From NCBI GenBank assembly GCA_018000455.1, contig JAGNJW010000001.1, forward strand, positions 1 to 64,000: 64,000 bases of DNA, read 5' to 3'. A model generated the notes under the pieces. The model saw nothing but the letters and a program-made list of their open reading frames with translations. It did not search any database and had not been told where the DNA came from. Each line of letters starts with the position of its first letter. The first letter of the stretch is position 1. Below, one piece after another: positions 1-64,000 of the stretch. Source of the stretch: Acidobacteriota bacterium. GTDB taxonomy: Bacteria; Acidobacteriota; Vicinamibacteria; Vicinamibacterales; UBA2999. Position numbers and translations under genes: made by a program.

Positions 1-122
1 GCAACCAGTCGCGTGGCGAGGCGGGGAACAGGAGCGACTGATCCGGAGCATACGGACGGAAGGTCGTCGGCATGCTCCTTTATACGCCCGAATGCCGCTG
101 CGCGTTTCTGCCGCGCAGACTC

Positions 123-998
123 CTAGCCTGGATTTTTCTGGGCCACGAGTCGCACGAGGCGCGTGGTCTGTGGATCCCAGTCCGACACGCCCTTGGCGTC
201 TTCGAACGTGAGAATCCGAAAACCGGCGAAGGCGCGACGCAACTCATCGGGGTCGACGTCCACCGGGCGCCGCTGGAGCTCGGAGCGGTCCGACGCGAAA
301 CTCTCCACGACGACGATGCCGCCGGGCCTGAGCGAACGATGGAGCCGGGCCACGTAGTCAGGGTCCGCGATGACACCAGGACCGTAGATCACGGCAATCA
401 CGTCCCACCGGTTCGTGCCAGCGTCGAAGTGCTCGACGGTGTCCTGCACGGCGGTGATGGTCAAGCCGGCGCGCGCGGCCTGCGCTCTGGCCACGGCCAG
501 GCCTTCTGCCGACACGTCGACTCCGGTGACGGCCCAGCCCTTCGCGGCCAGCGCGACGGCGTTGCGCCCTTGTCCCATCCCGATGTCGAGCGCCCGCCCG
601 GGAGGGCGTCCCTCGATGGCCGCCACCAGCAACGCGTTGGGCCTGGTATCGAAGTTCGGCGACTTGCTGGCGTAGATGTTGTCGAACATGAGCGGCCACG
701 CGTCGGTGCGCTCGCGCATCAGTCGCAGCACGGCACCCATCTCGCGCGCCACATCCGGTTGAGCGAGTCCCTTGGCAACCAGGCTCTTCTGATAACCCTG
801 CAGGATCTCGAGCGGGCCGTTGGCCACCGGCGCGACCTTCAGCCAGCCGAGGAACTGCTGCCACGCCGCATCATCTGCGCTCTGCGCGTGGCCGATGATT
901 CCGACGGCAAGCGCGCTGGCAGTGACGAGCGCAAGCGACGTCCGTATCCAACTCGACGGCGTGGGCATCGAGGGACGGTACTTCATCCCGGTCGTCAA
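123..998 (-). CDS. Exported class I SAM-dependent methyltransferase-like protein
   Basis: A 291-residue protein with a Rossmann methyltransferase domain. Motif I (ALDIGMGQGRNAVALA, about residues 137-152) is intact, followed by an acidic strand end (VTGVDVSAEG) that would hold the SAM ribose. The last third has the usual LRPGGIVVVESF strand. The odd feature is the N-terminus: a basic stretch, then about 20 hydrophobic residues ending near GHAQS, which reads as a signal peptide or anchor. Residues 40-120 are a helical extension with no family I recognise. The start codon overlaps the stop of the winged-helix/FHA gene by 4 bp, so the two are translationally coupled. The methyltransferase fold is seen directly. 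Substrate and location are unknown, and SAM is not normally available outside the cytoplasm. Confidence 0.8.
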   Translation of the reverse strand: MTTGMKYRPSMPTPSSWIRTSLALVTASALAVGIIGHAQSADDAAWQQFLGWLKVAPVANGPLEILQGYQKSLVAKGLAQPDVAREMGAVLRLMRERTDAWPLMFDNIYASKSPNFDTRPNALLVAAIEGRPPGRALDIGMGQGRNAVALAAKGWAVTGVDVSAEGLAVARAQAARAGLTITAVQDTVEHFDAGTNRWDVIAVIYGPGVIADPDYVARLHRSLRPGGIVVVESFASDRSELQRRPVDVDPDELRRAFAGFRILTFEDAKGVSDWDPQTTRLVRLVAQKNPG

Positions 999-1690
999 CG
1001 CCTGGTTGTCTTCGGTCTCGGCGCCGCCGCCGTCTCGAACTCCGTGGTGCGGTCGCGGTCGCCCGCCTGCAGGCTGGCGACGACCGTTCCCATGACGATC
1101 TGGTCGCCAGGCCTTAGCCGCACCGGGCCCGCAATCCGTGTTCCGTTCACGAAGGTGCCGTTGCGGCTGCCGAGATCTTCGAGATCGACCCGGCCCGAAC
1201 CAACGACCAGCCGCGCGTGGCGTCGTGACACGCCCATCTGATCGAGCACGACCTCGCTGTCGGCACCGCGGCCGACGACGTGTGCGCCCTCGCCCAACCG
1301 TACTGACTGCTGCCCGATGAGCAGCTGCACCTCGGTGCCGGTCGACGCTGCTGCACCCGGCGCGGGTGGAGGTTCTGTGGCGCCGACGAAGGCGTAGCCC
1401 ACCCGGTGCACGGTGCGAATCAGCTGCTGGGAGGACGGCGTTTCGCCAATGGCCGCACGCACCTCAGCCATCAGCCGGCTGAGACTGCTCACGCCGACGG
1501 CGGTGTCGGGCCACAGCGCGTCCTCGATGGCTTGCCGTCGCACCACCGCCGGACGCCGCGCGAGAAGAAGGTGCAGCAGGTCGAACGCCTTCGGTGACAG
1601 GTGGACGCGCGCCGCCTGCCTCGACAGCGCGTATGTCGAGCTGTCGAACGTGAAGTCCCGAAACGCCACGTGGAGATCAGGCAGCGACAT
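995..1690 (-). CDS. Winged-helix DNA-binding protein with C-terminal FHA domain
   Basis: A 231-residue cytoplasmic regulator starting at MSLPDLHV; a more upstream Met would add 16 residues without domain support. Residues 1-95 form an OmpR/PhoB-type winged helix without a receiver domain (LSPKAFDLLHLLLARRPAVV, then SLSRLMAEVRAAIG and HRVGYAFVG). After a Pro/Ala linker, residues 120-215 form a forkhead-associated domain with VVGRGADSEVVLD, SRRHARLVV and LGSRNGTFVNG, the residues that bind phosphothreonine. Such proteins are expected to couple Ser/Thr kinase activity to transcription. A membrane Ser/Thr kinase lies about 900 bp away on the other strand, so a functional link is plausible but inferred. 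It is coupled to the exported methyltransferase gene by a 4-bp overlap. Confidence 0.85.
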   Translation of the reverse strand: MSLPDLHVAFRDFTFDSSTYALSRQAARVHLSPKAFDLLHLLLARRPAVVRRQAIEDALWPDTAVGVSSLSRLMAEVRAAIGETPSSQQLIRTVHRVGYAFVGATEPPPAPGAAASTGTEVQLLIGQQSVRLGEGAHVVGRGADSEVVLDQMGVSRRHARLVVGSGRVDLEDLGSRNGTFVNGTRIAGPVRLRPGDQIVMGTVVASLQAGDRDRTTEFETAAAPRPKTTRR

Positions 1691-1820
1691 CGTCGTTCGA
1701 GGAGAAAAATCGCGATTCGCGAGGGGATTCCGAACCACTCACTCGCGCCGGCCTTGTAGGGTCGATTCTGCCACGAGTCCGGAGGGCGGCCCACGCCCTC
1801 GGTGGTCACGGAGGTGATAC

Positions 1821-2384
1821 ATGACACGCACCAGAGCTATCGTTCGGCCGTTCACGCTTGCGGCGGCTTCGCTGCTTCTGAGCTTTTCCACCCTGTCAGG
1901 TCCAGCCGCGGCCCAGGAACGTGACCACGACAAGCGTGGCTCTCACCGCGGTGATCCCATCGTCGGCACGTGGTTCATGACCACGCCGCTTGGCTGGACC
2001 GGAATCTACACCTTCCATCAAGACGGCACCTGGACCGGCGTCGTCAGCCTGATGTTCGGCGCCCCGCCGCAGGCGCCGACCGGCGCCACCAACGCCAGCA
2101 TGGACCACGGCGTGTGGCGCCGCAAGGGCCACGTGATCGAAGGTGCATACCTGCGCTTCCGGTTCAACCAGATCACGGGAGATCCCGTGCAGGTCGCGCG
2201 AGTCCGCACGCTGGGGACGGTGGACCGCGGCGGCAATACCAGTTCGGGCACCTGGATTGCCGATCGCTGGGATTGTCCGGGACCGCTCGCGTGCCCCGAT
2301 CCGAATACCACACCGCCCGACGCCGTCTTCGAGCCGCTGCCGCCGCTCAACAGCTTCACCATGACGCGCCTGCGCCTGCCGTAG
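1821..2384 (+). CDS. Exported hypothetical protein
   Basis: A 187-residue protein with a clear signal peptide (basic start, hydrophobic LAAASLLLSFSTLSG, Ala-rich cleavage near AAAQE). After a short charged linker, the mature part begins DPIVGTWFMTT and continues with alternating short strands (YTFHQDGTWTGV and similar). This is the style of small lipocalin-like or cycloisomer-type beta-barrel proteins common in Acidobacteriota and Proteobacteria, where 'GTW' and 'F..DGT' recur. No catalytic motif is visible. It is divergent from the winged-helix/FHA gene, with about 130 bp between start codons, so both probably share that promoter region. Function unknown; exported beta protein is as far as the sequence goes. 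Confidence 0.7.
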   Translation: MTRTRAIVRPFTLAAASLLLSFSTLSGPAAAQERDHDKRGSHRGDPIVGTWFMTTPLGWTGIYTFHQDGTWTGVVSLMFGAPPQAPTGATNASMDHGVWRRKGHVIEGAYLRFRFNQITGDPVQVARVRTLGTVDRGGNTSSGTWIADRWDCPGPLACPDPNTTPPDAVFEPLPPLNSFTMTRLRLP

Positions 2385-2605
2385 CGCCGGCCGCAGAGAG
2401 GGCCGATCAGGGCCTTCCTGCGCGGCCTTCCGTGACACGGACACGAACATCGCCGGATGCGCCTGCCGCCCCTGGCGCATCCGGATTCTTCGCCCGGCCA
2501 GCCACCTGCAGCGGAGTGCGCCGCGAGCCGCTGGGCCTACCCCGCAGGTGACGCCGGGTGTAGTCTCTGAGGCAGGTAGTTCCAGATGGAACGCTCGCCT
2601 CAGGG

Positions 2606-5302
2606 GTGGTCGGGGTGACGCTGGCGGCCGGCGTCATGCTGGGCCGGTACCGAATCGAGGATCTGGCCGGCGCTGGCGGCATGGGCGAGGTGTATCGCGC
2701 CTACGACACCAGGCTCGATCGCACCGTGGCGATCAAGGTGCTGCCCGAAGCGGTCGCCGGCGACGCTGGCCGGCGTGAGCGCTTCGCGCGTGAGGCGCTG
2801 GCGATTGCGCGCATCACCCACCCCCACATCTGCACGTTGTACGAGTTCGACAGCGCCACGCTGCGGGCGGGCGCCCCGGCGGTCGACTTCCTGGCGATGG
2901 AGTACCTCGACGGCCGGACGCTGGCCGCCGCGCTGGCGGGCTCGTCCGGCCTTCCGCTGCCCGACGCGCTCCGCCTGGCCATCCAGATCGCGGATGCCCT
3001 GGCCGCGGCGCACGGGCAGGGCATCGTCCATCGCGATCTGAAGCCGGGCAACATCATGCTCACCAGGGGTGGTAGCGGGCGTCCTGACTCGCATGTGAAG
3101 CTCCTGGATTTCGGTCTGGCCAAGCTGCGCGCGCCCGGCCAGGACCCGGCATCGCAGGCCGCGCCAGACACCGCACACTTGGGCGGCCGGAGCGCGGTCT
3201 TCGGAACGCTGCCATACGTGGCGCCGGAACGGTTCGAGGGCCGCGAGGCCGACCAGCGGGCCGACCTGTTCGCGTTTGGGGCGATCGTCTACGAGATGTT
3301 CGCCGGCCGCCCGGCGTTTGCGGGCGACAGTCAGCCAGCCCTCATCGCGTCTCTCATGACGTGTGAGCCGCCGCCGCTCAGTTCGCTCAACCCGTTGGTT
3401 CCCCATGCCCTCGATCGCGTGGTCGCGAAGTGCCTGGAGAAAGATCCGGAGTCGCGGTGGCGCGACGCGCAGGATCTGGCTAACGAATTGCGCTGGATTG
3501 CCGAAGACAGCGGCGCGCGTCTGGTTGTGCCCGCACCGCCGGCCCGGGTACGGTCGAACCCGCCGATCGGAGCAGTGGTGGTTGCCGCCGGAGTCGTCGC
3601 CGCGGGGCTCTGGTGGTTCGCAGCGGCGCCGGCGCTGGTGCTGCCGCCGATGCGAACGATACCTCTCACAACCTTTCCAGGGTCGGAGTTCGACCCAGCC
3701 CTCTCGCCCGACGGCGAGCGAGTGGCGTTCACATGGACGGGACCTGCTGGAGATGGCACCTACGACCTGTATGTGAAGCAGGTCGAAGGCGGCACCCCCC
3801 AGCTGTTGCACGATACAGCGGGCGAAGTGTTCACGCCCGCGTGGTCGCCAGACGGCCGGCAGGTGGCCTTCATCGCCCATCTCGACGCCCCCGTCGATGA
3901 GCCGAGTGACGGCCTGTTCGTGGTGCCCTCCTTCGGGGGCGCAGCGCGGCGGCTCGACACTTTCCGCCATGACGGGTCTGAGCACCACGGGCTCTCCTGG
4001 TCGCCAGACGGCGAGCGGCTGGCGATCGGTCATCGCGAGACCCGGGGTTCCGCCAGTGCGATCTGGCTCTTCTCGATCGCGGATGGCCAGCGGCGTCGGT
4101 TGACCCATCCGCCGACAGCCTCCATTGGCGACTCGTTTCCAAGATTCTCACCAGACGGGCGTACCGTGGCGTTCCGCCGATCGTCCGAACTGCTGGACCG
4201 GCAGGACATCTACCTGGTCGCGGCCGCAGGAGGTGAAGCTCGACGCCTGACGCACCGGCAGTCGCCAGTGACCGGCTTCGACTGGTCTTCCAATGACACG
4301 CTGGTGTTCTCCGCGGTGCTACTGGGAGCCGAGCGACCAGATGGCCTCTGGCAGACGGCGATCTCTGGCGGGGAGCCCGAACCGCTGGCGGTTGGAGAGG
4401 CAGGACGATACCCGGCGGTATCGCGACACGGCAAGCGGCTGGCCTATTTGCGACGTACCGAGCGCGCCAGCATCTGGAGAGCGGGCGGACCCCGCGCCTT
4501 GCCAGAGGAACGGACACCGCGCGAGTTGATCGCGTCGACGTCATGGGACGGCGCCGCGTCGTACTCACCAGACGGATCACAAATCGCGTTCTCGTCGAGC
4601 CGATCCGGATATCTCGAGATCTGGGTGGCAGCGAGCGATGGCTCGTCGCCCCGCCAGCACACGTTTCTCAAGCAATACGCCTACGGGCCACACTGGTCGC
4701 CCGATGGTCGCTACATCTCGTTCACGTCGAACGCCGCCAACAACCCCGTCGTCTATGTCGTCAGCGCCGCCGGCGGAATTCCCAGGCCGGTCAACGTCGG
4801 CACATCGAACGACCTGGCCGCGGGTTGGTCACAGGACGGCCAGTCGGTCTACGTCCGATCGAACCGAGGCGGCAGCATCGAACTCTGGCGGGTCCCGCTC
4901 GACGGCAGTCCGCCGGAACAGATGACGTTTGGCGGAGGGCACCAGGGCATGCAGTCAGCCGACGGAACGCTGTACTTCACGAGGCGGTCGGTCAACCAGG
5001 ACGGTCCGCTCGGCGTCTGGAAGCGTTCCTCCAGCGACCCACAGCCAGCGCTCGTCGTGCCCTTCGGATACGCCCGGATGTGGGTTCTGCTCGATTCCGG
5101 AATCTGCTACTTGAGACGGCCGAAGGAAGGGCCTCCGGTGATCGAGTACTACGACTTCGGTACACAGACCACCAGGGTCGTCGCCGAGCCTGGCCCATCC
5201 GCAACGGGCTGGTTCATGTCTGGAACACCTGACGGCCGCTGGATCACCTACGACGTCAACGAGTCGGAACACGACATCATGCTCGTGGAGAACTTCCACT
5301 GA
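2606..5302 (+). CDS. Membrane Ser/Thr protein kinase with PD40/WD40-like beta-propeller
   Basis: An 898-residue receptor-type kinase starting with GTG; a second GTG three codons later is also possible. The kinase domain spans about residues 15-290. It has a glycine loop (GAGGMGEVYRA), catalytic Lys at residue 44 (AIKVLPE), catalytic loop HRDLKPGN near 141-150, a DFG loop near 167 and GTLPYVAPE. One transmembrane helix lies at about 320-345. The remaining 550 residues contain at least six PD40/TolB-type repeats (SPDGERVAFTW, SPDGRQVAFIA, SPDGRTVAFRR, SPDGSQIAFSS, SPDGRYISFTS) and form an extracytoplasmic propeller. This architecture is typical of Acidobacteriota. It is expected to sense an envelope ligand and phosphorylate cytoplasmic partners, possibly including the nearby FHA regulator (inference). 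Confidence 0.93.
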   Translation: MVGVTLAAGVMLGRYRIEDLAGAGGMGEVYRAYDTRLDRTVAIKVLPEAVAGDAGRRERFAREALAIARITHPHICTLYEFDSATLRAGAPAVDFLAMEYLDGRTLAAALAGSSGLPLPDALRLAIQIADALAAAHGQGIVHRDLKPGNIMLTRGGSGRPDSHVKLLDFGLAKLRAPGQDPASQAAPDTAHLGGRSAVFGTLPYVAPERFEGREADQRADLFAFGAIVYEMFAGRPAFAGDSQPALIASLMTCEPPPLSSLNPLVPHALDRVVAKCLEKDPESRWRDAQDLANELRWIAEDSGARLVVPAPPARVRSNPPIGAVVVAAGVVAAGLWWFAAAPALVLPPMRTIPLTTFPGSEFDPALSPDGERVAFTWTGPAGDGTYDLYVKQVEGGTPQLLHDTAGEVFTPAWSPDGRQVAFIAHLDAPVDEPSDGLFVVPSFGGAARRLDTFRHDGSEHHGLSWSPDGERLAIGHRETRGSASAIWLFSIADGQRRRLTHPPTASIGDSFPRFSPDGRTVAFRRSSELLDRQDIYLVAAAGGEARRLTHRQSPVTGFDWSSNDTLVFSAVLLGAERPDGLWQTAISGGEPEPLAVGEAGRYPAVSRHGKRLAYLRRTERASIWRAGGPRALPEERTPRELIASTSWDGAASYSPDGSQIAFSSSRSGYLEIWVAASDGSSPRQHTFLKQYAYGPHWSPDGRYISFTSNAANNPVVYVVSAAGGIPRPVNVGTSNDLAAGWSQDGQSVYVRSNRGGSIELWRVPLDGSPPEQMTFGGGHQGMQSADGTLYFTRRSVNQDGPLGVWKRSSSDPQPALVVPFGYARMWVLLDSGICYLRRPKEGPPVIEYYDFGTQTTRVVAEPGPSATGWFMSGTPDGRWITYDVNESEHDIMLVENFH

Positions 5303-5351
5303 TGCCGGCCTGTTCGCGCGGTTGAACGAGCCTCGTCCCCCAAGAGCGCTC

Positions 5352-5520
5352 TCATCGGAGCGGCTCGTTCATGGTCAACAGCCAGACGTCGCCGGTGTTG
5401 GCGGCCACGTCGAAGTAGATCGTCCGGTTGTCTGGTGCGATCGAGAACCCCTCGATCCCTCGGCCGGTCAGTTGTTGTAGCTCTTTGGACTCGCGACCGG
5501 ACTGGCACTATCGCTCCAGT
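5352..5520 (-). pseudogene. C-terminal remnant of a second kinase/PD40 propeller gene
   Basis: Between the kinase and the arylsulfotransferase, the minus strand reads ELQQLTGRGIEGFSIAPDNR followed by TIYFDVAANTGDVWLLTM and a stop at 5352-5354. FSIAPDNRTIYF is a PD40 repeat, and the ending NTGDVWLL resembles the last blade of kinase-propeller proteins. Upstream on that strand there is no supporting kinase sequence, so this is the tail of a deleted gene. The 410-bp gap between flanking genes holds nothing else recognisable except the ribosome binding site of the next gene. Confidence 0.55.
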
Positions 5521-5712
5521 CAGTCGCCATCGGACGATGAAGCGGCGAAGGAGCCTGCGAACCCCTTTCCAGCACTTCTGGCGCACCACATTATCGCAAC
5601 TTCATCGGGGTTTGCGAACCACTCGCCGCCGGCGCTCACCTATGGTCGCTGTCGGTGCGCTCCCGCACATCCATCACGGGAGCGTCGACTCACCGTGCCT
5701 ACGGAGGTCGCC

Positions 5713-7365
5713 ATGTCGAACACTCGCTCAGCCATTCGAACCGTCGCTGCCACAGCCGCGCTTGCGCTATCCGCCGTGTGGTCGCCGCTTTCCGTCCAAG
5801 CGGATCACCAGGTCGATCGTGATCTCCGGCGTGTCTGGAACGCCCGTCCTCGAGTCGTTAGCTCGTCGGTGCAGCTCAATCCCAGCGGGTATGCGCCGCT
5901 GGCAGCGGTCGTGCAGGTCACTACCGACCTGCCGACACGGGTGAGACTCACACTTCTCGATGAGCGACGCCGCTGGACCGTGGAGTCGGGCGATGCCTAT
6001 CAGACGTCGCACAACATCGTCGTGCTCGGCCTGAAGCCCGACACGCACCACTCCATCGATGTTCGCGTCGAGAGTGCTGATGGCCGCTATCGCCACGGCA
6101 ACCGCCTCGCGGTGACGACAGACCGCCTGCCGGCGGACTTTCCACCGATCTCAGTGGACTCGGATCCGCGGCGGGTTGCTCGGGGCTTCACGTTCTTTGC
6201 GGTCGCCAAGTGGCCCGGCGCGCGCGATCCGCTCTACGGTCTGGTGGTGGCGGTGGACGTTACCGGCGAAATCGTCTGGTATTACAAGACAGACTTGCAC
6301 GCCGCCGACGACGTGCGCCGCCTGCGCAACGGCAACATCATGATCACCGACCTCGGCAACCTCGCCGGTCAAGCGGTCGAGATCGACATGCTCGGCAACA
6401 TCGTTCAAAGCTGGCGGCCCAGGCTACGGCCCTCGAACCTGCCCAACAGCACCTTCGTCGACATCGACACGCTTCACCACGACATGGTTGAGCTGCCGAA
6501 CGGCCACTTCCTGACACTCAGCAGCGAGCTCCGCCTGGTCAATGATTTCCCCACGCTCGATCCCGGGCGCCCGACCGAAACTGCCAACGTCGTCGGTGAC
6601 GTCGTGGTGGAATTTCGTCGCGATGGCTCGATTGTTAACGAGTGGAAGATGTTCGACATGCTCGACCTGCATCGCATTGGGTATCAGTCGGTGCTGGGAT
6701 TCTGGAACGCGGCCTACGGCAACCCGACGGGTGGTACACGGGCCTGGACGTGGGGCAATGCCGTGTCGTACGTAGCCGAGGACGACTCGATCCTCATCTC
6801 GCTGCGCCACCAGAACGCCGTCATGAAGTTCAGCCGAGCCTCCGGCGCAATCAAGTGGATCTTCGGCGATCACTCGGGATGGGGCCCGACCTTCCAGCAA
6901 TACCTGCTCACACCGGCGACCGGCGCAACCTGGCCCTATGGCCAGCACGGCGCCAAGATCACGCGCCGGGGAACGCTGCTACTGCACGACAACGGCAACT
7001 TCCGCGCCATGCCGCCAGATGCGCCGACGCCTGCTGCCGAGAACTTCAGCCGGGGCGTGGAGTACCGTATCGACGAAGGTCGCATGAAAGTCGACCAGGT
7101 CTGGGAGTTCGGCGGCAACCAGTACTACGCGATGTTCGTTGGCGACGCCGATCTCCTGCAGCGAAACAACGTGCTCGTCACCTTCGGCGGGCAGGCGAAA
7201 GTGAATGGTGTGCCAGTGGATGGGGCGGGACACCTGTCGGCCCAGATTCTCGAGATTGACCGGCGGAGGAAGCGCAGCGACATCGTGATGGAGATTCGCG
7301 TGTCTGACCCTGCGACATCCTACTCAGTCTATCGGAGTCAGAAGATGTCGTCTCTCTACCGGTAG
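5713..7365 (+). CDS. Arylsulfotransferase (ASST) family exported enzyme
   Basis: A 550-residue protein. The start at 5713 was chosen because GGAGGTCGCC immediately precedes it and the N-terminus becomes a signal peptide (RTVAATAALALSAVWSPLSVQA). The reading frame stays open upstream, but that extension is not protein-like. The body matches the PF05935 arylsulfotransferase propeller: IVWYYKTDLH, DTLHHDMVELPNGHFLTLS, SLRHQNAVMKF, IKWIFGD and WPYGQHGAKITRRGTLLLHD. The latter includes the His region used for sulfuryl transfer in the family. ASSTs move sulfate between phenolic compounds in the periplasm. The DsbA/DsbI-like partners seen in enterobacteria are not nearby. The 3' end overlaps the convergent amine oxidase gene by 42 bp. 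Confidence 0.88.
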   Translation: MSNTRSAIRTVAATAALALSAVWSPLSVQADHQVDRDLRRVWNARPRVVSSSVQLNPSGYAPLAAVVQVTTDLPTRVRLTLLDERRRWTVESGDAYQTSHNIVVLGLKPDTHHSIDVRVESADGRYRHGNRLAVTTDRLPADFPPISVDSDPRRVARGFTFFAVAKWPGARDPLYGLVVAVDVTGEIVWYYKTDLHAADDVRRLRNGNIMITDLGNLAGQAVEIDMLGNIVQSWRPRLRPSNLPNSTFVDIDTLHHDMVELPNGHFLTLSSELRLVNDFPTLDPGRPTETANVVGDVVVEFRRDGSIVNEWKMFDMLDLHRIGYQSVLGFWNAAYGNPTGGTRAWTWGNAVSYVAEDDSILISLRHQNAVMKFSRASGAIKWIFGDHSGWGPTFQQYLLTPATGATWPYGQHGAKITRRGTLLLHDNGNFRAMPPDAPTPAAENFSRGVEYRIDEGRMKVDQVWEFGGNQYYAMFVGDADLLQRNNVLVTFGGQAKVNGVPVDGAGHLSAQILEIDRRRKRSDIVMEIRVSDPATSYSVYRSQKMSSLYR

Positions 7366-8769
7366 CGCGAAGGCCGGCGGCGCTGCCTGGCGCGACTGAG
7401 CCGTGCTGTGCATGGCGGCTTGCGCGCTCAGCACAAGATCGGTGGCGATGCCCGCCGAGCGCAGCACGCCGTTCAAGGTGGAATCGAACAGGTAGTCACC
7501 GACCACGACGAGCCGCCCGTGTTCGAACGGCTCGGGCTGATGCGCCTCTTGCACCGGCCGCAGTGGGAAACCTCCCGGCGCTCCGCTCAGCGCGCCAGCC
7601 CAGCGATGCACGCGGGCTTCCACCACGCGTCCGCGGGCCTCGACCTGAAGCGCAGTGGGCAGCGATTCGATCGCGCGCGCCACCAGTGTCTCGTCGTCGG
7701 CGTCGCAGAGCGCCAGCGCGTCGGCGCCGGCGAACAGCCAGCCGAGCACGCCGTGGGCCGCGTCGCCGCCCGAACGCTCATCGTAGACACAGCAGCCGCC
7801 GAACGCGTCGAGCATCATCCACGAGCCGGCGACCATCCGCCGCCAGAACGGTTCGGCAAACAGGATCGAGACACGCAGGTAGTGCGCCGGCCGGTCGTAG
7901 TGTGCGACGTGGCGCGCGATCGCCCGGCGCAGGCGCTCGCCGCCCCACTCGATACTGCGCAGCTGGCCATAGGGTAGGGCGACGACCACGGCGTCGAAGT
8001 CGTCTGTCGCGACGTGTTGCCCGCGCTCGACCGCCACGGCGTAACGTCCGTCGCCCTGCCGCGACACACCGACGACGGGCGCGCCGAGCTGCACGTCGGT
8101 GGCCGTGAGTTGGGCGGCCAGTTGCCGCGGCAGCATCTCCATGCCGCCGTCGATGCGGTACTGCGCGTCGTACCCGGGGGCGTTCTTGAGAAAGTTCCGC
8201 AGGCCAACCAGCCCATTGGTGAGGTGCGGTTCGGTCGCCAGGTCGCTGTGCGCCGTGATCGTCAGATAGCGCCGCGCCACGGGGTCGTCGACCTCGTCGA
8301 GGATGTCTTCCGCCGTTTGTCGGGCCCAGGGGTGCCGGTTGTCGTCCTCGCCGAAGCCGCGGTACCAATGGGCCATCGGCATCATCGCGCCGGCCTTGCG
8401 GCGGAAACGTTCGATCGCCGCCAGGGCGGGCTCACCGATGTGCGCGGCCAGCTCACGATCGTCGCGGATGAGCACCCCGTCCAGGGCCACCGTGCTACTG
8501 CAGGTGGGCAGCGGACGCAATCCCAGCTCGCGCACCAGCTCCTTGAGGGGATCGCGACCAATCGCCTCGTAGTCGTAGCATTCGGCTACGCCGGCCTCGT
8601 AGGTGGCCGACGCCGTCGAGAACCGCCGTGTCTGGATCTTGCCGCCCAGGCGATGGCTGGCCTCGAACAGCGAGACACGACAGGCGCCTCCGGTTTTCTG
8701 CTCGAGCAACCGGGCGGCCATCAGGCCGCCTGGACCACCGCCCACGACCGCAACTCTGGTACCCCTCAT
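7324..8769 (-). CDS. FAD-dependent amine oxidase / protoporphyrinogen-oxidase-like protein
   Basis: A 481-residue flavoprotein. The N-terminus has a dinucleotide-binding fold: VAVVGGGPGGLMAARLLEQ, then a strand ending in FEAS (Glu binds the FAD ribose) and HRLGGKIQTR, the GGR-like loop of the amine oxidase family. DFDAVVVALPYGQLRS fits the second FAD motif. Near the C-terminus, RLVVVGDYLFDSTLNGVLRSAGI corresponds to the C-terminal FAD contact. The substrate cannot be told: monoamine oxidases, carotenoid desaturase-like and protoporphyrinogen oxidase-like enzymes share this scaffold. No signal peptide is present, so it is probably cytoplasmic. Its last 13 codons lie inside the end of the convergent arylsulfotransferase gene. 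Confidence 0.85.
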   Translation of the reverse strand: MRGTRVAVVGGGPGGLMAARLLEQKTGGACRVSLFEASHRLGGKIQTRRFSTASATYEAGVAECYDYEAIGRDPLKELVRELGLRPLPTCSSTVALDGVLIRDDRELAAHIGEPALAAIERFRRKAGAMMPMAHWYRGFGEDDNRHPWARQTAEDILDEVDDPVARRYLTITAHSDLATEPHLTNGLVGLRNFLKNAPGYDAQYRIDGGMEMLPRQLAAQLTATDVQLGAPVVGVSRQGDGRYAVAVERGQHVATDDFDAVVVALPYGQLRSIEWGGERLRRAIARHVAHYDRPAHYLRVSILFAEPFWRRMVAGSWMMLDAFGGCCVYDERSGGDAAHGVLGWLFAGADALALCDADDETLVARAIESLPTALQVEARGRVVEARVHRWAGALSGAPGGFPLRPVQEAHQPEPFEHGRLVVVGDYLFDSTLNGVLRSAGIATDLVLSAQAAMHSTAQSRQAAPPAFALPVERRHLLTPID

Positions 8770-8847
8770 GCCCCTCTCTACGCACGGAGCGATGAGAACC
8801 GGACATTTCCCTCACTCCTGCCCGGGCTTGTCCACGTTGCGCCGTGG

Positions 8848-9663
8848 CTACGGCAGGATGGCGAACACCCGCACCTGGCCGCCCGACCCGCCTTCGAGCT
8901 TGATCGGAGCCACGACGAGGTAGGCACCGGTGGCCGGGAGCCGTCCCAGATCGGCCAGGTTCTCGAGGTGATACTTTCCGGCGCCATTGACGATGCCGTG
9001 CACGGCGTAGTCTTGCGACAGCCCGTAATCGACGCTGCCGTCGTCGATGCCGATGCCCCTGATGGAGCGCTCCTGCACGAGCAGCGTGGCGGCCTCGACC
9101 GAGAAGCCAGGGAAACGCATGTGTCCGTCGGCGTCGCGCGGATAGTAGGCCTGCTGATCCGGCCACTTCCGGCTCCACCCTGTTGACATCAGGACGATGG
9201 CGCCGTCGGGAAGGCGGCCGTGCGTGGCTTCCCAGCCGAGCACGTCGTCGACGGTCAATCGATAGTCGGGATTCTGGGCGCACTTGGCCGTGGCGTCGAT
9301 GACCGCCGCCGGTCCCCACAGCTGGCCTGCGGTGAGCTGGTCGACCGACGCCTGATGATCGGCCGAGTGGATCGGCGCGTCGAGATGAGTGCCGAAGTGC
9401 TCCGGCAGCGCATAGGCCCCCATGGACGTGGCGCCACTTGGCTGGCGGCTGAGGATGTCGTAGCGGAAGGGCGTGGTTGGCGCATCCGACCAGTACGGCG
9501 TCGTTGCACTGAGGGCGTGGCTGAGGTCGACGATCCGGTCTGTTCGCAGGAGGTCTGCCACACCGGTCGGTCGAGTGTCGGTCACGGCGGGTTGCGTGGC
9601 CTGCTGGCAGCCGGCCATCAGAAGGGCGCCCGCCACCATCGTCCAGTGCATCGTTGTGTTCAT
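8848..9663 (-). CDS. Cyclase-family (kynurenine formamidase-like) lipoprotein
   Basis: A 271-residue protein with a lipoprotein signal (ALLMAGC, lipid Cys at residue 19). The mature part is a PF04199 cyclase-like metal hydrolase. DLSHALSATTPYW is the usual first block, and HFGTHLDAPIH is the family signature HxGTHxDxPxH that binds the divalent metal. VLMSTGWSRKW and GIGIDDGSVDYG are later conserved segments. Family members hydrolyse N-formylkynurenine, isatin or related cyclic amides. A lipoprotein version would act in the periplasm or on the outer membrane; the substrate is unknown. The gene is 78 bp upstream of the amine oxidase on the same strand, so the two may be co-transcribed. Confidence 0.88.
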   Translation of the reverse strand: MNTTMHWTMVAGALLMAGCQQATQPAVTDTRPTGVADLLRTDRIVDLSHALSATTPYWSDAPTTPFRYDILSRQPSGATSMGAYALPEHFGTHLDAPIHSADHQASVDQLTAGQLWGPAAVIDATAKCAQNPDYRLTVDDVLGWEATHGRLPDGAIVLMSTGWSRKWPDQQAYYPRDADGHMRFPGFSVEAATLLVQERSIRGIGIDDGSVDYGLSQDYAVHGIVNGAGKYHLENLADLGRLPATGAYLVVAPIKLEGGSGGQVRVFAILP

Positions 9664-9732
9664 CCAGTGCCCCTTGCGCCGTCGGTCACGGCCAGCGCCC
9701 TTGCGGCAAAGCCGACACCATCGCGAGCATGC

Positions 9733-11364
9733 TCACTGCCCTTGCCGCTGGGCCGTGACTCGCACCGTCTCATCCACGAACACCTGGCCGTTGTCATCTC
9801 GGTAACCGTCGAGCACGGCCGAACGTGGGCTGGCTGCCGAGAGCAGCACGCCGACCATCCCCAGGAGCACGACTCCGGCGGCGATCGCAGCTCCGTGGGT
9901 GTCGAGCCGGCGGCTGCACCCGGCGCGCGCGGCCAGCGCTTCGAGGGCGATCGCCTGGAGCACCCACAAGACGGGCAGGTAGGCCACCACCAGCCGGACA
10001 TAGCCGTAGAACAGCCACGTCGACGCCAGGAGCGTGACGACCGGGATGGCGAAGAGCCACGCCATATCGGGTGAACGTCGGTGAAGCAGGTACCACCCGA
10101 ACACCAGGAGTCCGAGGTGAATCGGCGCCAGCCACGTCGCGTCGGGTTCGACGACATCGACCCGTCGTCGCATGCCGTCGACCCCCACTGGTGTATCGAG
10201 GGGGCCGTATCCGAGCGCCAGAGCGCCGTACGCGATCCTGGTCTTTCGCTGCAGCAGCTGCAGGGCGTCGGCCGGATGATCGAGCCACCAGGCCACGCCG
10301 ATGCGGTAGCCGTCCGTGTACAGCCGGTGCACGGAGGCCACCGAGAGATCGAGTCGCCCAGCGTCGAGGAGCGCCTCCTCTTCGGCAGACGTCGGCACGA
10401 GCAACGGGTGATCGCTGTTCGGGCCACCGTCGGCCTCGGCGTGATTTGCCAACGCGAAGCTGAACGCACCGTAGCTCGTCACGGGCGCCAGGCGCGGCAG
10501 CGGCGCGGTGAGCCTGGAGGCATTGCGGGTGTTGAAGGCGTCGATGCTGCGCCAGTTCGCGATCGTGCTGGGAGTGAGCGCCGCCGCCACTCCGGCCGCG
10601 TAGGCAGCGAGCACCAGCAGGCGCGATGCCGCCGCTCCGGAACGAGCCACATGAATACCAATCAGCACGCACCCGAGCAGGAACTCGGCGCGCACGACCG
10701 ACGTCAGACCCGCCACGACGCCGATGGCGAACGCCGCCCCCGCTGCCGTCGGCCCGGGAAGGTCGAACCAGGCGTGGCGCCTCGCCAGCACCATCACGGC
10801 GAGCAGCCCGGCCAGCAGCAACCCATACAGCGCCTCGGTGTTCGCCACGGTGCCCTGCACGGCGTGTCCGAAATGAAAGACGGCGATCGGCGCTATGAGG
10901 GCAAGCACGCATCGCCCGCCGACGAGCCGCGCAAGCACCGCCGCGCCGCCGCACGCCAGGCCGCTCAGCAGCGCCACGAACGCCTTGACCGCAGCTGGAT
11001 CTGCCGGTGACCCTGCCGTCGGGTCGTAGCCCGCGACAGCGTAGAACGCCGCCAGGACGAAGGGCCAGCCGGAGGGGTGGAACGGCACGCCGTTGTCGAA
11101 CGGCTGACCGGCGACGATGGCCGAGGCGAAGGCCGAGAACGCGCGCGCGTCGCCGAGATAGAACGCCGAGCCGATGGCCTCACGCTCGTTCCAGATGACC
11201 GGCAGCAGGAGTCGCACGGCTGTGGCCGTGGCCGTCACCAGAGCCACGAGCCCTGTGTCATGGCGCGTCCATGCTTGGACTGGCGTCGGTGCCGACGGGG
11301 ATGACGCCCTCGACTTGACGCCGCCCGCCGCCGCGCGGCGCTCTGACCGTAGTCGGCGTGCCAT
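9733..11364 (-). CDS. Polytopic membrane protein, GT-C (family 39-like) glycosyltransferase candidate
   Basis: A 543-residue integral membrane protein with roughly ten hydrophobic helices, starting near residue 38 (TGLVALVTATATAVRLLLPV) and ending near residue 505. The first periplasmic loop contains YLGDARAFSAFASAI and a following GWPFVLAAFYAVAG helix. An early loop acidic residue is typical of GT-C glycosyltransferases such as ArnT/PMT, which use polyprenyl-phosphate sugars. A long soluble loop (about residues 275-395) precedes the last helices. Assignment rests on topology and general resemblance, not on a strong motif. It sits upstream of the cyclase lipoprotein on the same strand, with a 69-bp gap. 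Confidence 0.65.
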   Translation of the reverse strand: MARRLRSERRAAAGGVKSRASSPSAPTPVQAWTRHDTGLVALVTATATAVRLLLPVIWNEREAIGSAFYLGDARAFSAFASAIVAGQPFDNGVPFHPSGWPFVLAAFYAVAGYDPTAGSPADPAAVKAFVALLSGLACGGAAVLARLVGGRCVLALIAPIAVFHFGHAVQGTVANTEALYGLLLAGLLAVMVLARRHAWFDLPGPTAAGAAFAIGVVAGLTSVVRAEFLLGCVLIGIHVARSGAAASRLLVLAAYAAGVAAALTPSTIANWRSIDAFNTRNASRLTAPLPRLAPVTSYGAFSFALANHAEADGGPNSDHPLLVPTSAEEEALLDAGRLDLSVASVHRLYTDGYRIGVAWWLDHPADALQLLQRKTRIAYGALALGYGPLDTPVGVDGMRRRVDVVEPDATWLAPIHLGLLVFGWYLLHRRSPDMAWLFAIPVVTLLASTWLFYGYVRLVVAYLPVLWVLQAIALEALAARAGCSRRLDTHGAAIAAGVVLLGMVGVLLSAASPRSAVLDGYRDDNGQVFVDETVRVTAQRQGQ

Positions 11365-11489
11365 GCTCGCCGCGAGTGTACACGGCGCCTCGGCGGCGTG
11401 GCTCAGTCAGGGGCGTGCCGCCCCCGGGCTCACGACCCTTCGGATTCCCAACCGGATTGTGATACTCAACAGGCAACGGAGGTCGCCAC

Positions 11490-11978
11490 ATGCGAACCAC
11501 AGCGCTTTTCACCGTCGGCGTCATGGCTCTCGGCTTGGTCGCCTGCTCGGATTCGGCGCCGCGCCCGTTCGGAGAACCGGAGACCAAGGCTATCAACGAG
11601 CTGGTGGCCGAATTCGTCACCATCTACAACGCCAAGGATGCCCCCAAGCTGTCGCGGCTGTTCACGGAGGGCGGCGCCGTGATGCCCCCCAACGCCTCCA
11701 CGATGCGCAACACGGAGAACATTCGCGAGTACTACGTAGGCCGCTTCGCGGCAGGCGCGGCGGATCTAGTCCTGGAACCCCAGACGATCGCCGGCTCGGG
11801 CAACCTGGCGTTTGCGAGCGGCGACTACCGGTTGAACATGAAGCCGCCTGAGGGTCAGGCGCACCGCGATCGGGGCAAGTTCATCTTCATCCTGCGAGCG
11901 TTCAACGGCCAGTGGCGTCTCGATCACCTGATGTTCAGCAGCGACTTCGGTCCCGAGGGTGGCCCGGCTTCCGACTGA
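11490..11978 (+). CDS. SnoaL/DUF4440-like exported lipoprotein
   Basis: A 162-residue protein with a lipoprotein signal peptide (VMALGLVAC, Cys at residue 19). The mature domain has the order of the NTF2-like DUF4440/SnoaL fold: helix AINELVAEFVTIYNAKDA, then LSRLFTEGGAVMPPN, an NIREYYVGRF helix, and beta strands ending in KFIFILRAFNGQWRLDHLMFSS. These proteins bind small hydrophobic ligands or act as isomerase-like enzymes, and the role is usually unknown. A good ribosome binding site (GGAGG about 8 nt upstream) supports the start. It stands alone, divergent from the GT-C gene, with about 175 bp of empty sequence after it. Confidence 0.8.
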   Translation: MRTTALFTVGVMALGLVACSDSAPRPFGEPETKAINELVAEFVTIYNAKDAPKLSRLFTEGGAVMPPNASTMRNTENIREYYVGRFAAGAADLVLEPQTIAGSGNLAFASGDYRLNMKPPEGQAHRDRGKFIFILRAFNGQWRLDHLMFSSDFGPEGGPASD

Positions 11979-12152
11979 TCGTCCCGGCATCCAATCTGGA
12001 GCGCCGTCATGGCACGCTTCACACTGCTCGCCAGACGGCACAACGCACGACTCACGCCTCTGACACGCGCCTGACACGATGTGCCATTCGCCACGCCGAC
12101 CGCCGCGGCAAGCGGCAGACCAGCGTGGCGATGACAACGGCTCCGCGTGGGC

Positions 12153-14297
12153 TTACGGCACGACCACCGTCTGCGGAGCCGTGAACGTGCTGCCGCCGCA
12201 GGCGTTCACCGCCTGCACCCGCAAGGTGTAGGAGCCGGACGGAACAGCCACGCTCAGGCTGCGTCCCCCAAGCGGCAAGGCGCCCGTGAACACGCCGCTG
12301 GTCACGTCGAGCACGAAGCTGCTTGGCGCCGGACCGCTGGTTGCCGTTTCCCAGTCGAGGAACAACGTGCTCCCGGAACTGAAGGCCAGGAAGTTCGACG
12401 GCGGCAGCGGCACGCCGGAGCAGCCGCCGGGGAACGTGAGCGTGACGGCGTTCGATGACGTGCTGGAGCCGACGGCGTTCGTGGCCCGCAGACTGAACGT
12501 ATAGGTGCCGCCAGGCACGGCCGGGAAACTGAAGGTGTCCGACAGGCCGAGCGGCAGGGAGGCACTCACGGTGCCGCTCACGTCGAGCACCAGGCCCGTC
12601 GGAGCGCCGCCGCCGAACGTGTTGGTCCAGGCCAGCGTCAGCGCCGATCCGGCCACCGTCCCGAGCAGGTTGCCGGGCGCCGAGGGCGGCACCGGCACGT
12701 TCATGTACAGCGGGATCTCGTTCGAGACACCGCTAGACCCGCCGCCATCGACGGCGCGCACCCGCACGTAGAACGTGCCGGTCGGCGCACTGACGGTGAA
12801 CGACGGTACCGCGCCGAGCGGCAGCGACACCACCAGGCCGCCGGGCGTGACGCCAGCCTCCAGCACGTAGCCGGTCGGCGCCGGACCAATCGCCGGCGGC
12901 GTCCAGCGGAAGGTCACGACGGAGCCGGCCATCGACGAGATGCGCAGCGCCGGCTGCACGGTGGTGGGTGCATTGACCGCAATCGACACGGTGGCCAGAT
13001 TGCTCGGGCCGCCCGCATTGTTGGCGCGATACGTGAAGGCATCGCCGCCCGTGTAGCCCGCATTCGGCGTGTAGGTGAAGCTGCCGTTGGCCGAGAGCGC
13101 CACCACGCCGTGGCTGGCGTTGGTGCCGAGCGATGTGGTGAGAGGCGTCGTGCCCGTGTCGTTGCCAAGCACTCCGAGTGCCGGCACCGACAGCGGCGTG
13201 TTGAACGCCGTCGAGTACGAGTCGTTCACCGCCGTGGCTCCGGTGATTGCCGTGCAGACGAAATCCCCGATCGAGATCGTGTCCACCGCCCAGCCCGTGG
13301 AGGACACGGAGTTGTCGCTCGCCATGCGCCAGCGCAGTTGCACGTTCTGGCCACCAGCAGACAACGGCAAGTTCACCACCGTCGTGATGTAGCCGCCGGC
13401 CGAGGTGCCCGACCACGCCTGACGCCCGGCGATGGGGCTACCAAAGGCGGTCGAAATGGTCGCGTTGTAGCCGCCACCCACGAACGAGCCCCCGGCCGTG
13501 ATGATGTCCTGGAAAGCGCCGCCGCCGATGCTGAGTTCCAGCACGCCGCCGTCGAACGTGCTCTCGGTGATGTAGTTGTGACGGAAGCTCAACCGGTTGG
13601 CGCCGGCGGGCACGGCAATCAGCGGGCTGACGAGCACGTTGTCGCTGACCGTCGAAGGATCGGCCGCGAACGCGCGGTTGGGCGCCGTGTCTGGCGAGGT
13701 GGTATTGGTGGCCCAGAGGTTCGCCGCGCCACCCAGCGTGCTGGTCGTCCAGCCGGCAGGCAGCGCCGGCGCCACGACTGCGTCGAAGTTCTGTGAGAAG
13801 GAGCTCGCGATGGCGCCGACCTGGAAGGGAGGGTAGGCAAACGTCTTCGTGGCGCCGCCGCTCTCAGCGGCTTGAAGGCTTGTCGTCACGGTGGCGCCAC
13901 AGGAGGCGCTGACGACGAACGTGAACGTGCGGCACGCGGTGGCACTAGGCGCGATCACGCCGTAGGACTGGGCGCCCGAGGGCGACGTCACGCCGCCCGA
14001 TGCCAGTAGCGTGCCGGTGACGCTGCCGCTCGAGGTGAGACCGGAGTTGGTCATGCACAGCGACACGCCAATGACCTCGCCAGGATCGAGGTGGCCGTTC
14101 GGAACCGACTCTGAGACGACTGTGCCAGTCGTTCCGATGATGCCAGGAACGTCGAATGCCTCCACGACCCGGGTGTTGCTTGCCCCGGTGCCCGCGTTGG
14201 TGATCTGCGCGCAACGCCCGGCGCAGTTCTGTGAAGATGGGCAGGAATTACGGCACGTCCACTCACAATAGCGCCAATTTCGGGAATACTCGGTCAC
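12153..14297 (-). CDS. FN3/Ig-like multidomain protein without signal peptide (probable 5'-truncated secreted protein)
   Basis: A 714-residue protein whose domains are all extracellular in style. Residues 30-165 are a CARDB/Ig-like block (NGHLDPGEVIGVSLCMTNSG). Residues 170-345 are a jelly-roll/MAM-like block (FSQNFDAVVAPALPAGWTTS, then STFDGGVLELSIGGGAF). Residues 350-440 are a cadherin-like repeat (LGNDTGTT, NGSFTYTPNAGYTGGDAFTY). Three FN3 domains then run to the C-terminal VVVP. Elsewhere this order forms the tail of secreted peptidases, with a signal peptide and catalytic domain ahead of it. Here the frame starts with GTG at MTEYSRNWRYCEW, with no signal peptide, and nothing catalytic lies upstream. 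Most likely a 5'-deleted gene, although a separately expressed form cannot be excluded. Confidence 0.7.
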   Translation of the reverse strand: MTEYSRNWRYCEWTCRNSCPSSQNCAGRCAQITNAGTGASNTRVVEAFDVPGIIGTTGTVVSESVPNGHLDPGEVIGVSLCMTNSGLTSSGSVTGTLLASGGVTSPSGAQSYGVIAPSATACRTFTFVVSASCGATVTTSLQAAESGGATKTFAYPPFQVGAIASSFSQNFDAVVAPALPAGWTTSTLGGAANLWATNTTSPDTAPNRAFAADPSTVSDNVLVSPLIAVPAGANRLSFRHNYITESTFDGGVLELSIGGGAFQDIITAGGSFVGGGYNATISTAFGSPIAGRQAWSGTSAGGYITTVVNLPLSAGGQNVQLRWRMASDNSVSSTGWAVDTISIGDFVCTAITGATAVNDSYSTAFNTPLSVPALGVLGNDTGTTPLTTSLGTNASHGVVALSANGSFTYTPNAGYTGGDAFTYRANNAGGPSNLATVSIAVNAPTTVQPALRISSMAGSVVTFRWTPPAIGPAPTGYVLEAGVTPGGLVVSLPLGAVPSFTVSAPTGTFYVRVRAVDGGGSSGVSNEIPLYMNVPVPPSAPGNLLGTVAGSALTLAWTNTFGGGAPTGLVLDVSGTVSASLPLGLSDTFSFPAVPGGTYTFSLRATNAVGSSTSSNAVTLTFPGGCSGVPLPPSNFLAFSSGSTLFLDWETATSGPAPSSFVLDVTSGVFTGALPLGGRSLSVAVPSGSYTLRVQAVNACGGSTFTAPQTVVVP

Positions 14298-14446
14298 GCT
14301 AGTAATTCGCGTCAGACCTTGACTTTCGGGACCGTCGCAGCCGACTTCCCCCGAGCTGTCCGAGACATTCCGGAGGGCGAATCACGCGGCGGTACAAGCC
14401 CGGCGCGGGGTCCGCATCCGTCGTCTAATGGAGCATGGGGCCATCG

Positions 14447-14851
14447 ATGCACGCCGCCCATTCGCTCGTGCTCGCGTTTTCATTCGTCGCTGTCGTGGCG
14501 TGCGACGAGTCGGTCCTCGGACCGAGCGCGAGCCTCGACCGCCAGTTCACGCTGGCCCCGGGCGAGACGGCGCACATAGAGAGCACGAGCCTCAGCGTGC
14601 AGTTCACGGGCGTCGGGGACGACTCGCGCTGTCCCGTTGACGTCGACTGTATTCAGGCCGGCAGTGCACTCGTGCGAATCACGGTGATGGATGGCCGCGC
14701 GCGACGCGATTACGAGCTGCACACCGCCGATGCCTCGCCGCTGCGCCACGGCGACCTGACGATTGCGCTGGTCGAACTCGCGCCCGAGCCCCGCAGTTCG
14801 CGCGTCATCAGGCCAGAAGACTATCGGCTGATTCTGAAGGCGACACGGTAG
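14447..14851 (+). CDS. Small lipoprotein of unknown function
   Basis: A 134-residue protein starting at MHAAHSLV; an ATG four codons earlier is also possible. It has a lipoprotein signal ending VAVVAC. The mature sequence has a strand FTLAPGETAHIESTSLSVQF and a cysteine pair in SRCPVDVDCIQAG. I recognise that pattern from short exported proteins of Acidobacteriota and Gemmatimonadota, where two Cys flank a Pro-Val-Asp segment and probably form a disulfide. No enzyme motif is visible. It is followed by the Nif11 peptide gene on the same strand after 148 bp. Confidence 0.72.
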   Translation: MHAAHSLVLAFSFVAVVACDESVLGPSASLDRQFTLAPGETAHIESTSLSVQFTGVGDDSRCPVDVDCIQAGSALVRITVMDGRARRDYELHTADASPLRHGDLTIALVELAPEPRSSRVIRPEDYRLILKATR

Positions 14852-14999
14852 ACGGCGGATGCCCGGCCTGGCGTGACCGGTCGATCTCGTCGCTGCACAA
14901 GACGACAGGCGCTGGCCTCCGGCGCAACGAGACGCTGCGCGGTCGCGGGGGCGTCGCATGATGTCCGATATACTTCATGGCGCAAGAGGAGGCCGAGAG

Positions 15000-15305
15000 A
15001 TGAGCAACGAGTCGTTCAAGGCATTCATGTCACGTGTGAACGAAGACGAAGGGCTGCGCGAGAAGCTGCGCGCGGCTGGCGGCGGCGATGGGCTGTCACT
15101 GCAGGCGCTGGCGGAGTTCGCCGGCGCCCACGGTCATGCGTTTTCGGTCGAGGATGTGACCTCGGAACTGTCCGACGCGCAGCTCGGCGCCGTGGCTGGC
15201 GGGCTCACCACGGCCCCGCTGCTGTTTGACAAGGCCTCGCCTTACCTGACGTTCTACAAGCTCGGCGGGTCCGACTTGATGAGCACCTACATCAAGCTCA
15301 CGTGA
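15000..15305 (+). CDS. Nif11-leader precursor peptide lacking core cysteine (RiPP candidate 1)
   Basis: A 101-residue peptide. The start at 15000 follows AGAGGAGGCC; an ATG 14 codons upstream lacks such a site. Residues 1-68 are a Nif11-type leader: FKAFMSRVNEDEGLREKLR, LAEFAGAHGHAFSVEDV, then ELSDAQLGAVAGG, ending in the double-glycine cleavage site used by peptidase-domain ABC exporters. The 33-residue core begins LTTAPLLFDK and ends MSTYIKLT. It has six Ser/Thr but no Cys, so it cannot form lanthionines by itself. The leader end closely resembles that of the precursor at 25803 (both read AVAGG). An 8-bp inverted repeat follows the stop (15315-15322 with 15360-15367), without a T-run. Modification, if any, is unknown. 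Confidence 0.85.
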   Translation: MSNESFKAFMSRVNEDEGLREKLRAAGGGDGLSLQALAEFAGAHGHAFSVEDVTSELSDAQLGAVAGGLTTAPLLFDKASPYLTFYKLGGSDLMSTYIKLT

Positions 15306-15396
15306 GACCGGCTGGAGACGCGCTTCCCATCACGCCGCCGGCCCCGGCGAAGGGACCGGCGCGTCTCAGCTGCAGTACCGCCCGAATCGACCGGCG

Positions 15397-16914
15397 ATGA
15401 ACCCACCGCCGCGCTTCGCAGGCACGAACGCCCGCGACGTGGTCCGCGCTGTGTTCGATGAAGCCGGATACACGGAGGCCGAGCTCGGCCGGAACCTTGG
15501 GCCGGGCATCGCCGCCCTGATGTCGGTCGGCGCGCACGTCGCGCACGTCGGGCGCGCCCGGTCCTATGGCGGACACACGGCGCAGGCCCTCCTGGCGCGG
15601 CTGTTCCTCCTCGGGCAGGCAGCGACGTGGGAAGAGGCCTGCGACCTGCTGGGCCACGACCGGGTGACTTCGTTTCGTCAGGCTGGCTTGCTCACCGGCG
15701 ACACCGGGTGCCTCGCCGCGGTGGGCATGACGCCGGTGGGCGAGCTCCTCATCGCCCACGACCGCCGCGATGCGCATCGATCGGGCGCGGCCGCGTTCGT
15801 GCCAGGCCCGGCTCCGGCGACGCGCCGCTTTGCGGATCTGGCGATCCGCCGCCCCGGCGCGACGGTGCTCGACCTCGGCTGCGGCCAGGGGCTGCTGGCG
15901 CTGCTTGCCGCCGAGCTCGGCGGGCGGGTCGTGGCAACCGATCTCAACCCGCGCGCGGTCGCCTTCGTCGCCTTCAACGCCGCGCTGAATCGCCTCGACA
16001 ACGTCGCCTGCCTCCAGGGCGATCTCTTCGCGCCCGTCGCCGGCCAACGCTTCGATCTCGTCCTGTCGAACCCGCCGTTCGTGATCTCGCCTGCCTCCGC
16101 GTTCCTGTATCGTGACGGCCCCGGCATCTGCGAGCGCATCGCGCGCGAGGCGCCAGCGTGTCTTGCCAGCGGCGGCGTCCTGCAGATGGCGGCGAACTGG
16201 CCCTGCCATCGTGGCCACGACTGGAAGGCGGACCTGCTTGCCTGGTGTGGCGACGCCGGCTGCGACGTCTGGGTGCTGCAGTCGGACCGTCTCGATCCGG
16301 TGACCTACGCCACCATCTGGCTGAGGCAGGCGCACGACGTCCTGTCCGAACTGGGACCCGATCTCGATGAGTGGCTGGCGTTCTACGACCGGGCCGGCAT
16401 CGAGGCCATTGGGGCCGGCGTCATCACCATGCGCCGCCGGGGAGAACGTGACCCCGGGCCGCCGTACTGGTTCGAGATCCGCGACATGCCGCCGCTGCAT
16501 GGTCCCGGCGGGGACACGATTGCGCGCGTGCTGGCCGCCAGGGATGTGCTGGCACGGCTCGACGACTCGACGCTGCTCGATGCGTTCGTCGCCCTCGCGC
16601 CGGAGGCCAGGTCCGTGGCCACCCGCCGCCCTGCCGCGACCGGATGGGAACAGAACACCAGTGAGCTGCGGCTCACACGAGGGCTCGCCTTAGCGCTTCG
16701 ACTCGACCCGGCCGGCACCGCCATCGCGGGGTTCCTGGATGGCACGCGGCCGGCACGCGCCGCGGTCGAGACATTCGCTGCCGCGGTGGGCGTGCCGGCA
16801 GCGGCGGTGATGCCCGGCGTGCCCGCGCTGCTGCGACGGTTGATCGAAACGGGACTGGCCGTCGTGCGCGAGGGAGATGCGAGCGACCCGGCGTCTGCAC
16901 CAGGTCGGCCATGA
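15397..16914 (+). CDS. Class I methyltransferase with winged-helix-like flanks (NPPF type)
   Basis: A 505-residue protein. Residues 1-140 are a helical, winged-helix-like region. The central methyltransferase domain has VLDLGCGQGLLALLA (motif I), VVATDLNPRAVAF (motif II) and the catalytic SNPPFV (motif IV). The Asn-Pro-Pro-Phe/Tyr form is used by enzymes that methylate amide or exocyclic amino nitrogens. The last 150 residues are a second helical domain. This architecture resembles a family widespread in Actinomycetota (DUF7059/DUF7782-type), whose substrate I do not know. It begins 91 bp after the Nif11 peptide, so a role in peptide methylation is possible but unproven; a housekeeping nucleic-acid role is equally likely. 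Confidence 0.8.
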   Translation: MNPPPRFAGTNARDVVRAVFDEAGYTEAELGRNLGPGIAALMSVGAHVAHVGRARSYGGHTAQALLARLFLLGQAATWEEACDLLGHDRVTSFRQAGLLTGDTGCLAAVGMTPVGELLIAHDRRDAHRSGAAAFVPGPAPATRRFADLAIRRPGATVLDLGCGQGLLALLAAELGGRVVATDLNPRAVAFVAFNAALNRLDNVACLQGDLFAPVAGQRFDLVLSNPPFVISPASAFLYRDGPGICERIAREAPACLASGGVLQMAANWPCHRGHDWKADLLAWCGDAGCDVWVLQSDRLDPVTYATIWLRQAHDVLSELGPDLDEWLAFYDRAGIEAIGAGVITMRRRGERDPGPPYWFEIRDMPPLHGPGGDTIARVLAARDVLARLDDSTLLDAFVALAPEARSVATRRPAATGWEQNTSELRLTRGLALALRLDPAGTAIAGFLDGTRPARAAVETFAAAVGVPAAAVMPGVPALLRRLIETGLAVVREGDASDPASAPGRP

Positions 16915-16995
16915 CAGGGACGAGCGAGTGGGCACCCCGGCCGCCGTCATGGGAAGGGCCGACAGCGGCGAGCGCAGGCGCTGACGACAGCAATT

Positions 16996-17238
16996 ACCGC
17001 CCGGACCCGCGCCGGCCTTGCCGCTGAAGATCACGGTCTCGTGCATGCGCTTCACCTGCACGTCGAGGAGCGACGCGGGATCGACGTCGATGCCGAGCTG
17101 CCGGCGGATGAACGACGCGAGTCGCTCCTTGTTCCGGCGCTTCACGCGCCCGAACTCCTGCCTGAACCGTGGATCGTCGGCCAGCGGCGCCAGGCGGCGC
17201 AGCTGCGACAGGTCGCAGGCCCAGCCCGGGCCGAGTCG
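16996..17238 (-). pseudogene. Remnant of an alpha-glucan (glycogen) phosphorylase gene
   Basis: On the minus strand the sequence reads DLSQLRRLAPLADDPRF, GRVKRRNKERLASFI, then LLDVQVKRMHE, immediately followed by TVIFSGKAGAGPG. In GlgP/MalP phosphorylases the first block leads to VKRIHEYKRQ. Only after about 30 further residues comes TFIFGGKAAPGY. So this is a C-terminal-third fragment with an internal deletion that joins the two conserved blocks in frame. Flanking sequence on both sides is unrelated, and nothing of the pyridoxal-phosphate region remains. The rest of the 460-bp gap between 16915 and 17378 holds no other feature I can identify. Confidence 0.75.
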
Positions 17239-17378
17239 GCTCGTGGCTCGTATGCGTGGCGCAGCTTCGAATCGAGAGCGACGCACGCGCGATTCAGATC
17301 GTCTAGAATCGCTCACGTTCTGCTCCGTGGCTCGCCCATCGGCCACACTGTCACCCCTCGACTCGTGAGATCCAATCG

Positions 17379-18577
17379 ATGGCCGCACTCCTTTCGCCGA
17401 TGGCCACCTCCCGCACGCCGCGTTCTCGCCGGACGCTGTTGGTTCTGAGGGTGCTCGTCGCGCTGGTGGCGTCGTTTTCGGCTCCTGGCCTGGCGGCACG
17501 ACGCCCGATCCACGAATTCGTGAACGTAGTGACGATCGCCGGCCCGTGTTGCACCGACCAGGGCAACGACCTCGCCGTCGATACCGAGGGCAGCATCCTG
17601 GTGGCCGGCCGGCGCGGCAGCCTCGACCTCGATCGCGACGAAACGATCGACGTCAAGGCCTGGGGCTCACCCGATCCGCTGGTGTCCAAGGCCACGCTCA
17701 CGGGCAAGATCAATACCGGGTGGACCCTGGGACTCGGCGGCCCCAAGGACGAATTCGAAGAGTGCCTTCATATCGGGAAAGAGACGCTACAGTCCAAGGG
17801 GCTGCACGACGGCTTCCTCGTGCGCTACGATCGCGCCGGCGCGCCACTCTGGTCGAGGGCGATTAGTGGTGCGGGGCGGGACGTCCTGACCGGCGTCAAG
17901 ACCGACGGCGACGGGAATGCCATTTTCGTCGGCATCGTCAAGAGCGCGGTTGACGTCGACCGCAACGGCACGATCGACGTGACCGGGAACGCCGACGGCA
18001 CGGCCGGGATTGCCTCGTTCGGCCCAGCCGGCCGCTTCCAGTCAGCGCCTTCTATGCGCGCCTCGATGCCGAAGGCCAGGTGATGTGGATCAAGGCGGTA
18101 TCGGGCTCCGGGCTGCAGACGGTCGGTTCACTCGCCGTGGCGGGCAACTTAGACCTGCTGGTGTTCGGGGGACATACCGCGGCCGCCGATACCAACGGCG
18201 CCGGCGATCTCGAGTTCAAGAGCATGGGCACGCGGAAGCCCCGCAACCAGCTCGATGGCAACGGCTTCCTCCTACGCGTGTCGCCGAGCGGAACACCCAT
18301 CTGGGCCCGGCGCGAGATGGCCGGCGCCGACGATGGCCTCGAGGGCTTCGTGGCGATTCCCGACGAGCGGGGCGAGGTGCAGCAGACGCTGACGGTGGTC
18401 GGTGGAGACAGCGACGTCGTGAATGCCGCGGCCTTCACGGCCGACGGCCAGTACCCGTACTTCAAGGGCTTCACGAGGCTGGGTGCCGACTACGAAGGCG
18501 GCGGCGCGATCGAGGGCGCGTCGGCCGGACACCTGCTTGGCGACCTCGATCTCGCGATCTCCACGACTGCCGATTGA
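17379..18577 (+). pseudogene. Frameshifted exported beta-propeller protein
   Basis: Two overlapping frames encode one protein. The first (17379-18083) has a signal peptide (TLLVLRVLVALVASFSAPGLAA) and SBBP-like propeller repeats: NDLAVDTEGSILVAGRRG, DGFLVRYDRAGAPLWSRAIS and VKTDGDGNAIFVG. It runs into GPAGRFQS and then a non-homologous tail. The adjacent frame picks up exactly there with SAFYARLDAEGQVMWIKAVS and continues the same repeat pattern to 18577. A one-base indel near 18035-18047 therefore splits the gene. Either the gene is dead or the base call is wrong; the fragments are otherwise well preserved, so decay would be recent. An alternative start is Met8 at 17400. Confidence 0.75.
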
Positions 18578-18592
18578 CCACGCCGGAGCGCC

Positions 18593-19324
18593 ATGTCCAC
18601 ACCGTCGTCCCAGCCCTCCCGCCATTGCGTGTCGTGCGGCGCTCGACTGCGCGGGCCCTTCTGCAGCGAGTGCGGCGCCGCCGCGAACCGGCCGCCGGGT
18701 GCTCCCGAGCGCGCCATCTGGCCCTACATGCTCGTCGTCGCGTTGCTGCTGGCGCTGGTGGGCACGATCGTGATGACCAGCCGTCGCGCCGCCGCGCCGC
18801 CCACGGTGACGGGTGCCGCCTCGGTGGCAACACCTCCTGGAGTCGGCCTGGCCACCCCTGGAGCGGCAGGGCTCGATGCCGCGCCCGGATCCGCGCCGGT
18901 GGACTTGAGCACGCTGACACCGGTTGAACGGTTCGATCGGCTCTTCGACCGGGTGATGCGGGCTGACGAAGGCGGCGATACTTCCACGGTCACCACGTTT
19001 GCGCCGATGGCCCTGGCCGCCTTCGAGATGCTCGACTCGCCGGACGCCGACGCGCGCTTCCACGCCGGCCTCATCAGAATCGCCACCGGCGACTTCACCG
19101 GCGCCGCCGCGCTGGCAGCGACCATCGCCGCAGAACAGCCGACGCACCTCTTCGGCATCCTGTTGAAGGGCCGGATCGCCGAGCAACAGCAGAACCAGAC
19201 GGCGCTCGCGGCGGCCCGCCGGGAATTCCTGGCCGCTTACCCGGCCGAGAGCGCCGCCGAGCGTCCGGAGTATCCCGGCCACCAGGTGATCATCGATCGG
19301 TTCCTGCAAGAGTCGTCGCGGTAA
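18593..19324 (+). CDS. Zinc-ribbon membrane protein with helical C-terminal domain
   Basis: A 243-residue protein. Residues 12-28 form a zinc ribbon (CVSCGARLRGPFCSECG, two CxxC pairs). A single transmembrane helix follows at about residues 42-62 (IWPYMLVVALLLALVGTIVM), then a Pro/Ala/Thr-rich linker and a helical TPR-like domain (about 105-235; FHAGLIRIATGDFTGAAALA). Such ribbon-TM-repeat proteins are common in Acidobacteriota and are thought to be membrane scaffolds; no enzymatic residue is seen. The gene begins 16 bp after the frameshifted propeller gene, so the two were probably one transcript. Confidence 0.75.
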   Translation: MSTPSSQPSRHCVSCGARLRGPFCSECGAAANRPPGAPERAIWPYMLVVALLLALVGTIVMTSRRAAAPPTVTGAASVATPPGVGLATPGAAGLDAAPGSAPVDLSTLTPVERFDRLFDRVMRADEGGDTSTVTTFAPMALAAFEMLDSPDADARFHAGLIRIATGDFTGAAALAATIAAEQPTHLFGILLKGRIAEQQQNQTALAAARREFLAAYPAESAAERPEYPGHQVIIDRFLQESSR

Positions 19325-19381
19325 GAGCGCGACAAACCGTCCCTGCCTCGCTCGGTCGTCATGCGGTAGGCTGTCGTGGCC

Positions 19382-19846
19382 ATGCTGCTTCATCACATGT
19401 TTTCAGTGGACGACGACGAGTGGCGGCGTCGTCTACGGGCCGTTGTCGAGGGCCATCCGTCGGCCACCGAGCCGTGGGGCTGGCAGATCGATGGGCATCA
19501 CCTGCCGGCCGCCAAGCACGCAGAGTTGCTGGAGCTGGCGCGCCTGTACGTCGCGAATCTCCGCGACGGTCACGCGCGCGTGCGCATGGCCGAGGTCGAG
19601 GCACACCTCGCAGCGACGCGGTTCGCCCGGGTGGGGGGCCTGACCGACGACGCGGTCTCCTGCTACCGCATCCTCAGCCCCGTGGTGCTGATCGAGTTCG
19701 ATCACCAGCTACCGGTCGGCACCAGGTCGGTGAACGCCTCCGGCCGCCACAGCCGAGATCACATCCACGCCGTAGTACGCACGCCGAACGGCAACGACGA
19801 CGGCGCAGGCCTTCAGCGTCAGCACCTCGCCACGCACCCCCAGTGA
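19382..19846 (+). pseudogene. Internally deleted DUF3500-family gene
   Basis: The frame encodes 154 residues, whereas DUF3500 proteins are about 300-350. Recognisable family blocks appear in order but abutted: an N-terminal piece (MFSVDDDEWRR), the central EPWGWQIDGHHL, then directly the C-terminal third (RLYVANLRDGHARVRMAEVE, SPVVLIEFDHQ, DHIHAVVRTPNGND, LQRQHLA). In intact members the segment after GWQIDGHHL continues for about 120 residues. The segment between the first and second blocks is also missing here. Both deletions keep the frame, so a short protein could still be made, but the fold would be incomplete. Family function is unknown. Confidence 0.72.
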
Positions 19847-19872
19847 CCGATCGCGCATCCTCGACTGACGCC

Positions 19873-20316
19873 ATGGGCGCCGTCCCGTCGGACCCGTTCA
19901 ATCTCGAGCGCTTCTTGCGCGCTCAGGCCCCCGTCTACGAGCAGGCACTGGCCGAGATCCGCGCGGGGCGGAAGCAGTCGCACTGGATGTGGTTCGTCTT
20001 TCCCCAGCTCGCGGGACTCGGCGCGAGTCCGATGGCGGTACGCTTCGCCATCTCGGGGCTCGACGAGGCAGGCGCCTATCTCGCGCATCCCGTGCTGGGA
20101 CCGCGGCTCGTCGACTGCGCCGAGGCCGTGCTCGGCGTGGAGGACCGGACCGCCCATGACATCTTCGGCTCGCCCGACGACATGAAGCTGCGCTCGTCGG
20201 CGTCGCTCTTCGCCCGGGTCTCCGCGGCGGGCTCGGCGTTCCATCGCCTGCTCCAGCGCTACTATCCGGAGGGACCGGATCCTCGCACCGCCGCCCTTCT
20301 CGACAAGCCGTTGTAG
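19873..20316 (+). CDS. DUF1810 family protein
   Basis: A 147-residue protein starting at MGAVPSDPFNLERFL; the frame is open further upstream but that part is only antisense-like sequence. The whole length matches DUF1810: DPFNLERFLRAQAPVYEQAL, KQSHWMWFVFPQLAGLG, YLAHPVLGPRLVDCAEAVL, DDMKLRSSASLFARV and FHRLLQRYY. Members are small soluble bacterial proteins without an assigned reaction. It is complete and shows no damage, unlike its neighbour. It lies 26 bp downstream of the DUF3500 remnant on the same strand. Confidence 0.88.
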   Translation: MGAVPSDPFNLERFLRAQAPVYEQALAEIRAGRKQSHWMWFVFPQLAGLGASPMAVRFAISGLDEAGAYLAHPVLGPRLVDCAEAVLGVEDRTAHDIFGSPDDMKLRSSASLFARVSAAGSAFHRLLQRYYPEGPDPRTAALLDKPL

Positions 20317-20336
20317 GCAGACAGCGAACGACGGCG

Positions 20337-20363
20337 TGGTGGACCAGAACCGCGCCAGTTGGA
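20337..20363. repeat. 27-bp dispersed repeat, copy A
   Basis: Positions 20337-20363 match 42256-42282 at 26 of 27 bases, differing only at the tenth base (A here, T there). The first nine bases, TGGTGGACC, are also the reverse complement of the 3' end of the tRNA-Ala gene at 49219. Beyond the repeat the two copies drift apart at DNA level, but both can be read as NRASW followed by similar helix-like residues. It lies in the 230-bp gap between the DUF1810 gene and the radical SAM gene. No other feature is visible there. Confidence 0.55.
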
Positions 20364-20545
20364 GCCAGATCCGCATTTGGCTGACGGACTTGCACACTCT
20401 CCAACGCGTTGGCCGGTGCCCCGAATCGGGCGGTGCGGGTGCCACAGGACCACCGCCCCCGGCGACGCCCTCGCGTAATCAGTTCCATCGGACGCGTCGT
20501 CTTCGGTCGAGCGATCTCTTTGCACCGTGTCGAAGGGGGGAGAGC

Positions 20546-22177
20546 CTACGCGCGCCTGTCCACAAACGTGCGGGGTTCGCGCGGGCGCCCGGACGGGTAT
20601 CGCCTGGCGTCACGTGTCGACGCCCAGAGCAATGCAGGGCCGACCACGCGATTGATCGCCGACGTCATCATGCCGAACTCGCGCTCGGTGTCGAGCCGTA
20701 GCGCCCGGATCCGCTCGCTCACCCCAGGGTTCCCCGCGCGCAGGTAGCGCTCCATCGCCCAGAGCGCGGCGCCGTACCCGGCGCGAAGCTGCGAGGCGGC
20801 GATGCCCACGCGGCCACGCACCCTGGGGTCGGCATCGGCACGATACCGCTGCCAGCGCAGCATCATGGTTCGCATCAGGCGAAAGAGACTCGGCCCGTTC
20901 CTCTCGAAGTCCAGACGGAATGCACGGTCCAGTAACACCTTCGATTCGTCCCGCGAGATCGCCGGATGCCGGAAGTTGAACTTGAACTGACCGTGCGTAT
21001 CCGCCAGATCGACGTCGTTGAGGAGCCGCCCCTCCGAGGTGACCTGCGCGTGCAACGCCGTGCCCGGCATCGGCGTGTACAGCATGAACTGGTGAAAGAC
21101 CGTCTCGTGAGCGATGGCACGCTCGATGTCCGCGCCGATGTTCTCCGGCGTATGGTGCTCCAGGCCGATAATCGTCGAGCCATGCACGCAGATGCCGTGC
21201 GCCTGCAGCTCGCGCACGAGCGACAGTGTGTCGGTTCCCTTGAGCTTGGTATAGCCCGTATCCGTCGATTCGAGACCGAGCCAGATCCATTCGACTCCGA
21301 GCTCGACGAGCTCGCGGATGTCGTACTTGCGAATGGCGTTCGCCGACGAAAACACGTACATCGCCCAAGTCTTGCCCGCCGCCTTCATGCAGTCGAGCAG
21401 CTCCATCGCCCGGCGCTTGTACAGCAGGAAGTTCTCATCCATCATGAAGAACGACGAGACACCGAGCGCGCGCTCCGCGTGGCACATCACACGGAAGAGT
21501 TCCTCGCCGCGCTGATAGAAGTTGACGAACTTGCCTTTCCCGCCGAAGAAGGCTGATGTCGTGCAGAAGTTACAGCCGAGCGGACACCCGACGGACGGCA
21601 CGATCGTGGCCGCCGGGCTGCCGCCTCCACGCGGGCTGGGTAGGCCCATCATGCGGAAGCCGAACGACGACGCAATCAACGGGTGCACCAACGGACGGTC
21701 CGGGGCCTCGCCCAGGAACGCCCGCATCCACGCCACGCCTTCTCCGCGCACGATGTGGTCGGCATCGATCGTCGTCTCGATGTCCGGTGTCGATGTCACG
21801 TGACCGCCAACCACAATCGTGGAGTGCGGTGAGTGCAACCGCACGAGGCGGCACATTTCGCGGACCTTGCCGATGTTGACCACGATCGCCGAGATCCCGA
21901 CGATGTCGTAGTGGCGTACCGTCAGTTCCTGGACGAAGCGCTCGCGGGTGGGGAAGTCCAGCAGCGTACAAGGCGCCGAGATGTTCTGGTGAATGAACAT
22001 CAGGCCCCAGCTGCGGTGAAACATGCGCAGCGAGAATGGGCCCTGGGCTCTCGTCACTTGGTTGTGGTACAACTCCACGGGATTGATGAGGCGCGACCCG
22101 TACTCGTCGTCTTGCGCGAAGGGCTTGAAGACGGAAGACAGGAGCACACGCGCTCGGGTGCCCTTGGGATGACGCAT
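20546..22177 (-). CDS. Radical SAM protein with N-terminal B12-binding-like domain
   Basis: A 543-residue enzyme. The start at 22177 was chosen because GAGGAGG precedes it by about 7 nt; the next upstream Met has no such site. The N-terminal part (about 60-165) has a Rossmann-like cobalamin-binding layout (YDIVGISAIVVNIGKVREM, STIVVGGHV) but lacks the DxHxxG histidine motif. The radical SAM core has VGCPLGCNFC, with the three cluster cysteines spaced C-x3-C-x2-C, then SFFMMDENFLLYKRRAMELL, ANAIRKYDIRELVELGVEW and IIGLEHHTPENI. Enzymes of this layout do methylations or rearrangements. It is divergent from lanM with 132 bp between starts, so a shared promoter region and a peptide-modifying role are possible but not shown. 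Confidence 0.85.
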   Translation of the reverse strand: MRHPKGTRARVLLSSVFKPFAQDDEYGSRLINPVELYHNQVTRAQGPFSLRMFHRSWGLMFIHQNISAPCTLLDFPTRERFVQELTVRHYDIVGISAIVVNIGKVREMCRLVRLHSPHSTIVVGGHVTSTPDIETTIDADHIVRGEGVAWMRAFLGEAPDRPLVHPLIASSFGFRMMGLPSPRGGGSPAATIVPSVGCPLGCNFCTTSAFFGGKGKFVNFYQRGEELFRVMCHAERALGVSSFFMMDENFLLYKRRAMELLDCMKAAGKTWAMYVFSSANAIRKYDIRELVELGVEWIWLGLESTDTGYTKLKGTDTLSLVRELQAHGICVHGSTIIGLEHHTPENIGADIERAIAHETVFHQFMLYTPMPGTALHAQVTSEGRLLNDVDLADTHGQFKFNFRHPAISRDESKVLLDRAFRLDFERNGPSLFRLMRTMMLRWQRYRADADPRVRGRVGIAASQLRAGYGAALWAMERYLRAGNPGVSERIRALRLDTEREFGMMTSAINRVVGPALLWASTRDARRYPSGRPREPRTFVDRRA

Positions 22178-22309
22178 CGGCAGGCCTCCTCGATGAACGA
22201 GCACCCCGGATGATACGTCCGCGTACGCGACGCAGAAACGACGCGACAGAACTCTTACAATGGCCGGCGGCGCACATGACGGCCGTCAAGCGCGTGGCAT
22301 GCGTCGCTC

Positions 22310-25300
22310 GTGTGCGAAGCGTGTACCAGACCGGCGCCTTCGCGGAGGGCTGACGCCATCGCCCGCCTGGAGCACGTGCTGGGTGAGGTGGTGCGGCGGG
22401 CGACGACCCTGGCCGAGCGGCTCGCGGCGCCGGCCGCGGACATCGACTTGGGGGGCGGCGACCTGGTCGACGAGGACCTCGCCGACGATCGCATGGCTCG
22501 CTGGGTCGATGCCGCTGCGCTCGGGCAGCCAGCCGCCTTCGCCCGCAGGCTGGCGTGGTCCGGGCTCGACCCCGCACACGCGCGACGGATCGTGGGCACG
22601 GCGCGGCCCCCGACCGTCCCTCCCCCCTGGGCCGCCGTCCTTCGCTACATCCTGAGCGGTTCGCGGCCTCCGTTGCCGGCAAGCTCGCGGCCGGCTAACG
22701 CCACGCGCGTGCTCGGCGCCGGCAGCGACTACGCCGTCCCCCTCGATCCGGCAGACCCCCAGCCGTTCGAGGACGTGTGGCGCCCGGTGGTGTTCGCGGC
22801 CAGACGCCTTCTGGCAGCGCGCTTCGCCGGGAGGCCCGACCTCTTGTCGTGGCTCTCCGAGCCGGCGGCGTCGACGCTCGAGCGGGCGCTGCTGGTCCGT
22901 CTGGCGCATCTTGCCGCGCCGGCGTTGTACGAGGAGTTCGACGGGCATCGCCCGGTCGGGCCCGTGCTGCTCGCGCGCATGATTGGCGATCGACCCGGCG
23001 GTGACGGGGATGCTCGTTACCGGGCCTTCGTGGCACGGCTCGGCCGCGAGGAGGGCCTGGGGGCGCTGGCGGTCCGCTGGCCGTCATTGGCCCGACTCGT
23101 CTCGCTTGCGGTGAGCGACTGGGTGGACGCTGCCGCCGAACTCCTGGTGCGCTACGCCGCCGATCGGAGGGCACTTGCACCGTTCATCACGGGCGGCGAT
23201 GGCGCACCCGGCGTCATCGCGGGCATCGCGCCGTACCTCTCGGATCCACACCGCGGCGGCCGGACCGTGGCCATCCTCGAGTTCGAGTCGGGCGCCCGCA
23301 TCGTCTACAAGCCGCGGCCGCTGGCGATGGAATCGGCCCTGCAGCAGCTTCTCGCCTGGTGCAATCGGTCGGGGGCTCTGCCGTGCGACCTCCGCACGGT
23401 CCCGGTGCTCGATCGTGGCGACTACGGGTGGATGGCCCACGTCGCGGCCCGGCCATGCGAAAGCCGGGACGCCGCAGAGCGCTACTACACCCGTGCCGGC
23501 ATGCTGCTCGCGCTGCTCCACCTGCTTCGTGGCACCGACTGCCACTGGGAGAATCTCGTCGCGGCAGGTGAGCATCCGGTGCTGGTCGACGCCGAGGCGC
23601 TCTTCCACCACGATCTCGCGCCGGCGGTGTTCGGCGAGGACGTGGTGCCCCCGGGGACCTCGCTGGACCACGCGTTCGAGCAGTCGGTGCTGCGCACGGG
23701 CCTGCTGCCGCGCTGGGCGCCGGGCCAGGACGGCGGGATTGGCCTCGACATCAGCGGACTGGGAGGCGTGGGGCATCTCCCGAGTGTCCGACAGCGGCAA
23801 TGGGTGGCCGTCAACACCGACACCATGCGCCAGGACGTTGTGGAGGCGCCTCTCGCGCCGCGAGCCAACACCCCATCGCTCGGCGAACAGCAGGCAGACC
23901 CCGACGACTACGTCGATTGGATCGTGACGGGCTTCGAGGCGTTCTGCGGCCTCGTGCAATCCCGTCGCGGCCTGCTGCTGTCCTCGAGCAGCCCGCTCAA
24001 GGAGTTCGCGGATCTGCCGGTCCGCTTCGTGTACCGGCCGACATCCACGTATCACGCGATCCTCCGTGCCGCCGCGACGGCGCCCTGCCTGAGGGAGGGC
24101 ATCGATCGCAGCCTTGCCCTGGAGGCCGTGGCCCGCGCCTACCTGCAATCCGCCGGCAGGCCCGCAGCCTGGCCGGTGCTGGCCTTCGAGAGTGCGGCGC
24201 TGGAGCGCGGCGACATCCCCTACTTCCAGGCGCGCACGAGCGGCACGGCGCTGGATGCCGGCGTCCCGGTCGCGGGCTTCTTCGACCGGGCAAGTCACGC
24301 CTGCGCGCTCGAGCGCCTGGCGAGTCTGGACGAGGCCGCCGTGGCCCGGGAGGCGGCGCTCATTCGCGGGGCGTTTCTCGCCCGGCGCCTCGACCGTGCG
24401 GCGCCGAGCCTGACGCCCCACGACCGGTTCGCCGCCGACGAGGCGCTCGAGACCGTCGCGCCGCTCGAAACCGAGAGCCTGATCGCGGCTGCACTCGCCA
24501 TCGGGCACGCCCTTCGCGATCGCGCGATCGCAGCTTCGGATGGTTCCGTGAACTGGATCGGTCTGGCCCGGGCAGCAGATGCCGATCGCTATCAGCTTCA
24601 GCCCCTCGGTGCCGGCCTGTACTCGGGTGCGGTTGGCGTCGCGCTATTCCTGGCGGCCCTGGACGACGTCACGGGCAGACACGAGTACCGCCGGTTGTGC
24701 CAGGCGGCCCTGTCGCCGGTGTTGCGGGCCCTGTCGTTCGACCATCGCGACGTGCTCGCGCGGTGGGCCGCAGGCGCCGGTATCGGTGGCGGCGAGGGGC
24801 TTGGCGGCATCGTCTACGGCCTCGTCCGGGTGGGCCGGCTGCTGGGCCGTGCCGAGCCCATCGACGTGGCCGCGCGCCTCGCCGAGCTCATCTCGCCCGA
24901 ACTGGTGGCCCGCGACCGGGTCTTCGACGTCATCGGCGGCAGCGCCGGGGCCATCCTCGGGCTCTTGGCGCTCCACGATGCCATCGGCGAGGTGACGATC
25001 CTCGACCGCGCGCAGCGCTGCGCCGCCCACCTGCTCGAGCACCGGGAACCTGGCACCGGCACCTACCGGACCTGGCGGACGGTCGACCGGGCGCCGCTGA
25101 CCGGGTTTGCGCATGGCGCGGCGGGCATCGCCTACGCGCTGCTGCGACTGCACGCCGCACGGCCCGACGCGGCGCTGGTGGCCGCCGCTCGGGAGGCAAT
25201 TGCCTACGAGACACAGACCTTCGCGCCTGACGTCATGAACTGGCCCGACTTCCGGACGCATCAGGGCGTCAGCGGACCGGTCTTCCTGGCGAACTGGTGC

Positions 25301-25690
25301 CACGGCGCGGCGGGCATTGCCCTGGCGCGACTCGGCGGCCTCGATGCGCTCGACACCCCGGGGGTGCGCGACGACATCGAGCACGGCCTGGCCACGACGC
25401 GTGCCTGGGGCCTGCACGACGTCGATCACATCTGCTGTGGAAACGCCGGCCGTGCCGAGGTGCTTCACGTCGCGGGCGCGCGGCTCGGCCGCGCCGGGCT
25501 GACCGACCGCGCACGCCGCCAGGCCGCCTGGGTGGTGAAGCGTGCGGCAGACACCGGAGGCTACTGGGTCATCCCCGGGCTGGCGGACCGCGTGTTCTCG
25601 CCGGGCCTGTTCCAGGGCGTGTCGGGTATCGGGTACACGTGGCTTCGGCTCGCCCGCCCCGATCTCCCCTCGCTGTTGCTGTACGTATAG
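22310..25690 (+). CDS. lanM: Class II lanthipeptide synthetase LanM
   Basis: A 1126-residue bifunctional enzyme, normal for LanM (about 900-1200). The N-terminal dehydratase domain (DUF4135) uses ATP to phosphorylate and eliminate Ser/Thr. Its kinase-like residues are visible: IVYKPRPLAM (Lys near residue 334), CHWENL near 410 and VLVDAEALFHHDL. The C-terminal LanC cyclase domain (from about 765) has GAAGIAYALLR, WCHGAAGI with zinc Cys997, and HICCGNAG with Cys1042 and Cys1043. The Cys-Cys-Gly replaces the Cys-His-Gly of most LanC/LanM enzymes and is the ProcM-type, three-cysteine zinc site. The GTG start is tentative; no strong ribosome binding site precedes it. A Nif11 precursor gene follows after 112 bp, matching its expected substrate. 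Confidence 0.95.
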   Translation: MCEACTRPAPSRRADAIARLEHVLGEVVRRATTLAERLAAPAADIDLGGGDLVDEDLADDRMARWVDAAALGQPAAFARRLAWSGLDPAHARRIVGTARPPTVPPPWAAVLRYILSGSRPPLPASSRPANATRVLGAGSDYAVPLDPADPQPFEDVWRPVVFAARRLLAARFAGRPDLLSWLSEPAASTLERALLVRLAHLAAPALYEEFDGHRPVGPVLLARMIGDRPGGDGDARYRAFVARLGREEGLGALAVRWPSLARLVSLAVSDWVDAAAELLVRYAADRRALAPFITGGDGAPGVIAGIAPYLSDPHRGGRTVAILEFESGARIVYKPRPLAMESALQQLLAWCNRSGALPCDLRTVPVLDRGDYGWMAHVAARPCESRDAAERYYTRAGMLLALLHLLRGTDCHWENLVAAGEHPVLVDAEALFHHDLAPAVFGEDVVPPGTSLDHAFEQSVLRTGLLPRWAPGQDGGIGLDISGLGGVGHLPSVRQRQWVAVNTDTMRQDVVEAPLAPRANTPSLGEQQADPDDYVDWIVTGFEAFCGLVQSRRGLLLSSSSPLKEFADLPVRFVYRPTSTYHAILRAAATAPCLREGIDRSLALEAVARAYLQSAGRPAAWPVLAFESAALERGDIPYFQARTSGTALDAGVPVAGFFDRASHACALERLASLDEAAVAREAALIRGAFLARRLDRAAPSLTPHDRFAADEALETVAPLETESLIAAALAIGHALRDRAIAASDGSVNWIGLARAADADRYQLQPLGAGLYSGAVGVALFLAALDDVTGRHEYRRLCQAALSPVLRALSFDHRDVLARWAAGAGIGGGEGLGGIVYGLVRVGRLLGRAEPIDVAARLAELISPELVARDRVFDVIGGSAGAILGLLALHDAIGEVTILDRAQRCAAHLLEHREPGTGTYRTWRTVDRAPLTGFAHGAAGIAYALLRLHAARPDAALVAAAREAIAYETQTFAPDVMNWPDFRTHQGVSGPVFLANWCHGAAGIALARLGGLDALDTPGVRDDIEHGLATTRAWGLHDVDHICCGNAGRAEVLHVAGARLGRAGLTDRARRQAAWVVKRAADTGGYWVIPGLADRVFSPGLFQGVSGIGYTWLRLARPDLPSLLLYV

Positions 25691-25802
25691 GGGCGGGCCG
25701 TTTCTGATAGCATCACGCTTCTCGGCGGCAGTTGGAAGGCATCTTGGCGTGCGCGGATCCAGGTGCCGCCGGTGAAGCACCCGAGACGACAGGGAGGCAA
25801 CC

Positions 25803-26117
25803 ATGGCGGATCAGGGACTCGAAGGGTTCTACGTAAAGGTCATGGAGGACCCGGCACTGCAGGCCCAGTTGAAGGACGCGCCGGACGCGAGCAGCTTCGT
25901 GGCCACGGCCGTGCATCTGGGGCAGCAGCACGGCTACCACTTCACGGCCGAGGAAGTCGTGGCCAAGCTCCGTGCCCCGACCGACGGGGCCGAGATGTCC
26001 GAGAAGGAGCTTGAGGCCGTGGCCGGAGGCTACACCTCGTTCGGCAGCAGCGTGCTGTGCGGTTACTGCGGCAAGACGAGCGGAACGTGCTCGGCGACCT
26101 CCGCGCTGCCGCGGTAA
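25803..26117 (+). CDS. lanA: Nif11-leader lanthipeptide precursor with three core cysteines
   Basis: A 104-residue precursor. AGGGAGGCAACC precedes the ATG. Residues 1-76 are a Nif11 leader (LEGFYVKVMEDPALQAQLK, LGQQHGYHFTAEEVVAKL, MSEKELEAVAGG), ending in a Gly-Gly site. The 28-residue core starts YTSFGSSVL and ends SATSALPR. Cysteines lie at residues 86, 89 and 96, with Ser/Thr both before (T78, S79, S82, S83) and between them (T92, S93, T95). So up to three thioether rings could form in the N-to-C sense, with other topologies possible. It follows lanM on the same strand. Modification by that LanM is the natural inference from family knowledge; ring pattern and activity are unknown. Confidence 0.92.
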   Translation: MADQGLEGFYVKVMEDPALQAQLKDAPDASSFVATAVHLGQQHGYHFTAEEVVAKLRAPTDGAEMSEKELEAVAGGYTSFGSSVLCGYCGKTSGTCSATSALPR

Positions 26118-26125
26118 GGAACACG

Positions 26126-27157
26126 ATGAAGGACCACCTGGCGGTGGTCCTTCCTGCGCTCTCGCCCACGCTCGCCGGGACATCGGCGCGCGCCGCGCTC
26201 AGCGATTCTGCATCGCGCCTGCCGCCGTGCCCTGCCGGCGGCTTCGAGATCTCTCTGCGCCCTTGCTCCGATCGCGTGGACTTCCACCTGCTGGCCGATC
26301 GGTGGACCTCGCTCGCACGGCTGCTCGGATCGCCCCACGCGGGATGGGCCGGCGTCGCCCGAGTTGCCGACGCGTGGACCGCCGAGGACTCCCCGCTCGC
26401 CTCGAGCGTCATGGCGCTCATCCTGGAGTTCGATCTGGATCGCGTCGCACCCGAGACGCTGGCGCCGTGCGTCTTCTGCGCGCTCGAACCCGCGGCTGGC
26501 GAGCAACCAGACACTGTCAGGTCGGTGACAGCGCACCTGCTCGGGGAGGCCTCGCTCGCTGGCGTGGCGCCCGCCCTGGACGCCTGCCTTGCCGCGCTGC
26601 CCTCCGGCGCCGGCGTCAATCATGTCGGTGCGATGTGGTCGCGTCCCGAGCCATCCGTCCGGATCAACATCGGGGGCCTGGCGCCGAATCGCATTGCGCC
26701 GCTGGCGGCGCGGCTCGGCTGGCCGGGCGATCCCGTGGCGCTGGCACACATCGTCCACGGACTCGGCGCGGTGGTGGATTCGATCGAGCTGGCATGGGAC
26801 CTCGGAAGCGAGGTGCCCAGTCGGATCGGTCTCGAGTGCTTCCTCTCGGACACCGGTGACCCGGCGACACCTCGGTGGCCCATCGTGCTCGAACACATGA
26901 GCGGCCTGGCCCCCTGCGACCCCGCGAAGGTTCGCGCGCTGCTCGACTGGCCGGGGCTGACCCTGGCATCGGCGGGCCAGGCATGGCCGGCTGCGCTGCG
27001 GCTGACGGACGCCTTCCTCGCGGGACTCGCGACCAGCGCGTTCGTGCGCCGTATCAACCACGTGAAGGCCGTCGTCGAGGGCGACCACGTGGCGGAGGTC
27101 AAGGCCTACCCGATCTTCGGCCACCGCTGGCTGCCACGCGTCGCGCCCGCCGGCTAG
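26126..27157 (+). CDS. Unknown protein co-located with the lanthipeptide precursor
   Basis: A 343-residue protein. The ATG at 26126 has AAGGA 6 nt upstream and lies 8 bp after the precursor stop, so co-transcription is very likely. No signal peptide or membrane helix is apparent. I do not recognise a named domain. Readable conserved-looking segments are VDFHLLADRWTSLARLL, VNHVGAMWSRPEPSVRINI, PSRIGLECFLSD, WPIVLEHMSGLAPCDPAKV and FVRRINHVKAVVEGDHVAEV. I have a weak recollection of proteins with an IGLEC-type motif beside LanM and Nif11 genes, which would suit a leader-recognition or maturation partner, but this is not firm. The first codons lie inside a perfect 10-bp hairpin. Confidence 0.75.
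   Translation: MKDHLAVVLPALSPTLAGTSARAALSDSASRLPPCPAGGFEISLRPCSDRVDFHLLADRWTSLARLLGSPHAGWAGVARVADAWTAEDSPLASSVMALILEFDLDRVAPETLAPCVFCALEPAAGEQPDTVRSVTAHLLGEASLAGVAPALDACLAALPSGAGVNHVGAMWSRPEPSVRINIGGLAPNRIAPLAARLGWPGDPVALAHIVHGLGAVVDSIELAWDLGSEVPSRIGLECFLSDTGDPATPRWPIVLEHMSGLAPCDPAKVRALLDWPGLTLASAGQAWPAALRLTDAFLAGLATSAFVRRINHVKAVVEGDHVAEVKAYPIFGHRWLPRVAPAG
26129..26152 (+). promoter_or_regulatory. 10-bp perfect hairpin at the precursor/partner junction
   Basis: AAGGACCACC at 26129-26138 pairs perfectly with GGTGGTCCTT at 26143-26152 across a TGGC loop. It starts 12 nt after the precursor stop and directly after the ATG of the next gene. No T-run follows, so it is not a classical terminator. 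It may protect the precursor mRNA 3' end, cause partial termination, or limit translation of the downstream gene. Those roles are inferred; the pairing itself is seen. Confidence 0.6.
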
Positions 27158-27265
27158 CAGCCGGTCATGTCCGATACCACCGGCGCGCGCCAGGGCCGCA
27201 GGCATGGCAGCCGTCATGGACCTCGTGCGTCGGGGAATGCTACTGTGCCCAGGGAGGTGCGATTC

Positions 27266-27949
27266 ATGCTGTGGAAGGCAGGGTTCGCGGCCTGTCTGGT
27301 CATGGTTGGTGTCGTCGCCGGCGGACGCAGCCGGCCGCCGGCCGCGCTGCAGTCGCCGATGCCTGCCGCCGAGACGGCGGTGATCGAGGGGCGGGTCGAC
27401 ATCCCTCAGCCGAGGAAGCCGTCCCGCCTTCCCCATTACCCGAACCAGACGCAGCAGCCCGGTCCACCCGAGTCGCGCAAGGCGGCGGTCTATCTGAAAG
27501 GGACCTTCCCGCCCGGCCCGACACCACGCAGGATCACGCTCGGGCAGAAGGACCTCCAGTTCAATCCCGGGCTGCTCATCATCCAGCGCGGAACCCCGGT
27601 CGACTTCCCGAACCAGGACGACCTCTATCACAACGTGTTTTCGTATTCCAAGACGAAGCGGTTCGACCTGGGCCGGTATCGCAAGGACGAGAAGCCGCCG
27701 GTCATCACCTTCGATCGGGCCGGCATCGTGCGGCTCGCCTGCGAGATCCATGAGCACATGGAGGGCGTCATCCTCGTCGTCGACACGCCCTATTTCCAGA
27801 AGACGGATGCCGACGGGACGTTCCGCCTCGAGGGTCTTCCCGCGGGACGGTTCGTGCTCAAGGCCTGGGTGAGCGAGAAGCAGATGCACGAGCGGCCGGT
27901 CGAGCTCGTACCGGGCGCGAGGCTTCGAGTGGACTTCCGAACCCCGTGA
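27266..27949 (+). CDS. Exported cupredoxin (plastocyanin-like) protein
   Basis: A 227-residue protein. The start at 27266 follows AGGGAGGTGCGATTC and yields a signal peptide (FAACLVMVGVVAGG). An Ala/Pro-rich linker leads to a cupredoxin-like domain (about 50-180). It contains the copper ligands in the expected order: His in YHNVFSYS, then Cys, His and Met in LACEIHEHMEG. FNPGLLIIQRGTPVDFPNQD is the usual strand before the first ligand. The last 45 residues (TDADGTFRLEGLPAGRFVLK) form a carboxypeptidase-regulatory-like beta domain. It acts in the periplasm, probably in electron transfer or copper binding. Its stop overlaps the GTG start of the adenylate cyclase gene by 4 bp, marking the head of a three-gene operon. 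Confidence 0.85.
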   Translation: MLWKAGFAACLVMVGVVAGGRSRPPAALQSPMPAAETAVIEGRVDIPQPRKPSRLPHYPNQTQQPGPPESRKAAVYLKGTFPPGPTPRRITLGQKDLQFNPGLLIIQRGTPVDFPNQDDLYHNVFSYSKTKRFDLGRYRKDEKPPVITFDRAGIVRLACEIHEHMEGVILVVDTPYFQKTDADGTFRLEGLPAGRFVLKAWVSEKQMHERPVELVPGARLRVDFRTP

Positions 27950-29700
27950 TCAAGGTCCTCAGCTTTCGTCTCAAGCTGCTCGGCGCCATGATGCTCGTCG
28001 TGGCGGGAAGCGCCGCCATGACCTTGGTCACGCTGCAGCGTCGGGTCGAGGCCGGCTACGAGCGGCTGTTGCAGAAGCAGTTCGACCAGGCGATTGCGGC
28101 GTTCACCGCGTTCCAGGATGCCCGGCTCGAGTCCGTCAAGCGGCGGTGCCGGGAGCTGGGACAGTCGGTCCGTCTGCGTGCGGCGTTGCAGGCCGCGGCC
28201 GACGAGGGCGCGGTCGAGATCTTGTACGAGAACGCGACCGACGAGCTGCGCGATGTCCTCGAAGAGGCGTCGTTCTTCCGCTTCCTCGGGCCCGACGGTG
28301 GCATCCTGCTGCCGCCCGGGTCGACGTCCATGTCCGGCACCGAGGGGCTGAGCACGGCCTGGAAGGGCCTTCAGCATGCCGATCAGCAGACCGGGTTCCT
28401 CGTGCTGCCGACTTCCAGCGGGCCAGAACTGCAGGAGGTGATCGCCTCGAAGATCGTCCATCCGCTGACGGACGACACGCTCGGCGCGCTGGTCCTGGCG
28501 TTTCCCGTTCCCGAACTGGCGCCGCGCGAGCGGCCTGCCGTTCCGGACGACCAAGTCGCGAGCCCCGCGCTGCGCGAGGACACGATGCTGATGGGATTTT
28601 TCCTCGGCGGGCGCTTGTTCGCGCGGCCGGAGATTGATTCGACCGTTCAGCCCGGCGTCGTCGAGGACCGGTTGCGCCGGGCCACGGCCGACGCGCCCGC
28701 AGACGGTGACTTCCAGCTGACGTTCGGATTCGAACCGTATCGCTTTTTCTATCGTGCGACCGACCCCGCCTCGGCCCTGCCAACCGCCTACCAGGTCTCG
28801 ATGTACTCGCTGGCCGAAGAGCGTCGCGACCAGCGGCAACTCCGGCGTGCCGTCCTGGGGTTCGCGGCGCTCGGACTGGCGGGCGCCTTTGCGCTGGCAA
28901 CAGTCCTTTCCCACGGGCTGGCCATTCCGATTCGGGAGCTGGTCGCCGCCACTACCGAAGTCGGCCGGGGCAACCTGTCGGTGCAGGTGCCCGTCCGCAG
29001 CGCCGATGAACTCGGCCGGCTCGCGCATGCCTTCAACGACATGACGCTCGGGCTCGCCCAGAAGGAACGGTATCGGAACCTGCTCAACCTGGTGGCGGAC
29101 GAGTCGGTGGCCGAGCAGCTGCTCTCGGGCACGACGGTGGCGCTCGGCGGAGAGCGGCGCGACGTCACCGTGCTCTTCTGCGACATCCGCGGCTTCACCG
29201 AGCTGACGCGCCCGATGCCCCCCGAAGAAGTCATCGACATGCTCAACGAGCACATGACCACCCTCACGCGCGTCATCAAGGAACACGGCGGCGTGGTCGA
29301 CAAATTCGTCGGTGACTGCGTGATGGCGATTTTCGGCGCGCCGCTCAGCCATGGCGACGACGCCGTGGCGGCGGCGCGGTGTGCGGTGCGGATGATCGAC
29401 GAGCGCGAGCGCGAGAACCGCACGGCGCGGTACGTGCTGCGCGTCGGGATTGGCCTGGCCACCGGCCCCGTCGTCGCCGGGTGCATGGGGTCGGCGGACC
29501 GGTTGAACTACACGGTAGTCGGCGAGCGCGTCAACCTCGCGTCACGCCTGTGCGCCTGCGCCGGTCCCATGGAGATCGTGATCGACTCCAGTACGCGCGC
29601 GCGATTGCCCGAGTCGGCGGTAGCCGAAGCGCTTCCCGCCCTGCGGCTGAAGGGCTTCGGCGCCGGTGTGCCGGCGTTCCGGCTGGTCAAGTGGAGCTGA
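27946..29700 (+). CDS. Membrane adenylate/guanylate cyclase with periplasmic sensor and HAMP domain
   Basis: A 584-residue class III cyclase with a GTG start. Transmembrane helix 1 lies at about residues 10-30 (LLGAMMLVVAGSAAMTLVTL). A periplasmic sensor of about 250 residues follows. Helix 2 is at about 300-325 and HAMP at about 325-380 (IPIRELVAATTEVGRGNLSV, DELGRLAHAFNDM). The catalytic domain covers about 400-580. The metal aspartates are present (VLFCDIRGFTELT and GGVVDKFVGDCVMAIFGAP), as is the transition-state segment LNYTVVGERVNLASRL. Lys in DKFVGD fits ATP preference, so cAMP is the likely product. Overlap with the cupredoxin gene and a 2-bp gap to the porin-like gene suggest that the sensor domain monitors something these proteins handle. 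Confidence 0.92.
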   Translation: MIKVLSFRLKLLGAMMLVVAGSAAMTLVTLQRRVEAGYERLLQKQFDQAIAAFTAFQDARLESVKRRCRELGQSVRLRAALQAAADEGAVEILYENATDELRDVLEEASFFRFLGPDGGILLPPGSTSMSGTEGLSTAWKGLQHADQQTGFLVLPTSSGPELQEVIASKIVHPLTDDTLGALVLAFPVPELAPRERPAVPDDQVASPALREDTMLMGFFLGGRLFARPEIDSTVQPGVVEDRLRRATADAPADGDFQLTFGFEPYRFFYRATDPASALPTAYQVSMYSLAEERRDQRQLRRAVLGFAALGLAGAFALATVLSHGLAIPIRELVAATTEVGRGNLSVQVPVRSADELGRLAHAFNDMTLGLAQKERYRNLLNLVADESVAEQLLSGTTVALGGERRDVTVLFCDIRGFTELTRPMPPEEVIDMLNEHMTTLTRVIKEHGGVVDKFVGDCVMAIFGAPLSHGDDAVAAARCAVRMIDERERENRTARYVLRVGIGLATGPVVAGCMGSADRLNYTVVGERVNLASRLCACAGPMEIVIDSSTRARLPESAVAEALPALRLKGFGAGVPAFRLVKWS

Positions 29701-29702
29701 AG

Positions 29703-30884
29703 ATGCGGACAGGACTAGCGTTGCTCGTGTTGAGCCTGATCGTGCCGGTCCGGGCGTGGTCCCAGGGAGTGGCGGTGGGCAGTGCCGACGGCGCGGTGCA
29801 GATGGACATCACCGGCGTCATCGATCTCGAGGGGTACGACGTCTCGGCGCCGCCTCCCGGTCTCGTGTTCGGCGACGGCGGCACGGCAGCCAACCCGCGC
29901 CTGAGGCTCCACACTGGCGTCCGAATCGGCCAGCGCGCGTATGCCTTCGTCCAGTTGCGTGCCGACCGCGGCTTCGATCCGCTGCAGGCCGAGAGCGATG
30001 TTCGGGCCGACGAGTACTACCTGCGCCTGGCGCTGGTGAAGAACGGGCGCCTGAACCTCGTCGCCGGCAAATCGGCGACGCTGGTCGGCAACTGGGTGGC
30101 GCGTCACTATTCGTGGGACAACCCGTTGATCAACGCGCCGTTGCCATACGAGAACGTCACCATCATGTGGGATCGCTGGACGCCGTCCAGCCCCGAGGAG
30201 TTCCTGGGATACCTCCACCAGCCCGATCGAAAGGCAGACATGCTGCCGATGATCTGGGGGCCCGTGTACGCGACGGGGCTTTCGGCGCTCGGAACGGCAG
30301 GCCGATGGGACTACGGTGTCGAGGTCAAGAACGCGGGCCTGTCCTCCCGCCCCGCGGACTGGGATGCCGGCGCGACGGGCTGGCATCGTCCCACGGTGAG
30401 CGGACGCGCCGGGTTCCGGCCCAGCGCGGCGTGGAACATCGGCCTCTCCCTCAGCCAGGGGCATTACCTGACCGGCGATCCCGGCCAGACGCTTCTGTCC
30501 GGCGCACGGCTGGGCGACTTCCATCAGACGACGATCGGCCAGGACCTTGGCTACGCGCACGGCCACCTGCAGCTCTGGTCCGAGGTGTTCTGGTCGCAGT
30601 TCGAGGTTCAGCGCGTCGGCCGACTGACGACGTCCGCGTATTACGTCGAGGGCAAGTACAAGCTGACGCCGCGACTCTTCGTCGCTCTGCGGTGGGGCCA
30701 GCAGTTCTTCAGCGACGTGGGTGGGACGCCGTGGGACGGCCCCGCGTCACGGTCGGAGGTCGCCCTGGGCTATCGATTCGGCCGCCGTCTCCAGGCCAAG
30801 GCACAGTACGGGCGCACGATCGAGAACCGGCCGGTTGCCCAGGGTCGGCGTTTGGCGGCGCTTCAGATCACGATTCGGCTTTGA
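29703..30884 (+). CDS. Outer-membrane beta-barrel (porin-like) protein
   Basis: A 393-residue protein starting 2 bp after the cyclase stop, with a signal peptide (TGLALLVLSLIVPVRAWSQ). The rest is alternating amphipathic strands with turns, as in porin O/P-like barrels: RLHTGVRIGQRAYAFVQLRA, EYYLRLALVKNGRLNLVAGK, AWNIGLSLSQGHYLTGD and RSEVALGYRFGRRLQAKAQY. The C-terminus ends LAALQITIRL rather than a terminal Phe, but the last strand is of barrel type. The pore substrate is unknown. As the third gene of the cupredoxin/cyclase operon, it may supply or export the sensed compound (inference). Confidence 0.8.
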   Translation: MRTGLALLVLSLIVPVRAWSQGVAVGSADGAVQMDITGVIDLEGYDVSAPPPGLVFGDGGTAANPRLRLHTGVRIGQRAYAFVQLRADRGFDPLQAESDVRADEYYLRLALVKNGRLNLVAGKSATLVGNWVARHYSWDNPLINAPLPYENVTIMWDRWTPSSPEEFLGYLHQPDRKADMLPMIWGPVYATGLSALGTAGRWDYGVEVKNAGLSSRPADWDAGATGWHRPTVSGRAGFRPSAAWNIGLSLSQGHYLTGDPGQTLLSGARLGDFHQTTIGQDLGYAHGHLQLWSEVFWSQFEVQRVGRLTTSAYYVEGKYKLTPRLFVALRWGQQFFSDVGGTPWDGPASRSEVALGYRFGRRLQAKAQYGRTIENRPVAQGRRLAALQITIRL

Positions 30885-31204
30885 CCGTTCGGCGCGTATC
30901 GGCATGGGGCTCGCGCGCGCACGCTGGCGACGAGCCTCGGGCCGACGACCATCCAGATGCCACGGGCGCGGATCCAGGCGCCCGATGGGACGACCACCGA
31001 ATGGCGGAGCACGACGGTCCGGCGCTATCGGCGTCGGACGGTGCGCGTCGCCGAATGATTCTCGGCGTGAATCTCGCCGGAGCGAACACACGCCGCATCA
31101 AGGGCGCGCTCGCGCCGCTCCTGCGCAATGGCCCCTTGCCGACAGACGCGGTGTCGAGGACTACCGCCGGGCGATCACGCGCTCAACGCTTGTCCACCAC
31201 TTGA
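30885..31204. other. Intergenic sequence without a recognisable gene
   Basis: Downstream of the barrel gene there are open frames on both strands simply because stops are rare at this GC content. Their translations are Arg/Ala/Pro-rich and unlike any family I know. No terminator-like hairpin with a T-run, repeat or RNA gene was seen. It probably consists of decayed coding DNA, because a gene remnant follows directly. Confidence 0.5.
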
Positions 31205-31393
31205 CAGACGCGCCCCGGTCACCGCATCATCCTGCAGATTCAGAGCACGTGGTTCCTGCTCATCTTCATCAACCCTGGGAAGTTCCTGAACATCGACCAG
31301 GCCTCGGGGGCCGACTTCCAGAAGGCGGCGCAGCGCGTGTGCTACATGCGCCGTCTGCCCTCGTCCATCCTCGTCCGCGTGCTGCCGCGCTGA
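31205..31393 (+). pseudogene. C-terminal remnant of an S15-type (CocE/NonD) peptidase/esterase gene
   Basis: The plus-strand frame begins after a stop at 31202-31204 and reads HRIILQIQSTWFLLIFINPG, then KFLNIDQASGADFQKAAQRV, finishing ILVRVLP-Arg-stop. The C-terminal ends of S15-family X-Pro dipeptidyl-peptidases and CocE-like esterases carry the same succession: a VQVQSTWFP strand, RNPQKF, then DFQKATQRVY and a final VLP. Nothing upstream supports the catalytic domain, so only the tail survives. After it, 31394-31533 is featureless. Confidence 0.55.
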
Positions 31394-31533
31394 GCACCTC
31401 GATGCCCAGGCGTCTTGCGCGCGTGATCGAACCGGTGCCTGCGGCAGCCGGCCTGGCTGATGGTCGAGTGCCTGAGCGACCGGGTCGTGGCGTTGACCCG
31501 CGTGGTGGCGTCCCCGACCGTCAACGACCACTC

Positions 31534-32463
31534 ATGATCGAATGGGCGCTGGCGCTCGTCCGCACGTCGGACCTGGCGCGGCTGCCCGCGCACCTGCGGT
31601 TCGAGATAACGCCGTCAGGGCGACTAGGCGCGCAGCAGGTCGAGGCCCGCGAGGCCGCGACGGCGGCTTTCGGCCCGCCTGCGTGGACGCGCCTGTATTT
31701 CGGCCACGAGTTCTGCGAGCGCCGAGCCCCGTCGGTGGCCGAGGTCCGCCGCGCGTACGACGCGGCCGAGTCGGCTGGCCTCGCCTTCACGCTGCTGACC
31801 GGGCACGTTTCGGACCGGGGTCTCGACCAACTGCGGCCGGTTCTGGCGTGGCTGGCCGCGCTCAACAACCCGCGGGTGGAGGTCGTGGTCAACGACTGGG
31901 GTGTCGCCCGCGTGGTCACCCGTGGACACGCGCCGCTCACGCCGGTACTCGGCCGGTTGATGAACCGCATGCTCCGCGATCCCCGCGTGATGCCCGGCTT
32001 CGCGAGTGCCAGCGCGCCGGCCGACGCCTTGGCGGCCGTGCGGCAGTCGTCGCTCGCGGCGCCGGTGTTCCGCCGCCTGCTTTCGCGGCTCGGCGTGGCG
32101 CGCGTGGAGTTCGACAATCTGATCCAGGGCCTCGATATGGACTTCGCCGCTCTGGGCGTGGCCGCGTCACTCTACGTCCCCTACGGCTACGTCGTCACCG
32201 GCCGGGTCTGCGCGATCGGATCGCTCAGCCGGCCCGTGTCGGACCGCTTTCACGTGGCCGCCGACTGCCGGCGCGAGTGCCTGCGCTACACGGTCGTCCG
32301 GCAGGCCTCGGCATCGCCGTTCGACGGCGGGCATCGGGAGTATCTCGAGCGCGGCACGACGTGCTGCTACTACCAGGACACCGCGTCGATGGCGGCGGCA
32401 GGCGCCACGGCACGCGAGGCCGGCATCAGCCGCGTCGTCTACCAGCCCGACCTGCCCGTGTGA
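31534..32463 (+). CDS. U32-family protein resembling UbiV
   Basis: A 309-residue protein; the start at 31534 gives the natural family length (E. coli UbiV is 292). It has the U32 TIM-barrel style (LDQLRPVLAWLAALNNPRVE, VVVNDWGVARVV). Its cysteines follow the UbiV plan for a 4Fe-4S cluster: one in YFGHEFCERRAPS (residue 61), then VCAIGS, and further on DCRREC with C-x3-C spacing. A second Cys pair, TCCYYQ, lies near residue 290. UbiV pairs with UbiU to hydroxylate the ubiquinone ring without oxygen. Acidobacteriota generally use menaquinone, so the substrate here may differ. It is 5 bp upstream of the UbiU-like gene, which supports a heterodimer. Confidence 0.75.
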   Translation: MIEWALALVRTSDLARLPAHLRFEITPSGRLGAQQVEAREAATAAFGPPAWTRLYFGHEFCERRAPSVAEVRRAYDAAESAGLAFTLLTGHVSDRGLDQLRPVLAWLAALNNPRVEVVVNDWGVARVVTRGHAPLTPVLGRLMNRMLRDPRVMPGFASASAPADALAAVRQSSLAAPVFRRLLSRLGVARVEFDNLIQGLDMDFAALGVAASLYVPYGYVVTGRVCAIGSLSRPVSDRFHVAADCRRECLRYTVVRQASASPFDGGHREYLERGTTCCYYQDTASMAAAGATAREAGISRVVYQPDLPV

Positions 32464-32468
32464 GTGCG

Positions 32469-33497
32469 ATGAAGATCCTCTCGCCGGTCAGCGTCGTGGA
32501 TGAAGTGGACATGCTGGTGGACAGCGGTGCCGGCGAGCTGTACTGCGGGCTTCAGCCCCAGGACTGGACGAGCACTTACTCCGGCGCGCTGTGGATGAAC
32601 CGGCGCAGTCCGGCCGGCGCCAACCTGTCGAGCTTCGACGACCTCAGCGCGCTGGTGGGCCGGGCGCACGCCCACGCCGTGCCCGTGTTCCTCACGCTCA
32701 ACGCACCGGTGTACATCGAACGGCAGCTCCCGTATCTGGTCGACCTGGCGCGGCGGGCTCTCGACGAATGCGCAGTCGATGCGCTGATCGTGTCGGACCT
32801 TGCGCTGCTGCTGTCGCTCGCCGAGGCGGGGCTGGTCGGCCACGTGCACGTCAGCTCCGTCGCCAGCGCGCTCAACGCCGAGACCGTGCGCTTCTACGTC
32901 GATCTGGGCGTGGGGCGCGTGATCCTGCCGCGCGGCCTCAGCATCGCCGAGATCGGCCGGATCGCCAGCGACATCGCCGGCGAGGTGCCACTCGAGGTGT
33001 TCGTCCTCAACGACGGGTGCGCCTTCGAGGAGGGGCTGTGCCACACGCTGCATCACCACCGCGTGGGCGCCTTCTGCGTGGACATGGCCGGCTGGGCGCA
33101 CGAAGTCGAGCGAGCCGACGGCCGCCGGCTCGGCGAGGGCGAGCGGGCGAAGCTCGACGCGCACTTTCAGAGCCATCGCGAGTGGATCTGGCACCTCAAC
33201 GCGTGCGGTTCCACCGTGTCGGCGGGCGGCGTGCCGCTCGGCGCGTGCGGCGTCTGCGCCATCCCCGCGTTTCACGAACTCGGCATCGCCTCGGTGAAGA
33301 TCGCAGGCCGTCAGGCGTCGCCGCTCCGCAAGCTGCTCGGCCTGCGCCTGGTGCAGGGCACGCTCGCGCGTGTGAAAGACGGCGCGACGCCCGAGGCCGT
33401 GGCGGCGTGGGCTCTGCAGGCCCGCGGCACACGCGCCACCTGCGAGTCGGGCGTGATGTGCTACTACCGCTTCACGGCAGGCGAGCGTCCCTGTTAG
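32469..33497 (+). CDS. U32-family peptidase-like protein resembling UbiU
   Basis: A 342-residue U32 protein (E. coli UbiU is 331), starting MKILSPVSVVDEVDMLVDSG with ELYCGLQP, the usual first-strand motif. The barrel continues with LIVSDLALLLSLAEAGL and VHVSSVASALNAETVRFY. Cluster cysteines appear as NDGCAFEEGLCHTL (C-x6-C, the UbiU spacing), then FCVDMAGW and ACGVCAIPAF. The segment GIASVKIAGRQAS is the common U32 end-of-domain motif. It probably forms an iron-sulfur heterodimer with the preceding gene product. No UbiT-like SCP2 protein is adjacent. The downstream boundary lies 130 bp before the IS element. Confidence 0.85.
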   Translation: MKILSPVSVVDEVDMLVDSGAGELYCGLQPQDWTSTYSGALWMNRRSPAGANLSSFDDLSALVGRAHAHAVPVFLTLNAPVYIERQLPYLVDLARRALDECAVDALIVSDLALLLSLAEAGLVGHVHVSSVASALNAETVRFYVDLGVGRVILPRGLSIAEIGRIASDIAGEVPLEVFVLNDGCAFEEGLCHTLHHHRVGAFCVDMAGWAHEVERADGRRLGEGERAKLDAHFQSHREWIWHLNACGSTVSAGGVPLGACGVCAIPAFHELGIASVKIAGRQASPLRKLLGLRLVQGTLARVKDGATPEAVAAWALQARGTRATCESGVMCYYRFTAGERPC

Positions 33498-33625
33498 AGC
33501 TGCCACAGCGCGTCGTTCAGGTAGAATTCCACGCGCCAGAACCCCGGAGGGCCCAGGTCACCTTGGTTGGCCTTGTTGGGTTGGTGTGTCCTGAGCGAGC
33601 GCACGATCGGACGAGTCAGAGGACG

Positions 33626-33629
33626 CACC
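33626..33629. repeat. Target-site duplication CACC, left copy
   Basis: CACC directly abuts the left inverted repeat of the IS3-family element. The same four bases occur directly after the right inverted repeat (34940-34943). Duplications of 3-4 bp are usual for this family, so the element moved here as a unit and its ends have not been rearranged. Confidence 0.85.
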
Positions 33630-33656
33630 TGAAGCGTACCGGGTTCGTCGGAGACC
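33630..33656 (+). repeat. IS3-family terminal inverted repeat, left
   Basis: Positions 33630-33656 match the reverse complement of 34913-34939. Fourteen bases (TGAAGCGTACCGGG) are identical at the outer end and eight (CGGAGACC) at the inner end. Only the five bases between differ in part. This is the end downstream of orfB. Confidence 0.9.
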
Positions 33657-33668
33657 GGATTCGTTGAA

Positions 33669-34559
33669 TCAGGCCACCTTGGCCTGGGCATAGTACAGCG
33701 CTTCGAACTCGGCGGGCGGGATGTCACCGATCGGCCCGAGCAGGCGCCGGTTGTTGAACCAGTCAACCCACACGAGCGTGGCGAACTCGACGGCCTCGAG
33801 CGACCGCCACGGCCCCTTCCGTTGAATCACCTCCGTCTTGAAGAGCCCAATCACCGATTCGGCGAGGGCATTATCGTAGGCGTCGCCGCAGCTGCCGACC
33901 GACGGCGCGATGCCGGCGTCGGCGAGGCGGTCGGTGTAGCGCATCGAGAGGTACTGCACGCCCTGGTCGCTGTGATGCACGAGGCCGGTGAGGGCGTCGT
34001 GGCCACGCGCATGGATTGCCTGCTCGAGCGCGTCCAGTACGAAGTCGGTGCGCATCGAGGCCGACACGCGCCAGCCAACGAGGCGCCGGGCGAACACGTC
34101 GATGACGAAGGCGACAAACACGAAACCACCCCACGTCGCGACGTAGGTGAAGTCCGCCACCCAGAGCTGATTCGGCCGCGTCGCCACGAACTGGCGTTCG
34201 ACCAGGTCGCGCGGCCGCGCCCCCTCGCCCGCGTGGGTCGTCGTGATCCACGCCCGCCCGCGCACGGCGCCCCGCAGGCCCATGTCGCGCATCAAGCGCC
34301 CCACAGTGCAGCGCGCGACGCGGACCCCTTCACGCTTCAACTGCTTCCACGCTTTGCGCGGGCCGTAGACCTGGTGATTCTCATTCCACACCCGCTGAAT
34401 CTCAGGTCGCAGGGTGTCATCACGCTGGGCGCGCGCCGATCGGCAGGTCGGCTCGATCTGCTGACGACGATGGCGGTGATACGTCGACGGGGCGATCGGC
34501 AGCACGCGGCAGATCGACTCGACCCCGAAGCGGTCCCGGTGCGCGTCGATGAACGCCAC
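33669..34559 (-). CDS. IS3-family transposase OrfB (DDE integrase)
   Basis: A 296-residue frame starting with GTG, in the -1 frame relative to OrfA. It would normally be translated as an OrfAB fusion by programmed frameshifting near the OrfA stop. An N-terminal HTH_21 domain (FGVESICRVLPIAPSTYHRH, VYGPRKAWKQLKREGV) is followed by the rve integrase core. Catalytic residues are visible: Asp in WVADFTYVATW, Asp in HHSDQGVQYLS and Glu in NALAESVIGLFKTEVI. The C-terminal FNNRRLLGPIGDIPPAEFE is the typical family ending. It is full length, with no damage seen. Confidence 0.95.
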   Translation of the reverse strand: MAFIDAHRDRFGVESICRVLPIAPSTYHRHRRQQIEPTCRSARAQRDDTLRPEIQRVWNENHQVYGPRKAWKQLKREGVRVARCTVGRLMRDMGLRGAVRGRAWITTTHAGEGARPRDLVERQFVATRPNQLWVADFTYVATWGGFVFVAFVIDVFARRLVGWRVSASMRTDFVLDALEQAIHARGHDALTGLVHHSDQGVQYLSMRYTDRLADAGIAPSVGSCGDAYDNALAESVIGLFKTEVIQRKGPWRSLEAVEFATLVWVDWFNNRRLLGPIGDIPPAEFEALYYAQAKVA

Positions 34560-34567
34560 CAGTGCGC

Positions 34568-34897
34568 CTACTTGGTCCGGCGGTCGAGTGCCGCCTGGGC
34601 GAAAAACGCGGACGCCGTCTTGAGAATCTCGTTAGTCCGCTTCAGCTCGCGATTCTCGCGCTCCAACGCGGCCAACCGCTCGCGCTCGCTGGTCGTCAGC
34701 CCTGGCCGCTGCCCGGTGTCACGCTCGGCCTGGCGCACCCACTTCCGCAGCGTCTCGCCCGTCATGCCCAGCTTCGTCGCCACCGCCTGCAGTGCCGCCC
34801 ACTCCGACGGGTGCGCCGGCCGCTGCTCCATCACCAGCCGGACCGCGCGCTCACGCACCTCCGGCGAAAACCGACTTGGACGTCCCATAGACCCCAT
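34568..34897 (-). CDS. IS3-family transposase OrfA (helix-turn-helix)
   Basis: A 109-residue protein with an N-terminal helix-turn-helix ([33 protein letters not shown]). A leucine-zipper-like helix follows ([18 protein letters not shown]) and the family ending [14 protein letters not shown]. The true start may be the second Met, three codons in ([10 protein letters not shown]). The end overlaps the open OrfB frame, as expected for the -1 frameshift that makes the active fusion. Confidence 0.93.
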
Positions 34898-34912
34898 CCT
34901 CCCAAGAAATGA

Positions 34913-34939
34913 GGTCTCCGAGAATCCCGGTACGCTTCA
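34913..34939 (-). repeat. IS3-family terminal inverted repeat, right
   Basis: Partner of the left repeat at 33630-33656. It precedes orfA and is followed at 34940-34943 by the second copy of the CACC target duplication. Confidence 0.9.
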
Positions 34940-34943
34940 CACC
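34940..34943. repeat. Target-site duplication CACC, right copy
   Basis: Second copy of the four bases duplicated on insertion of the IS3-family element; the first copy is at 33626-33629. Confidence 0.85.
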
Positions 34944-35079
34944 TTCTGATTGGTGGTTACTTTTCGACGAGGTTTCTCAAGACACCAGACTACCGGATGA
35001 CCGGCCTCCAGCATCGTGCACACATCGCGGCTGAAAAGCGGTTCACGAGTGCTGGGTCTGGGAACGAGTGAATCACTCC

Positions 35080-35800
35080 ATGACGAAAACAAACCACGTA
35101 GTTGTCGCGGCTGTCCTGCTGATGTCCGTGGGGTGCAGTCCCAAATACTATGTGCCCAACACCGTGAACGTCCCCATGATCCAGGCGAAAGGGCAAACCA
35201 ATCTGACCGTGGCCGGCAATGGAAATCAGGTGGAGTTCCAGGGCGCCTACGGCCTGGGTGGGTCCGTCGCATTTCAAGTGAATGGCGGCGCCGTGATCCC
35301 CAGGGACGAAGACAACGGCAATGGCGGTTCGGGGAGATTGCTCGAAGCGGGTGTCGGCGTCTTCCGCAACGTCAGCCCCAATGTCCTGTTTGACGTGTAT
35401 GCGCTGGCCGGAGTCGGAACCGTTGACAACGACTTTCCAACCACGGTGGCGGCCAACAACGGGCACTACGGGGAAAATTTCAGCCGATATGACGCGCTTC
35501 AGTTTGCAACCAAGCCTCAGTGCTCATGGAAAACACTTTTCCATCTCCGGCTCAGCGCGGATCTCCAGCCTGAGGTATCGGAACGTCCAGGGCAGTTTAG
35601 TTTTTGACGGCGTCAACCAGGTGACCTACTTGAACGACAACAAGTCGCACTTCCTGCTTGAACCTGCGGTGACCTTGCGAGCAGGCGGCCAGAAGATGCG
35701 CATTCAGATGCAGCTGGTCAGGAGCCTGAACCTTACGGATTCCAGTTTCAGGCAGGACGATAACCTGCTGAGCGTCGGGCTCAATTTCAATTTTCGCTAG
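35080..35800 (+). pseudogene. Frameshifted Bacteroidota-like outer-membrane lipoprotein gene
   Basis: The first frame (35080-35607) starts MTKTNHVVVAAVLLMSVGC, a lipoprotein signal. It continues SPKYYVPNTVNVPMIQAKGQ, NQVEFQGAYGLGGSVAFQVN and NVLFDVYALAGVGTVDNDFP. Near 35495-35513 the homologous sequence moves to the +1 frame, giving SLSAHGKHFSISGSARISSL and finishing with a barrel-like DDNLLSVGLNFNFR at 35800. I recognise the YYVPNTxNVP...NGGSG...PNxLFDVYxLxGxGxxxN pattern from flavobacterial and other Bacteroidota proteins. The stretch is visibly less GC-rich than its neighbours, which supports transfer. One indel disrupts it, unless it is a sequencing error. Confidence 0.75.
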
Positions 35801-36050
35801 TACCGCCGCCGCGCTTCCAGCGTCGCCGCCAGATGGTCGGCGACCCACTTCTCCGCCTGCGTCGCGATATCGCGACCGCACCGGCCTTCAACTACTTGCG
35901 GCCGGTTGATGGGGAAATGAAAGGTGGATGGACGAGAACAGTGTCAGTTGGAACCGCTATCGCCGGTGGCTCTGTCGCCTCGGCCAGCTTCAACGGTCGG
36001 CGGCCGTCGGCGGGCCGTGTCGGTTCGGGCACCAGCAGTGGTCGCGCCGG

Positions 36051-37709
36051 CTATTTGCGCGTGACCGTGGCCTGGTCGAAGTAGCTGTGTCCCTCGACTT
36101 CTGAGAGAGTCGCAGTGATGGCATAGCTGTCGTCGGCGGTCGTCACGCTCACCGTCCGCACACGGATTTCCGTGCGCTGAGGCGACTGGCTGCGCAGAGC
36201 CTCGCGGAGCACGCGGCCATCCATCGCCGAGGGCACGGGCAGACCGAGCAGGTGCAACAGCGTCGGGGCGAGATCCACGTTGCCGCTCGGGCTCGTCACA
36301 CTGAAGCCGCGGACGACATCCGGACCCGCGGCGATGAGCGTGTTGTGCACATCGTCGGGATTCGTGCTGCCGTGCCCGGCCGCGCCGGCCGCCATCGTGG
36401 AGGCACCGCGCGGGCCGCCCTGCTGGGCGTCGACCCAGTTTGCTGACACCAGGATGTCGCCGGCGCGCGGATGCGTCCAGCCGACCAGATCGAACGACAG
36501 CGTTCCGGGCACGTGGCCGTCGGGATCGCCTGGCGTCCTGGCGGCGGTGAAGATCGCCCCCACGGCCGGGGCCTTGCGGAGCGCGGCAACGATCTCCGCC
36601 ACGCGCGCCGGGTCGCGGTCGCGGCGCAAGTGCACGGCTCCACCGGCCGTCACGATGTCCGGCGTGCCGTCGGGCATGGGGTGGGCGAAAGGCTTCACGA
36701 GAGCGGGCAGATCGAAGCCGCCCGAGTGGGTGGAAAACCCGTGATCGGACACGACGATGAGATTGGTGGTCGCGAGCCGTCCGGCGGCCTCGAGCGCGTC
36801 TTCGATCCGGCCGATCTCGGTGTCGACGGCCGTGAGCACCTGCCGCGTCGCCTCGGTGTCGAGCCCCACGGCGTGTGCGGTCGTGTCAGGTTCGCTGAAC
36901 CACGCGAACACCACGTCGGGCTCGATCTCCGGCAGCCCCACACGCAGCAGCATGTCGGTCATGTAGCGGTTCCGCTCGGCATTCGGCACCGCCGCCTTCG
37001 GGATGGGGCCGAGCAGCGATTCGACCTTGGACTGCATGGCGGCCGGGCGGAAGAACTCCGTGTTGAGGATGGTGCCCGACGTGGCTGTGGGCGCGAGCAG
37101 GAGCGCCGAGCCCGATGAGCCGGAGCTCACGACCAGCACGCGTCGCCCCGCTGCAGCGAGGAGGTCGCCCAAGGCCGGCGCCGTGAGCAGTCGACCCTCC
37201 GTGGTCGCGACCCGCTCGAGTTGCAGGTGGTCGGCCGTGTCGGTGGCGCGCGTCGCGTTGGCAGACGGGATGTAGATGGCATTGCCCAGGATGCCGTGGT
37301 GGACCGGCAACATCCCGGTTGTGAAGGTGGAGGCGTTCACACGCGTCACCGTCGGGAATACCGCGTGGTGGTTCGTGAACGTCGTGCCCCGCGACACCAG
37401 GCGCCGCACGCGCGGCATCACGGCGTCGGTCACCATGTCTGGCCGGAGGCCATCGACAACGAGCACGATCTGCGTGTGGGGCGGCGTCTGAGCCGCTGGG
37501 GCTCGAGCTTCCGGGTTGCCTCCGATGACCATGCCCAGGGTCAGGGCACACGCAACACCGACAGCCGTGCGGCGGCCAATCGGGCCACCAGCCATGGCGC
37601 CCGCGGCACCGTCCACGGCCGCTGCGCCGGCCACGCTGGCGGCTCTGACCGCCGTGCTCACCGCGCCGAGTGCGGCCACAAGCCATCTGGCACGAACCAT
37701 CGTCGGCAT
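36051..37709 (-). CDS. Alkaline phosphatase superfamily (type I phosphodiesterase/nucleotide pyrophosphatase) protein
   Basis: A 552-residue protein. The N-terminus is unusually long and Ala-rich, with two hydrophobic stretches (LVAALGAVSTAVRAASVAGA and TAVGVACALTLGMVIGG). The first is probably a signal or anchor; a later start is possible. The catalytic domain follows the PF01663 layout: QIVLVVDGLRPDMV (metal Asp), HAVFPTVTRVNASTF (nucleophile Thr), AWFSEPDTTAHAVG (Asp and His), LIVVSDHGFSTHSG (Asp-His) and AAGHGSTNPDDVHNTLIAAG. All zinc ligands seem present. It likely hydrolyses phosphodiesters or nucleotides in the periplasm. It stands alone between the transferred lipoprotein gene and the subtilase. 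Confidence 0.88.
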   Translation of the reverse strand: MPTMVRARWLVAALGAVSTAVRAASVAGAAAVDGAAGAMAGGPIGRRTAVGVACALTLGMVIGGNPEARAPAAQTPPHTQIVLVVDGLRPDMVTDAVMPRVRRLVSRGTTFTNHHAVFPTVTRVNASTFTTGMLPVHHGILGNAIYIPSANATRATDTADHLQLERVATTEGRLLTAPALGDLLAAAGRRVLVVSSGSSGSALLLAPTATSGTILNTEFFRPAAMQSKVESLLGPIPKAAVPNAERNRYMTDMLLRVGLPEIEPDVVFAWFSEPDTTAHAVGLDTEATRQVLTAVDTEIGRIEDALEAAGRLATTNLIVVSDHGFSTHSGGFDLPALVKPFAHPMPDGTPDIVTAGGAVHLRRDRDPARVAEIVAALRKAPAVGAIFTAARTPGDPDGHVPGTLSFDLVGWTHPRAGDILVSANWVDAQQGGPRGASTMAAGAAGHGSTNPDDVHNTLIAAGPDVVRGFSVTSPSGNVDLAPTLLHLLGLPVPSAMDGRVLREALRSQSPQRTEIRVRTVSVTTADDSYAITATLSEVEGHSYFDQATVTRK

Positions 37710-37790
37710 GCACGCATTATGACGTCATGACACGCGTCGAAACACGCCCTCCAGCCTTGTGTGCATCGATGCCGACGTGCCGTTCCCTAA

Positions 37791-40049
37791 TCAGTGATCA
37801 CGGACCGCCCTGCTAGGGGGCACCACCAGCGTCACCTGACTGGACGGCGGGCTCGCGCCAAGCGAGTTGATGGCCACCAACCGCAGGAAATACGTGCCAC
37901 TCGGTATGCCGGAGAACCCGACCGAGGTGCCCGACCCGACGGGAAAGGTGCCGACGGCCGCGCCGGTGACACTGAGCAGGTATGAGGTGGGTGCACCGCC
38001 AGCGCCGGCACTCCACGACAGGCCGACGGTGCTGCCGGAGACGGTGGGCTGGTTCAACGTGGGTGCACCGGGCGGCTGCGGGCCGGCGACCGATGCGACT
38101 GCTTCGTTCGAGTTGGACGGGCTGCGGCCACCGGCGTTCTCCGCATGGACGCGCACGTAGTACAGGCCCGGCGGCACGCCGGCCACGGTGAAGCTGGGCG
38201 GGTTCGCCGGCAGTCTCATCGCCAGAAATGGCGTCGCGAACCCGGGCGTGTTGCCGGCCTCGAGCACGTAACTGCCCACCATCCCCCCGGACGTCGGTGC
38301 GTTCCAGGTGAAGGCGACGCTGCTGCCGGCAACCGTGGCGAGCAGGCCGGTCACGTTGCCGGGCGCCGCCGGGAGGGACGGTGCGGTAAACGCAACGACA
38401 TTCGAGGCCGGGCCCGTGCCGCTGGCGTTGGATGCCACGACACTCAGCGAATAGGCGCCGTTGGGGACACCGGGCACGCTGTACGACGTGGTGTTCCCCA
38501 CCGGGAGCGTGGCGGCGCCAATTGGCGACTGCGTGACGGACAGGGCATAGCTGGTGGGCGTCCCGCCACTGGCTGGCGCCGACCACGACATGCTGAGGTT
38601 GTTGCCGTTCACGACGACGGAGAAGCCCGTGGGCGCTCCCGGGGCGCCCGTGCCGCTGCCGAGCAACGCCAGTCGGGCGGCGTTGACGTTGATGAGCGGA
38701 TGGGTTGCGCCGCCACTAGAACGCTGGTCAGCGATGGGCGTGCCGGTCGCGGTCAACGCGGCGAGCACGGCAGAGACCGATGCTGCCGGCGACGCGTGCT
38801 TCAGGATCGCCCACGCGCCGGCGACATGCGGGGCCGCCATCGACGTCCCGTTGAAGCTGGTGTAGGTGCCGCCGGGCACCGACGAGACGATGTTGCTGCC
38901 GGGCGCATACAGCGACAGGAAGGGCGCGTTGTTGCTGAAGCTCGACACCGACACCGGCGCCAGGTCGGTGGTCGACCCGACGCTCACCGCCGACGAGATG
39001 CAACCTGGCGCGCTGATGGAATCGCGGTAGCCGCTGTTGCCGGACGAGATCACCACGGCGATGCCGAGCGAGCGGAGGTTGTCGATCGCGGCCTTGAGTC
39101 CATTGCTGGCGTTGGCGGCGTCACAGGTCGCCTGCGACGTGTACCGACCGCCACCCAGACTCATGTTCACCGCGGCGATTCTCGAGGCGTTGGTGGGCCC
39201 CGCCAGCGCGGCCACGCCGTTCAGGGCGAGGACCTGGTCGGACGTGTACGACAAGACACATGGTGGCGTCGAGCCGCAAGTGCTGCTGCTGTTGAAGCGC
39301 GTGAACACCTGCAGCGCGACGATCGAGGCGCCGGGTGCGACGCCGTGCGCACCTCCGCTGCCGTTCGCGCCTGCCGCGATGCCGGCAACGTGGGTGCCGT
39401 GCTCGCAATCGTCGATCGCGCAGGGTAAACCGCTGCCACTGGCGGTAGAGACAGCGACACCGCCCGGACACACCGAGGTGCCCGTGCCCGTGCCGCCGGC
39501 ATTCGAGAAACAGGCCTCTGCGGCGACACGCCCGCCCAGGAAGGCGTGCGTCTTGTCGACGCCGGTATCGGCAATCGCCACGGCCCAGCCGGCGCCGGTG
39601 GCGCCCGCACTCCATGCGGCCGGAGCGTTGACGAGGGGCACGCTCTGCAGCAGGTCGGCCCGGTCGAGCGCGTTCTCTTCGATGCTGGTCACGCCTGGCA
39701 GGGTGACGAGCGTCTCGAGTCCGGTGCGGGTCACGGCTGCCGTGAAGTACGGGATGATGCCGAAACCGGTGCCCACCGTGATGCCGGCGGCGGCGGCACG
39801 GCCCATCACGTCGTCCAGGGCCAGCGCGATGACCTCACGCTGGCTGGAGACGGCCGTCGGCCCTGCCAGCAGGCCTTCGGGCACGAAACCGGCCTGCACG
39901 CCCACGATGACGCTGACCGTCTCGCCGGCCGCGACGCGCGCGGCCACGCCGGCGGGCACGTCAATCCGCGCCTGGGCGTGCGCCAGCGCGCCGACGACGG
40001 CAATCACGAGCATCGAGACGAGAAACTTCACCAGGCGCTGAATGGGCAC
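37791..40049 (-). CDS. Secreted subtilisin-like serine peptidase (S8) with FN3 tail
   Basis: A 752-residue protein. The GTG start at 40049 was chosen for AAAGGAG upstream and the resulting signal peptide (RLVKFLVSMLVIAVVGALAHA). After an I9-type propeptide (residues 25-115), the S8 domain has the catalytic triad in order: Asp in VAIADTGVDKTH, His in EHGTHVAGIAAG and Ser in FNGTSMAAPHVAGAW. Asn in VISSGNSGYR is the oxyanion residue. Three FN3 domains follow (about 465-745), each with the Pro-rich start APGAPTGFSV/APGNVTGLL type and a YxLSV or YxVRV strand. It is exported and probably degrades proteins. Its FN3 repeats resemble those of the gene at 12153. Confidence 0.93.
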   Translation of the reverse strand: MPIQRLVKFLVSMLVIAVVGALAHAQARIDVPAGVAARVAAGETVSVIVGVQAGFVPEGLLAGPTAVSSQREVIALALDDVMGRAAAAGITVGTGFGIIPYFTAAVTRTGLETLVTLPGVTSIEENALDRADLLQSVPLVNAPAAWSAGATGAGWAVAIADTGVDKTHAFLGGRVAAEACFSNAGGTGTGTSVCPGGVAVSTASGSGLPCAIDDCEHGTHVAGIAAGANGSGGAHGVAPGASIVALQVFTRFNSSSTCGSTPPCVLSYTSDQVLALNGVAALAGPTNASRIAAVNMSLGGGRYTSQATCDAANASNGLKAAIDNLRSLGIAVVISSGNSGYRDSISAPGCISSAVSVGSTTDLAPVSVSSFSNNAPFLSLYAPGSNIVSSVPGGTYTSFNGTSMAAPHVAGAWAILKHASPAASVSAVLAALTATGTPIADQRSSGGATHPLINVNAARLALLGSGTGAPGAPTGFSVVVNGNNLSMSWSAPASGGTPTSYALSVTQSPIGAATLPVGNTTSYSVPGVPNGAYSLSVVASNASGTGPASNVVAFTAPSLPAAPGNVTGLLATVAGSSVAFTWNAPTSGGMVGSYVLEAGNTPGFATPFLAMRLPANPPSFTVAGVPPGLYYVRVHAENAGGRSPSNSNEAVASVAGPQPPGAPTLNQPTVSGSTVGLSWSAGAGGAPTSYLLSVTGAAVGTFPVGSGTSVGFSGIPSGTYFLRLVAINSLGASPPSSQVTLVVPPSRAVRDH

Positions 40050-40119
40050 GTCGGAACTCCTTTGGCGAGCTGACGGATAATACTTCACGACTGGATCGCG
40101 ACGGTGGCCGCCGACCACG

Positions 40120-41088
40120 TCACGGCACGACGACGGCGACTTCATTAGATACCGGGCTGGTGCCGGCGGCGTTCAAGGCCACGATCCGCACGTAGTAGGT
40201 TCCGGGTGGCGCAGCCGGCGCGGCAGCTTCGCGGGCGCCCACGGCGATGGTGTCGCCCTCGACGTCGCAGGCCACGCCGTAGCGATCCCGCGGGCCGAGG
40301 TCCGGCGCCTGGAGCTCGCCCTGCATCGACCAGGCACCAGCACGCCGGTAGACGTAGGCTTTACCCTGGGCGTATGAGGCCGACGTGTGGGACTCGACCA
40401 TACCGACGCAGATCGTGTTGCCCGAAATCGCGACCGACATGCCGAAGCTGTGTCGCTCAGCGGGCTCCTGCAGCCTCTGCTCCACCCAAGCCGTGCCTGC
40501 CCGCTCGAAGACGTACACCGAGCCGTTCGCGACCGGGTTCCCGATGGGATCGAGGATTCGGTTGCCGCCAATCGCACCGACGACGATGGTGTCGCCGTCG
40601 ATGTCGACCTCCTGACCGAAGAGGTCGACAGTATTCGCGTCTGACGCTGTCAATTTGGCCTGCTGGACCCAGGTGCTGCCGTCCCAGCCGAATACGTAGG
40701 CCGCGCCGTGCTCACCACCAATTGGCCCGCCACCGATGGCTGCACCGACGACGAGCGTGTTGCCGCTCAAGGCCACGTCACTGCCGAAGTTGTCGCGGGG
40801 CCGACCATCGCTCGCCCTGAGCTGTTGAAAAGCGGCCCAGGTGCCAGACGCCGTCCGGCGGCACACCTGCACGTAGCCCTGGGCGCCAAGGAAGGGAGTG
40901 ATGAACTGGTTACCAACCACGCCGACCATGAGGAACTCGTCGCCGAGCGCGACGCTCTGGCCGAACCGCGACTGGCTCGCGCCTGAGAACCGCTGGACCA
41001 GGCTGACGGTCTGGGCGACGGCCGCGCCGACGGCCCACAGACTGATGGCCGCGGCCAGAAGCACACGAGATACGCGGGAGCAGGTCAC
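40120..41088 (-). CDS. FG-GAP repeat exported protein ending in a partial FN3 domain
   Basis: A 322-residue protein with a signal peptide (VLLAAAISLWAVGAAVAQ). FG-GAP-type repeats run through residues 30-280: FGQSVALGDEFLMVGVV, FGSDVALSGNTLVVGAAIGG, FGQEVDIDGDTIVVGAIGG, FGMSVAISGNTICVGM and YGVACDVEGDTIAVGA. The last repeat breaks off at VGAREAAAPAAPPG and passes straight into the end of an FN3 domain, TYYVRIVALNAAGTSPVSNE, closing VVVP like the gene at 12153. The first half of that FN3 domain is missing, so an in-frame deletion seems to have fused two segments. Located 70 bp upstream of the subtilase on the same strand. Confidence 0.75.
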   Translation of the reverse strand: MTCSRVSRVLLAAAISLWAVGAAVAQTVSLVQRFSGASQSRFGQSVALGDEFLMVGVVGNQFITPFLGAQGYVQVCRRTASGTWAAFQQLRASDGRPRDNFGSDVALSGNTLVVGAAIGGGPIGGEHGAAYVFGWDGSTWVQQAKLTASDANTVDLFGQEVDIDGDTIVVGAIGGNRILDPIGNPVANGSVYVFERAGTAWVEQRLQEPAERHSFGMSVAISGNTICVGMVESHTSASYAQGKAYVYRRAGAWSMQGELQAPDLGPRDRYGVACDVEGDTIAVGAREAAAPAAPPGTYYVRIVALNAAGTSPVSNEVAVVVP

Positions 41089-41378
41089 AAACCACCCTGG
41101 GGACGCTCACCGAGCCAAATGGGGATCATGCGGTGGAAGTTCCTCGATCACCCAAGCGGGAACCCGCGCCGGTCGGGCTCATGCCGGTCGGCTGGTCCGG
41201 TGCGCCGCAGGAGTCGAGGCCGACGGCACGACGGTCGTGGGTCCGATTGTGGCCACGTTGCTCGGGGGCGCACAGCCGCCGAAAAGGGGAGGCGGCAGGC
41301 GGGGAACTCCCGTGATGGCCGAGCCCGTCAGCGCGGCATTGGACGACCGCCGTCGATACAATCAGGGCCGCAGGAGGC

Positions 41379-41981
41379 ATGGTGCTGACCAAGACCCCCC
41401 CGTACTTGACACTGGCCGTCTTCGGGCTCGCCGTAGCGCTCATCTACGCCGGCGACAAGCTGGGATCGTCTGGCACGCAGGCGCTCGGGACGGCCATCCT
41501 CGCCCTCGGCCTCGTGGGCATCGGTGTGGACTCGCTGCGCACGCGCTACTTCGACATGCCGGTGGGCTCGAGCCTCAGGAGCACCGCGCGCTTCACGTTC
41601 AAGGGACCGGGCGCCGTGGTCTGGGGCTTGATGTGCCTCGCGCTCGGACTCGGGGCGCTGGCGCTTTCCGGTGTCGTGCTGTTCGGTCTCGAAGACAGCG
41701 CGCAGCGCCTGGTGATGGCGCGGCCAGGCATCGCGCTTGCGCCGGTGGGATTCATCTTCCTGTGCACGGCCCTTGGCTGGCTCCTCGGCGACGAGACGAT
41801 GAACTCGTCGGTGCCGATGTTCTTCGTCACGCTGCCCCATCGCATCGGCGCCGTCATCACGCTGGCCTTCGCCCTCGCCGTGCTGGGCGTCGGCGTGTTC
41901 GAGCTGGTGGCGCCGTCGGCGTTCGATCGCATCCTGGAATCGCTCAGGCCGCCCCCTGCACCGCAAGTACCGCCGCGCTGA
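41379..41981 (+). CDS. Four-helix membrane protein of unknown function
   Basis: A 200-residue protein with hydrophobic helices at about residues 8-25 (YLTLAVFGLAVALIYAG), 33-50, 80-105 (VVWGLMCLALGLGALALSGV), 117-137 (GIALAPVGFIFLCTALGWLL) and 155-178. A soluble loop follows helix 2. No transporter or enzyme motif is recognisable. The C-terminal tail is Pro-rich. The 290 bp before it holds nothing I can identify. Monocistronic in appearance. Confidence 0.65.
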   Translation: MVLTKTPPYLTLAVFGLAVALIYAGDKLGSSGTQALGTAILALGLVGIGVDSLRTRYFDMPVGSSLRSTARFTFKGPGAVVWGLMCLALGLGALALSGVVLFGLEDSAQRLVMARPGIALAPVGFIFLCTALGWLLGDETMNSSVPMFFVTLPHRIGAVITLAFALAVLGVGVFELVAPSAFDRILESLRPPPAPQVPPR

Positions 41982-42231
41982 GCGCTCGCTCGGCCGGGGA
42001 CCCGGCCTGTCGCCCCTGGTACGTCGAAGCCCTTGGCGGACGGTTGTCACTCGTTGCGAAGTTTCCGGACAAAGATCCCGTCGTTCTCAGAGGTCTGGCT
42101 GCGTTGGCAGACGCGCCGACGAGAGCTACCAGGTGGCCGTCGTCCTTGGCTGCGACGATGATCGCATAGCTCTCGGCGCCATGCTCGCCGCAAGCTGAGT
42201 GAGGCTCACTCATTCGACGACCGCAAATTAT

Positions 42232-42267
42232 TGACCGAAAATAAGTTGGGAGTGTTGGTGGACCTGA
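42232..42267. repeat. 36-bp direct repeat, distal copy (candidate attachment site)
   Basis: Matches 49195-49230 at 32 of 36 bases, with 23 consecutive identical bases at 42245-42267. The last 12 bases are the complement of the tRNA-Ala 3' end including CCA. Same orientation as the other copy, 6963 bp apart. No other part of a tRNA follows, so it is a 3'-end fragment, as left by tRNA-targeted integration. Confidence 0.65.
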
Positions 42268-42282
42268 ACCGCGCCAGTTGGA
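42256..42282. repeat. 27-bp dispersed repeat, copy B
   Basis: 26 of 27 bases match 20337-20363. It overlaps the candidate attachment repeat by 12 bases. This copy therefore joins a tRNA-3'-end-like half to a half (AACCGCGCCAGTTGGA) shared only with copy A. Confidence 0.55.
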
Positions 42283-42426
42283 ATCGAATGAGCCGCTGGT
42301 TGCGCCGGCTGGCCCGCCTTCGAGACGCCGCCTGAGCAACGGCGGGCACGTGCGGTCGCTCACCCTCCATCGCCCAGGCCACGTGTCGCGCGTGCTGCAC
42401 GTATAATACGTGCAGGAGGAGCTGAC

Positions 42427-42678
42427 GTGTCGGTAACCGAGTCCACGAACCAGAACATCACGATCCGGCTCGACCGTCGAACGCTGCGCAGAGCGAAGAT
42501 TCTCGCCGCGAAGCGGAATACGTCGATCAGCGGACTGCTGGCCCGGCAGATCGAAACACTCGTCGGCGAGGACGACGCCTACGAGCAGGCGCAGCGACGT
42601 GCACTCGCACTCCTGGACCGAGGGTTCCATTTGGGCGGGCGTATCGAGGCGACGCGTGACGAGTGGCACGAGCGATAA
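42427..42678 (+). CDS. Ribbon-helix-helix (CopG-like) antitoxin
   Basis: An 83-residue protein with an N-terminal strand NITIRLDRRTLRRAKILAA and helix NTSISGLLARQIETLV, the classic ribbon-helix-helix DNA-binding layout. The acidic/basic C-terminal tail (EQAQRRALALLDRG) probably binds the toxin. AGGAGCTGAC precedes the start. The stop overlaps the PIN toxin gene by about 23 bp. Such antitoxins neutralise the RNase and repress the operon, and the AT-richer DNA before the gene is the likely operator. Confidence 0.82.
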   Translation: MSVTESTNQNITIRLDRRTLRRAKILAAKRNTSISGLLARQIETLVGEDDAYEQAQRRALALLDRGFHLGGRIEATRDEWHER

Positions 42679-43114
42679 GACGTTCGTCGATACGAACGTC
42701 CTCATCTACGCCCACGACGTCGACGCCGGGCGCAAGCACGACATCGCAAAGGACCTGCTGCGCGCTCTCTGGGCGGACCGTGCTGGGATGGTCAGCATGC
42801 AAGTGCTCCAGGAGTTCTACGTCAACGCGACCCGCAAGATCCGAAAACCGCTCACGAAGCCTGAAGCGCGAAGTGTCGTTGATACATACACGCCATGGTG
42901 TGTCGACGGCACGATGCCAGGCGACATCATCGCCGCCTTCCAGATCGAAGATCAGGCGCGCATAAGATTCTGGGACGCGTTGATTATCGCGGTCGCCACC
43001 CGCAGCGGCGCGCGTCGCATTGTGTCCGAAGACCTGAACGCCGGACAGTCGATCGCGGGCCTTACGAGCCACAACCCGTTCAAGGCAGGAACTCAGGCGA
43101 AGTCGCGACGGTGA
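42656..43114 (+). CDS. PIN-domain toxin (VapC-like RNase)
   Basis: A 152-residue protein. GTG at 42656 gives MTSGTSDKTFVDTNVLIYAH with the first catalytic Asp near the N-terminus. Other acidic residues fit the PIN active site: VLQEFYVNATRK (Glu) and FWDALIIAVATRSGARRIVSEDL (Asp, then Glu-Asp). Length and layout are those of VapC-like Mg-dependent endoribonucleases. It overlaps the antitoxin gene, so the pair is a complete type II system. It sits near the left end of the repeat-bounded block. Confidence 0.88.
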   Translation: MTSGTSDKTFVDTNVLIYAHDVDAGRKHDIAKDLLRALWADRAGMVSMQVLQEFYVNATRKIRKPLTKPEARSVVDTYTPWCVDGTMPGDIIAAFQIEDQARIRFWDALIIAVATRSGARRIVSEDLNAGQSIAGLTSHNPFKAGTQAKSRR

Positions 43115-43944
43115 GCCCGCGCTGCAGGTGCTCACCGTCTCAAGGAACCACCTGGGCGCGTAGCGACGTCATCTGCGCGCATCCGTCCGGCGTCGTTGAC
43201 GTCGAAGGTCTGGACATCCCTGGGCCCAGTGGTGGTCGGCCTCAATCGGACCCCTTGCCGGCCGACCGTGCCGCCCGCCATGGCATCCGCGGCACCGTCC
43301 GCGGGAAGGTGAGCACCGTTACGCGATCGTGCGGCCCCACCATCACGTTGGCGGGTTTCAAGTCTCGATGGGCGATGCCGTGTCTGTGTGGGCCGCGGCG
43401 ACGGCGCCGGCGAACGGGGACGATAGAGTCGCGCCCGCCTTCGATGATCGGAGGTTCCGGCCGCGCGCCCGGCGCGGGTACCCCCGCTCTCGAGCGGCGA
43501 CCAGTCCTGGTAAGTGGTCGCCGTCGCGCCTCAACCGTGGTCGGTTCTGACCGCGTGAACCGGCACACCCTGCGCGGAACGCGCGCGCTCGTGTGCGGGC
43601 TCGGCCGCAGGGGTGTCCCGCGACCGGTGCCGAGCACCGTCACCGGCGACTGGCGCCAGTCCTACGGACAAAACCCCGGCGAAAGCCCGCGTGAGAGATA
43701 GGGCCCATTCCGTTGACCCGGGACCCGTTCATCGTGACCATCGTCACCGGCGAGAACCTCTGCCGGCAAGGCCGCTCGAAGGCGTGGGGACTGGCGCCCA
43801 CGGGAGGGGAACTGCCGTTGGGGCGCGACGGCGTGTTCGATGTGGTGGGGCACACGGCGCGCCCGTGACGATGAGCGGCAAAGGAGGGTGTAGCATGGCC
43901 GCCGGGTCAACCCAACCGGCCGTCGTAGCGCCGGTCACATTCTC
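43115..43944. other. Degraded region containing a kinase remnant
   Basis: No intact gene fits this 830-bp stretch. The only recognisable coding trace is the Ser/Thr kinase catalytic-loop fragment on the minus strand. Other frames are Arg/Pro-rich and look like shadows. It separates the toxin-antitoxin pair from the PfkB operon, whose promoter should lie in its last 100 bp. Confidence 0.5.
43305..43382 (-). pseudogene. Ser/Thr protein kinase catalytic-loop remnant
   Basis: The minus strand reads HGIAHRDLKPANVMVGPHD, then RVTVLTF. HRDLKPAN is the catalytic loop of bacterial Hanks-type kinases, and VTVLTF occupies the place of VKLLDFG, with the catalytic DFG lost. Sequence on both sides shows no glycine loop or activation segment. 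So this is a short fossil of a kinase gene. Confidence 0.7.
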
Positions 43945-44781
43945 ATGACGATCGCGGTGGTGGGCGAATGCACGCGAGATATATACGTCGACCGTCGCGA
44001 GTCGACGGTGGGCGGCATCTCGCTCAACTTCGCCGTGCAGGCGCGGCGATGCCTCGACGCCGGGCAGGTCGCGCTCGTCAGCTGCGCGGGCACGGATGCG
44101 GCCGGGGACGCCATTCGGGTGGCGCTTTGTCGGGCCGGCGTAGACGTCTCGCACCTGCACACGCGCGCGGGGTCAACGGCCACGCAACGAATCGAGCTGT
44201 CGCCCGACGGGGAGCGGCATTTTCCGGCCGGAGGCTACGACGCCGGCGTGCTTGCGGACTTTCACTTGGGACCGGACGACCTTGCGTTCATCGGCACCCA
44301 CGACGTGGTGGTGGCGCCCTATTTCCGTCAAATCGCCCACCTCTTTCATCCCGCGATGCGCGCGGCTCGGCCGGGAGCGCGTCGGGTCGCCGATCTCCTC
44401 GACGGCGCGGACCTCGGCGCGGATGTCGCGGGCGTTGACGCCCTGCTCCCGTCGCTCGATCTTGCTTTCATCAGCGGAGATGACATGACGGTGTCGCTCC
44501 TCTTGCCGCGCTCCCACGCGACGCGTACGCTCATCGTCGTCACGCATGGGGCCGACGGCAGCAGCGCGTTGGTCGGCGGCAAGCGTGTATCTGTGCCTGC
44601 CGTGCCGGTACCCGCCGACGAGCATGTGGATACGACCGGGTGCGGGGACGCCTTTCAGGCGGCGTTTGCCGTCGAGTACTTCACGCATGGCGACGCCGTT
44701 GCCGCGCTGCAGGCAGGGAGCCAGGCAGCCGCGGAGGTGATTCGTCACGTGGGCGCAATTGCACCGGAGCGTCAGCCATGA
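43945..44781 (+). CDS. PfkB-family sugar/nucleoside kinase
   Basis: A 278-residue protein with both PfkB signatures: N-terminal VGGISLNFAVQARRCLDAG (substrate Gly-Gly with Asn) and C-terminal HVDTTGCGDAFQAAFAVEYF, whose Asp is the catalytic base and GCGD the anion hole. LIVVTHGADGSSALV precedes it. It is smaller than ribokinase (about 310) and closest in feel to fructoselysine/ribokinase-like kinases, though the substrate cannot be fixed. The stop overlaps the btpA-like start by 4 bp (ATGA). It therefore heads a coupled operon with BtpA and an APC permease, suggesting uptake and phosphorylation of a sugar- or amino-acid-linked compound. Confidence 0.88.
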   Translation: MTIAVVGECTRDIYVDRRESTVGGISLNFAVQARRCLDAGQVALVSCAGTDAAGDAIRVALCRAGVDVSHLHTRAGSTATQRIELSPDGERHFPAGGYDAGVLADFHLGPDDLAFIGTHDVVVAPYFRQIAHLFHPAMRAARPGARRVADLLDGADLGADVAGVDALLPSLDLAFISGDDMTVSLLLPRSHATRTLIVVTHGADGSSALVGGKRVSVPAVPVPADEHVDTTGCGDAFQAAFAVEYFTHGDAVAALQAGSQAAAEVIRHVGAIAPERQP

Positions 44782-45569
44782 GTCGGTTTCTCGAGACATT
44801 CCCGCACGCCGCGCCGCTGATTGGCATGATCGCCCTGCCGCCGCTGCCGGGCTACCAGGCGTACAGGACCATTGACGCGCTGGTCGACGCGGCGCTGGCC
44901 GATCTCGATGCGCTCCAGACTGGTGGCGTCGACGGCGTGCTCGTCGAGAACGACTTCGACCAACCCCACACTCTGGTCGGCGGGCCCGAGATCGTGGCCG
45001 CGATGACGAGGGTCACGCGCGAGGTCGTGCAGCGCGCTCGCGTCCCGGTGGGGATCGAAGTGCTGCTGAACGACTGGCGCGGCTCCTTGGCCGTTGCGGC
45101 GGCGACCGGTGCCAGCTTCATCCGGCTCGATTTCTTCGTCGACCGTGTGCGTTCCAAACTGGGAATCATCGAGCCGGAGCCAGCGGCCATCCTTGCCTAC
45201 CGCGACCTGATTCGCGCCAGCCACGTCCAGCTCTTCGCCGATCTCCAAGTGAAGTACAGCACCCCGGTCGACGGGCCGAAGCCAATCGAGCGATCGGCGC
45301 TCGAGGCGGCGGCCGCCGGCGCGGACGCCGTCGTCGTCACGAGCCACGAAACCGGCACCGGCCCACACCCTGACGACCTCCGGGCGGCACGCGCAGGCGG
45401 GGTCCCCGTGCTCATTGGCAGCGGGCTGAGCCCAGCCAACGCGCGGGCGTTGGCGCCGCTCGCCGACGGATACATCGTAGGGACGTCGCTCAGAAGCGGA
45501 CGCGAGTGGCACGATCGCGTCGTGTCCGCGCAGGTGCACGCGCTCCTCCACGAGATCCGCACCGCATGA
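44778..45569 (+). CDS. BtpA/SgcQ family TIM-barrel protein
   Basis: A 263-residue protein; the start at 44778 overlaps the kinase stop. The family signature is clear: PLIGMIALPPLPGYQAY, DLDALQTGGVDGVLVENDFD, VPVGIEVLLNDWRGSLAVAA, FIRLDFFVD, HVQLFADLQVKYSTPV, ADAVVVTSHETG and VPVLIGSGLSPANARALA. BtpA was named for photosystem I biogenesis in cyanobacteria. SgcQ-type relatives in non-phototrophs sit in sugar operons and are suspected nucleosidase or aldolase-like enzymes. This organism has no visible phototrophic genes, and the PfkB kinase next door favours the sugar role. Coupled by ATGA overlap to the permease. Confidence 0.9.
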   Translation: MSRFLETFPHAAPLIGMIALPPLPGYQAYRTIDALVDAALADLDALQTGGVDGVLVENDFDQPHTLVGGPEIVAAMTRVTREVVQRARVPVGIEVLLNDWRGSLAVAAATGASFIRLDFFVDRVRSKLGIIEPEPAAILAYRDLIRASHVQLFADLQVKYSTPVDGPKPIERSALEAAAAGADAVVVTSHETGTGPHPDDLRAARAGGVPVLIGSGLSPANARALAPLADGYIVGTSLRSGREWHDRVVSAQVHALLHEIRTA

Positions 45570-46930
45570 CGGCCGCGCAGCCGCTCAAACGGAACCTCGG
45601 CGTGGCGGCGGTGGCCGCCATCGTCGTCGGGAACATGCTCGGGTCGGGGATCTTCTTCACGCCAGGAGAACTCGCCGCCGTCGCCCAGCACCCGTGGCAG
45701 GTGCACTTCATCTGGGCGCTCGCGGGGCTCATCACGTTGTGCGCAGCGCTGACGGTGGCGGAGCTGAGTGCCCTGCTGCCGAAGGCCGGTGCTACCTACC
45801 ACATCATCGCCGAGGCGTTCGGGCCATTGTGGGGCTTCATGCTCGTCTGGCTCGAGTTGTGGGTCACCGGACCGGGCGCCATTGCGTCGGTTGCGGCGGC
45901 GCTGGGCGAGTTCCTGCATCGGACGGTCAGCGCGCTTCCCGGCGTGTCGCCGGTGGGCTGGGGCGGGGCGGCCATCGTCTTCTTCGCCATGATCAATCTG
46001 GCGGGTGTGCAATGGGGCGGCCGCACCCAGATCCTGCTCACGACCGTGAAGGTGCTGGGCATCTCGGGTCTGGTGGTCGGCGGACTCTTCCTCGCCACGC
46101 CGGCGGCCGCCGTGCCACTGCCGGCGGCCGTGTCGGCCGAGGACGGCCTGCTCGGGTTCATTCGATTCACTGGACTCGGGATCGCGGCCGTGCTGTTCAC
46201 CTACGACGGGTGGATCGACGTGACGAATGTCGCGGGAGAAGTCAGAAGGCCCGGGCGTGATCTGCCGCTCGGCCTCGGCCTCGGTGTCGCGGCCTTGACC
46301 GTGCTTTACCTCGTAGTCAACGTCGCTTACCTGAGAGTCGTCCCGCTGACGGAGATGCGTGCGGCCCCGGCAGCGGTGGCCACGACGGTGGCGACGGCGT
46401 CGTTCGGCGCGCAAGGGGGAGCGCTGCTGAACGCCCTGATGATCGTCTCGATCTTCGGCGCTCTGGGAGGGCTGGTGATGACGCAGCCCCGTCTCTTCTA
46501 CACGCTCGCGGCACAGCATGCGGAGGAGTCGACCGGGATCCTTCGCCGCTTCTTCTCGTTCTTGGGGCACGTGTCGCCCCGCACGTCGGTGCCCACCGGC
46601 GCGATTGTCTTCACCACCGCGGCCTCGCTGGCGGCCTTGGGATTCTTCGCGTCGTTCTCGCGGCTCGTGAACTTCTCCACCGTGCCCCTGCAGGTGGCGG
46701 TGATCTTCATGGTGGGAGCGATCTTTCCCCTCCGGAGGCGGTATCCCCACAGGAACGGCTACCGGACGCCGGGCTATCCGGTGACGCCGGTGATCTTCAT
46801 GGTGGTCATGGCCGCGTTCGTCGTGAGCGCCGTGGTGTTCCGTCCCGTTGAACCCGTGATCGGCATGGCCCTTGGGGCGACCGGCGGCCTCGTCTATTGG
46901 CGGCTGCGAAAGGGCGGTGCGCGGTCGTGA
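45566..46930 (+). CDS. APC-family amino acid permease
   Basis: A 454-residue, 12-helix transporter; ATG at 45566 overlaps the previous stop by 4 bp. The first helix contains AAIVVGNMLGSGIFFTPGEL, the APC substrate-binding Gly-rich break, followed by IWALAGLITLCAALTVAELS and LPKAGATYHIIAEAFGPLWG. Helix 6 has LFTYDGWIDVTNVAGEVRRP, also typical. Substrates are amino acids or related amines; an Amadori compound or amino sugar would fit the kinase in this operon (inference). No damage is seen. Confidence 0.9.
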   Translation: MTAAQPLKRNLGVAAVAAIVVGNMLGSGIFFTPGELAAVAQHPWQVHFIWALAGLITLCAALTVAELSALLPKAGATYHIIAEAFGPLWGFMLVWLELWVTGPGAIASVAAALGEFLHRTVSALPGVSPVGWGGAAIVFFAMINLAGVQWGGRTQILLTTVKVLGISGLVVGGLFLATPAAAVPLPAAVSAEDGLLGFIRFTGLGIAAVLFTYDGWIDVTNVAGEVRRPGRDLPLGLGLGVAALTVLYLVVNVAYLRVVPLTEMRAAPAAVATTVATASFGAQGGALLNALMIVSIFGALGGLVMTQPRLFYTLAAQHAEESTGILRRFFSFLGHVSPRTSVPTGAIVFTTAASLAALGFFASFSRLVNFSTVPLQVAVIFMVGAIFPLRRRYPHRNGYRTPGYPVTPVIFMVVMAAFVVSAVVFRPVEPVIGMALGATGGLVYWRLRKGGARS

Positions 46931-46970
46931 TGTCGCAGCGGCGTGATCCGCCACCTGTTACAGTCACGCC

Positions 46971-48437
46971 ATGAGCATGACTCGACGCGAGTGGCTCGAA
47001 ATCGCCGGTGCGGCGGCGGCGGGTCTGGGCCGTCCACGACGTGCGGCGGCACAGGCCTCGGGGGGTGGGGACCGCATCGATATCTATCCGGACGTCGAAA
47101 GGCTCGCCCGGAGCGTGGCCGACGATCGCGCCGCGACGCTCACGCCGTCGGGGGTGGAGCTCCGAGGCCGGAACGGCGTGCTCGTGCAGGCGCTCGACAA
47201 GGTCGGCGTCACGCGTCCCATGGGCGACCTCGTCGAGGTGCCGCCTGACGGCCTGTTGGTCTTCGCCGTGGACATCGGTGAGACCGCGTGGGTCAGCGGT
47301 GAGCTGGTTCTCACGCCAGACGCCAATCTGCGCCCGGGCCTGCGTGCCACGGTGCTCTGCGACGCGACGGTGGTGGCCACGCCCATGCTGAGCGCGGAGC
47401 CGTGGGGCATCGTCGAGATCACCGACGCCGCGCCGCTGGTGGCCGGAGCGTCGCCGCCGACAACCGTGACGATCGGACCGTGGCTCATGTCGAAAGGGCG
47501 CCGCTACCTGATGGTGGCGGGTCCCCACGCCAGACCCGCCGGCACGTTCGCGTCGCTGCGTGTGCGCGTGCTCGACCGGCCCGTGGAGCGCCCCCTCGAG
47601 ACGTTTGCGTTCATCTCGGACACACACGTGCGCCTGACAGGACGTGAAGACTGGATGAACAGGAAGATGGGCGAAGCGTCGGCGCCCGAGTTCCTGCGCA
47701 CGCTGCGAGGGCTCGCGAACGAGGGGGTGTCGTTCGTGATGCACGGCGGCGACTTGACCGAGCACGCCACGCGGGAGCAGTTCGTGCTCATGCGCGACGT
47801 GCTCAAGGCGCAGACACTGCCAGTGTATGGCTGCATCGGCAATCACGATCGCTATCTCGAGTCGTCGCGGCCTGATGCGCTCGACGTGCTGCGCGCTCAC
47901 TTTCCTGGCGGCACGCTGGATTACGTCGTGCAGCGCCCACCACTCCGGTTCGTGGTGCTCGATGTGGCCATCGAACAAGAGGGCTTCCGCGACGCGAAGA
48001 TCCAGTGGCTGCGCGAGGCCCTGCGTGCCGACACCACGACACCCACGGTGTTCGTGTGGCACTATCCGCCCATCAACCGAGGCGGCGTCGCCAACACCGG
48101 GTTTCGGCTGCAGGATTGGAGCCAGCTCGGACGCGAGACCATCCTCGACGTCCTCCGCGACACCCCGAACCTCTGCGCGTGCCTCAACGGCCATGACCAC
48201 TGGGACGAAGTGAACGCGATCGATGGCCTGCCGTTCATCCAGAACGCGGCGTTCGTGGAGTGGCCCAACACCTATCGCGTCTACCGGGTGTATCGTGACC
48301 GGCTCGAATGGGAAGTGCGGCAAGTCGCAAACCGCGGCTTCGTGCGCGAGTCGTTCCTGCCCGGCAAAGCCATGTCGTGGATGATCGCGACCCGAGACGG
48401 CGACCTGACCGGTTCGCTGCCGCTCGTGCGCCGCTGA
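46971..48437 (+). CDS. Tat-exported calcineurin-like metallophosphoesterase
   Basis: A 488-residue protein starting MSMTRREWLEIAGAAAAGLG, a Tat-type signal with RRxWL in place of RRxFL. Residues 40-195 are a beta-rich N-terminal domain. The phosphoesterase domain has all metal motifs: FISDTHVRLTG (DxH), MHGGDLTEHA (GD), GCIGNHDRY (GNHD), VFVWHYPPIN (H) and CACLNGHDHWDE (GHDH). So it should bind two metals and act in the periplasm on phosphomono- or diesters. It begins 40 bp after the permease and may be the fourth gene of that operon. Confidence 0.9.
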   Translation: MSMTRREWLEIAGAAAAGLGRPRRAAAQASGGGDRIDIYPDVERLARSVADDRAATLTPSGVELRGRNGVLVQALDKVGVTRPMGDLVEVPPDGLLVFAVDIGETAWVSGELVLTPDANLRPGLRATVLCDATVVATPMLSAEPWGIVEITDAAPLVAGASPPTTVTIGPWLMSKGRRYLMVAGPHARPAGTFASLRVRVLDRPVERPLETFAFISDTHVRLTGREDWMNRKMGEASAPEFLRTLRGLANEGVSFVMHGGDLTEHATREQFVLMRDVLKAQTLPVYGCIGNHDRYLESSRPDALDVLRAHFPGGTLDYVVQRPPLRFVVLDVAIEQEGFRDAKIQWLREALRADTTTPTVFVWHYPPINRGGVANTGFRLQDWSQLGRETILDVLRDTPNLCACLNGHDHWDEVNAIDGLPFIQNAAFVEWPNTYRVYRVYRDRLEWEVRQVANRGFVRESFLPGKAMSWMIATRDGDLTGSLPLVRR

Positions 48438-48505
48438 GATGACGCCGCACGGCAGTGACGTGGGCAGAGTTCGATTCGAGAGGGTGTAAGACTCATGCTT
48501 ACACG

Positions 48506-48724
48506 ATGAGAGCGACCCTGACCGTCAGCCTGCCGCCCCGGACCAAGCGGCTGATCGCTCGGGCCGCGACCGAGAGCGGCCTGACGACCAGTGAATACGT
48601 GCGCATGGCCATCCACCGCAAGCTCTGGCAGGACGTCTTGGCCGAGGCGCGATGCGTCGCCGTTCCGCGGGCCCGGGCAAAGGGGATCTTCACCGACGAG
48701 GACGTGTTCGCCCTGATCTCGTGA
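48506..48724 (+). CDS. Ribbon-helix-helix antitoxin
   Basis: A 72-residue protein starting MRATLTVSLPPRTKRLIARA with helix SGLTTSEYVRMAIHRKLW, a ribbon-helix-helix fold. The tail (RAKGIFTDEDVFALIS) would contact the toxin. A short repeat, ATGCTTACACGATG, lies around the start, and TGTAAGACTCATGCTTACA immediately before it contains an inverted TGTAAG/CTTACA pair, a likely operator. The stop overlaps the start of the PIN gene. Confidence 0.75.
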   Translation: MRATLTVSLPPRTKRLIARAATESGLTTSEYVRMAIHRKLWQDVLAEARCVAVPRARAKGIFTDEDVFALIS

Positions 48725-49127
48725 GGGTCGTCTTCGACACGAACGTGGCCGTGGCCGGCATCGTGGGCGAGGGCCTATGCCGCGAGATCCTCGAGATTCA
48801 CCTCCCCGAACACGAAGCCATCCTGTCCCAGGTGCCGTGGGACGAGCTCCTCTCGACGCTGCGACGGAAGTTCGGCCTGGCGGCTGACGACTTGCCGATT
48901 CTCGCCTTGTATCGTCAGCACGCCCAGTGGCCCGACCCTGCGCGGCTGCAGATGCCGTCTGCCGTGACCCTGACGACGACTGGGTGCTGGCCACGGCACT
49001 GGCAGGGAATACCGAGGCGATCGTCACCGGCGACGCCGATCTTCTGACGATTGGCAGCTACTCAGGTATCGAGATCATCTCGCCCCGACAGTTCGTGTCG
49101 CGACAGACCAAGCCGGGGCGTCGCTGA
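48721..49127 (+). pseudogene. Frameshifted PIN-domain toxin
   Basis: Starts with GTG at 48721, overlapping the antitoxin stop. The first frame gives VVFDTNVAVAGIVGEG (catalytic Asp) through to RLQMP near 48955. The homologous sequence then continues in the -1 frame: AVCRDPDDDWVLATALAG, then TEAIVTGDADLLTIGSYSG with the remaining catalytic acidic residues, ending at 49127. One indel between about 48950 and 48965 breaks it, so the cell probably keeps a free antitoxin here, unless the base call is wrong. Confidence 0.75.
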
Positions 49128-49194
49128 CGCACGTCTGACACTGCAACGGCATTGTCGCGTTGAGCGCTCGGCGCAGTCAGAGCCTGTAAACGAC

Positions 49195-49230
49195 TGACCA
49201 CGAATAGGTTGGGAGTGTTGGTGGACCTGA
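49195..49230. repeat. 36-bp direct repeat, tRNA-proximal copy (candidate attachment site)
   Basis: Pairs with 42232-42267 (32 of 36 identical, 23 consecutive). It covers the last 12 nt of tRNA-Ala plus 24 nt of its 3' flank, the usual location of an integrase attachment core. No integrase gene remains between the copies. Confidence 0.65.
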
Positions 49231-49294
49231 CCGGGATCGAACCGGTGACCTCCTGAATGCCATTCAGGCGCGCTCCCAACTGCGCTACAGGCCC
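49219..49294 (-). tRNA. tRNA-Ala (anticodon GGC)
   Basis: A 76-nt tRNA read on the minus strand from 49294. The acceptor stem is GGGCCTG with CAGGTCC, including the G3-U70 wobble pair that identifies alanine tRNAs. The anticodon stem is CCTGA/TCAGG around loop ATGGCAT, giving GGC. The T-arm has GGTTCGATCCC and the CCA end is encoded. Its 3' end lies inside the 36-bp repeat shared with 42232-42267. Confidence 0.97.
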
Positions 49295-49371
49295 ATGGGT
49301 AGGAAGAGACTTCGAATAATAACAGATTCGGCCCCCGCCGACGCGTTCGCGTCGCCAGACCCGCGCGGGCC

Positions 49372-50439
49372 TCAGTACTCGCTGAAGATTCGCTGAATCT
49401 CGTCGCGATTGCTGGTGGTGGCCAGCGCCAGCATCAGCAGGATGCGGGCCTTGACCGGGATGTGGTCTTCGGCAGAGATGCTGAAGTCGCGGCGTCGCTG
49501 CTGGGCCGGCGTCAGGGTGGCCGGGTTGCCCGGGCCGCGGCCGGGCGCGATGCGGCCGGCCCCAGTGCGCGTGGCCGTCACGACGAAGACGCCCTTTTCC
49601 GCCGCGTAGTCGAGGCCCTCGTTCTGCGTGCCGGCCGTGGCACCGGCCCCTGCGCCGGCGACGACGATGCCCTTGGCGCCAAGGTCCACCAGCGCCTTGA
49701 TGATGTCGCCCGTCGCGCCCTGGTACACCATCACGATGTCGACGCGAGGCAGCGCCGTCAGCGTGCGCGCGTCGAATTCGCTCCTGCGCGTATGGCGCTG
49801 CAGGATCTCGCGGAACAGCACGACCTTGTCACGATCGACGATGCCGAGCACGCCGTGTGTCGGGCTGCGGAACGTCTGCAGGCGCAACGCGTCGGTCTTG
49901 GTCACGTCGCGCGCCGAGTTGATCTCGTCGTTCAGCACGACGAGCACGCCCTTGTCGCGGGCCGCCGGCTCCGCCGCCACCCGCACAGCCTCGAGCAGAT
50001 TGGCCGCGCCTTCGTAGCCAAGCGTGCTCGGATTGCGCATCGAACCGACCACCACCACCGGCCGCGCATCGCGCACCGTGAGATGCAGGAAGAACGCCGT
50101 CTCTTCGAGCGTGTCGGTGCCGCTCGTGACGACCACGCCGGCCAGTTCCTTGTCGCCGGCCAGCAATTCATTGACGCGACGCGCCAGCTGCAGCCACTGC
50201 TCGAGCGTGATCTGGCTGCTGGCGACGTTGGCGAACTGCTCGTAGGTCAGGGTCGCTGCGCGTTCGAGACCCGGCATCGACCGCGCGAGCTCCTCGGCCG
50301 TGAGCCGGCCGCCGTCGCGGTTCGAGATGGTGCCGCCGGTGGCCACCATGTGAACCCGTGGCAGGACCGATTGCGCCACGGCGGGGGAAACGGTCGCGGC
50401 CGCGAGCAGCCCTACGAGGGCGACGATACGAAGACGCAT
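49372..50439 (-). CDS. ansB: Periplasmic type II L-asparaginase
   Basis: A 355-residue protein; the start at 50439 gives a tidy signal peptide (MRLRIVALVGLLAAATVSPAVAQ), although two upstream Met codons exist. Asparaginase signatures are VHMVATGGTISN, with the nucleophile Thr in TGGTI, and VVTSGTDTLEETAFFLHL. The latter carries the second Thr-Asp pair; the common THGTDT is TSGTDT here. KGIVVAGAGAGATAGTQNEG lies near the C-terminal subunit interface. It hydrolyses asparagine, perhaps glutamine, in the periplasm. It stands alone after the tRNA gene. Confidence 0.93.
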   Translation of the reverse strand: MRLRIVALVGLLAAATVSPAVAQSVLPRVHMVATGGTISNRDGGRLTAEELARSMPGLERAATLTYEQFANVASSQITLEQWLQLARRVNELLAGDKELAGVVVTSGTDTLEETAFFLHLTVRDARPVVVVGSMRNPSTLGYEGAANLLEAVRVAAEPAARDKGVLVVLNDEINSARDVTKTDALRLQTFRSPTHGVLGIVDRDKVVLFREILQRHTRRSEFDARTLTALPRVDIVMVYQGATGDIIKALVDLGAKGIVVAGAGAGATAGTQNEGLDYAAEKGVFVVTATRTGAGRIAPGRGPGNPATLTPAQQRRRDFSISAEDHIPVKARILLMLALATTSNRDEIQRIFSEY

Positions 50440-50496
50440 GGCGAGTATTCTCATCGATCTTGGCGCGGCCACGGTACCGGCACCGCCGGGGGGCGA

Positions 50497-50706
50497 TTAG
50501 CGGGGGCGCGACGCCGAGACCAGCGACAGCCAGTTCGTCAACTCCCGGGCGGCCAGCTCAGGCGTCTTGCCGTAGAACGGCATGAGCGCGGTGGGCATCC
50601 CGGGACGCCGCGCCAGCTTGGCACGCCACTGCTCACACGATACGGCATGCACCTCGATGTGATAGGTGCGACCGGCAATTTCTTCTTCGTAGCGGTGGAT
50701 GTCCAC
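50497..50706 (-). CDS. Small conserved protein of unknown function
   Basis: A 69-residue protein, with a GTG start proposed at 50706 (VDIHRYEEEIAGRTYHIEVH). The rest reads VSCEQWRAKLARRPGMPTAL and MPFYGKTPELAARELTNWLS. I recognise this as a short acidobacterial-style protein with a YxI(E)V strand and the PTALMPFYGxTPExAA motif; no function is known. The frame is open upstream, but that part is antisense-like. It lies upstream of ansB on the same strand and ends 57 bp before its start. About 290 bp upstream are featureless. Confidence 0.6.
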   Translation of the reverse strand: MDIHRYEEEIAGRTYHIEVHAVSCEQWRAKLARRPGMPTALMPFYGKTPELAARELTNWLSLVSASRPR

Positions 50707-50995
50707 GTGTGGGTCGTCGTCAGGGGGAGGTGTCAACGGGTAACTGCGGAGCGACGATTCTACGTCGCTCGTCTGACGAAACAAGCGAAGGTCGGTACGA
50801 AGGCGCGCCCCTTCAAGGGTTCGGGCAGCGACTTGCTGGACTTCCTGGCGCGAATAAACTTTGCTCGTCGTCTTGTCCACAGGGTTTGCACCGTCCGTCC
50901 ACAGGTTTTCCACAACGGCCGTTCCCGCGCCGCCGACGTCTGCTCCGAAGAGACGCGTCTTGACCATCCAGAGAAGCCCCACGTACGCTCTCACC

Positions 50996-52384
50996 ATGCA
51001 GCAGTGGCGGATCGCCGTCGTAGCGTGCGTGGCGGCGATCGCGGCGCCGGCGGCTGTAGCCGGCGCGCAGCCGGCCAGCCAGCCGCCGTTACTGCGGGTG
51101 TTCCTCACCGACGGCACCTCGCTCACGAGCTTCGGCGAATGGGTGCGCCTCGACGACAAGGTGGTCTTTTCATTGCCGCTCGGTGAGGGCGTCACTCCGG
51201 ACCTGCAGCTGGTCACGCTGGCCGCCGGACGCGTGGACTGGGCCAAGACCGAACGCTACGCAGAGACCGTGCGCGCGGTGCACTATGCCGCCTCGCGCGC
51301 CGAGGACGACTACGCGCAGTTCTCGAACCAGGTGGCGGAGGTGCTCACGGGCATTGCCCGTGAGCCCGATCCGGCGCGCCGCCTGGCGATGGCCGAACGG
51401 GCGCGGTCGGCGCTGGCTGAGTGGCCGCGCCAGCACTACGGCTATCGCGCGACCGACGTGCAGCAGATGCTGTCGCTGCTCGACGAGGTCGTGTCGGACC
51501 TGCGCGCGGCTGCCGGGCAAGACGCCTTCGAACTGAATCTGGTGTCGGCCACGCCGCCCCTGGCGGCCGAGACGCTGATGCCGCGACCCTCCTCGGCGCA
51601 GCTGGCCGAGGAGCTGCTCGCGGCCTCGACCATGGCCCAGTCGCCGGCCGAGCGCACGACGCTGCTCGAACGGGTCGTCAGCCTGATCGATCGCGCCGCG
51701 GGTCTGCTGCCCACGGCGTGGGCGACGAGAGTGCGCACGACGGCACTCGGGGCCATCCGTTCCGAGCGGGCCGTCGATGCCGCCTACACGAAGTTGGCCG
51801 CCTCGACCCTCGGTCGTGCGTCGACGCGCACCCGAGCTGCCGACGTGCGCGGCCTGGAGCGCCTGCGCGCCGACACGCTCAAGGCCGACCAGAAACTCGG
51901 CGCCAAGCGTCCCGCCGAACTGCGTGCGATGCTGGCGGCCATCGACGCAGGCGCCGAGTCGGCCCGGCACCTCCGCCTGGCGCGCGATCAATGGCGCCTG
52001 CTCGAGCCGGTGTATCGGAGCTACCAGCGGTCTGTGCGCCCGGCGCTGGCCGCGCTGGCCGAGGCCGAGCAGCCGCTCGAGGACATCCGGGCGCAGGCAG
52101 GGCCGAGTCCGGCCGACCTGAAGAAGACCATCAGGCGCTTCTTCAAGGCGCGACCCGCCGTGGTCACCACCAACCCTCCGGCGCCACTGGCCTCCGCGCA
52201 TGCCCTGCTCAAGAGTGCCTGGGACCTGGCCAACAGTGCGCTCACCCTGCGCCTGCGCGCGGTGGAAACCGGTGACCCGGCGCGTGCGACCGAGGCATCC
52301 GCGGCCGCCGCCGGCGCGCTGATGCTCGCCGCCCGTGCGCGGGACGACATCGCGCTGGCCGTCAAGCCGCCTGCGCTGCCGTGA
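50996..52384 (+). CDS. Exported helical protein upstream of addB
   Basis: A 462-residue protein starting MQQWRIAVVACVAAIAAPAA, with a signal peptide ending near AGAQP. A short beta segment (LLRVFLTDGTSLTSFGEWVR, VVFSLPLGEGV) is followed by about 370 residues of mostly Ala/Leu/Arg-rich helix, probably coiled-coil. No catalytic motif is recognised. Its stop overlaps the GTG start of addB (GTGA), so it is translated with the repair genes. The N-terminal SLTSFGEWVRLDD..V.FSLP pattern recurs in acidobacterial proteins in this position, as far as I recall. A function in repair would be surprising for an exported protein. Confidence 0.7.
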   Translation: MQQWRIAVVACVAAIAAPAAVAGAQPASQPPLLRVFLTDGTSLTSFGEWVRLDDKVVFSLPLGEGVTPDLQLVTLAAGRVDWAKTERYAETVRAVHYAASRAEDDYAQFSNQVAEVLTGIAREPDPARRLAMAERARSALAEWPRQHYGYRATDVQQMLSLLDEVVSDLRAAAGQDAFELNLVSATPPLAAETLMPRPSSAQLAEELLAASTMAQSPAERTTLLERVVSLIDRAAGLLPTAWATRVRTTALGAIRSERAVDAAYTKLAASTLGRASTRTRAADVRGLERLRADTLKADQKLGAKRPAELRAMLAAIDAGAESARHLRLARDQWRLLEPVYRSYQRSVRPALAALAEAEQPLEDIRAQAGPSPADLKKTIRRFFKARPAVVTTNPPAPLASAHALLKSAWDLANSALTLRLRAVETGDPARATEASAAAAGALMLAARARDDIALAVKPPALP

Positions 52385-55300
52385 CCACGCCCCGCCTCAC
52401 CTGGCTGCATCGCGCGGCCGATCCCGCGGGTTTTTGCCGCGCCATCTTCGACATCGTGGCCGAAGAGCAGCCCTTCACGGCGCGCGACGCCTTCGTCGTC
52501 GTGCCCACGCGCGCGGCCGCCGACGAACTGCGGCGCACGCTCGAACAACTGGCGTGGGACGCCGGCGCCTTGGCCCTGTGCCTGCCGCTCATCGGCACCC
52601 GTGGCGATCTGCTCGAAGAACTCGCCCGCCGGCTGCCCGACTCACTACTGCCACGTCTGAGCGGCTTCGATCGTGAGGTGCTGCTGGCCCGGGCGGCACG
52701 CGAAGCCCGCCGCAGCGGCGTCGAGCCGCCGTTTGCCGTGCGGCCCGGACTCGTGGCCGAGATGCTCGCGCTCTACGATGCCCTGCGGCGGCAGCTGCGC
52801 GGCGTGGCCCGCTTCGAGGAGTTCCTCGCCGAGGAGCTGGAGGCCTCCGACGATCGCGGCGCGGTGCGGATGCTGGCGCAGACACGTTTCCTGGCCGAGG
52901 CCTTTCGCGGCTACGAGCGGCGGGCCGCCGGAAGCGGCCGGCTCGACGAGCACACTCTGCGCGATCTGTTGCTGAGCACCGTGCCGGCGCGACCGCTGCA
53001 GCGTGTCGTTATCACCGTGACCGACCGGGTGGCCGACCCGGCCGGACTCTGGCCGGCCGACCTCGATCTGCTCTCGCGCCTCCCCGGCCTGACGCGTCTG
53101 GACGTCGTGGCCACCGAGACACGCCTGGCCGGTGGCTGGCTCGAGCGGCTGCACGTCGAGATGCCGGGCATTGAGGAGCGAGCCGTGCCGGGCGGCGAGG
53201 CCGGGCGGCCGCTCTGCCTCGTGCCCGACGCCGAGGCCTGGGTCTTCACGAGCCGCGACCGCGAAGACGAGCTCGCCGCCTTCGCGCGGCGCCTCAAGGC
53301 GGAGCGGCGCGCCGGACGGCTGACGCCCGCCTCCCGCGTCGCGCTCGTCGTCCGCCGGCCACTGCCGTACCTCTACCTGGCCCACGACGTCCTGGGACGC
53401 GCCGGCGTCCCCTATGAGACGCGCGACACGCTGCCACTCGCCGCCGAGCCCTTCGCCGCCGTCCTCGATGTGCTCTTCGAGTGGATCACGAGCGGCTTCA
53501 CGCGCGCGGCGACGCTGGCCGTCCTGCGCTCGCCACACTTTCGCTTCGTCGACGGCGAGGTGCCACTCGAGGGGGCGGCCGTCGTGGCGCTCGACCGGGC
53601 GCTGGCTGACGCGCGATATCTCGGCGATCCGGAGCGTTTGAAGGGGCTCGTCGCGACCTGGAGCGCGCTGCCCGAACGCCGACGCCACGAGCATGCGCGG
53701 CGGGCACTGCCGGCCGCGCGGGTGGCGGCGATCGCGGCTGCGCGTCTCGCAGCGCTTGCCACGCCACAGCCTGTCGGCACGCATGTGGCCGCCCTCATGG
53801 CTTTCCTCGCCGAGTACGCGCGGCCACTCGACGACGGCGATCCGTTGCACTCACGCGAGGCCCGCGTGCGGGCCGCCGTCACGGGCGCGTGCGAGTCGCT
53901 CGCGGCCGCCTACGCCGACTTCGACGCCGACGAAGCGCTCGATGTCACGGTCGTGGCCGCAGCCGTGCGCCGCTGGCTCGGGGCGCAGACGTTCGCGCCG
54001 CCCGGCGGTGAGGGCGGCGTGCAGATCGTGGACGCCGCGACGGCGCCCTACGGTATCTACGACGAGATCCAGATCGTGGGCCTCATCGATGGCGATTGGC
54101 CGGAACGCGAGCGGCGCAGCATCTTCTATCCGGCGTTCCTGCTGCAGTCGCTGGCCTGGCCCGAGGAACGCAAGCGCCTGGACGGCGCGCGCGCGGCCTT
54201 CCTCGATTTGCTGGGGTTGGCGCGACAGCGCTTCGCGCTGTCGACGGTGACGCTCGAAGACGACGCCGTCGTCGAGCCGTCGGCCTTCCTGCACGAGGTG
54301 CGGGCGCTCGGGCCGGTGCGCCAGGTGGCGCCGCCCGACACGACCACCCGCATTTTTCCGTGGGAAGCGCTGGCGGTCGAGCCGCCGGCCGTCGACGCGC
54401 TGCCCGCCGAGCCTCGCGCCTGGGCAGAGCTGCGGCTGGCGCGCCCGCCCCGCGCCGCCGCCGCCTTTCACGGCGAGGCAGGTCCGTGGCTGCTGCCGCG
54501 CATCTCGGTCAGCCGGCTGGAACGCTATCTCGACTGTCCCTTCAAGTTCTATGCCTCGCAGGTACTGCGCCTCGAGGAGCCGCCCGAGGACGAAGACAGC
54601 CGCACGCCGCTCGAGCGCGGGCTGTTCCTGCACGAGTTGTTCGAGCAGACGTTCACCGCGTGGAAGGCGGCGGGGCACGGCGCCATCACGGCCGACCTGC
54701 TGCCCGAGGCCCATCAGACGTTCGACCGCGTGGCGACCCTAGCGCTGGCGACATTGCCGGCCGGCGAAGCGGCGATCGAGCGGCTGCGCCTCTTCGGTGC
54801 CGCCGGGGCGGCGGGCATCGCGCGCCGCGTGCTGGCGATGGAGGTCGAGCGCGGCGGGGAGGTGGTCGATCGACTGCTCGAGTTCGAGCTCGAGGGCGCC
54901 TTCACCTTCACCGCTGCCGACGGCCGCTCGCGCACGCTGTCGCTGCGCGGCAAGGTCGACCGTATCGACCTGCTGGGCGACGGCACGTTTCACCTCATCG
55001 ACTACAAGACGCGGGCGGTGCCCAACACCAAGCGCGCGCTGCAGCTCCCGATCTACTCGGTGTGCGTCGAGCAGCGTCTCGCCGGCTACCGCGGACGTCA
55101 CTGGCGGTTGGGCGCGGCGAGCTACCTGTCCTACGAGGGCACCGACGCGCTCGTGCCGCTGGCCGGCAAGCCGGCCGACCTGGCCGCCCGCCTCGCCGAG
55201 GCGCAGGGGCAGCTTCTCGATGTGCTCGACGGGATTGGCGCCGGCCATTTCCCCCCCAAGCCGGCAGAGCGCTCCCTCTGCACCTACTGCGCCTATGCGC

Positions 55301-55392
55301 CGGTGTGCCGCAAGGACTACGTGAGCGACGAGCCGGCGCCCTCCGGCGCGGACGCCGGCGATTCGGCCGACGGGCAGGTGGCCGATGACTGA
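52381..55392 (+). CDS. addB: AddB/AdnA-like nuclease-helicase subunit with iron-sulfur PD-(D/E)XK domain
   Basis: A 1003-residue protein, GTG start coupled to the preceding stop. The N-terminal part is a degenerate UvrD-like helicase (AFVVVPTRAAADELRRTL). The middle carries YGIYDEIQIVGLIDGDWPER. From about residue 700 the C-terminal nuclease has ISVSRLERYLDCPFKFYASQ (first Cys), GLFLHELFEQTF, RGKVDRIDLLGDGTFHLIDY with K of DYKTRAV (the D...DxK active site), and the last cysteines in LCTYCAYAPVC. This is the AddB plan, where four Cys hold a 4Fe-4S staple. With AddA it resects double-strand breaks for recombination. Confidence 0.9.
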   Translation: MTTPRLTWLHRAADPAGFCRAIFDIVAEEQPFTARDAFVVVPTRAAADELRRTLEQLAWDAGALALCLPLIGTRGDLLEELARRLPDSLLPRLSGFDREVLLARAAREARRSGVEPPFAVRPGLVAEMLALYDALRRQLRGVARFEEFLAEELEASDDRGAVRMLAQTRFLAEAFRGYERRAAGSGRLDEHTLRDLLLSTVPARPLQRVVITVTDRVADPAGLWPADLDLLSRLPGLTRLDVVATETRLAGGWLERLHVEMPGIEERAVPGGEAGRPLCLVPDAEAWVFTSRDREDELAAFARRLKAERRAGRLTPASRVALVVRRPLPYLYLAHDVLGRAGVPYETRDTLPLAAEPFAAVLDVLFEWITSGFTRAATLAVLRSPHFRFVDGEVPLEGAAVVALDRALADARYLGDPERLKGLVATWSALPERRRHEHARRALPAARVAAIAAARLAALATPQPVGTHVAALMAFLAEYARPLDDGDPLHSREARVRAAVTGACESLAAAYADFDADEALDVTVVAAAVRRWLGAQTFAPPGGEGGVQIVDAATAPYGIYDEIQIVGLIDGDWPERERRSIFYPAFLLQSLAWPEERKRLDGARAAFLDLLGLARQRFALSTVTLEDDAVVEPSAFLHEVRALGPVRQVAPPDTTTRIFPWEALAVEPPAVDALPAEPRAWAELRLARPPRAAAAFHGEAGPWLLPRISVSRLERYLDCPFKFYASQVLRLEEPPEDEDSRTPLERGLFLHELFEQTFTAWKAAGHGAITADLLPEAHQTFDRVATLALATLPAGEAAIERLRLFGAAGAAGIARRVLAMEVERGGEVVDRLLEFELEGAFTFTAADGRSRTLSLRGKVDRIDLLGDGTFHLIDYKTRAVPNTKRALQLPIYSVCVEQRLAGYRGRHWRLGAASYLSYEGTDALVPLAGKPADLAARLAEAQGQLLDVLDGIGAGHFPPKPAERSLCTYCAYAPVCRKDYVSDEPAPSGADAGDSADGQVADD

Positions 55393-58300
55393 TTCCCAGC
55401 TGCCATTCCCCTTCGACGATGAGACACCCCGGGCGCCGGCGGCCGAAGGCCCGTTGGCCGAGGCGTTGGCAAAGGACCAGGACGCGCGCGACTACGCCGT
55501 GAACCCAGCGGTGCACGTGGCGCTCGAAGCCTCGGCCGGTACCGGCAAGACCAAGGTGCTGGTCGATCGCTACGTGAACCTGCTGCGGGCTGGCGTCGAG
55601 CCGCGACGGGTGCTGGCCATCACCTTCACGCGCAAGGCGGCCGCCGAGATGCGGGCACGGATCGTGGCCGAGCTGACCCGGCTGGCCGAGATCGGCGCCA
55701 TGCCCGACGACGTCTGGAAGGCGCTGCGGGGACGGCTCAGCGAAATCGCCATCAGCACGATCGATGCCTTCTGCCTGTCACTGCTCGGTGAGTTCCCCCT
55801 CGAAGCCGACGTCGATCCCGGCTTCGGCGTGGCCGACGAAACCGAGACGCCGCGGCTCATGGACGAGGCGCTCGACCGCACCCTGCGCATCGGCCGGGCG
55901 CAGAGTGCCCACGACGGCGACGTCGCGCTGCTCTTTGCGCGGATGGGCGAGGGCCGCCTGCGCGGCGCCCTCATCCGTCTGCTCGACCGGCGGCTGGTCG
56001 CCGTGGCCGCCCTCGACCGCTTCCTGCAGCGCGCTCCGCAGGGCATGACCGCCGCGGTGGCCGCTTCGCGGGCCACGGCCCGTCTTGCCGATGTCCTCGC
56101 CGACGGCCGGCTCTCCCGCCTCATCGCCACCGGTCCCGACGCTCACGACTTCCGCCTGCTGGCGTCGGGCTTGGCCCGCGCGGTGCTCCCGGGGGCCGCC
56201 GTCGAGCCCGGCGAGGTCGCAGACCTGCTGAGGCGCCTCGGCGACTACACCTGCACCAAGGCCGGCCCCGCTCGGAAGCGCCCGCGCCACAAGAAGGCCG
56301 AGTTCCCGCCCGGTGCTGCCTATCAGACGCACACCGCCCTCATCGGCGAGATCGGCGGAGAGGTGCCGCGGCTGGTCGATGCCCATCGCGCCGACGTGAA
56401 CGTCGTACTGGCGCGCAGCCTGCGCTGGCTCACGGCTCGCGCCATCGAGCAGTACCGCAAGACGCTCGACGAGCACGCCATGGTGGACTTCACCGACGCG
56501 CTCGTGAAGGCGCTGACGCTGCTCGAGCGCATGGAAGAGTTTTCGCAGAGCCGCTACCGGCTCGAATCACGCTATCAGCACGTGCTGGTCGACGAACTGC
56601 AGGACACCAGCCGGCCGCAGTGGGCACTCGTCGAGCTGCTCGTGCGGGCCTGGGGTGAAGGGGTGGGCGTGGCCTACGAAGGGCCGGCGCCGCCGTCGAT
56701 CTTCGTGGTCGGCGACCGCAAACAGTCGATCTACGGCTTTCGCGACGCCGAGGTCGGCGTGCTCGAGGAGGCCGTGCGGCTCATCGGCCGGCTGCGGCCC
56801 GGACGTCCCGCCCGGCGCGCCATCGTGCAGAGCTTCCGGGCGGTACCGGCGCTGCAGCAGTTCGTCAACGACATCTGCGACGAGGTCGAGAAGAGAACCG
56901 ACCGCGTCGACGCGTTCCGTTACGACGACCGCGACCGCTTTCCGGTGCCGGTCGACCAGTGGCGTGGCCATCCGGTCGGCGTGGTGGCGGCCCTGCGGAC
57001 CAGCGAGTGCGCCCGCGCCGTGGCCGGCGAGATCGCGGCAATGATCGCCGGCGGCGAGACGGTGCGCGACAGAGACACTGGCATCGCCCGCCAGGTCGTG
57101 CCCGGCGACGTCGCCATCCTGTTCCGTTCGCGCGACAGCCACCGCGACTTCGAACGCGAGCTCGAACGGGTGGGCGTGCCGTACTACGTCTACAAGGGCC
57201 TCGGCTTCTTCGACGCCGACGAGGTGAAGGACGTCATCGCCCTCATCCACTATCTGGCCGAGCCCGATACCGACCTGCGGGCCGCGGCGTTCCTGCGTTC
57301 GCGCCTGGTGCGATTGTCGGACCCGGCCCTCAAGCGGCTGGCGCCGGGCGTGGCGGCGGCCATCCGCTCGGCGGCGCCGCCGGACGCGCTCGAGGAATTG
57401 AGCGATGACGATCGGGCCGTGCTGACCACGACGCGGGCGTTCGCGCAGCGCTGGATCGCACTCGCCGATCGCCTGCCGCCGGCCGAGCTCGTCGACGCCG
57501 TGCTGCACGAAAGCGCCTACGCATTCGAACTGAGGGGCGCCGGACGCACGCAGGCCCGCGAGAACCTGAAGAAGCTGCGCGGGCTCATCCGGCGGCTGCA
57601 GAACCGTGGCTACGCCACGCTCGGCCGGGTGGCCGAGCGTGTGTCGCAGCTCATGGCCGGCGACGAGTCGAACGCCATCGTCGATGCGCTGGATGCGGTG
57701 AACCTCATGACCGTGCATGCCGCCAAGGGGCTCGAGTTCCCGGTGGTGTTCGTGGTGAACCTGTCGCGCGGCACGGGCGGCCGCGGCGATCCGGTGGAGG
57801 TGATCTCGCGCGTCGATGTCGACGGCGAGCCCGACGACCTGGTGTCGATCGACGGCCTGGTCGACGACGCGCGCGCCGAGACCGAGGCCCGTGAACGTGA
57901 AGAGAACAAGCGCTTGGTCTACGTGGCGCTCACCCGGGCTCGCGATCGACTGTATCTGGCCACGACGCTGACCAGGCACGGGGTCTTCGCGCCTGCGCCG
58001 ACCTCACTCGGCCAGGTGCTGCCGCCGTCGTTCCACTCGGTGTTCACGGCTGCGGCGTCGACCACGGACGAGACGGCGGCCTGGGTGGCCGCCTCGGGCA
58101 CGATTCACGTCTGTCGCCTCGTCAGGCCCGCGGCCGTCGAGGTGCGACCGCCGGCCTCGTCGGCCGTCGTGACGTCCGACGACGACTTCGGGCCGCTCCG
58201 CTTCTCGACGGTCGCGGCCAGGAACGTCAGCGACCTGACGCGTGACGACGCCACGCCAGCCTCGGGCAGCGACGGCGCCCCCGAGCGCGTCACGGCACGC

Positions 58301-58714
58301 GCCATCGGATCGCTCGTGCATCGCGCCGCGGCGGCCGGCGCGCTGGCGACGTCAGCGGGGCGGCGTGCCGCCCTGGTGGCGGCCCTCGGCGGGGCCGTTG
58401 GCGACGAGGTCCGAGTGGCGGCACTGGGGGCCCTGGAGCGTCTGGCTGCCCGGCCGGACGTCCAGGAGCTGTTCAGCGCCCCCGTTGTGCAGCATGAGGT
58501 GGCGCTGTCGTGGCCGGCACCTGATGGCACGACGCTAAGGGCGGTGGTGGACGCGGTGATCTGCCGGGCCGACGGCTCGATGACGCTCGTCGAGTTCAAG
58601 ACCGGCGCCCCTCGCGAGGCCGATGACCGCCAGCTTCAGGCGTATATCGGGGGCGTCCAGCGTCTGGTGCCCACGACGCCCTTGGACGGCCGCATCATTC
58701 GCCTCGATTCATGA
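55385..58714 (+). CDS. addA: AddA-like UvrD/Rep helicase-nuclease subunit
   Basis: A 1109-residue protein overlapping addB by 8 bp. Helicase motifs are intact: VALEASAGTGKTKVLVDRYV (Walker A), LAITFTRKAAAEMRARI (Ia), LVDELQDTSRPQW (Walker B, DExQD), VVGDRKQSIYGFRDAEV (III), LMTVHAAKGLEFPVVFV (V) and KRLVYVALTRARDRLYL (VI). The C-terminal nuclease has LRAVVDAVICRADGSMTLVE and FKTG, giving the Asp...Glu-x-Lys site. It is somewhat shorter than B. subtilis AddA (1232). With AddB it forms the dual-motor break-processing complex. Confidence 0.93.
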   Translation: MTDSQLPFPFDDETPRAPAAEGPLAEALAKDQDARDYAVNPAVHVALEASAGTGKTKVLVDRYVNLLRAGVEPRRVLAITFTRKAAAEMRARIVAELTRLAEIGAMPDDVWKALRGRLSEIAISTIDAFCLSLLGEFPLEADVDPGFGVADETETPRLMDEALDRTLRIGRAQSAHDGDVALLFARMGEGRLRGALIRLLDRRLVAVAALDRFLQRAPQGMTAAVAASRATARLADVLADGRLSRLIATGPDAHDFRLLASGLARAVLPGAAVEPGEVADLLRRLGDYTCTKAGPARKRPRHKKAEFPPGAAYQTHTALIGEIGGEVPRLVDAHRADVNVVLARSLRWLTARAIEQYRKTLDEHAMVDFTDALVKALTLLERMEEFSQSRYRLESRYQHVLVDELQDTSRPQWALVELLVRAWGEGVGVAYEGPAPPSIFVVGDRKQSIYGFRDAEVGVLEEAVRLIGRLRPGRPARRAIVQSFRAVPALQQFVNDICDEVEKRTDRVDAFRYDDRDRFPVPVDQWRGHPVGVVAALRTSECARAVAGEIAAMIAGGETVRDRDTGIARQVVPGDVAILFRSRDSHRDFERELERVGVPYYVYKGLGFFDADEVKDVIALIHYLAEPDTDLRAAAFLRSRLVRLSDPALKRLAPGVAAAIRSAAPPDALEELSDDDRAVLTTTRAFAQRWIALADRLPPAELVDAVLHESAYAFELRGAGRTQARENLKKLRGLIRRLQNRGYATLGRVAERVSQLMAGDESNAIVDALDAVNLMTVHAAKGLEFPVVFVVNLSRGTGGRGDPVEVISRVDVDGEPDDLVSIDGLVDDARAETEAREREENKRLVYVALTRARDRLYLATTLTRHGVFAPAPTSLGQVLPPSFHSVFTAAASTTDETAAWVAASGTIHVCRLVRPAAVEVRPPASSAVVTSDDDFGPLRFSTVAARNVSDLTRDDATPASGSDGAPERVTARAIGSLVHRAAAAGALATSAGRRAALVAALGGAVGDEVRVAALGALERLAARPDVQELFSAPVVQHEVALSWPAPDGTTLRAVVDAVICRADGSMTLVEFKTGAPREADDRQLQAYIGGVQRLVPTTPLDGRIIRLDS

Positions 58715-58800
58715 GTTTTCTTTCTTGTGCCTGCCGGAACCTTTTCACTAGACTATGAACAGCGTGCGCTCGAATCCGGGCCCGCGAGAGGAGCAAGGGC

Positions 58801-59022
58801 GTGGCGTTGACGTGTCCGAATTGCGGCAATGACCAGAACTTCCAGGTCAAGACGCTGCAGATGCATGTGGTGAAGCTCGACGACAGCCGGGTCGAGGTCA
58901 CCGATGAGTCGCGTCCCGCCGTGTTCGAGGTGCTCTGCGACGAGTGCGAGACCGAACTCAGCCTCGACGACGCCGACGACGCACTGCGCCGCGAGATGAT
59001 GCTCACGGTTGGCGCGCGCTAG
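58801..59022 (+). CDS. Small zinc-ribbon protein
   Basis: A 73-residue protein, GTG start with GAGAGGAGCAAGGGC before it. Two CxxC pairs, LTCPNCGNDQNF and VLCDECETEL, form a zinc ribbon around a beta sheet. No enzyme motif; probably a nucleic-acid or protein-binding ribbon. It lies 86 bp after addA and is closed by a hairpin terminator at 59049. Confidence 0.75.
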   Translation: MALTCPNCGNDQNFQVKTLQMHVVKLDDSRVEVTDESRPAVFEVLCDECETELSLDDADDALRREMMLTVGAR

Positions 59023-59048
59023 CGCGCCGGCCGCGTCTGGCACGACCC

Positions 59049-59071
59049 AAGGGGCCATCGGGCCCCTTTTT
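59049..59071 (+). terminator. Rho-independent terminator
   Basis: Perfect 8-bp stem AAGGGGCC (59049-59056) with GGCCCCTT (59061-59068), tetraloop ATCG, and T continuing to 59071. It lies 26 bp after the zinc-ribbon stop, so it closes that gene and possibly the addBA transcript. Confidence 0.85.
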
Positions 59072-59094
59072 GCTGTGCGCTTCCGGGCCCGTCG

Positions 59095-59262
59095 CTACCC
59101 CTCGTCGACCTCGCGATCCGCTTCCTCGAAGTAGTCGCACTCCGGACAGATCCACTCGCGGATCGGCGTCCGCAGCACCTGCGACGACCCCGGGAGGTGA
59201 CGGATTTCCTCCCGAACGCTGAGTCGCATGTTCTCGCCGCACTGCGGGCACTCTTTCTGCAT
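59095..59262 (-). CDS. Small double-CxxC zinc-ribbon protein
   Basis: A 55-residue protein starting MQKECPQCGENMRLSVREEI and containing EWICPECDYFEEADRE. Two CxxC pairs about 30 residues apart make a rubredoxin-like or zinc-ribbon fold. An upstream in-frame ATG at 59331 would add an unconvincing Arg-rich stretch. It is convergent with the preceding zinc-ribbon gene, with the terminator between them, and divergent from the gene at 59382. Function unknown. Confidence 0.78.
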   Translation of the reverse strand: MQKECPQCGENMRLSVREEIRHLPGSSQVLRTPIREWICPECDYFEEADREVDEG

Positions 59263-59353
59263 GGTTCGGCATCCCCGCGCCGCCGGTCGCGGCCCGCTCT
59301 TCCTATCGGCGTTGTCTTGACAACGCCGCACCCCGCTCCTATCGTACGAGACT

Positions 59354-59373
59354 CGCGGGCCCCGGGGCCCGCG
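59354..59373. promoter_or_regulatory. Perfect 20-bp palindrome in a divergent intergenic region
   Basis: CGCGGGCCCC followed by its exact reverse complement GGGGCCCGCG, centred 18 bp before the ATG at 59382 and about 100 bp before the divergent zinc-ribbon start. It has no loop and only a weak T-run (TTTGCGTT). Could be an operator, or a hairpin in the leader of the + strand gene. Confidence 0.5.
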
Positions 59374-59381
59374 TTTGCGTT

Positions 59382-59834
59382 ATGCCCCGCTACTGGAGCG
59401 TCGATGAGGCCTGGACGGCCACCGATCACTCGCCTGAACTCGAGCGCGAGATTGGCCGCTCTCTGTCTGACGAAGTCGCCATCGACTTCCCGTCGATGCG
59501 CGGGCCTATTTGCCGCATGCGCGCCTGGTTCGGCGACACGGTGGAACCGGAGGCGTTCGCTGCGCACGTGCAGCTGTCGGCCCGGCAGGCCGGTCTCGGC
59601 GTGAAGGTGCCGATCGACGTGCCGCTGTCGCGGGCGTGCGCCGGCTGCGGCGGCCGCGGCGAGTCGTGGAACGCGTCGTGCGACCCCTGCGAGGGCACCG
59701 GCGCGACCATCGAGCGCTATCCGCTCATGCTCACCGTGCCGGCCGGCGTCGTCGACGGCGCGCGTTTCGCCTTCAGCGTGGCCCATCCGCGCGGCCACCG
59801 CGCCTACGTTGAAGTGCGGGTCTCCGTGCTGTGA
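59382..59834 (+). CDS. DnaJ-type zinc-finger protein
   Basis: A 150-residue protein without a J domain. The N-terminal 75 residues are unfamiliar (ELEREIGRSLSDEVAIDFPS). Residues 87-107 have two CxxCxGxG-type knuckles (CAGCGGRGESWNASCDPCEG), half the DnaJ zinc finger. A DnaJ C-terminal-like strand region follows (YPLMLTVPAGVVDGARFAFS). It may be an Hsp70-independent substrate-binding factor; this is inference. The stop overlaps the next gene's GTG start by 4 bp. Confidence 0.75.
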   Translation: MPRYWSVDEAWTATDHSPELEREIGRSLSDEVAIDFPSMRGPICRMRAWFGDTVEPEAFAAHVQLSARQAGLGVKVPIDVPLSRACAGCGGRGESWNASCDPCEGTGATIERYPLMLTVPAGVVDGARFAFSVAHPRGHRAYVEVRVSVL

Positions 59835-60235
59835 TCCGCCACATCGATTTCCTCGCCCAGCTCTACCGCGTGTGGGGCGCGGTCTTCGCCATCGTCGGTG
59901 CGGCGGTGCTCGCGCTCACTGGCGGGGCGGCGGCCATTGCACGCGTTTCGGGCCCGGTGGCCACGCGTTCGGACGTGGCGGCGGGCGTGACCGCCGTGGC
60001 GATGGGCAGCCTGGCGGTCGTGGCGCTCATCTGGGCCGCGCTGCACACGTGGGTCGGACGAGCCCTGGCCGGCTACGGCCCGCGCTCGCGCCTTCTCGCG
60101 CTCGGGCTCGCCATCGGCAACTTACCGCTCCTGCCGTTTGGCACCGCCCTCGGCGGCTACGCCCTCTGGGTGCTGCTGCACAACGAGGGTCGCCGGGTCT
60201 TCGAACCGCACCCGCCGTCGCCACCCTCGTCCTGA
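59831..60235 (+). CDS. Small membrane protein
   Basis: A 134-residue protein, GTG start overlapping the DnaJ-like gene. Three to four hydrophobic helices: YRVWGAVFAIVGAAVLALTG, VTAVAMGSLAVVALIWAALH, and ALGLAIGNLPLLPFGTALGG merging with YALWVLLHN. The end of this pattern (LPFGTALGGYALWVLL) is common to small acidobacterial and myxobacterial membrane proteins of unknown role. Convergent with yidD. Confidence 0.7.
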   Translation: MIRHIDFLAQLYRVWGAVFAIVGAAVLALTGGAAAIARVSGPVATRSDVAAGVTAVAMGSLAVVALIWAALHTWVGRALAGYGPRSRLLALGLAIGNLPLLPFGTALGGYALWVLLHNEGRRVFEPHPPSPPSS

Positions 60236-60290
60236 CCGGACGGCGGCGCCAACGCCCGGGCGAAAACTGCATCCGCTGTGTGGCTACGAG

Positions 60291-60605
60291 CTACGCGCCG
60301 ATTGGCGGCGGATCGAGGGTGCCCATCGGCGTCCACGGCCCACAGCGCAGCACGCGCTTGGTGGCCATCCAGCCGCCGCGCACGAACCCGTAGCGCCGGA
60401 TCACCGCTTCACCGTAGTGGCTGCACGTCGGCTCGAAGCGGCAGCTGACGCCGCTGGCGGCAAAGACTCGCGACACCGTGGCCTGATACCCATGGATGCC
60501 GGCGATCGCCGCCCGCGCCGCCAGCTGCTGCTCGGGTGCACGCGACAGATCGACGGCACCAGCCACCAGCACCGCGACGGCGACGGCCCACAGCACTCTA
60601 CGCAT
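60291..60605 (-). CDS. yidD: Membrane protein insertion efficiency factor YidD
   Basis: A 104-residue protein matching YidD: GIHGYQATVSRVF, then CRFEPTCSHYGEAVIRRYGF and GGWMATKRVLRCGPW with the conserved CxxxPTCS block. YidD assists YidC in inserting membrane proteins at the inner membrane. An unusual N-terminal hydrophobic stretch (VLWAVAVAVLVAGAVDL) precedes the usual start of the family and may be a membrane anchor. No rpmH, rnpA or yidC is adjacent, so it is separated from its common neighbourhood. Confidence 0.92.
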   Translation of the reverse strand: MRRVLWAVAVAVLVAGAVDLSRAPEQQLAARAAIAGIHGYQATVSRVFAASGVSCRFEPTCSHYGEAVIRRYGFVRGGWMATKRVLRCGPWTPMGTLDPPPIGA

Positions 60606-60647
60606 CGATTCGCTCGCCGAGCCGCGCGCCCGCCGTCGCGCCTGCCG

Positions 60648-61016
60648 CTACATCCGGTCGGCGTACTGCGACACGCCCGGCACGATCAGCCTTCCGCCAT
60701 TCACGCCCTTGACGATGGCAATGATGTGCAGGACGACGATCGCGATCCAGACGGCGAAGGTGAGCAGGCCCACCACACAACCGAGCAGCGTGCCGATGGC
60801 CAACTGGACGATCGTCACGGCCACCCAGAAGACGATCTCGGCCAGCATCAGCACGATGCCGTGCTTGGCGTGCCACTGGACTTCCTTGTCGTCCTTCTCG
60901 ACCAGTAGCGGGACCAGCGCGAGCAGCCACAGGTATGACAGCACGATCATCACACCGCGATTGCTCGACGGGGGGGCGCTGGTGGGCAGGGGCGGAGGGG
61001 TAGCGGCGTCTGCCAT
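60648..61016 (-). CDS. DUF4870 family membrane protein
   Basis: A 122-residue protein starting MADAATPPPLP, with a Pro-rich N-terminus. Helix GVMIVLSYLWLLALVPLLVE is followed by the family block DKEVQWHAKHGIVLMLAEIV. Two more helices (TLLGCVVGLLTFAVWIAIVV and HIIAIVKGVNGG) complete the Tic20-like three- to four-helix layout of DUF4870. Function unknown. GGAGACACTCG lies before the ATG. It ends 42 bp upstream of yidD on the same strand. Confidence 0.88.
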   Translation of the reverse strand: MADAATPPPLPTSAPPSSNRGVMIVLSYLWLLALVPLLVEKDDKEVQWHAKHGIVLMLAEIVFWVAVTIVQLAIGTLLGCVVGLLTFAVWIAIVVLHIIAIVKGVNGGRLIVPGVSQYADRM

Positions 61017-61139
61017 CGAGTGTCTCCTTTGGGCGGGCGGGCTGACCAGCCGAGGTGGAGTCTTACACAAACCCGCCGCCAACCGCCACCGCCGAAAGCG
61101 GTGGAGTAAGCTTGCTCGGATGCCTCGGAGGATTTGCTG

Positions 61140-62240
61140 ATGTCAGACGGATTGCAGCCAATGGCGGTTCTCGATGCGCTCAAGCGGGTCGTCGATCCCG
61201 AGTTCGGGAAAGACCTCGTGACGCTCGGGATGCCGAAGCAGGTGAGCGTGGCCGATGGCCGCGTGGCCTTCACGCTGGAATTGCCGACGCCGGCCCACCC
61301 GCTGCGTCAGCGCCTGCACGACGAGGCCAGGGCCGCGGTAGGGGCGATCGAGGGCGTGACCGGCGTCGACATCACCGTCACCGCGAAGGTCAAGGCGGTG
61401 ACCAAGCCCGAGCACGGGCAGCCGCCGCTGCCATCCGTGAAGAACATCATCGCCGTGGGCGCCGGCAAGGGCGGCGTCGGCAAGACCACGGTGTCGGTGA
61501 ACATGGCGCTGGCACTCTCGCAGATGGGGGCCAAGGTCGGCATCCTCGACGGCGATGTCTACGGGCCGAACGTGCCGCTCATGTTCGGTATCTCGGCCGA
61601 GCTCGGCACCGACGGCGAGAAGATCGCGCCGGCCGAGAAGTTCGGCGTACAAATCGTGTCGATGGCGTTCCTGGCCAAGGACGACCAGGCGCTCATCTGG
61701 CGCGGCCCGATGCTGCACAGCGCCATCCGCCAGTTCTTCACCGAGGTGTCCTGGAAAGAGCTCGACTACCTCATCATCGACATGCCACCCGGCACCGGCG
61801 ACGTCGCGCTCTCGCTCAGCCAGACGGTGAAGGTCGCCGGTGCCGTCGTCGTGACGACGCCGCAGGTCGTCTCGCTTGCCGATACCAGGCGCGCCGTGAA
61901 GATGTACGAGAAGCTCACGATTCCGACACTTGGCCTGGTCGAGAACATGAGCTACTACGCTTGCCCGAACTGCCACGTCGAGAGTGACATCTTCGGCCAC
62001 GGCGGCGGCGAGCAGCTCGCCCAGGAGATGGACGTGGCCTTCCTGGCCCGGCTGCCGATCTACCAGCCGATCCGCGTCGGCGGCGATCGTGGCGTGCCGC
62101 TCGTCATCGCCGAACCGCAGTCGCCAGCCGGGCGCGGCTTCTTCCAGCTCGCCGAGCGCGTGGCCATGCGTGCCGCCGTCGCGGCCCACGAGAACCAGAT
62201 CAAGCACAAGGGCAAGATCCCGCTGATTCAGGTCAAGTGA
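61140..62240 (+). CDS. apbC: Mrp/ApbC (NBP35-like) iron-sulfur cluster carrier ATPase
   Basis: A 366-residue protein starting MSDGLQP, two codons after an alternative ATG. Residues 5-85 are a MIP18-like (DUF59) domain (VLDALKRVVDPEFGKDLVTL). The P-loop ATPase has the deviant Walker A IAVGAGKGGVGKTTVSVN, LDGDVYGPNVPLMFG (switch I) and DYLIIDMPPGTGDVALSL (Walker B). YYACPNCHVESDIFG carries the CxxC that bridges a cluster across the dimer. It carries and transfers 4Fe-4S clusters, for which several enzymes here (AddB, the U32 pair, radical SAM) are candidate clients. Its end overlaps the convergent MFS gene by 8 bp. Confidence 0.95.
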   Translation: MSDGLQPMAVLDALKRVVDPEFGKDLVTLGMPKQVSVADGRVAFTLELPTPAHPLRQRLHDEARAAVGAIEGVTGVDITVTAKVKAVTKPEHGQPPLPSVKNIIAVGAGKGGVGKTTVSVNMALALSQMGAKVGILDGDVYGPNVPLMFGISAELGTDGEKIAPAEKFGVQIVSMAFLAKDDQALIWRGPMLHSAIRQFFTEVSWKELDYLIIDMPPGTGDVALSLSQTVKVAGAVVVTTPQVVSLADTRRAVKMYEKLTIPTLGLVENMSYYACPNCHVESDIFGHGGGEQLAQEMDVAFLARLPIYQPIRVGGDRGVPLVIAEPQSPAGRGFFQLAERVAMRAAVAAHENQIKHKGKIPLIQVK

Positions 62241-63480
62241 GCTGGGCGGCGCCGGGCCCGCGGCCGGCGCCCGAGCCCAGCCGCCCCATCGCCACCGTGC
62301 CGGCGATCGGCCCCAGCGCGAGCACGGCGCACGCCCACTGCCAGCCGACGACGCTGGCCACGCGAGGCACGGCGTCGATTGTCACCATCGTCAACAGGAA
62401 ACCCAACGACGTCTGCAGGGTGAGCGCGGTACCGACCGCATCCGCCGGCGCGTGTTCGGTCACGAGCGCGGAGAACTGCGCCGAGTCGGCGACGACGGTG
62501 AAGCCCCAGACGGCCACCAGCAGGAAGAGCCAGCCCGGATGGTGGCCGTAGACGAACCCGGCCGCGAGCGCTGAGGCGCCTGAGGCCGCCATCGCCGCCC
62601 GCGCGATGCGCGCCTTGCCGACGACGTCGGCCAGCCGGCCCGCCATCACGCAGCCGAGCGCGCCGCTCCCGATGGCCACGAAGGCCACGAGCGCCGCCAG
62701 GCGGTTGACTGACGCGACGCCGCTCGCCCCGAGGCTCGCCGCGGCGAAGGCCGCCACCCACGCCCACATCGCGTAGAGCTCCCACATGTGTCCGAGATAG
62801 CCGAACGTGACCAGGCGCACCTCGCGGACGGCCGCGATGCGCCGGATGGCGCCGAAATCGAAGCGTGCCGTGGTCAGCGTGAGGGGGCCATCGCGGACGA
62901 CCCCCAGCGCCACGGCCGCACCGGCCAGCGCCAGGGCCGAGGTGAAGGCCATGGACGTCTGCCAGTCGCCGCCGAAGAGCGCCGTCACGAGATGCGGCGT
63001 GGCCTTGCCGAGTGTGAGCGCACCGACCAGCACGCCAAGAGCGAGGCCGCGGTGTCGGCGGAACCACCCGGCCACGATCTTCATGGCTGGCGGATAGACC
63101 CACGCCAGCGAAACGCCGGTGAGGAGGCGCGTGACGATGAGCGTGAGCGGCGAGCCGGCGACGAGCGCCGCGGCGTTGGCGGCGGCACCGGCCAGGCACC
63201 CGAGCCCCATCAGTCGCCGCGCCGCCACCACGTCGGCGAGATTGATCATCGCCGTCGCCAGCGTGCCGACGACGAATCCGCCCTGCACCGCCATCGTCAG
63301 CCACGCTGCTTCGCCTGACGACAGGTGGAACGCGGCCACGAGCGACGGTGTCACCGCCGTCGCCGAGAACCACAGGGACATGCCGAGCAGTTCGGCGCCC
63401 GCCAGCCACGCCAGCATGCGCCAGGCCGGCGCGGCGTCGACCTCAGTCGGGTCGTGTGTAGCAGGCACCGGCGTGGCCAT
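62233..63480 (-). CDS. MFS transporter
   Basis: A 415-residue, 12-helix major facilitator. The loop between helices 2 and 3 has MINLADVVAARRLMGLGCLA, near the D-x5-RR/K motif A. Later, GCVMAGRLADVVGKARIARA is the repeated motif in the second half. Helix 1 region MSLWFSATAVTPSLVAAFHL resembles a nitrate/cyanate-like or YbfB-type MFS subfamily that is widespread but mostly uncharacterised. The substrate is unknown. Convergent with apbC and divergent from the VIT gene. Confidence 0.9.
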   Translation of the reverse strand: MATPVPATHDPTEVDAAPAWRMLAWLAGAELLGMSLWFSATAVTPSLVAAFHLSSGEAAWLTMAVQGGFVVGTLATAMINLADVVAARRLMGLGCLAGAAANAAALVAGSPLTLIVTRLLTGVSLAWVYPPAMKIVAGWFRRHRGLALGVLVGALTLGKATPHLVTALFGGDWQTSMAFTSALALAGAAVALGVVRDGPLTLTTARFDFGAIRRIAAVREVRLVTFGYLGHMWELYAMWAWVAAFAAASLGASGVASVNRLAALVAFVAIGSGALGCVMAGRLADVVGKARIARAAMAASGASALAAGFVYGHHPGWLFLLVAVWGFTVVADSAQFSALVTEHAPADAVGTALTLQTSLGFLLTMVTIDAVPRVASVVGWQWACAVLALGPIAGTVAMGRLGSGAGRGPGAAQLT

Positions 63481-63518
63481 CGTCGGCAGCTACCGTACTT
63501 CATTCGCACCGGAGCGGT

Positions 63519-64000
63519 ATGCTTGAGGCCAGTCGCTCCGCCATGGTCCATGTCGAACGCCATCGCAGTGCGCACGTCGGCTGGTTGCGTGCCGCCGTGC
63601 TCGGTGCCAACGACGGCCTCATCTCGACCAGCAGCCTCGTCGTCGGCGTGGCCGCCGCTACCATCGAAGGGCGTGAGCCGGTGCTGCTGGCGGCCACCGC
63701 GGGCTTGGTGGCGGGCGCGCTCTCGATGGCGGCCGGCGAGTACGTGTCGGTCAGTTCGCAGGCCGATACCGAGAGCGCCGACTTCGAACGCGAACGGCGC
63801 GAGCTCGAAGACGATCCGCTACTCGAACATGAGGAGCTGGCGGACATCTACCGCGCGCGAGGACTCAGCGCGCAGCTGGCGACGCAGGTGGCCAGCGAGT
63901 TGATGGCGCACGATGCGCTCGCGGCCCACGCCCGCGATGAACTCGGCATCACCGACTCGTCGCGCGCGCGCCCGCTCCAGGCTGCGTTCACGTCGGCCGC
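63519..64000 (+). CDS. VIT/CCC1 family iron-manganese transporter (3' end cut by window)
   Basis: At least 160 residues are visible. ATG at 63519 has GGAG 5 nt upstream; Met9 at 63543 is an alternative start matching the usual family N-terminus. WLRAAVLGANDGLISTSSLV is the first helix signature of VIT1/CCC1, and LSMAAGEYVSVSSQADTESA is the second helix with its metal-binding acidic residues. The ferritin-like helical segment begins at RELEDDPLLEHEELADIYRA. These proteins move Fe(II) or Mn(II) out of the cytoplasm. The C-terminal helices lie beyond the window. Confidence 0.92.
   Translation, partial: MLEASRSAMVHVERHRSAHVGWLRAAVLGANDGLISTSSLVVGVAAATIEGREPVLLAATAGLVAGALSMAAGEYVSVSSQADTESADFERERRELEDDPLLEHEELADIYRARGLSAQLATQVASELMAHDALAAHARDELGITDSSRARPLQAAFTSA

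Follow-up and report, generated by a model that had tools for sequence, protein, structure and literature searches.

A predicted LanM-precursor-prenyltransferase cassette for a prenylated class II lanthipeptide in an Acidobacteriota genome

Three neighbouring genes in the window (the whole 64,000-nucleotide stretch of Acidobacteriota DNA analysed here) probably act together to make a class II lanthipeptide that carries a prenyl group, a reading to which we assign a probability of roughly 80%. The synthetase (LanM) and the precursor are recognised by sequence and the prenyltransferase by predicted fold (Table 1). An earlier sequence-only reading had proposed a class II lanthipeptide locus with a Nif11 precursor, and this was borne out in every sequence test made. 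What is new here is the predicted prenyltransferase identity of the third gene; class II lanthipeptides were already known in Acidobacteriota (tha, PMC13083261).

If the reading is true, Acidobacteriota hold a compact LanM-precursor-prenyltransferase cassette with a non-Trp aromatic acceptor, which would widen the peptide prenyltransferase toolkit. The profile-less family of the third gene, called P0003 here, would likewise offer a way to detect prenylated RiPPs now annotated as hypothetical. Lipidation alters the interaction of peptides with membranes.

Table 1. Features of the predicted cassette and of the candidate export locus
Feature	Position	Strand	Basis
lanM, class II lanthipeptide synthetase (DUF4135 dehydratase + LanC-like cyclase)	22310..25690	+	TIGR03897, PF13575, PF05147
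Precursor peptide: 76-aa Nif11-type leader ending in AVAGG, then 28-aa core	25803..26117	+	PF07862, TIGR03798
Predicted core peptide YTSFGSSVLCGYCGKTSGTCSATSALPR	26031..26114	+	reading frame
P0003, predicted ABBA-fold peptide prenyltransferase, 343 aa	26126..27157	+	AF2 models, Foldseek, VIA, gene context
Exporter, Nif11 gene, PoyD-type epimerase	G000:C46 (L046 4268-11128)		

Synthetase, precursor and core

Profile searches confirm the first gene, as a prediction from sequence, as a complete class II lanthipeptide synthetase. Its product matches TIGR03897 at 812.8 bits (cut-off 304), the Pfam domains DUF4135 and LANC_like (PF13575, PF05147) are both full length, and the protein aligns to LicM2 over 221-1123, in keeping with the earlier description of a full-length LanM; the GTG start codon at 22310 is uncertain by a few codons. 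Alignment and a motif survey locate the cyclase zinc motifs at WCHGAAG and CCGNAG, where LicM2 has WCHG and CHG, and all three zinc ligands (Cys, Cys, and His or Cys) are present. Many LanMs have CHG at the position of this CCG; judged by its motifs, the window enzyme is of the CCG (ProcM) type. Nif11 precursors have been reported only with CCG (ProcM-type) LanMs (PMC10027976).

Confirmed in the same predictive sense is the second gene, which would encode a Nif11-type (N11P) RiPP precursor with a double-glycine site and then a core. Both Nif11 profiles match above their cut-offs, PF07862 at 41.6 bits (cut-off 23.8, Pfam) and TIGR03798 at 42.9 bits (cut-off 32.3, NCBIfam), and the leader ends in ELEAVAGG directly before the core YTSFGSSVLCGYCGKTSGTCSATSALPR, as the claim of a Nif11 precursor with a GG site had it. 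The core had also been called rich in Cys, Ser and Thr, and the count agrees: its 28 residues include three Cys, six Ser and four Thr. Cys10, Cys13 and Cys20 are candidate ring-forming thiols; Trp is absent, and Tyr1 and Tyr12 are, we infer, the likely prenyl acceptors. Only one of the four Nif11 genes in the genome has Cys in its core, on which ground a prochlorosin-type multi-substrate system was rejected.

Several other observations were made in the window. A second Nif11-leader gene, whose core LTTAPLLFDKASPYLTFYKLGGSDLMSTYIKLT has no Cys, lies at 14958-15305 and is followed at 15397-16914 by a gene whose 505-aa product has a methyltransferase domain and weakly matches DUF7059/DUF7782 and PqqD-like families. 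At 31534-33497 lies a gene of the Peptidase U32 family that resembles UbiU but scores below the cut-off; the gene ahead of it has Cys in its product and matches no family. The B12-binding radical SAM gene just upstream of the cassette (20546-22177) was considered as a cluster member and rejected as unrelated, because 21 of 59 relatives conserve it, mostly without a P0003-family member, and because its KLAP208 counterpart lies on another contig than the cassette. Promoter and terminator scans found nothing.

The third gene: predicted fold and family context

The partner gene had been placed 8 bp downstream of the precursor, and an ATG is indeed found at that distance past the precursor stop, at 26126, opening a reading frame to 27157. 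Against Pfam and NCBIfam the product has no family match; a Pfam search with this protein and eight relatives gave no prenyltransferase profile match, and none that was meaningful for the eight relatives. The earlier reading called this gene unknown, which stands where profiles are concerned, but the gene can now be named, by predicted fold, as an ABBA-fold peptide prenyltransferase.

Two AlphaFold2 models were made, both from only the sequences of the window and of KLAP208 (L007, which belongs to the same family but to a different genus), with the one or the other as query. Both are of low confidence (pLDDT 49.0 and pTM 0.55 with the window query; pLDDT 49.5 and pTM 0.55 with the KLAP208 query), and five alpha-beta-beta-alpha units stand in clear order in each. 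When the models were compared with the PDB by Foldseek, ABBA prenyltransferases made up 50 of the 50 matches listed for each model, with best E values of 9.9e-5 and 5.7e-4 and TM-scores of about 0.26-0.45. The matches listed include AmbP1, MpnD, NphB/Orf2, TleC, CloQ, EpzP, FamD1 and IptA and, for the window-query model, PagF and PatF. VIA, run with model residues 1-338, likewise returned ABBA/DMATS-type proteins in 50 of the 50 rows listed (Z 10.1-13.1, 225-265 residues aligned), and no other fold appears among the matches listed by either method. A search of PDB sequences with a P0003-family profile gave short matches only, to mitotic-spindle organizing protein 1, which were judged to be chance. 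Because both models were built from the same two sequences, they do not count as independent, and this together with the modest TM-scores makes the fold evidence strong but not final. The product is predicted with fair confidence to be an ABBA-fold peptide prenyltransferase.

In 18 of 22 loci, relatives of this protein adjoin LanM or Nif11/NHLP precursors (the exceptions are L035, L036, L038 and L041). A LanM accompanies the family member in the window, KLAP208, G427, Nostoc, Azospirillum, Pseudanabaena, L033, L042 and L043, and LanM and a Nif11 precursor occur together with it in the window, KLAP208, G427, Pseudanabaena and Nostoc loci. Other partners are YcaO (L037) and a radical-SAM C-methyltransferase (Acaryochloris). 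Domain fusions add to this picture: a P0003-family domain is joined to a radical SAM-SPASM domain in L042 (8568-10526, LanM adjoining), to a 2OG-Fe(II) oxygenase in L010, and to squalene-hopene-cyclase-like domains in L036 and L038 (weak matches), the last of which serve as a pointer to isoprenoid chemistry. Two-domain proteins with a P0003-family part are found at L036 8097-10385, L038 8296-10710 and L035 8205-10541; at L037 9494-17319, the neighbours of a P0003-family protein are YcaO, an ABC exporter and a protein that joins an NHLP leader to a cyclase-like domain. The family is patchy, occurring in 4 of 43 genomes of the host's family and in 10 of 396 sampled Acidobacteriota genomes (LanM above cut-off in 23 of the same 396), and a tree of 21 members is mostly unresolved except for the window and KLAP208 sequences.

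Conservation, export and alternative readings

Comparison with KLAP208 gives identities of 79.6% for LanM, 86.5% for the precursor and 74% for P0003, with dN/dS values of 0.27, 0.32 and 0.37, from which all three genes appear to be under purifying selection; the retention of the three-gene cassette with such values indicates more than a chance arrangement. For the core dN/dS is 0.25, on few sites, and the KLAP208 core YVSFGGSVLCGYCGKTSGTCSATSALPQ agrees with that of the window in 24 of 28 residues, the three Cys and both Tyr being kept. LanM, a prenyltransferase-family gene and a Nif11 precursor are also present in G427, whose core ARPRATSDGCGGAWTTLFGWC has a Trp. Beside the intact KLAP208 cassette, L007 7569-9563 contains a frameshifted Nif11 leader that loses its homology at Gly-Gly. 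The same interval has a second copy of the LanM 3' end, which shares 94% identity with the window LanM, and, in inverted orientation, part of another LanM that is about 37% identical to the one in G427.

Neither an exporter gene nor a protease gene is present in the window cassette. The sole C39 peptidase domain of the genome is on another contig, C46, in an exporter matching NHLM_micro_ABC1 at 1083.6 bits (cut-off 853.3), whose neighbours are a Nif11 gene and the gene of a PoyD-type epimerase (TIGR04517, 405.5 bits). The orthologous exporter/epimerase region of KLAP208 (DNA identity 77% and 74%) immediately precedes the LanM cassette, and in G427 the orthologous exporter (parts at 86%, 84% and 75% protein identity) stands beside LanM, prenyltransferase and Nif11 genes, the epimerase region there being only a remnant. 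Given that its orthologues adjoin the cassettes of both genomes, the C46 exporter is probably the one that the window cassette uses in trans.

The product might instead be an ordinary, unprenylated class II lanthipeptide, with the third protein acting as a leader-binding or scaffold look-alike of the fold, or as a small-molecule prenyltransferase. The low pLDDT of both models and the lack of a prenyltransferase profile match lean that way, as does the sharing of the family among LanM, YcaO and radical-SAM systems, which is what a general leader-binding protein would lead one to expect. However, the structural neighbours listed are of one fold only, the squalene-hopene-cyclase-like fusions suggest isoprenoid chemistry, and the analogous enzyme of mpp has been shown to prenylate a peptide, so that we think this reading unlikely.

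Prenylation could also be followed by further change in trans, either cyclisation of the prenyl group or epimerisation of residues, for example by the C46 epimerase. The profile score of that epimerase (405.5 bits), the contiguity of exporter, Nif11 gene, epimerase and LanM cassette in KLAP208, and the terpene-cyclase-like domains fused in P0003 relatives all fit such a course. We nevertheless consider it improbable, since a Nif11 precursor of its own accompanies the epimerase at C46, no terpene-cyclase-like gene turned up when the ten neighbouring proteins of the window were scanned against Pfam and NCBIfam, and in G427 the cassette persists while the epimerase gene is a remnant. A further idea is that of one acidobacterial RiPP platform, in which a common exporter would serve swappable modules (PoyD-type epimerase, CCG LanM, prenyltransferase) acting on the same Nif11 peptides, and the window product would be ring-closed, Tyr-prenylated and epimerised by the enzymes of two loci; we hold this to be a long shot. 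Decay of the window locus to a remnant whose product is no longer made seems very improbable: the broken precursor copy and inverted LanM fragment of KLAP208, the patchy spread (4 of 43 genomes within the family) and the location of the exporter on another contig could be read in that sense, but none of the three window genes is broken, and comparison with KLAP208 points to purifying selection on each (dN/dS 0.27-0.37).

Proposed pathway and known systems

If the product is a prenylated class II lanthipeptide, as we prefer to read the locus, the CCG-type LanM would bind the Nif11-type leader of the precursor, dehydrate Ser and Thr of the core, and form as many as three thioether rings at Cys10, Cys13 and Cys20. 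The predicted prenyltransferase would then bind the still-attached leader and use a prenyl diphosphate to prenylate a core side chain, the acceptor most likely being Tyr1 or Tyr12. Finally, the C46 NHLM-type ABC exporter with its C39 peptidase would cut after the double glycine and export the product. Two features weigh against this scheme: the core lacks Trp, which is what MppC of the mpp system prenylates, and the cassette contains neither exporter nor protease. We infer the step order, the number of rings, the length of the prenyl chain, the residue that accepts it and the use of the exporter in trans, with the steps and their order taken from family knowledge and from mpp.

The mpp system of Moorena producens comprises the LanM MppM, the Nif11 precursor MppE, the ABBA prenyltransferase MppC, the terpene synthase MppD and the oxygenase MppG (PMC12715784, PMC11791876). 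Leader-dependent prenylation of a lanthipeptide has already been shown for this cyanobacterial enzyme, MppC, which geranylates Trp of LanM-cyclised MppE and requires the whole leader (PMC12715784). Both systems have a class II LanM, a Nif11-type leader ending in Gly-Gly and an ABBA-type prenyltransferase (predicted in the window), P0003 being likened to MppC by gene set and fold type, with MppC taken from its description. The mpp core is a seven-residue peptide with Trp, whereas that of the window has 28 residues and three Cys but no Trp, and no brominase, arginase or terpene synthase such as mpp possesses was seen beside the window cassette; the terpene-cyclase-like and oxygenase fusions or neighbours of the P0003 family do repeat the mpp toolkit. 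The combination of genes and core had been thought unmatched: the core is without a match among the known products found, but with P0003 as a predicted prenyltransferase the gene combination is of a described kind, that of mpp.

RiPPs with polycyclic isoprenoid moieties have reportedly been described by Hubrich et al. (2024, Chem). These are isoprenoid-modified ribosomal peptides, and P0003 relatives are likewise fused to squalene-hopene-cyclase-like domains; unlike those systems, as described, the window prenyltransferase stands alone without a cyclase domain. With the prochlorosins (ProcM) the window shares a CCG-type LanM and a Nif11 leader with double glycine, yet prochlorosin precursors are many and scattered in the genome, whereas here a single Cys-bearing precursor lies beside LanM and has a prenyltransferase partner. 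In the tha system of a coral Acidobacteriota (ThaA/ThaM/ThaO), a class II lanthipeptide is acted upon by a GMC oxidoreductase that forms a thiazole (PMC13083261). The tha and window loci thus both pair an Acidobacteriota class II lanthipeptide with a further tailoring enzyme, which is the GMC oxidoreductase in tha and, by prediction, a prenyltransferase in the window.
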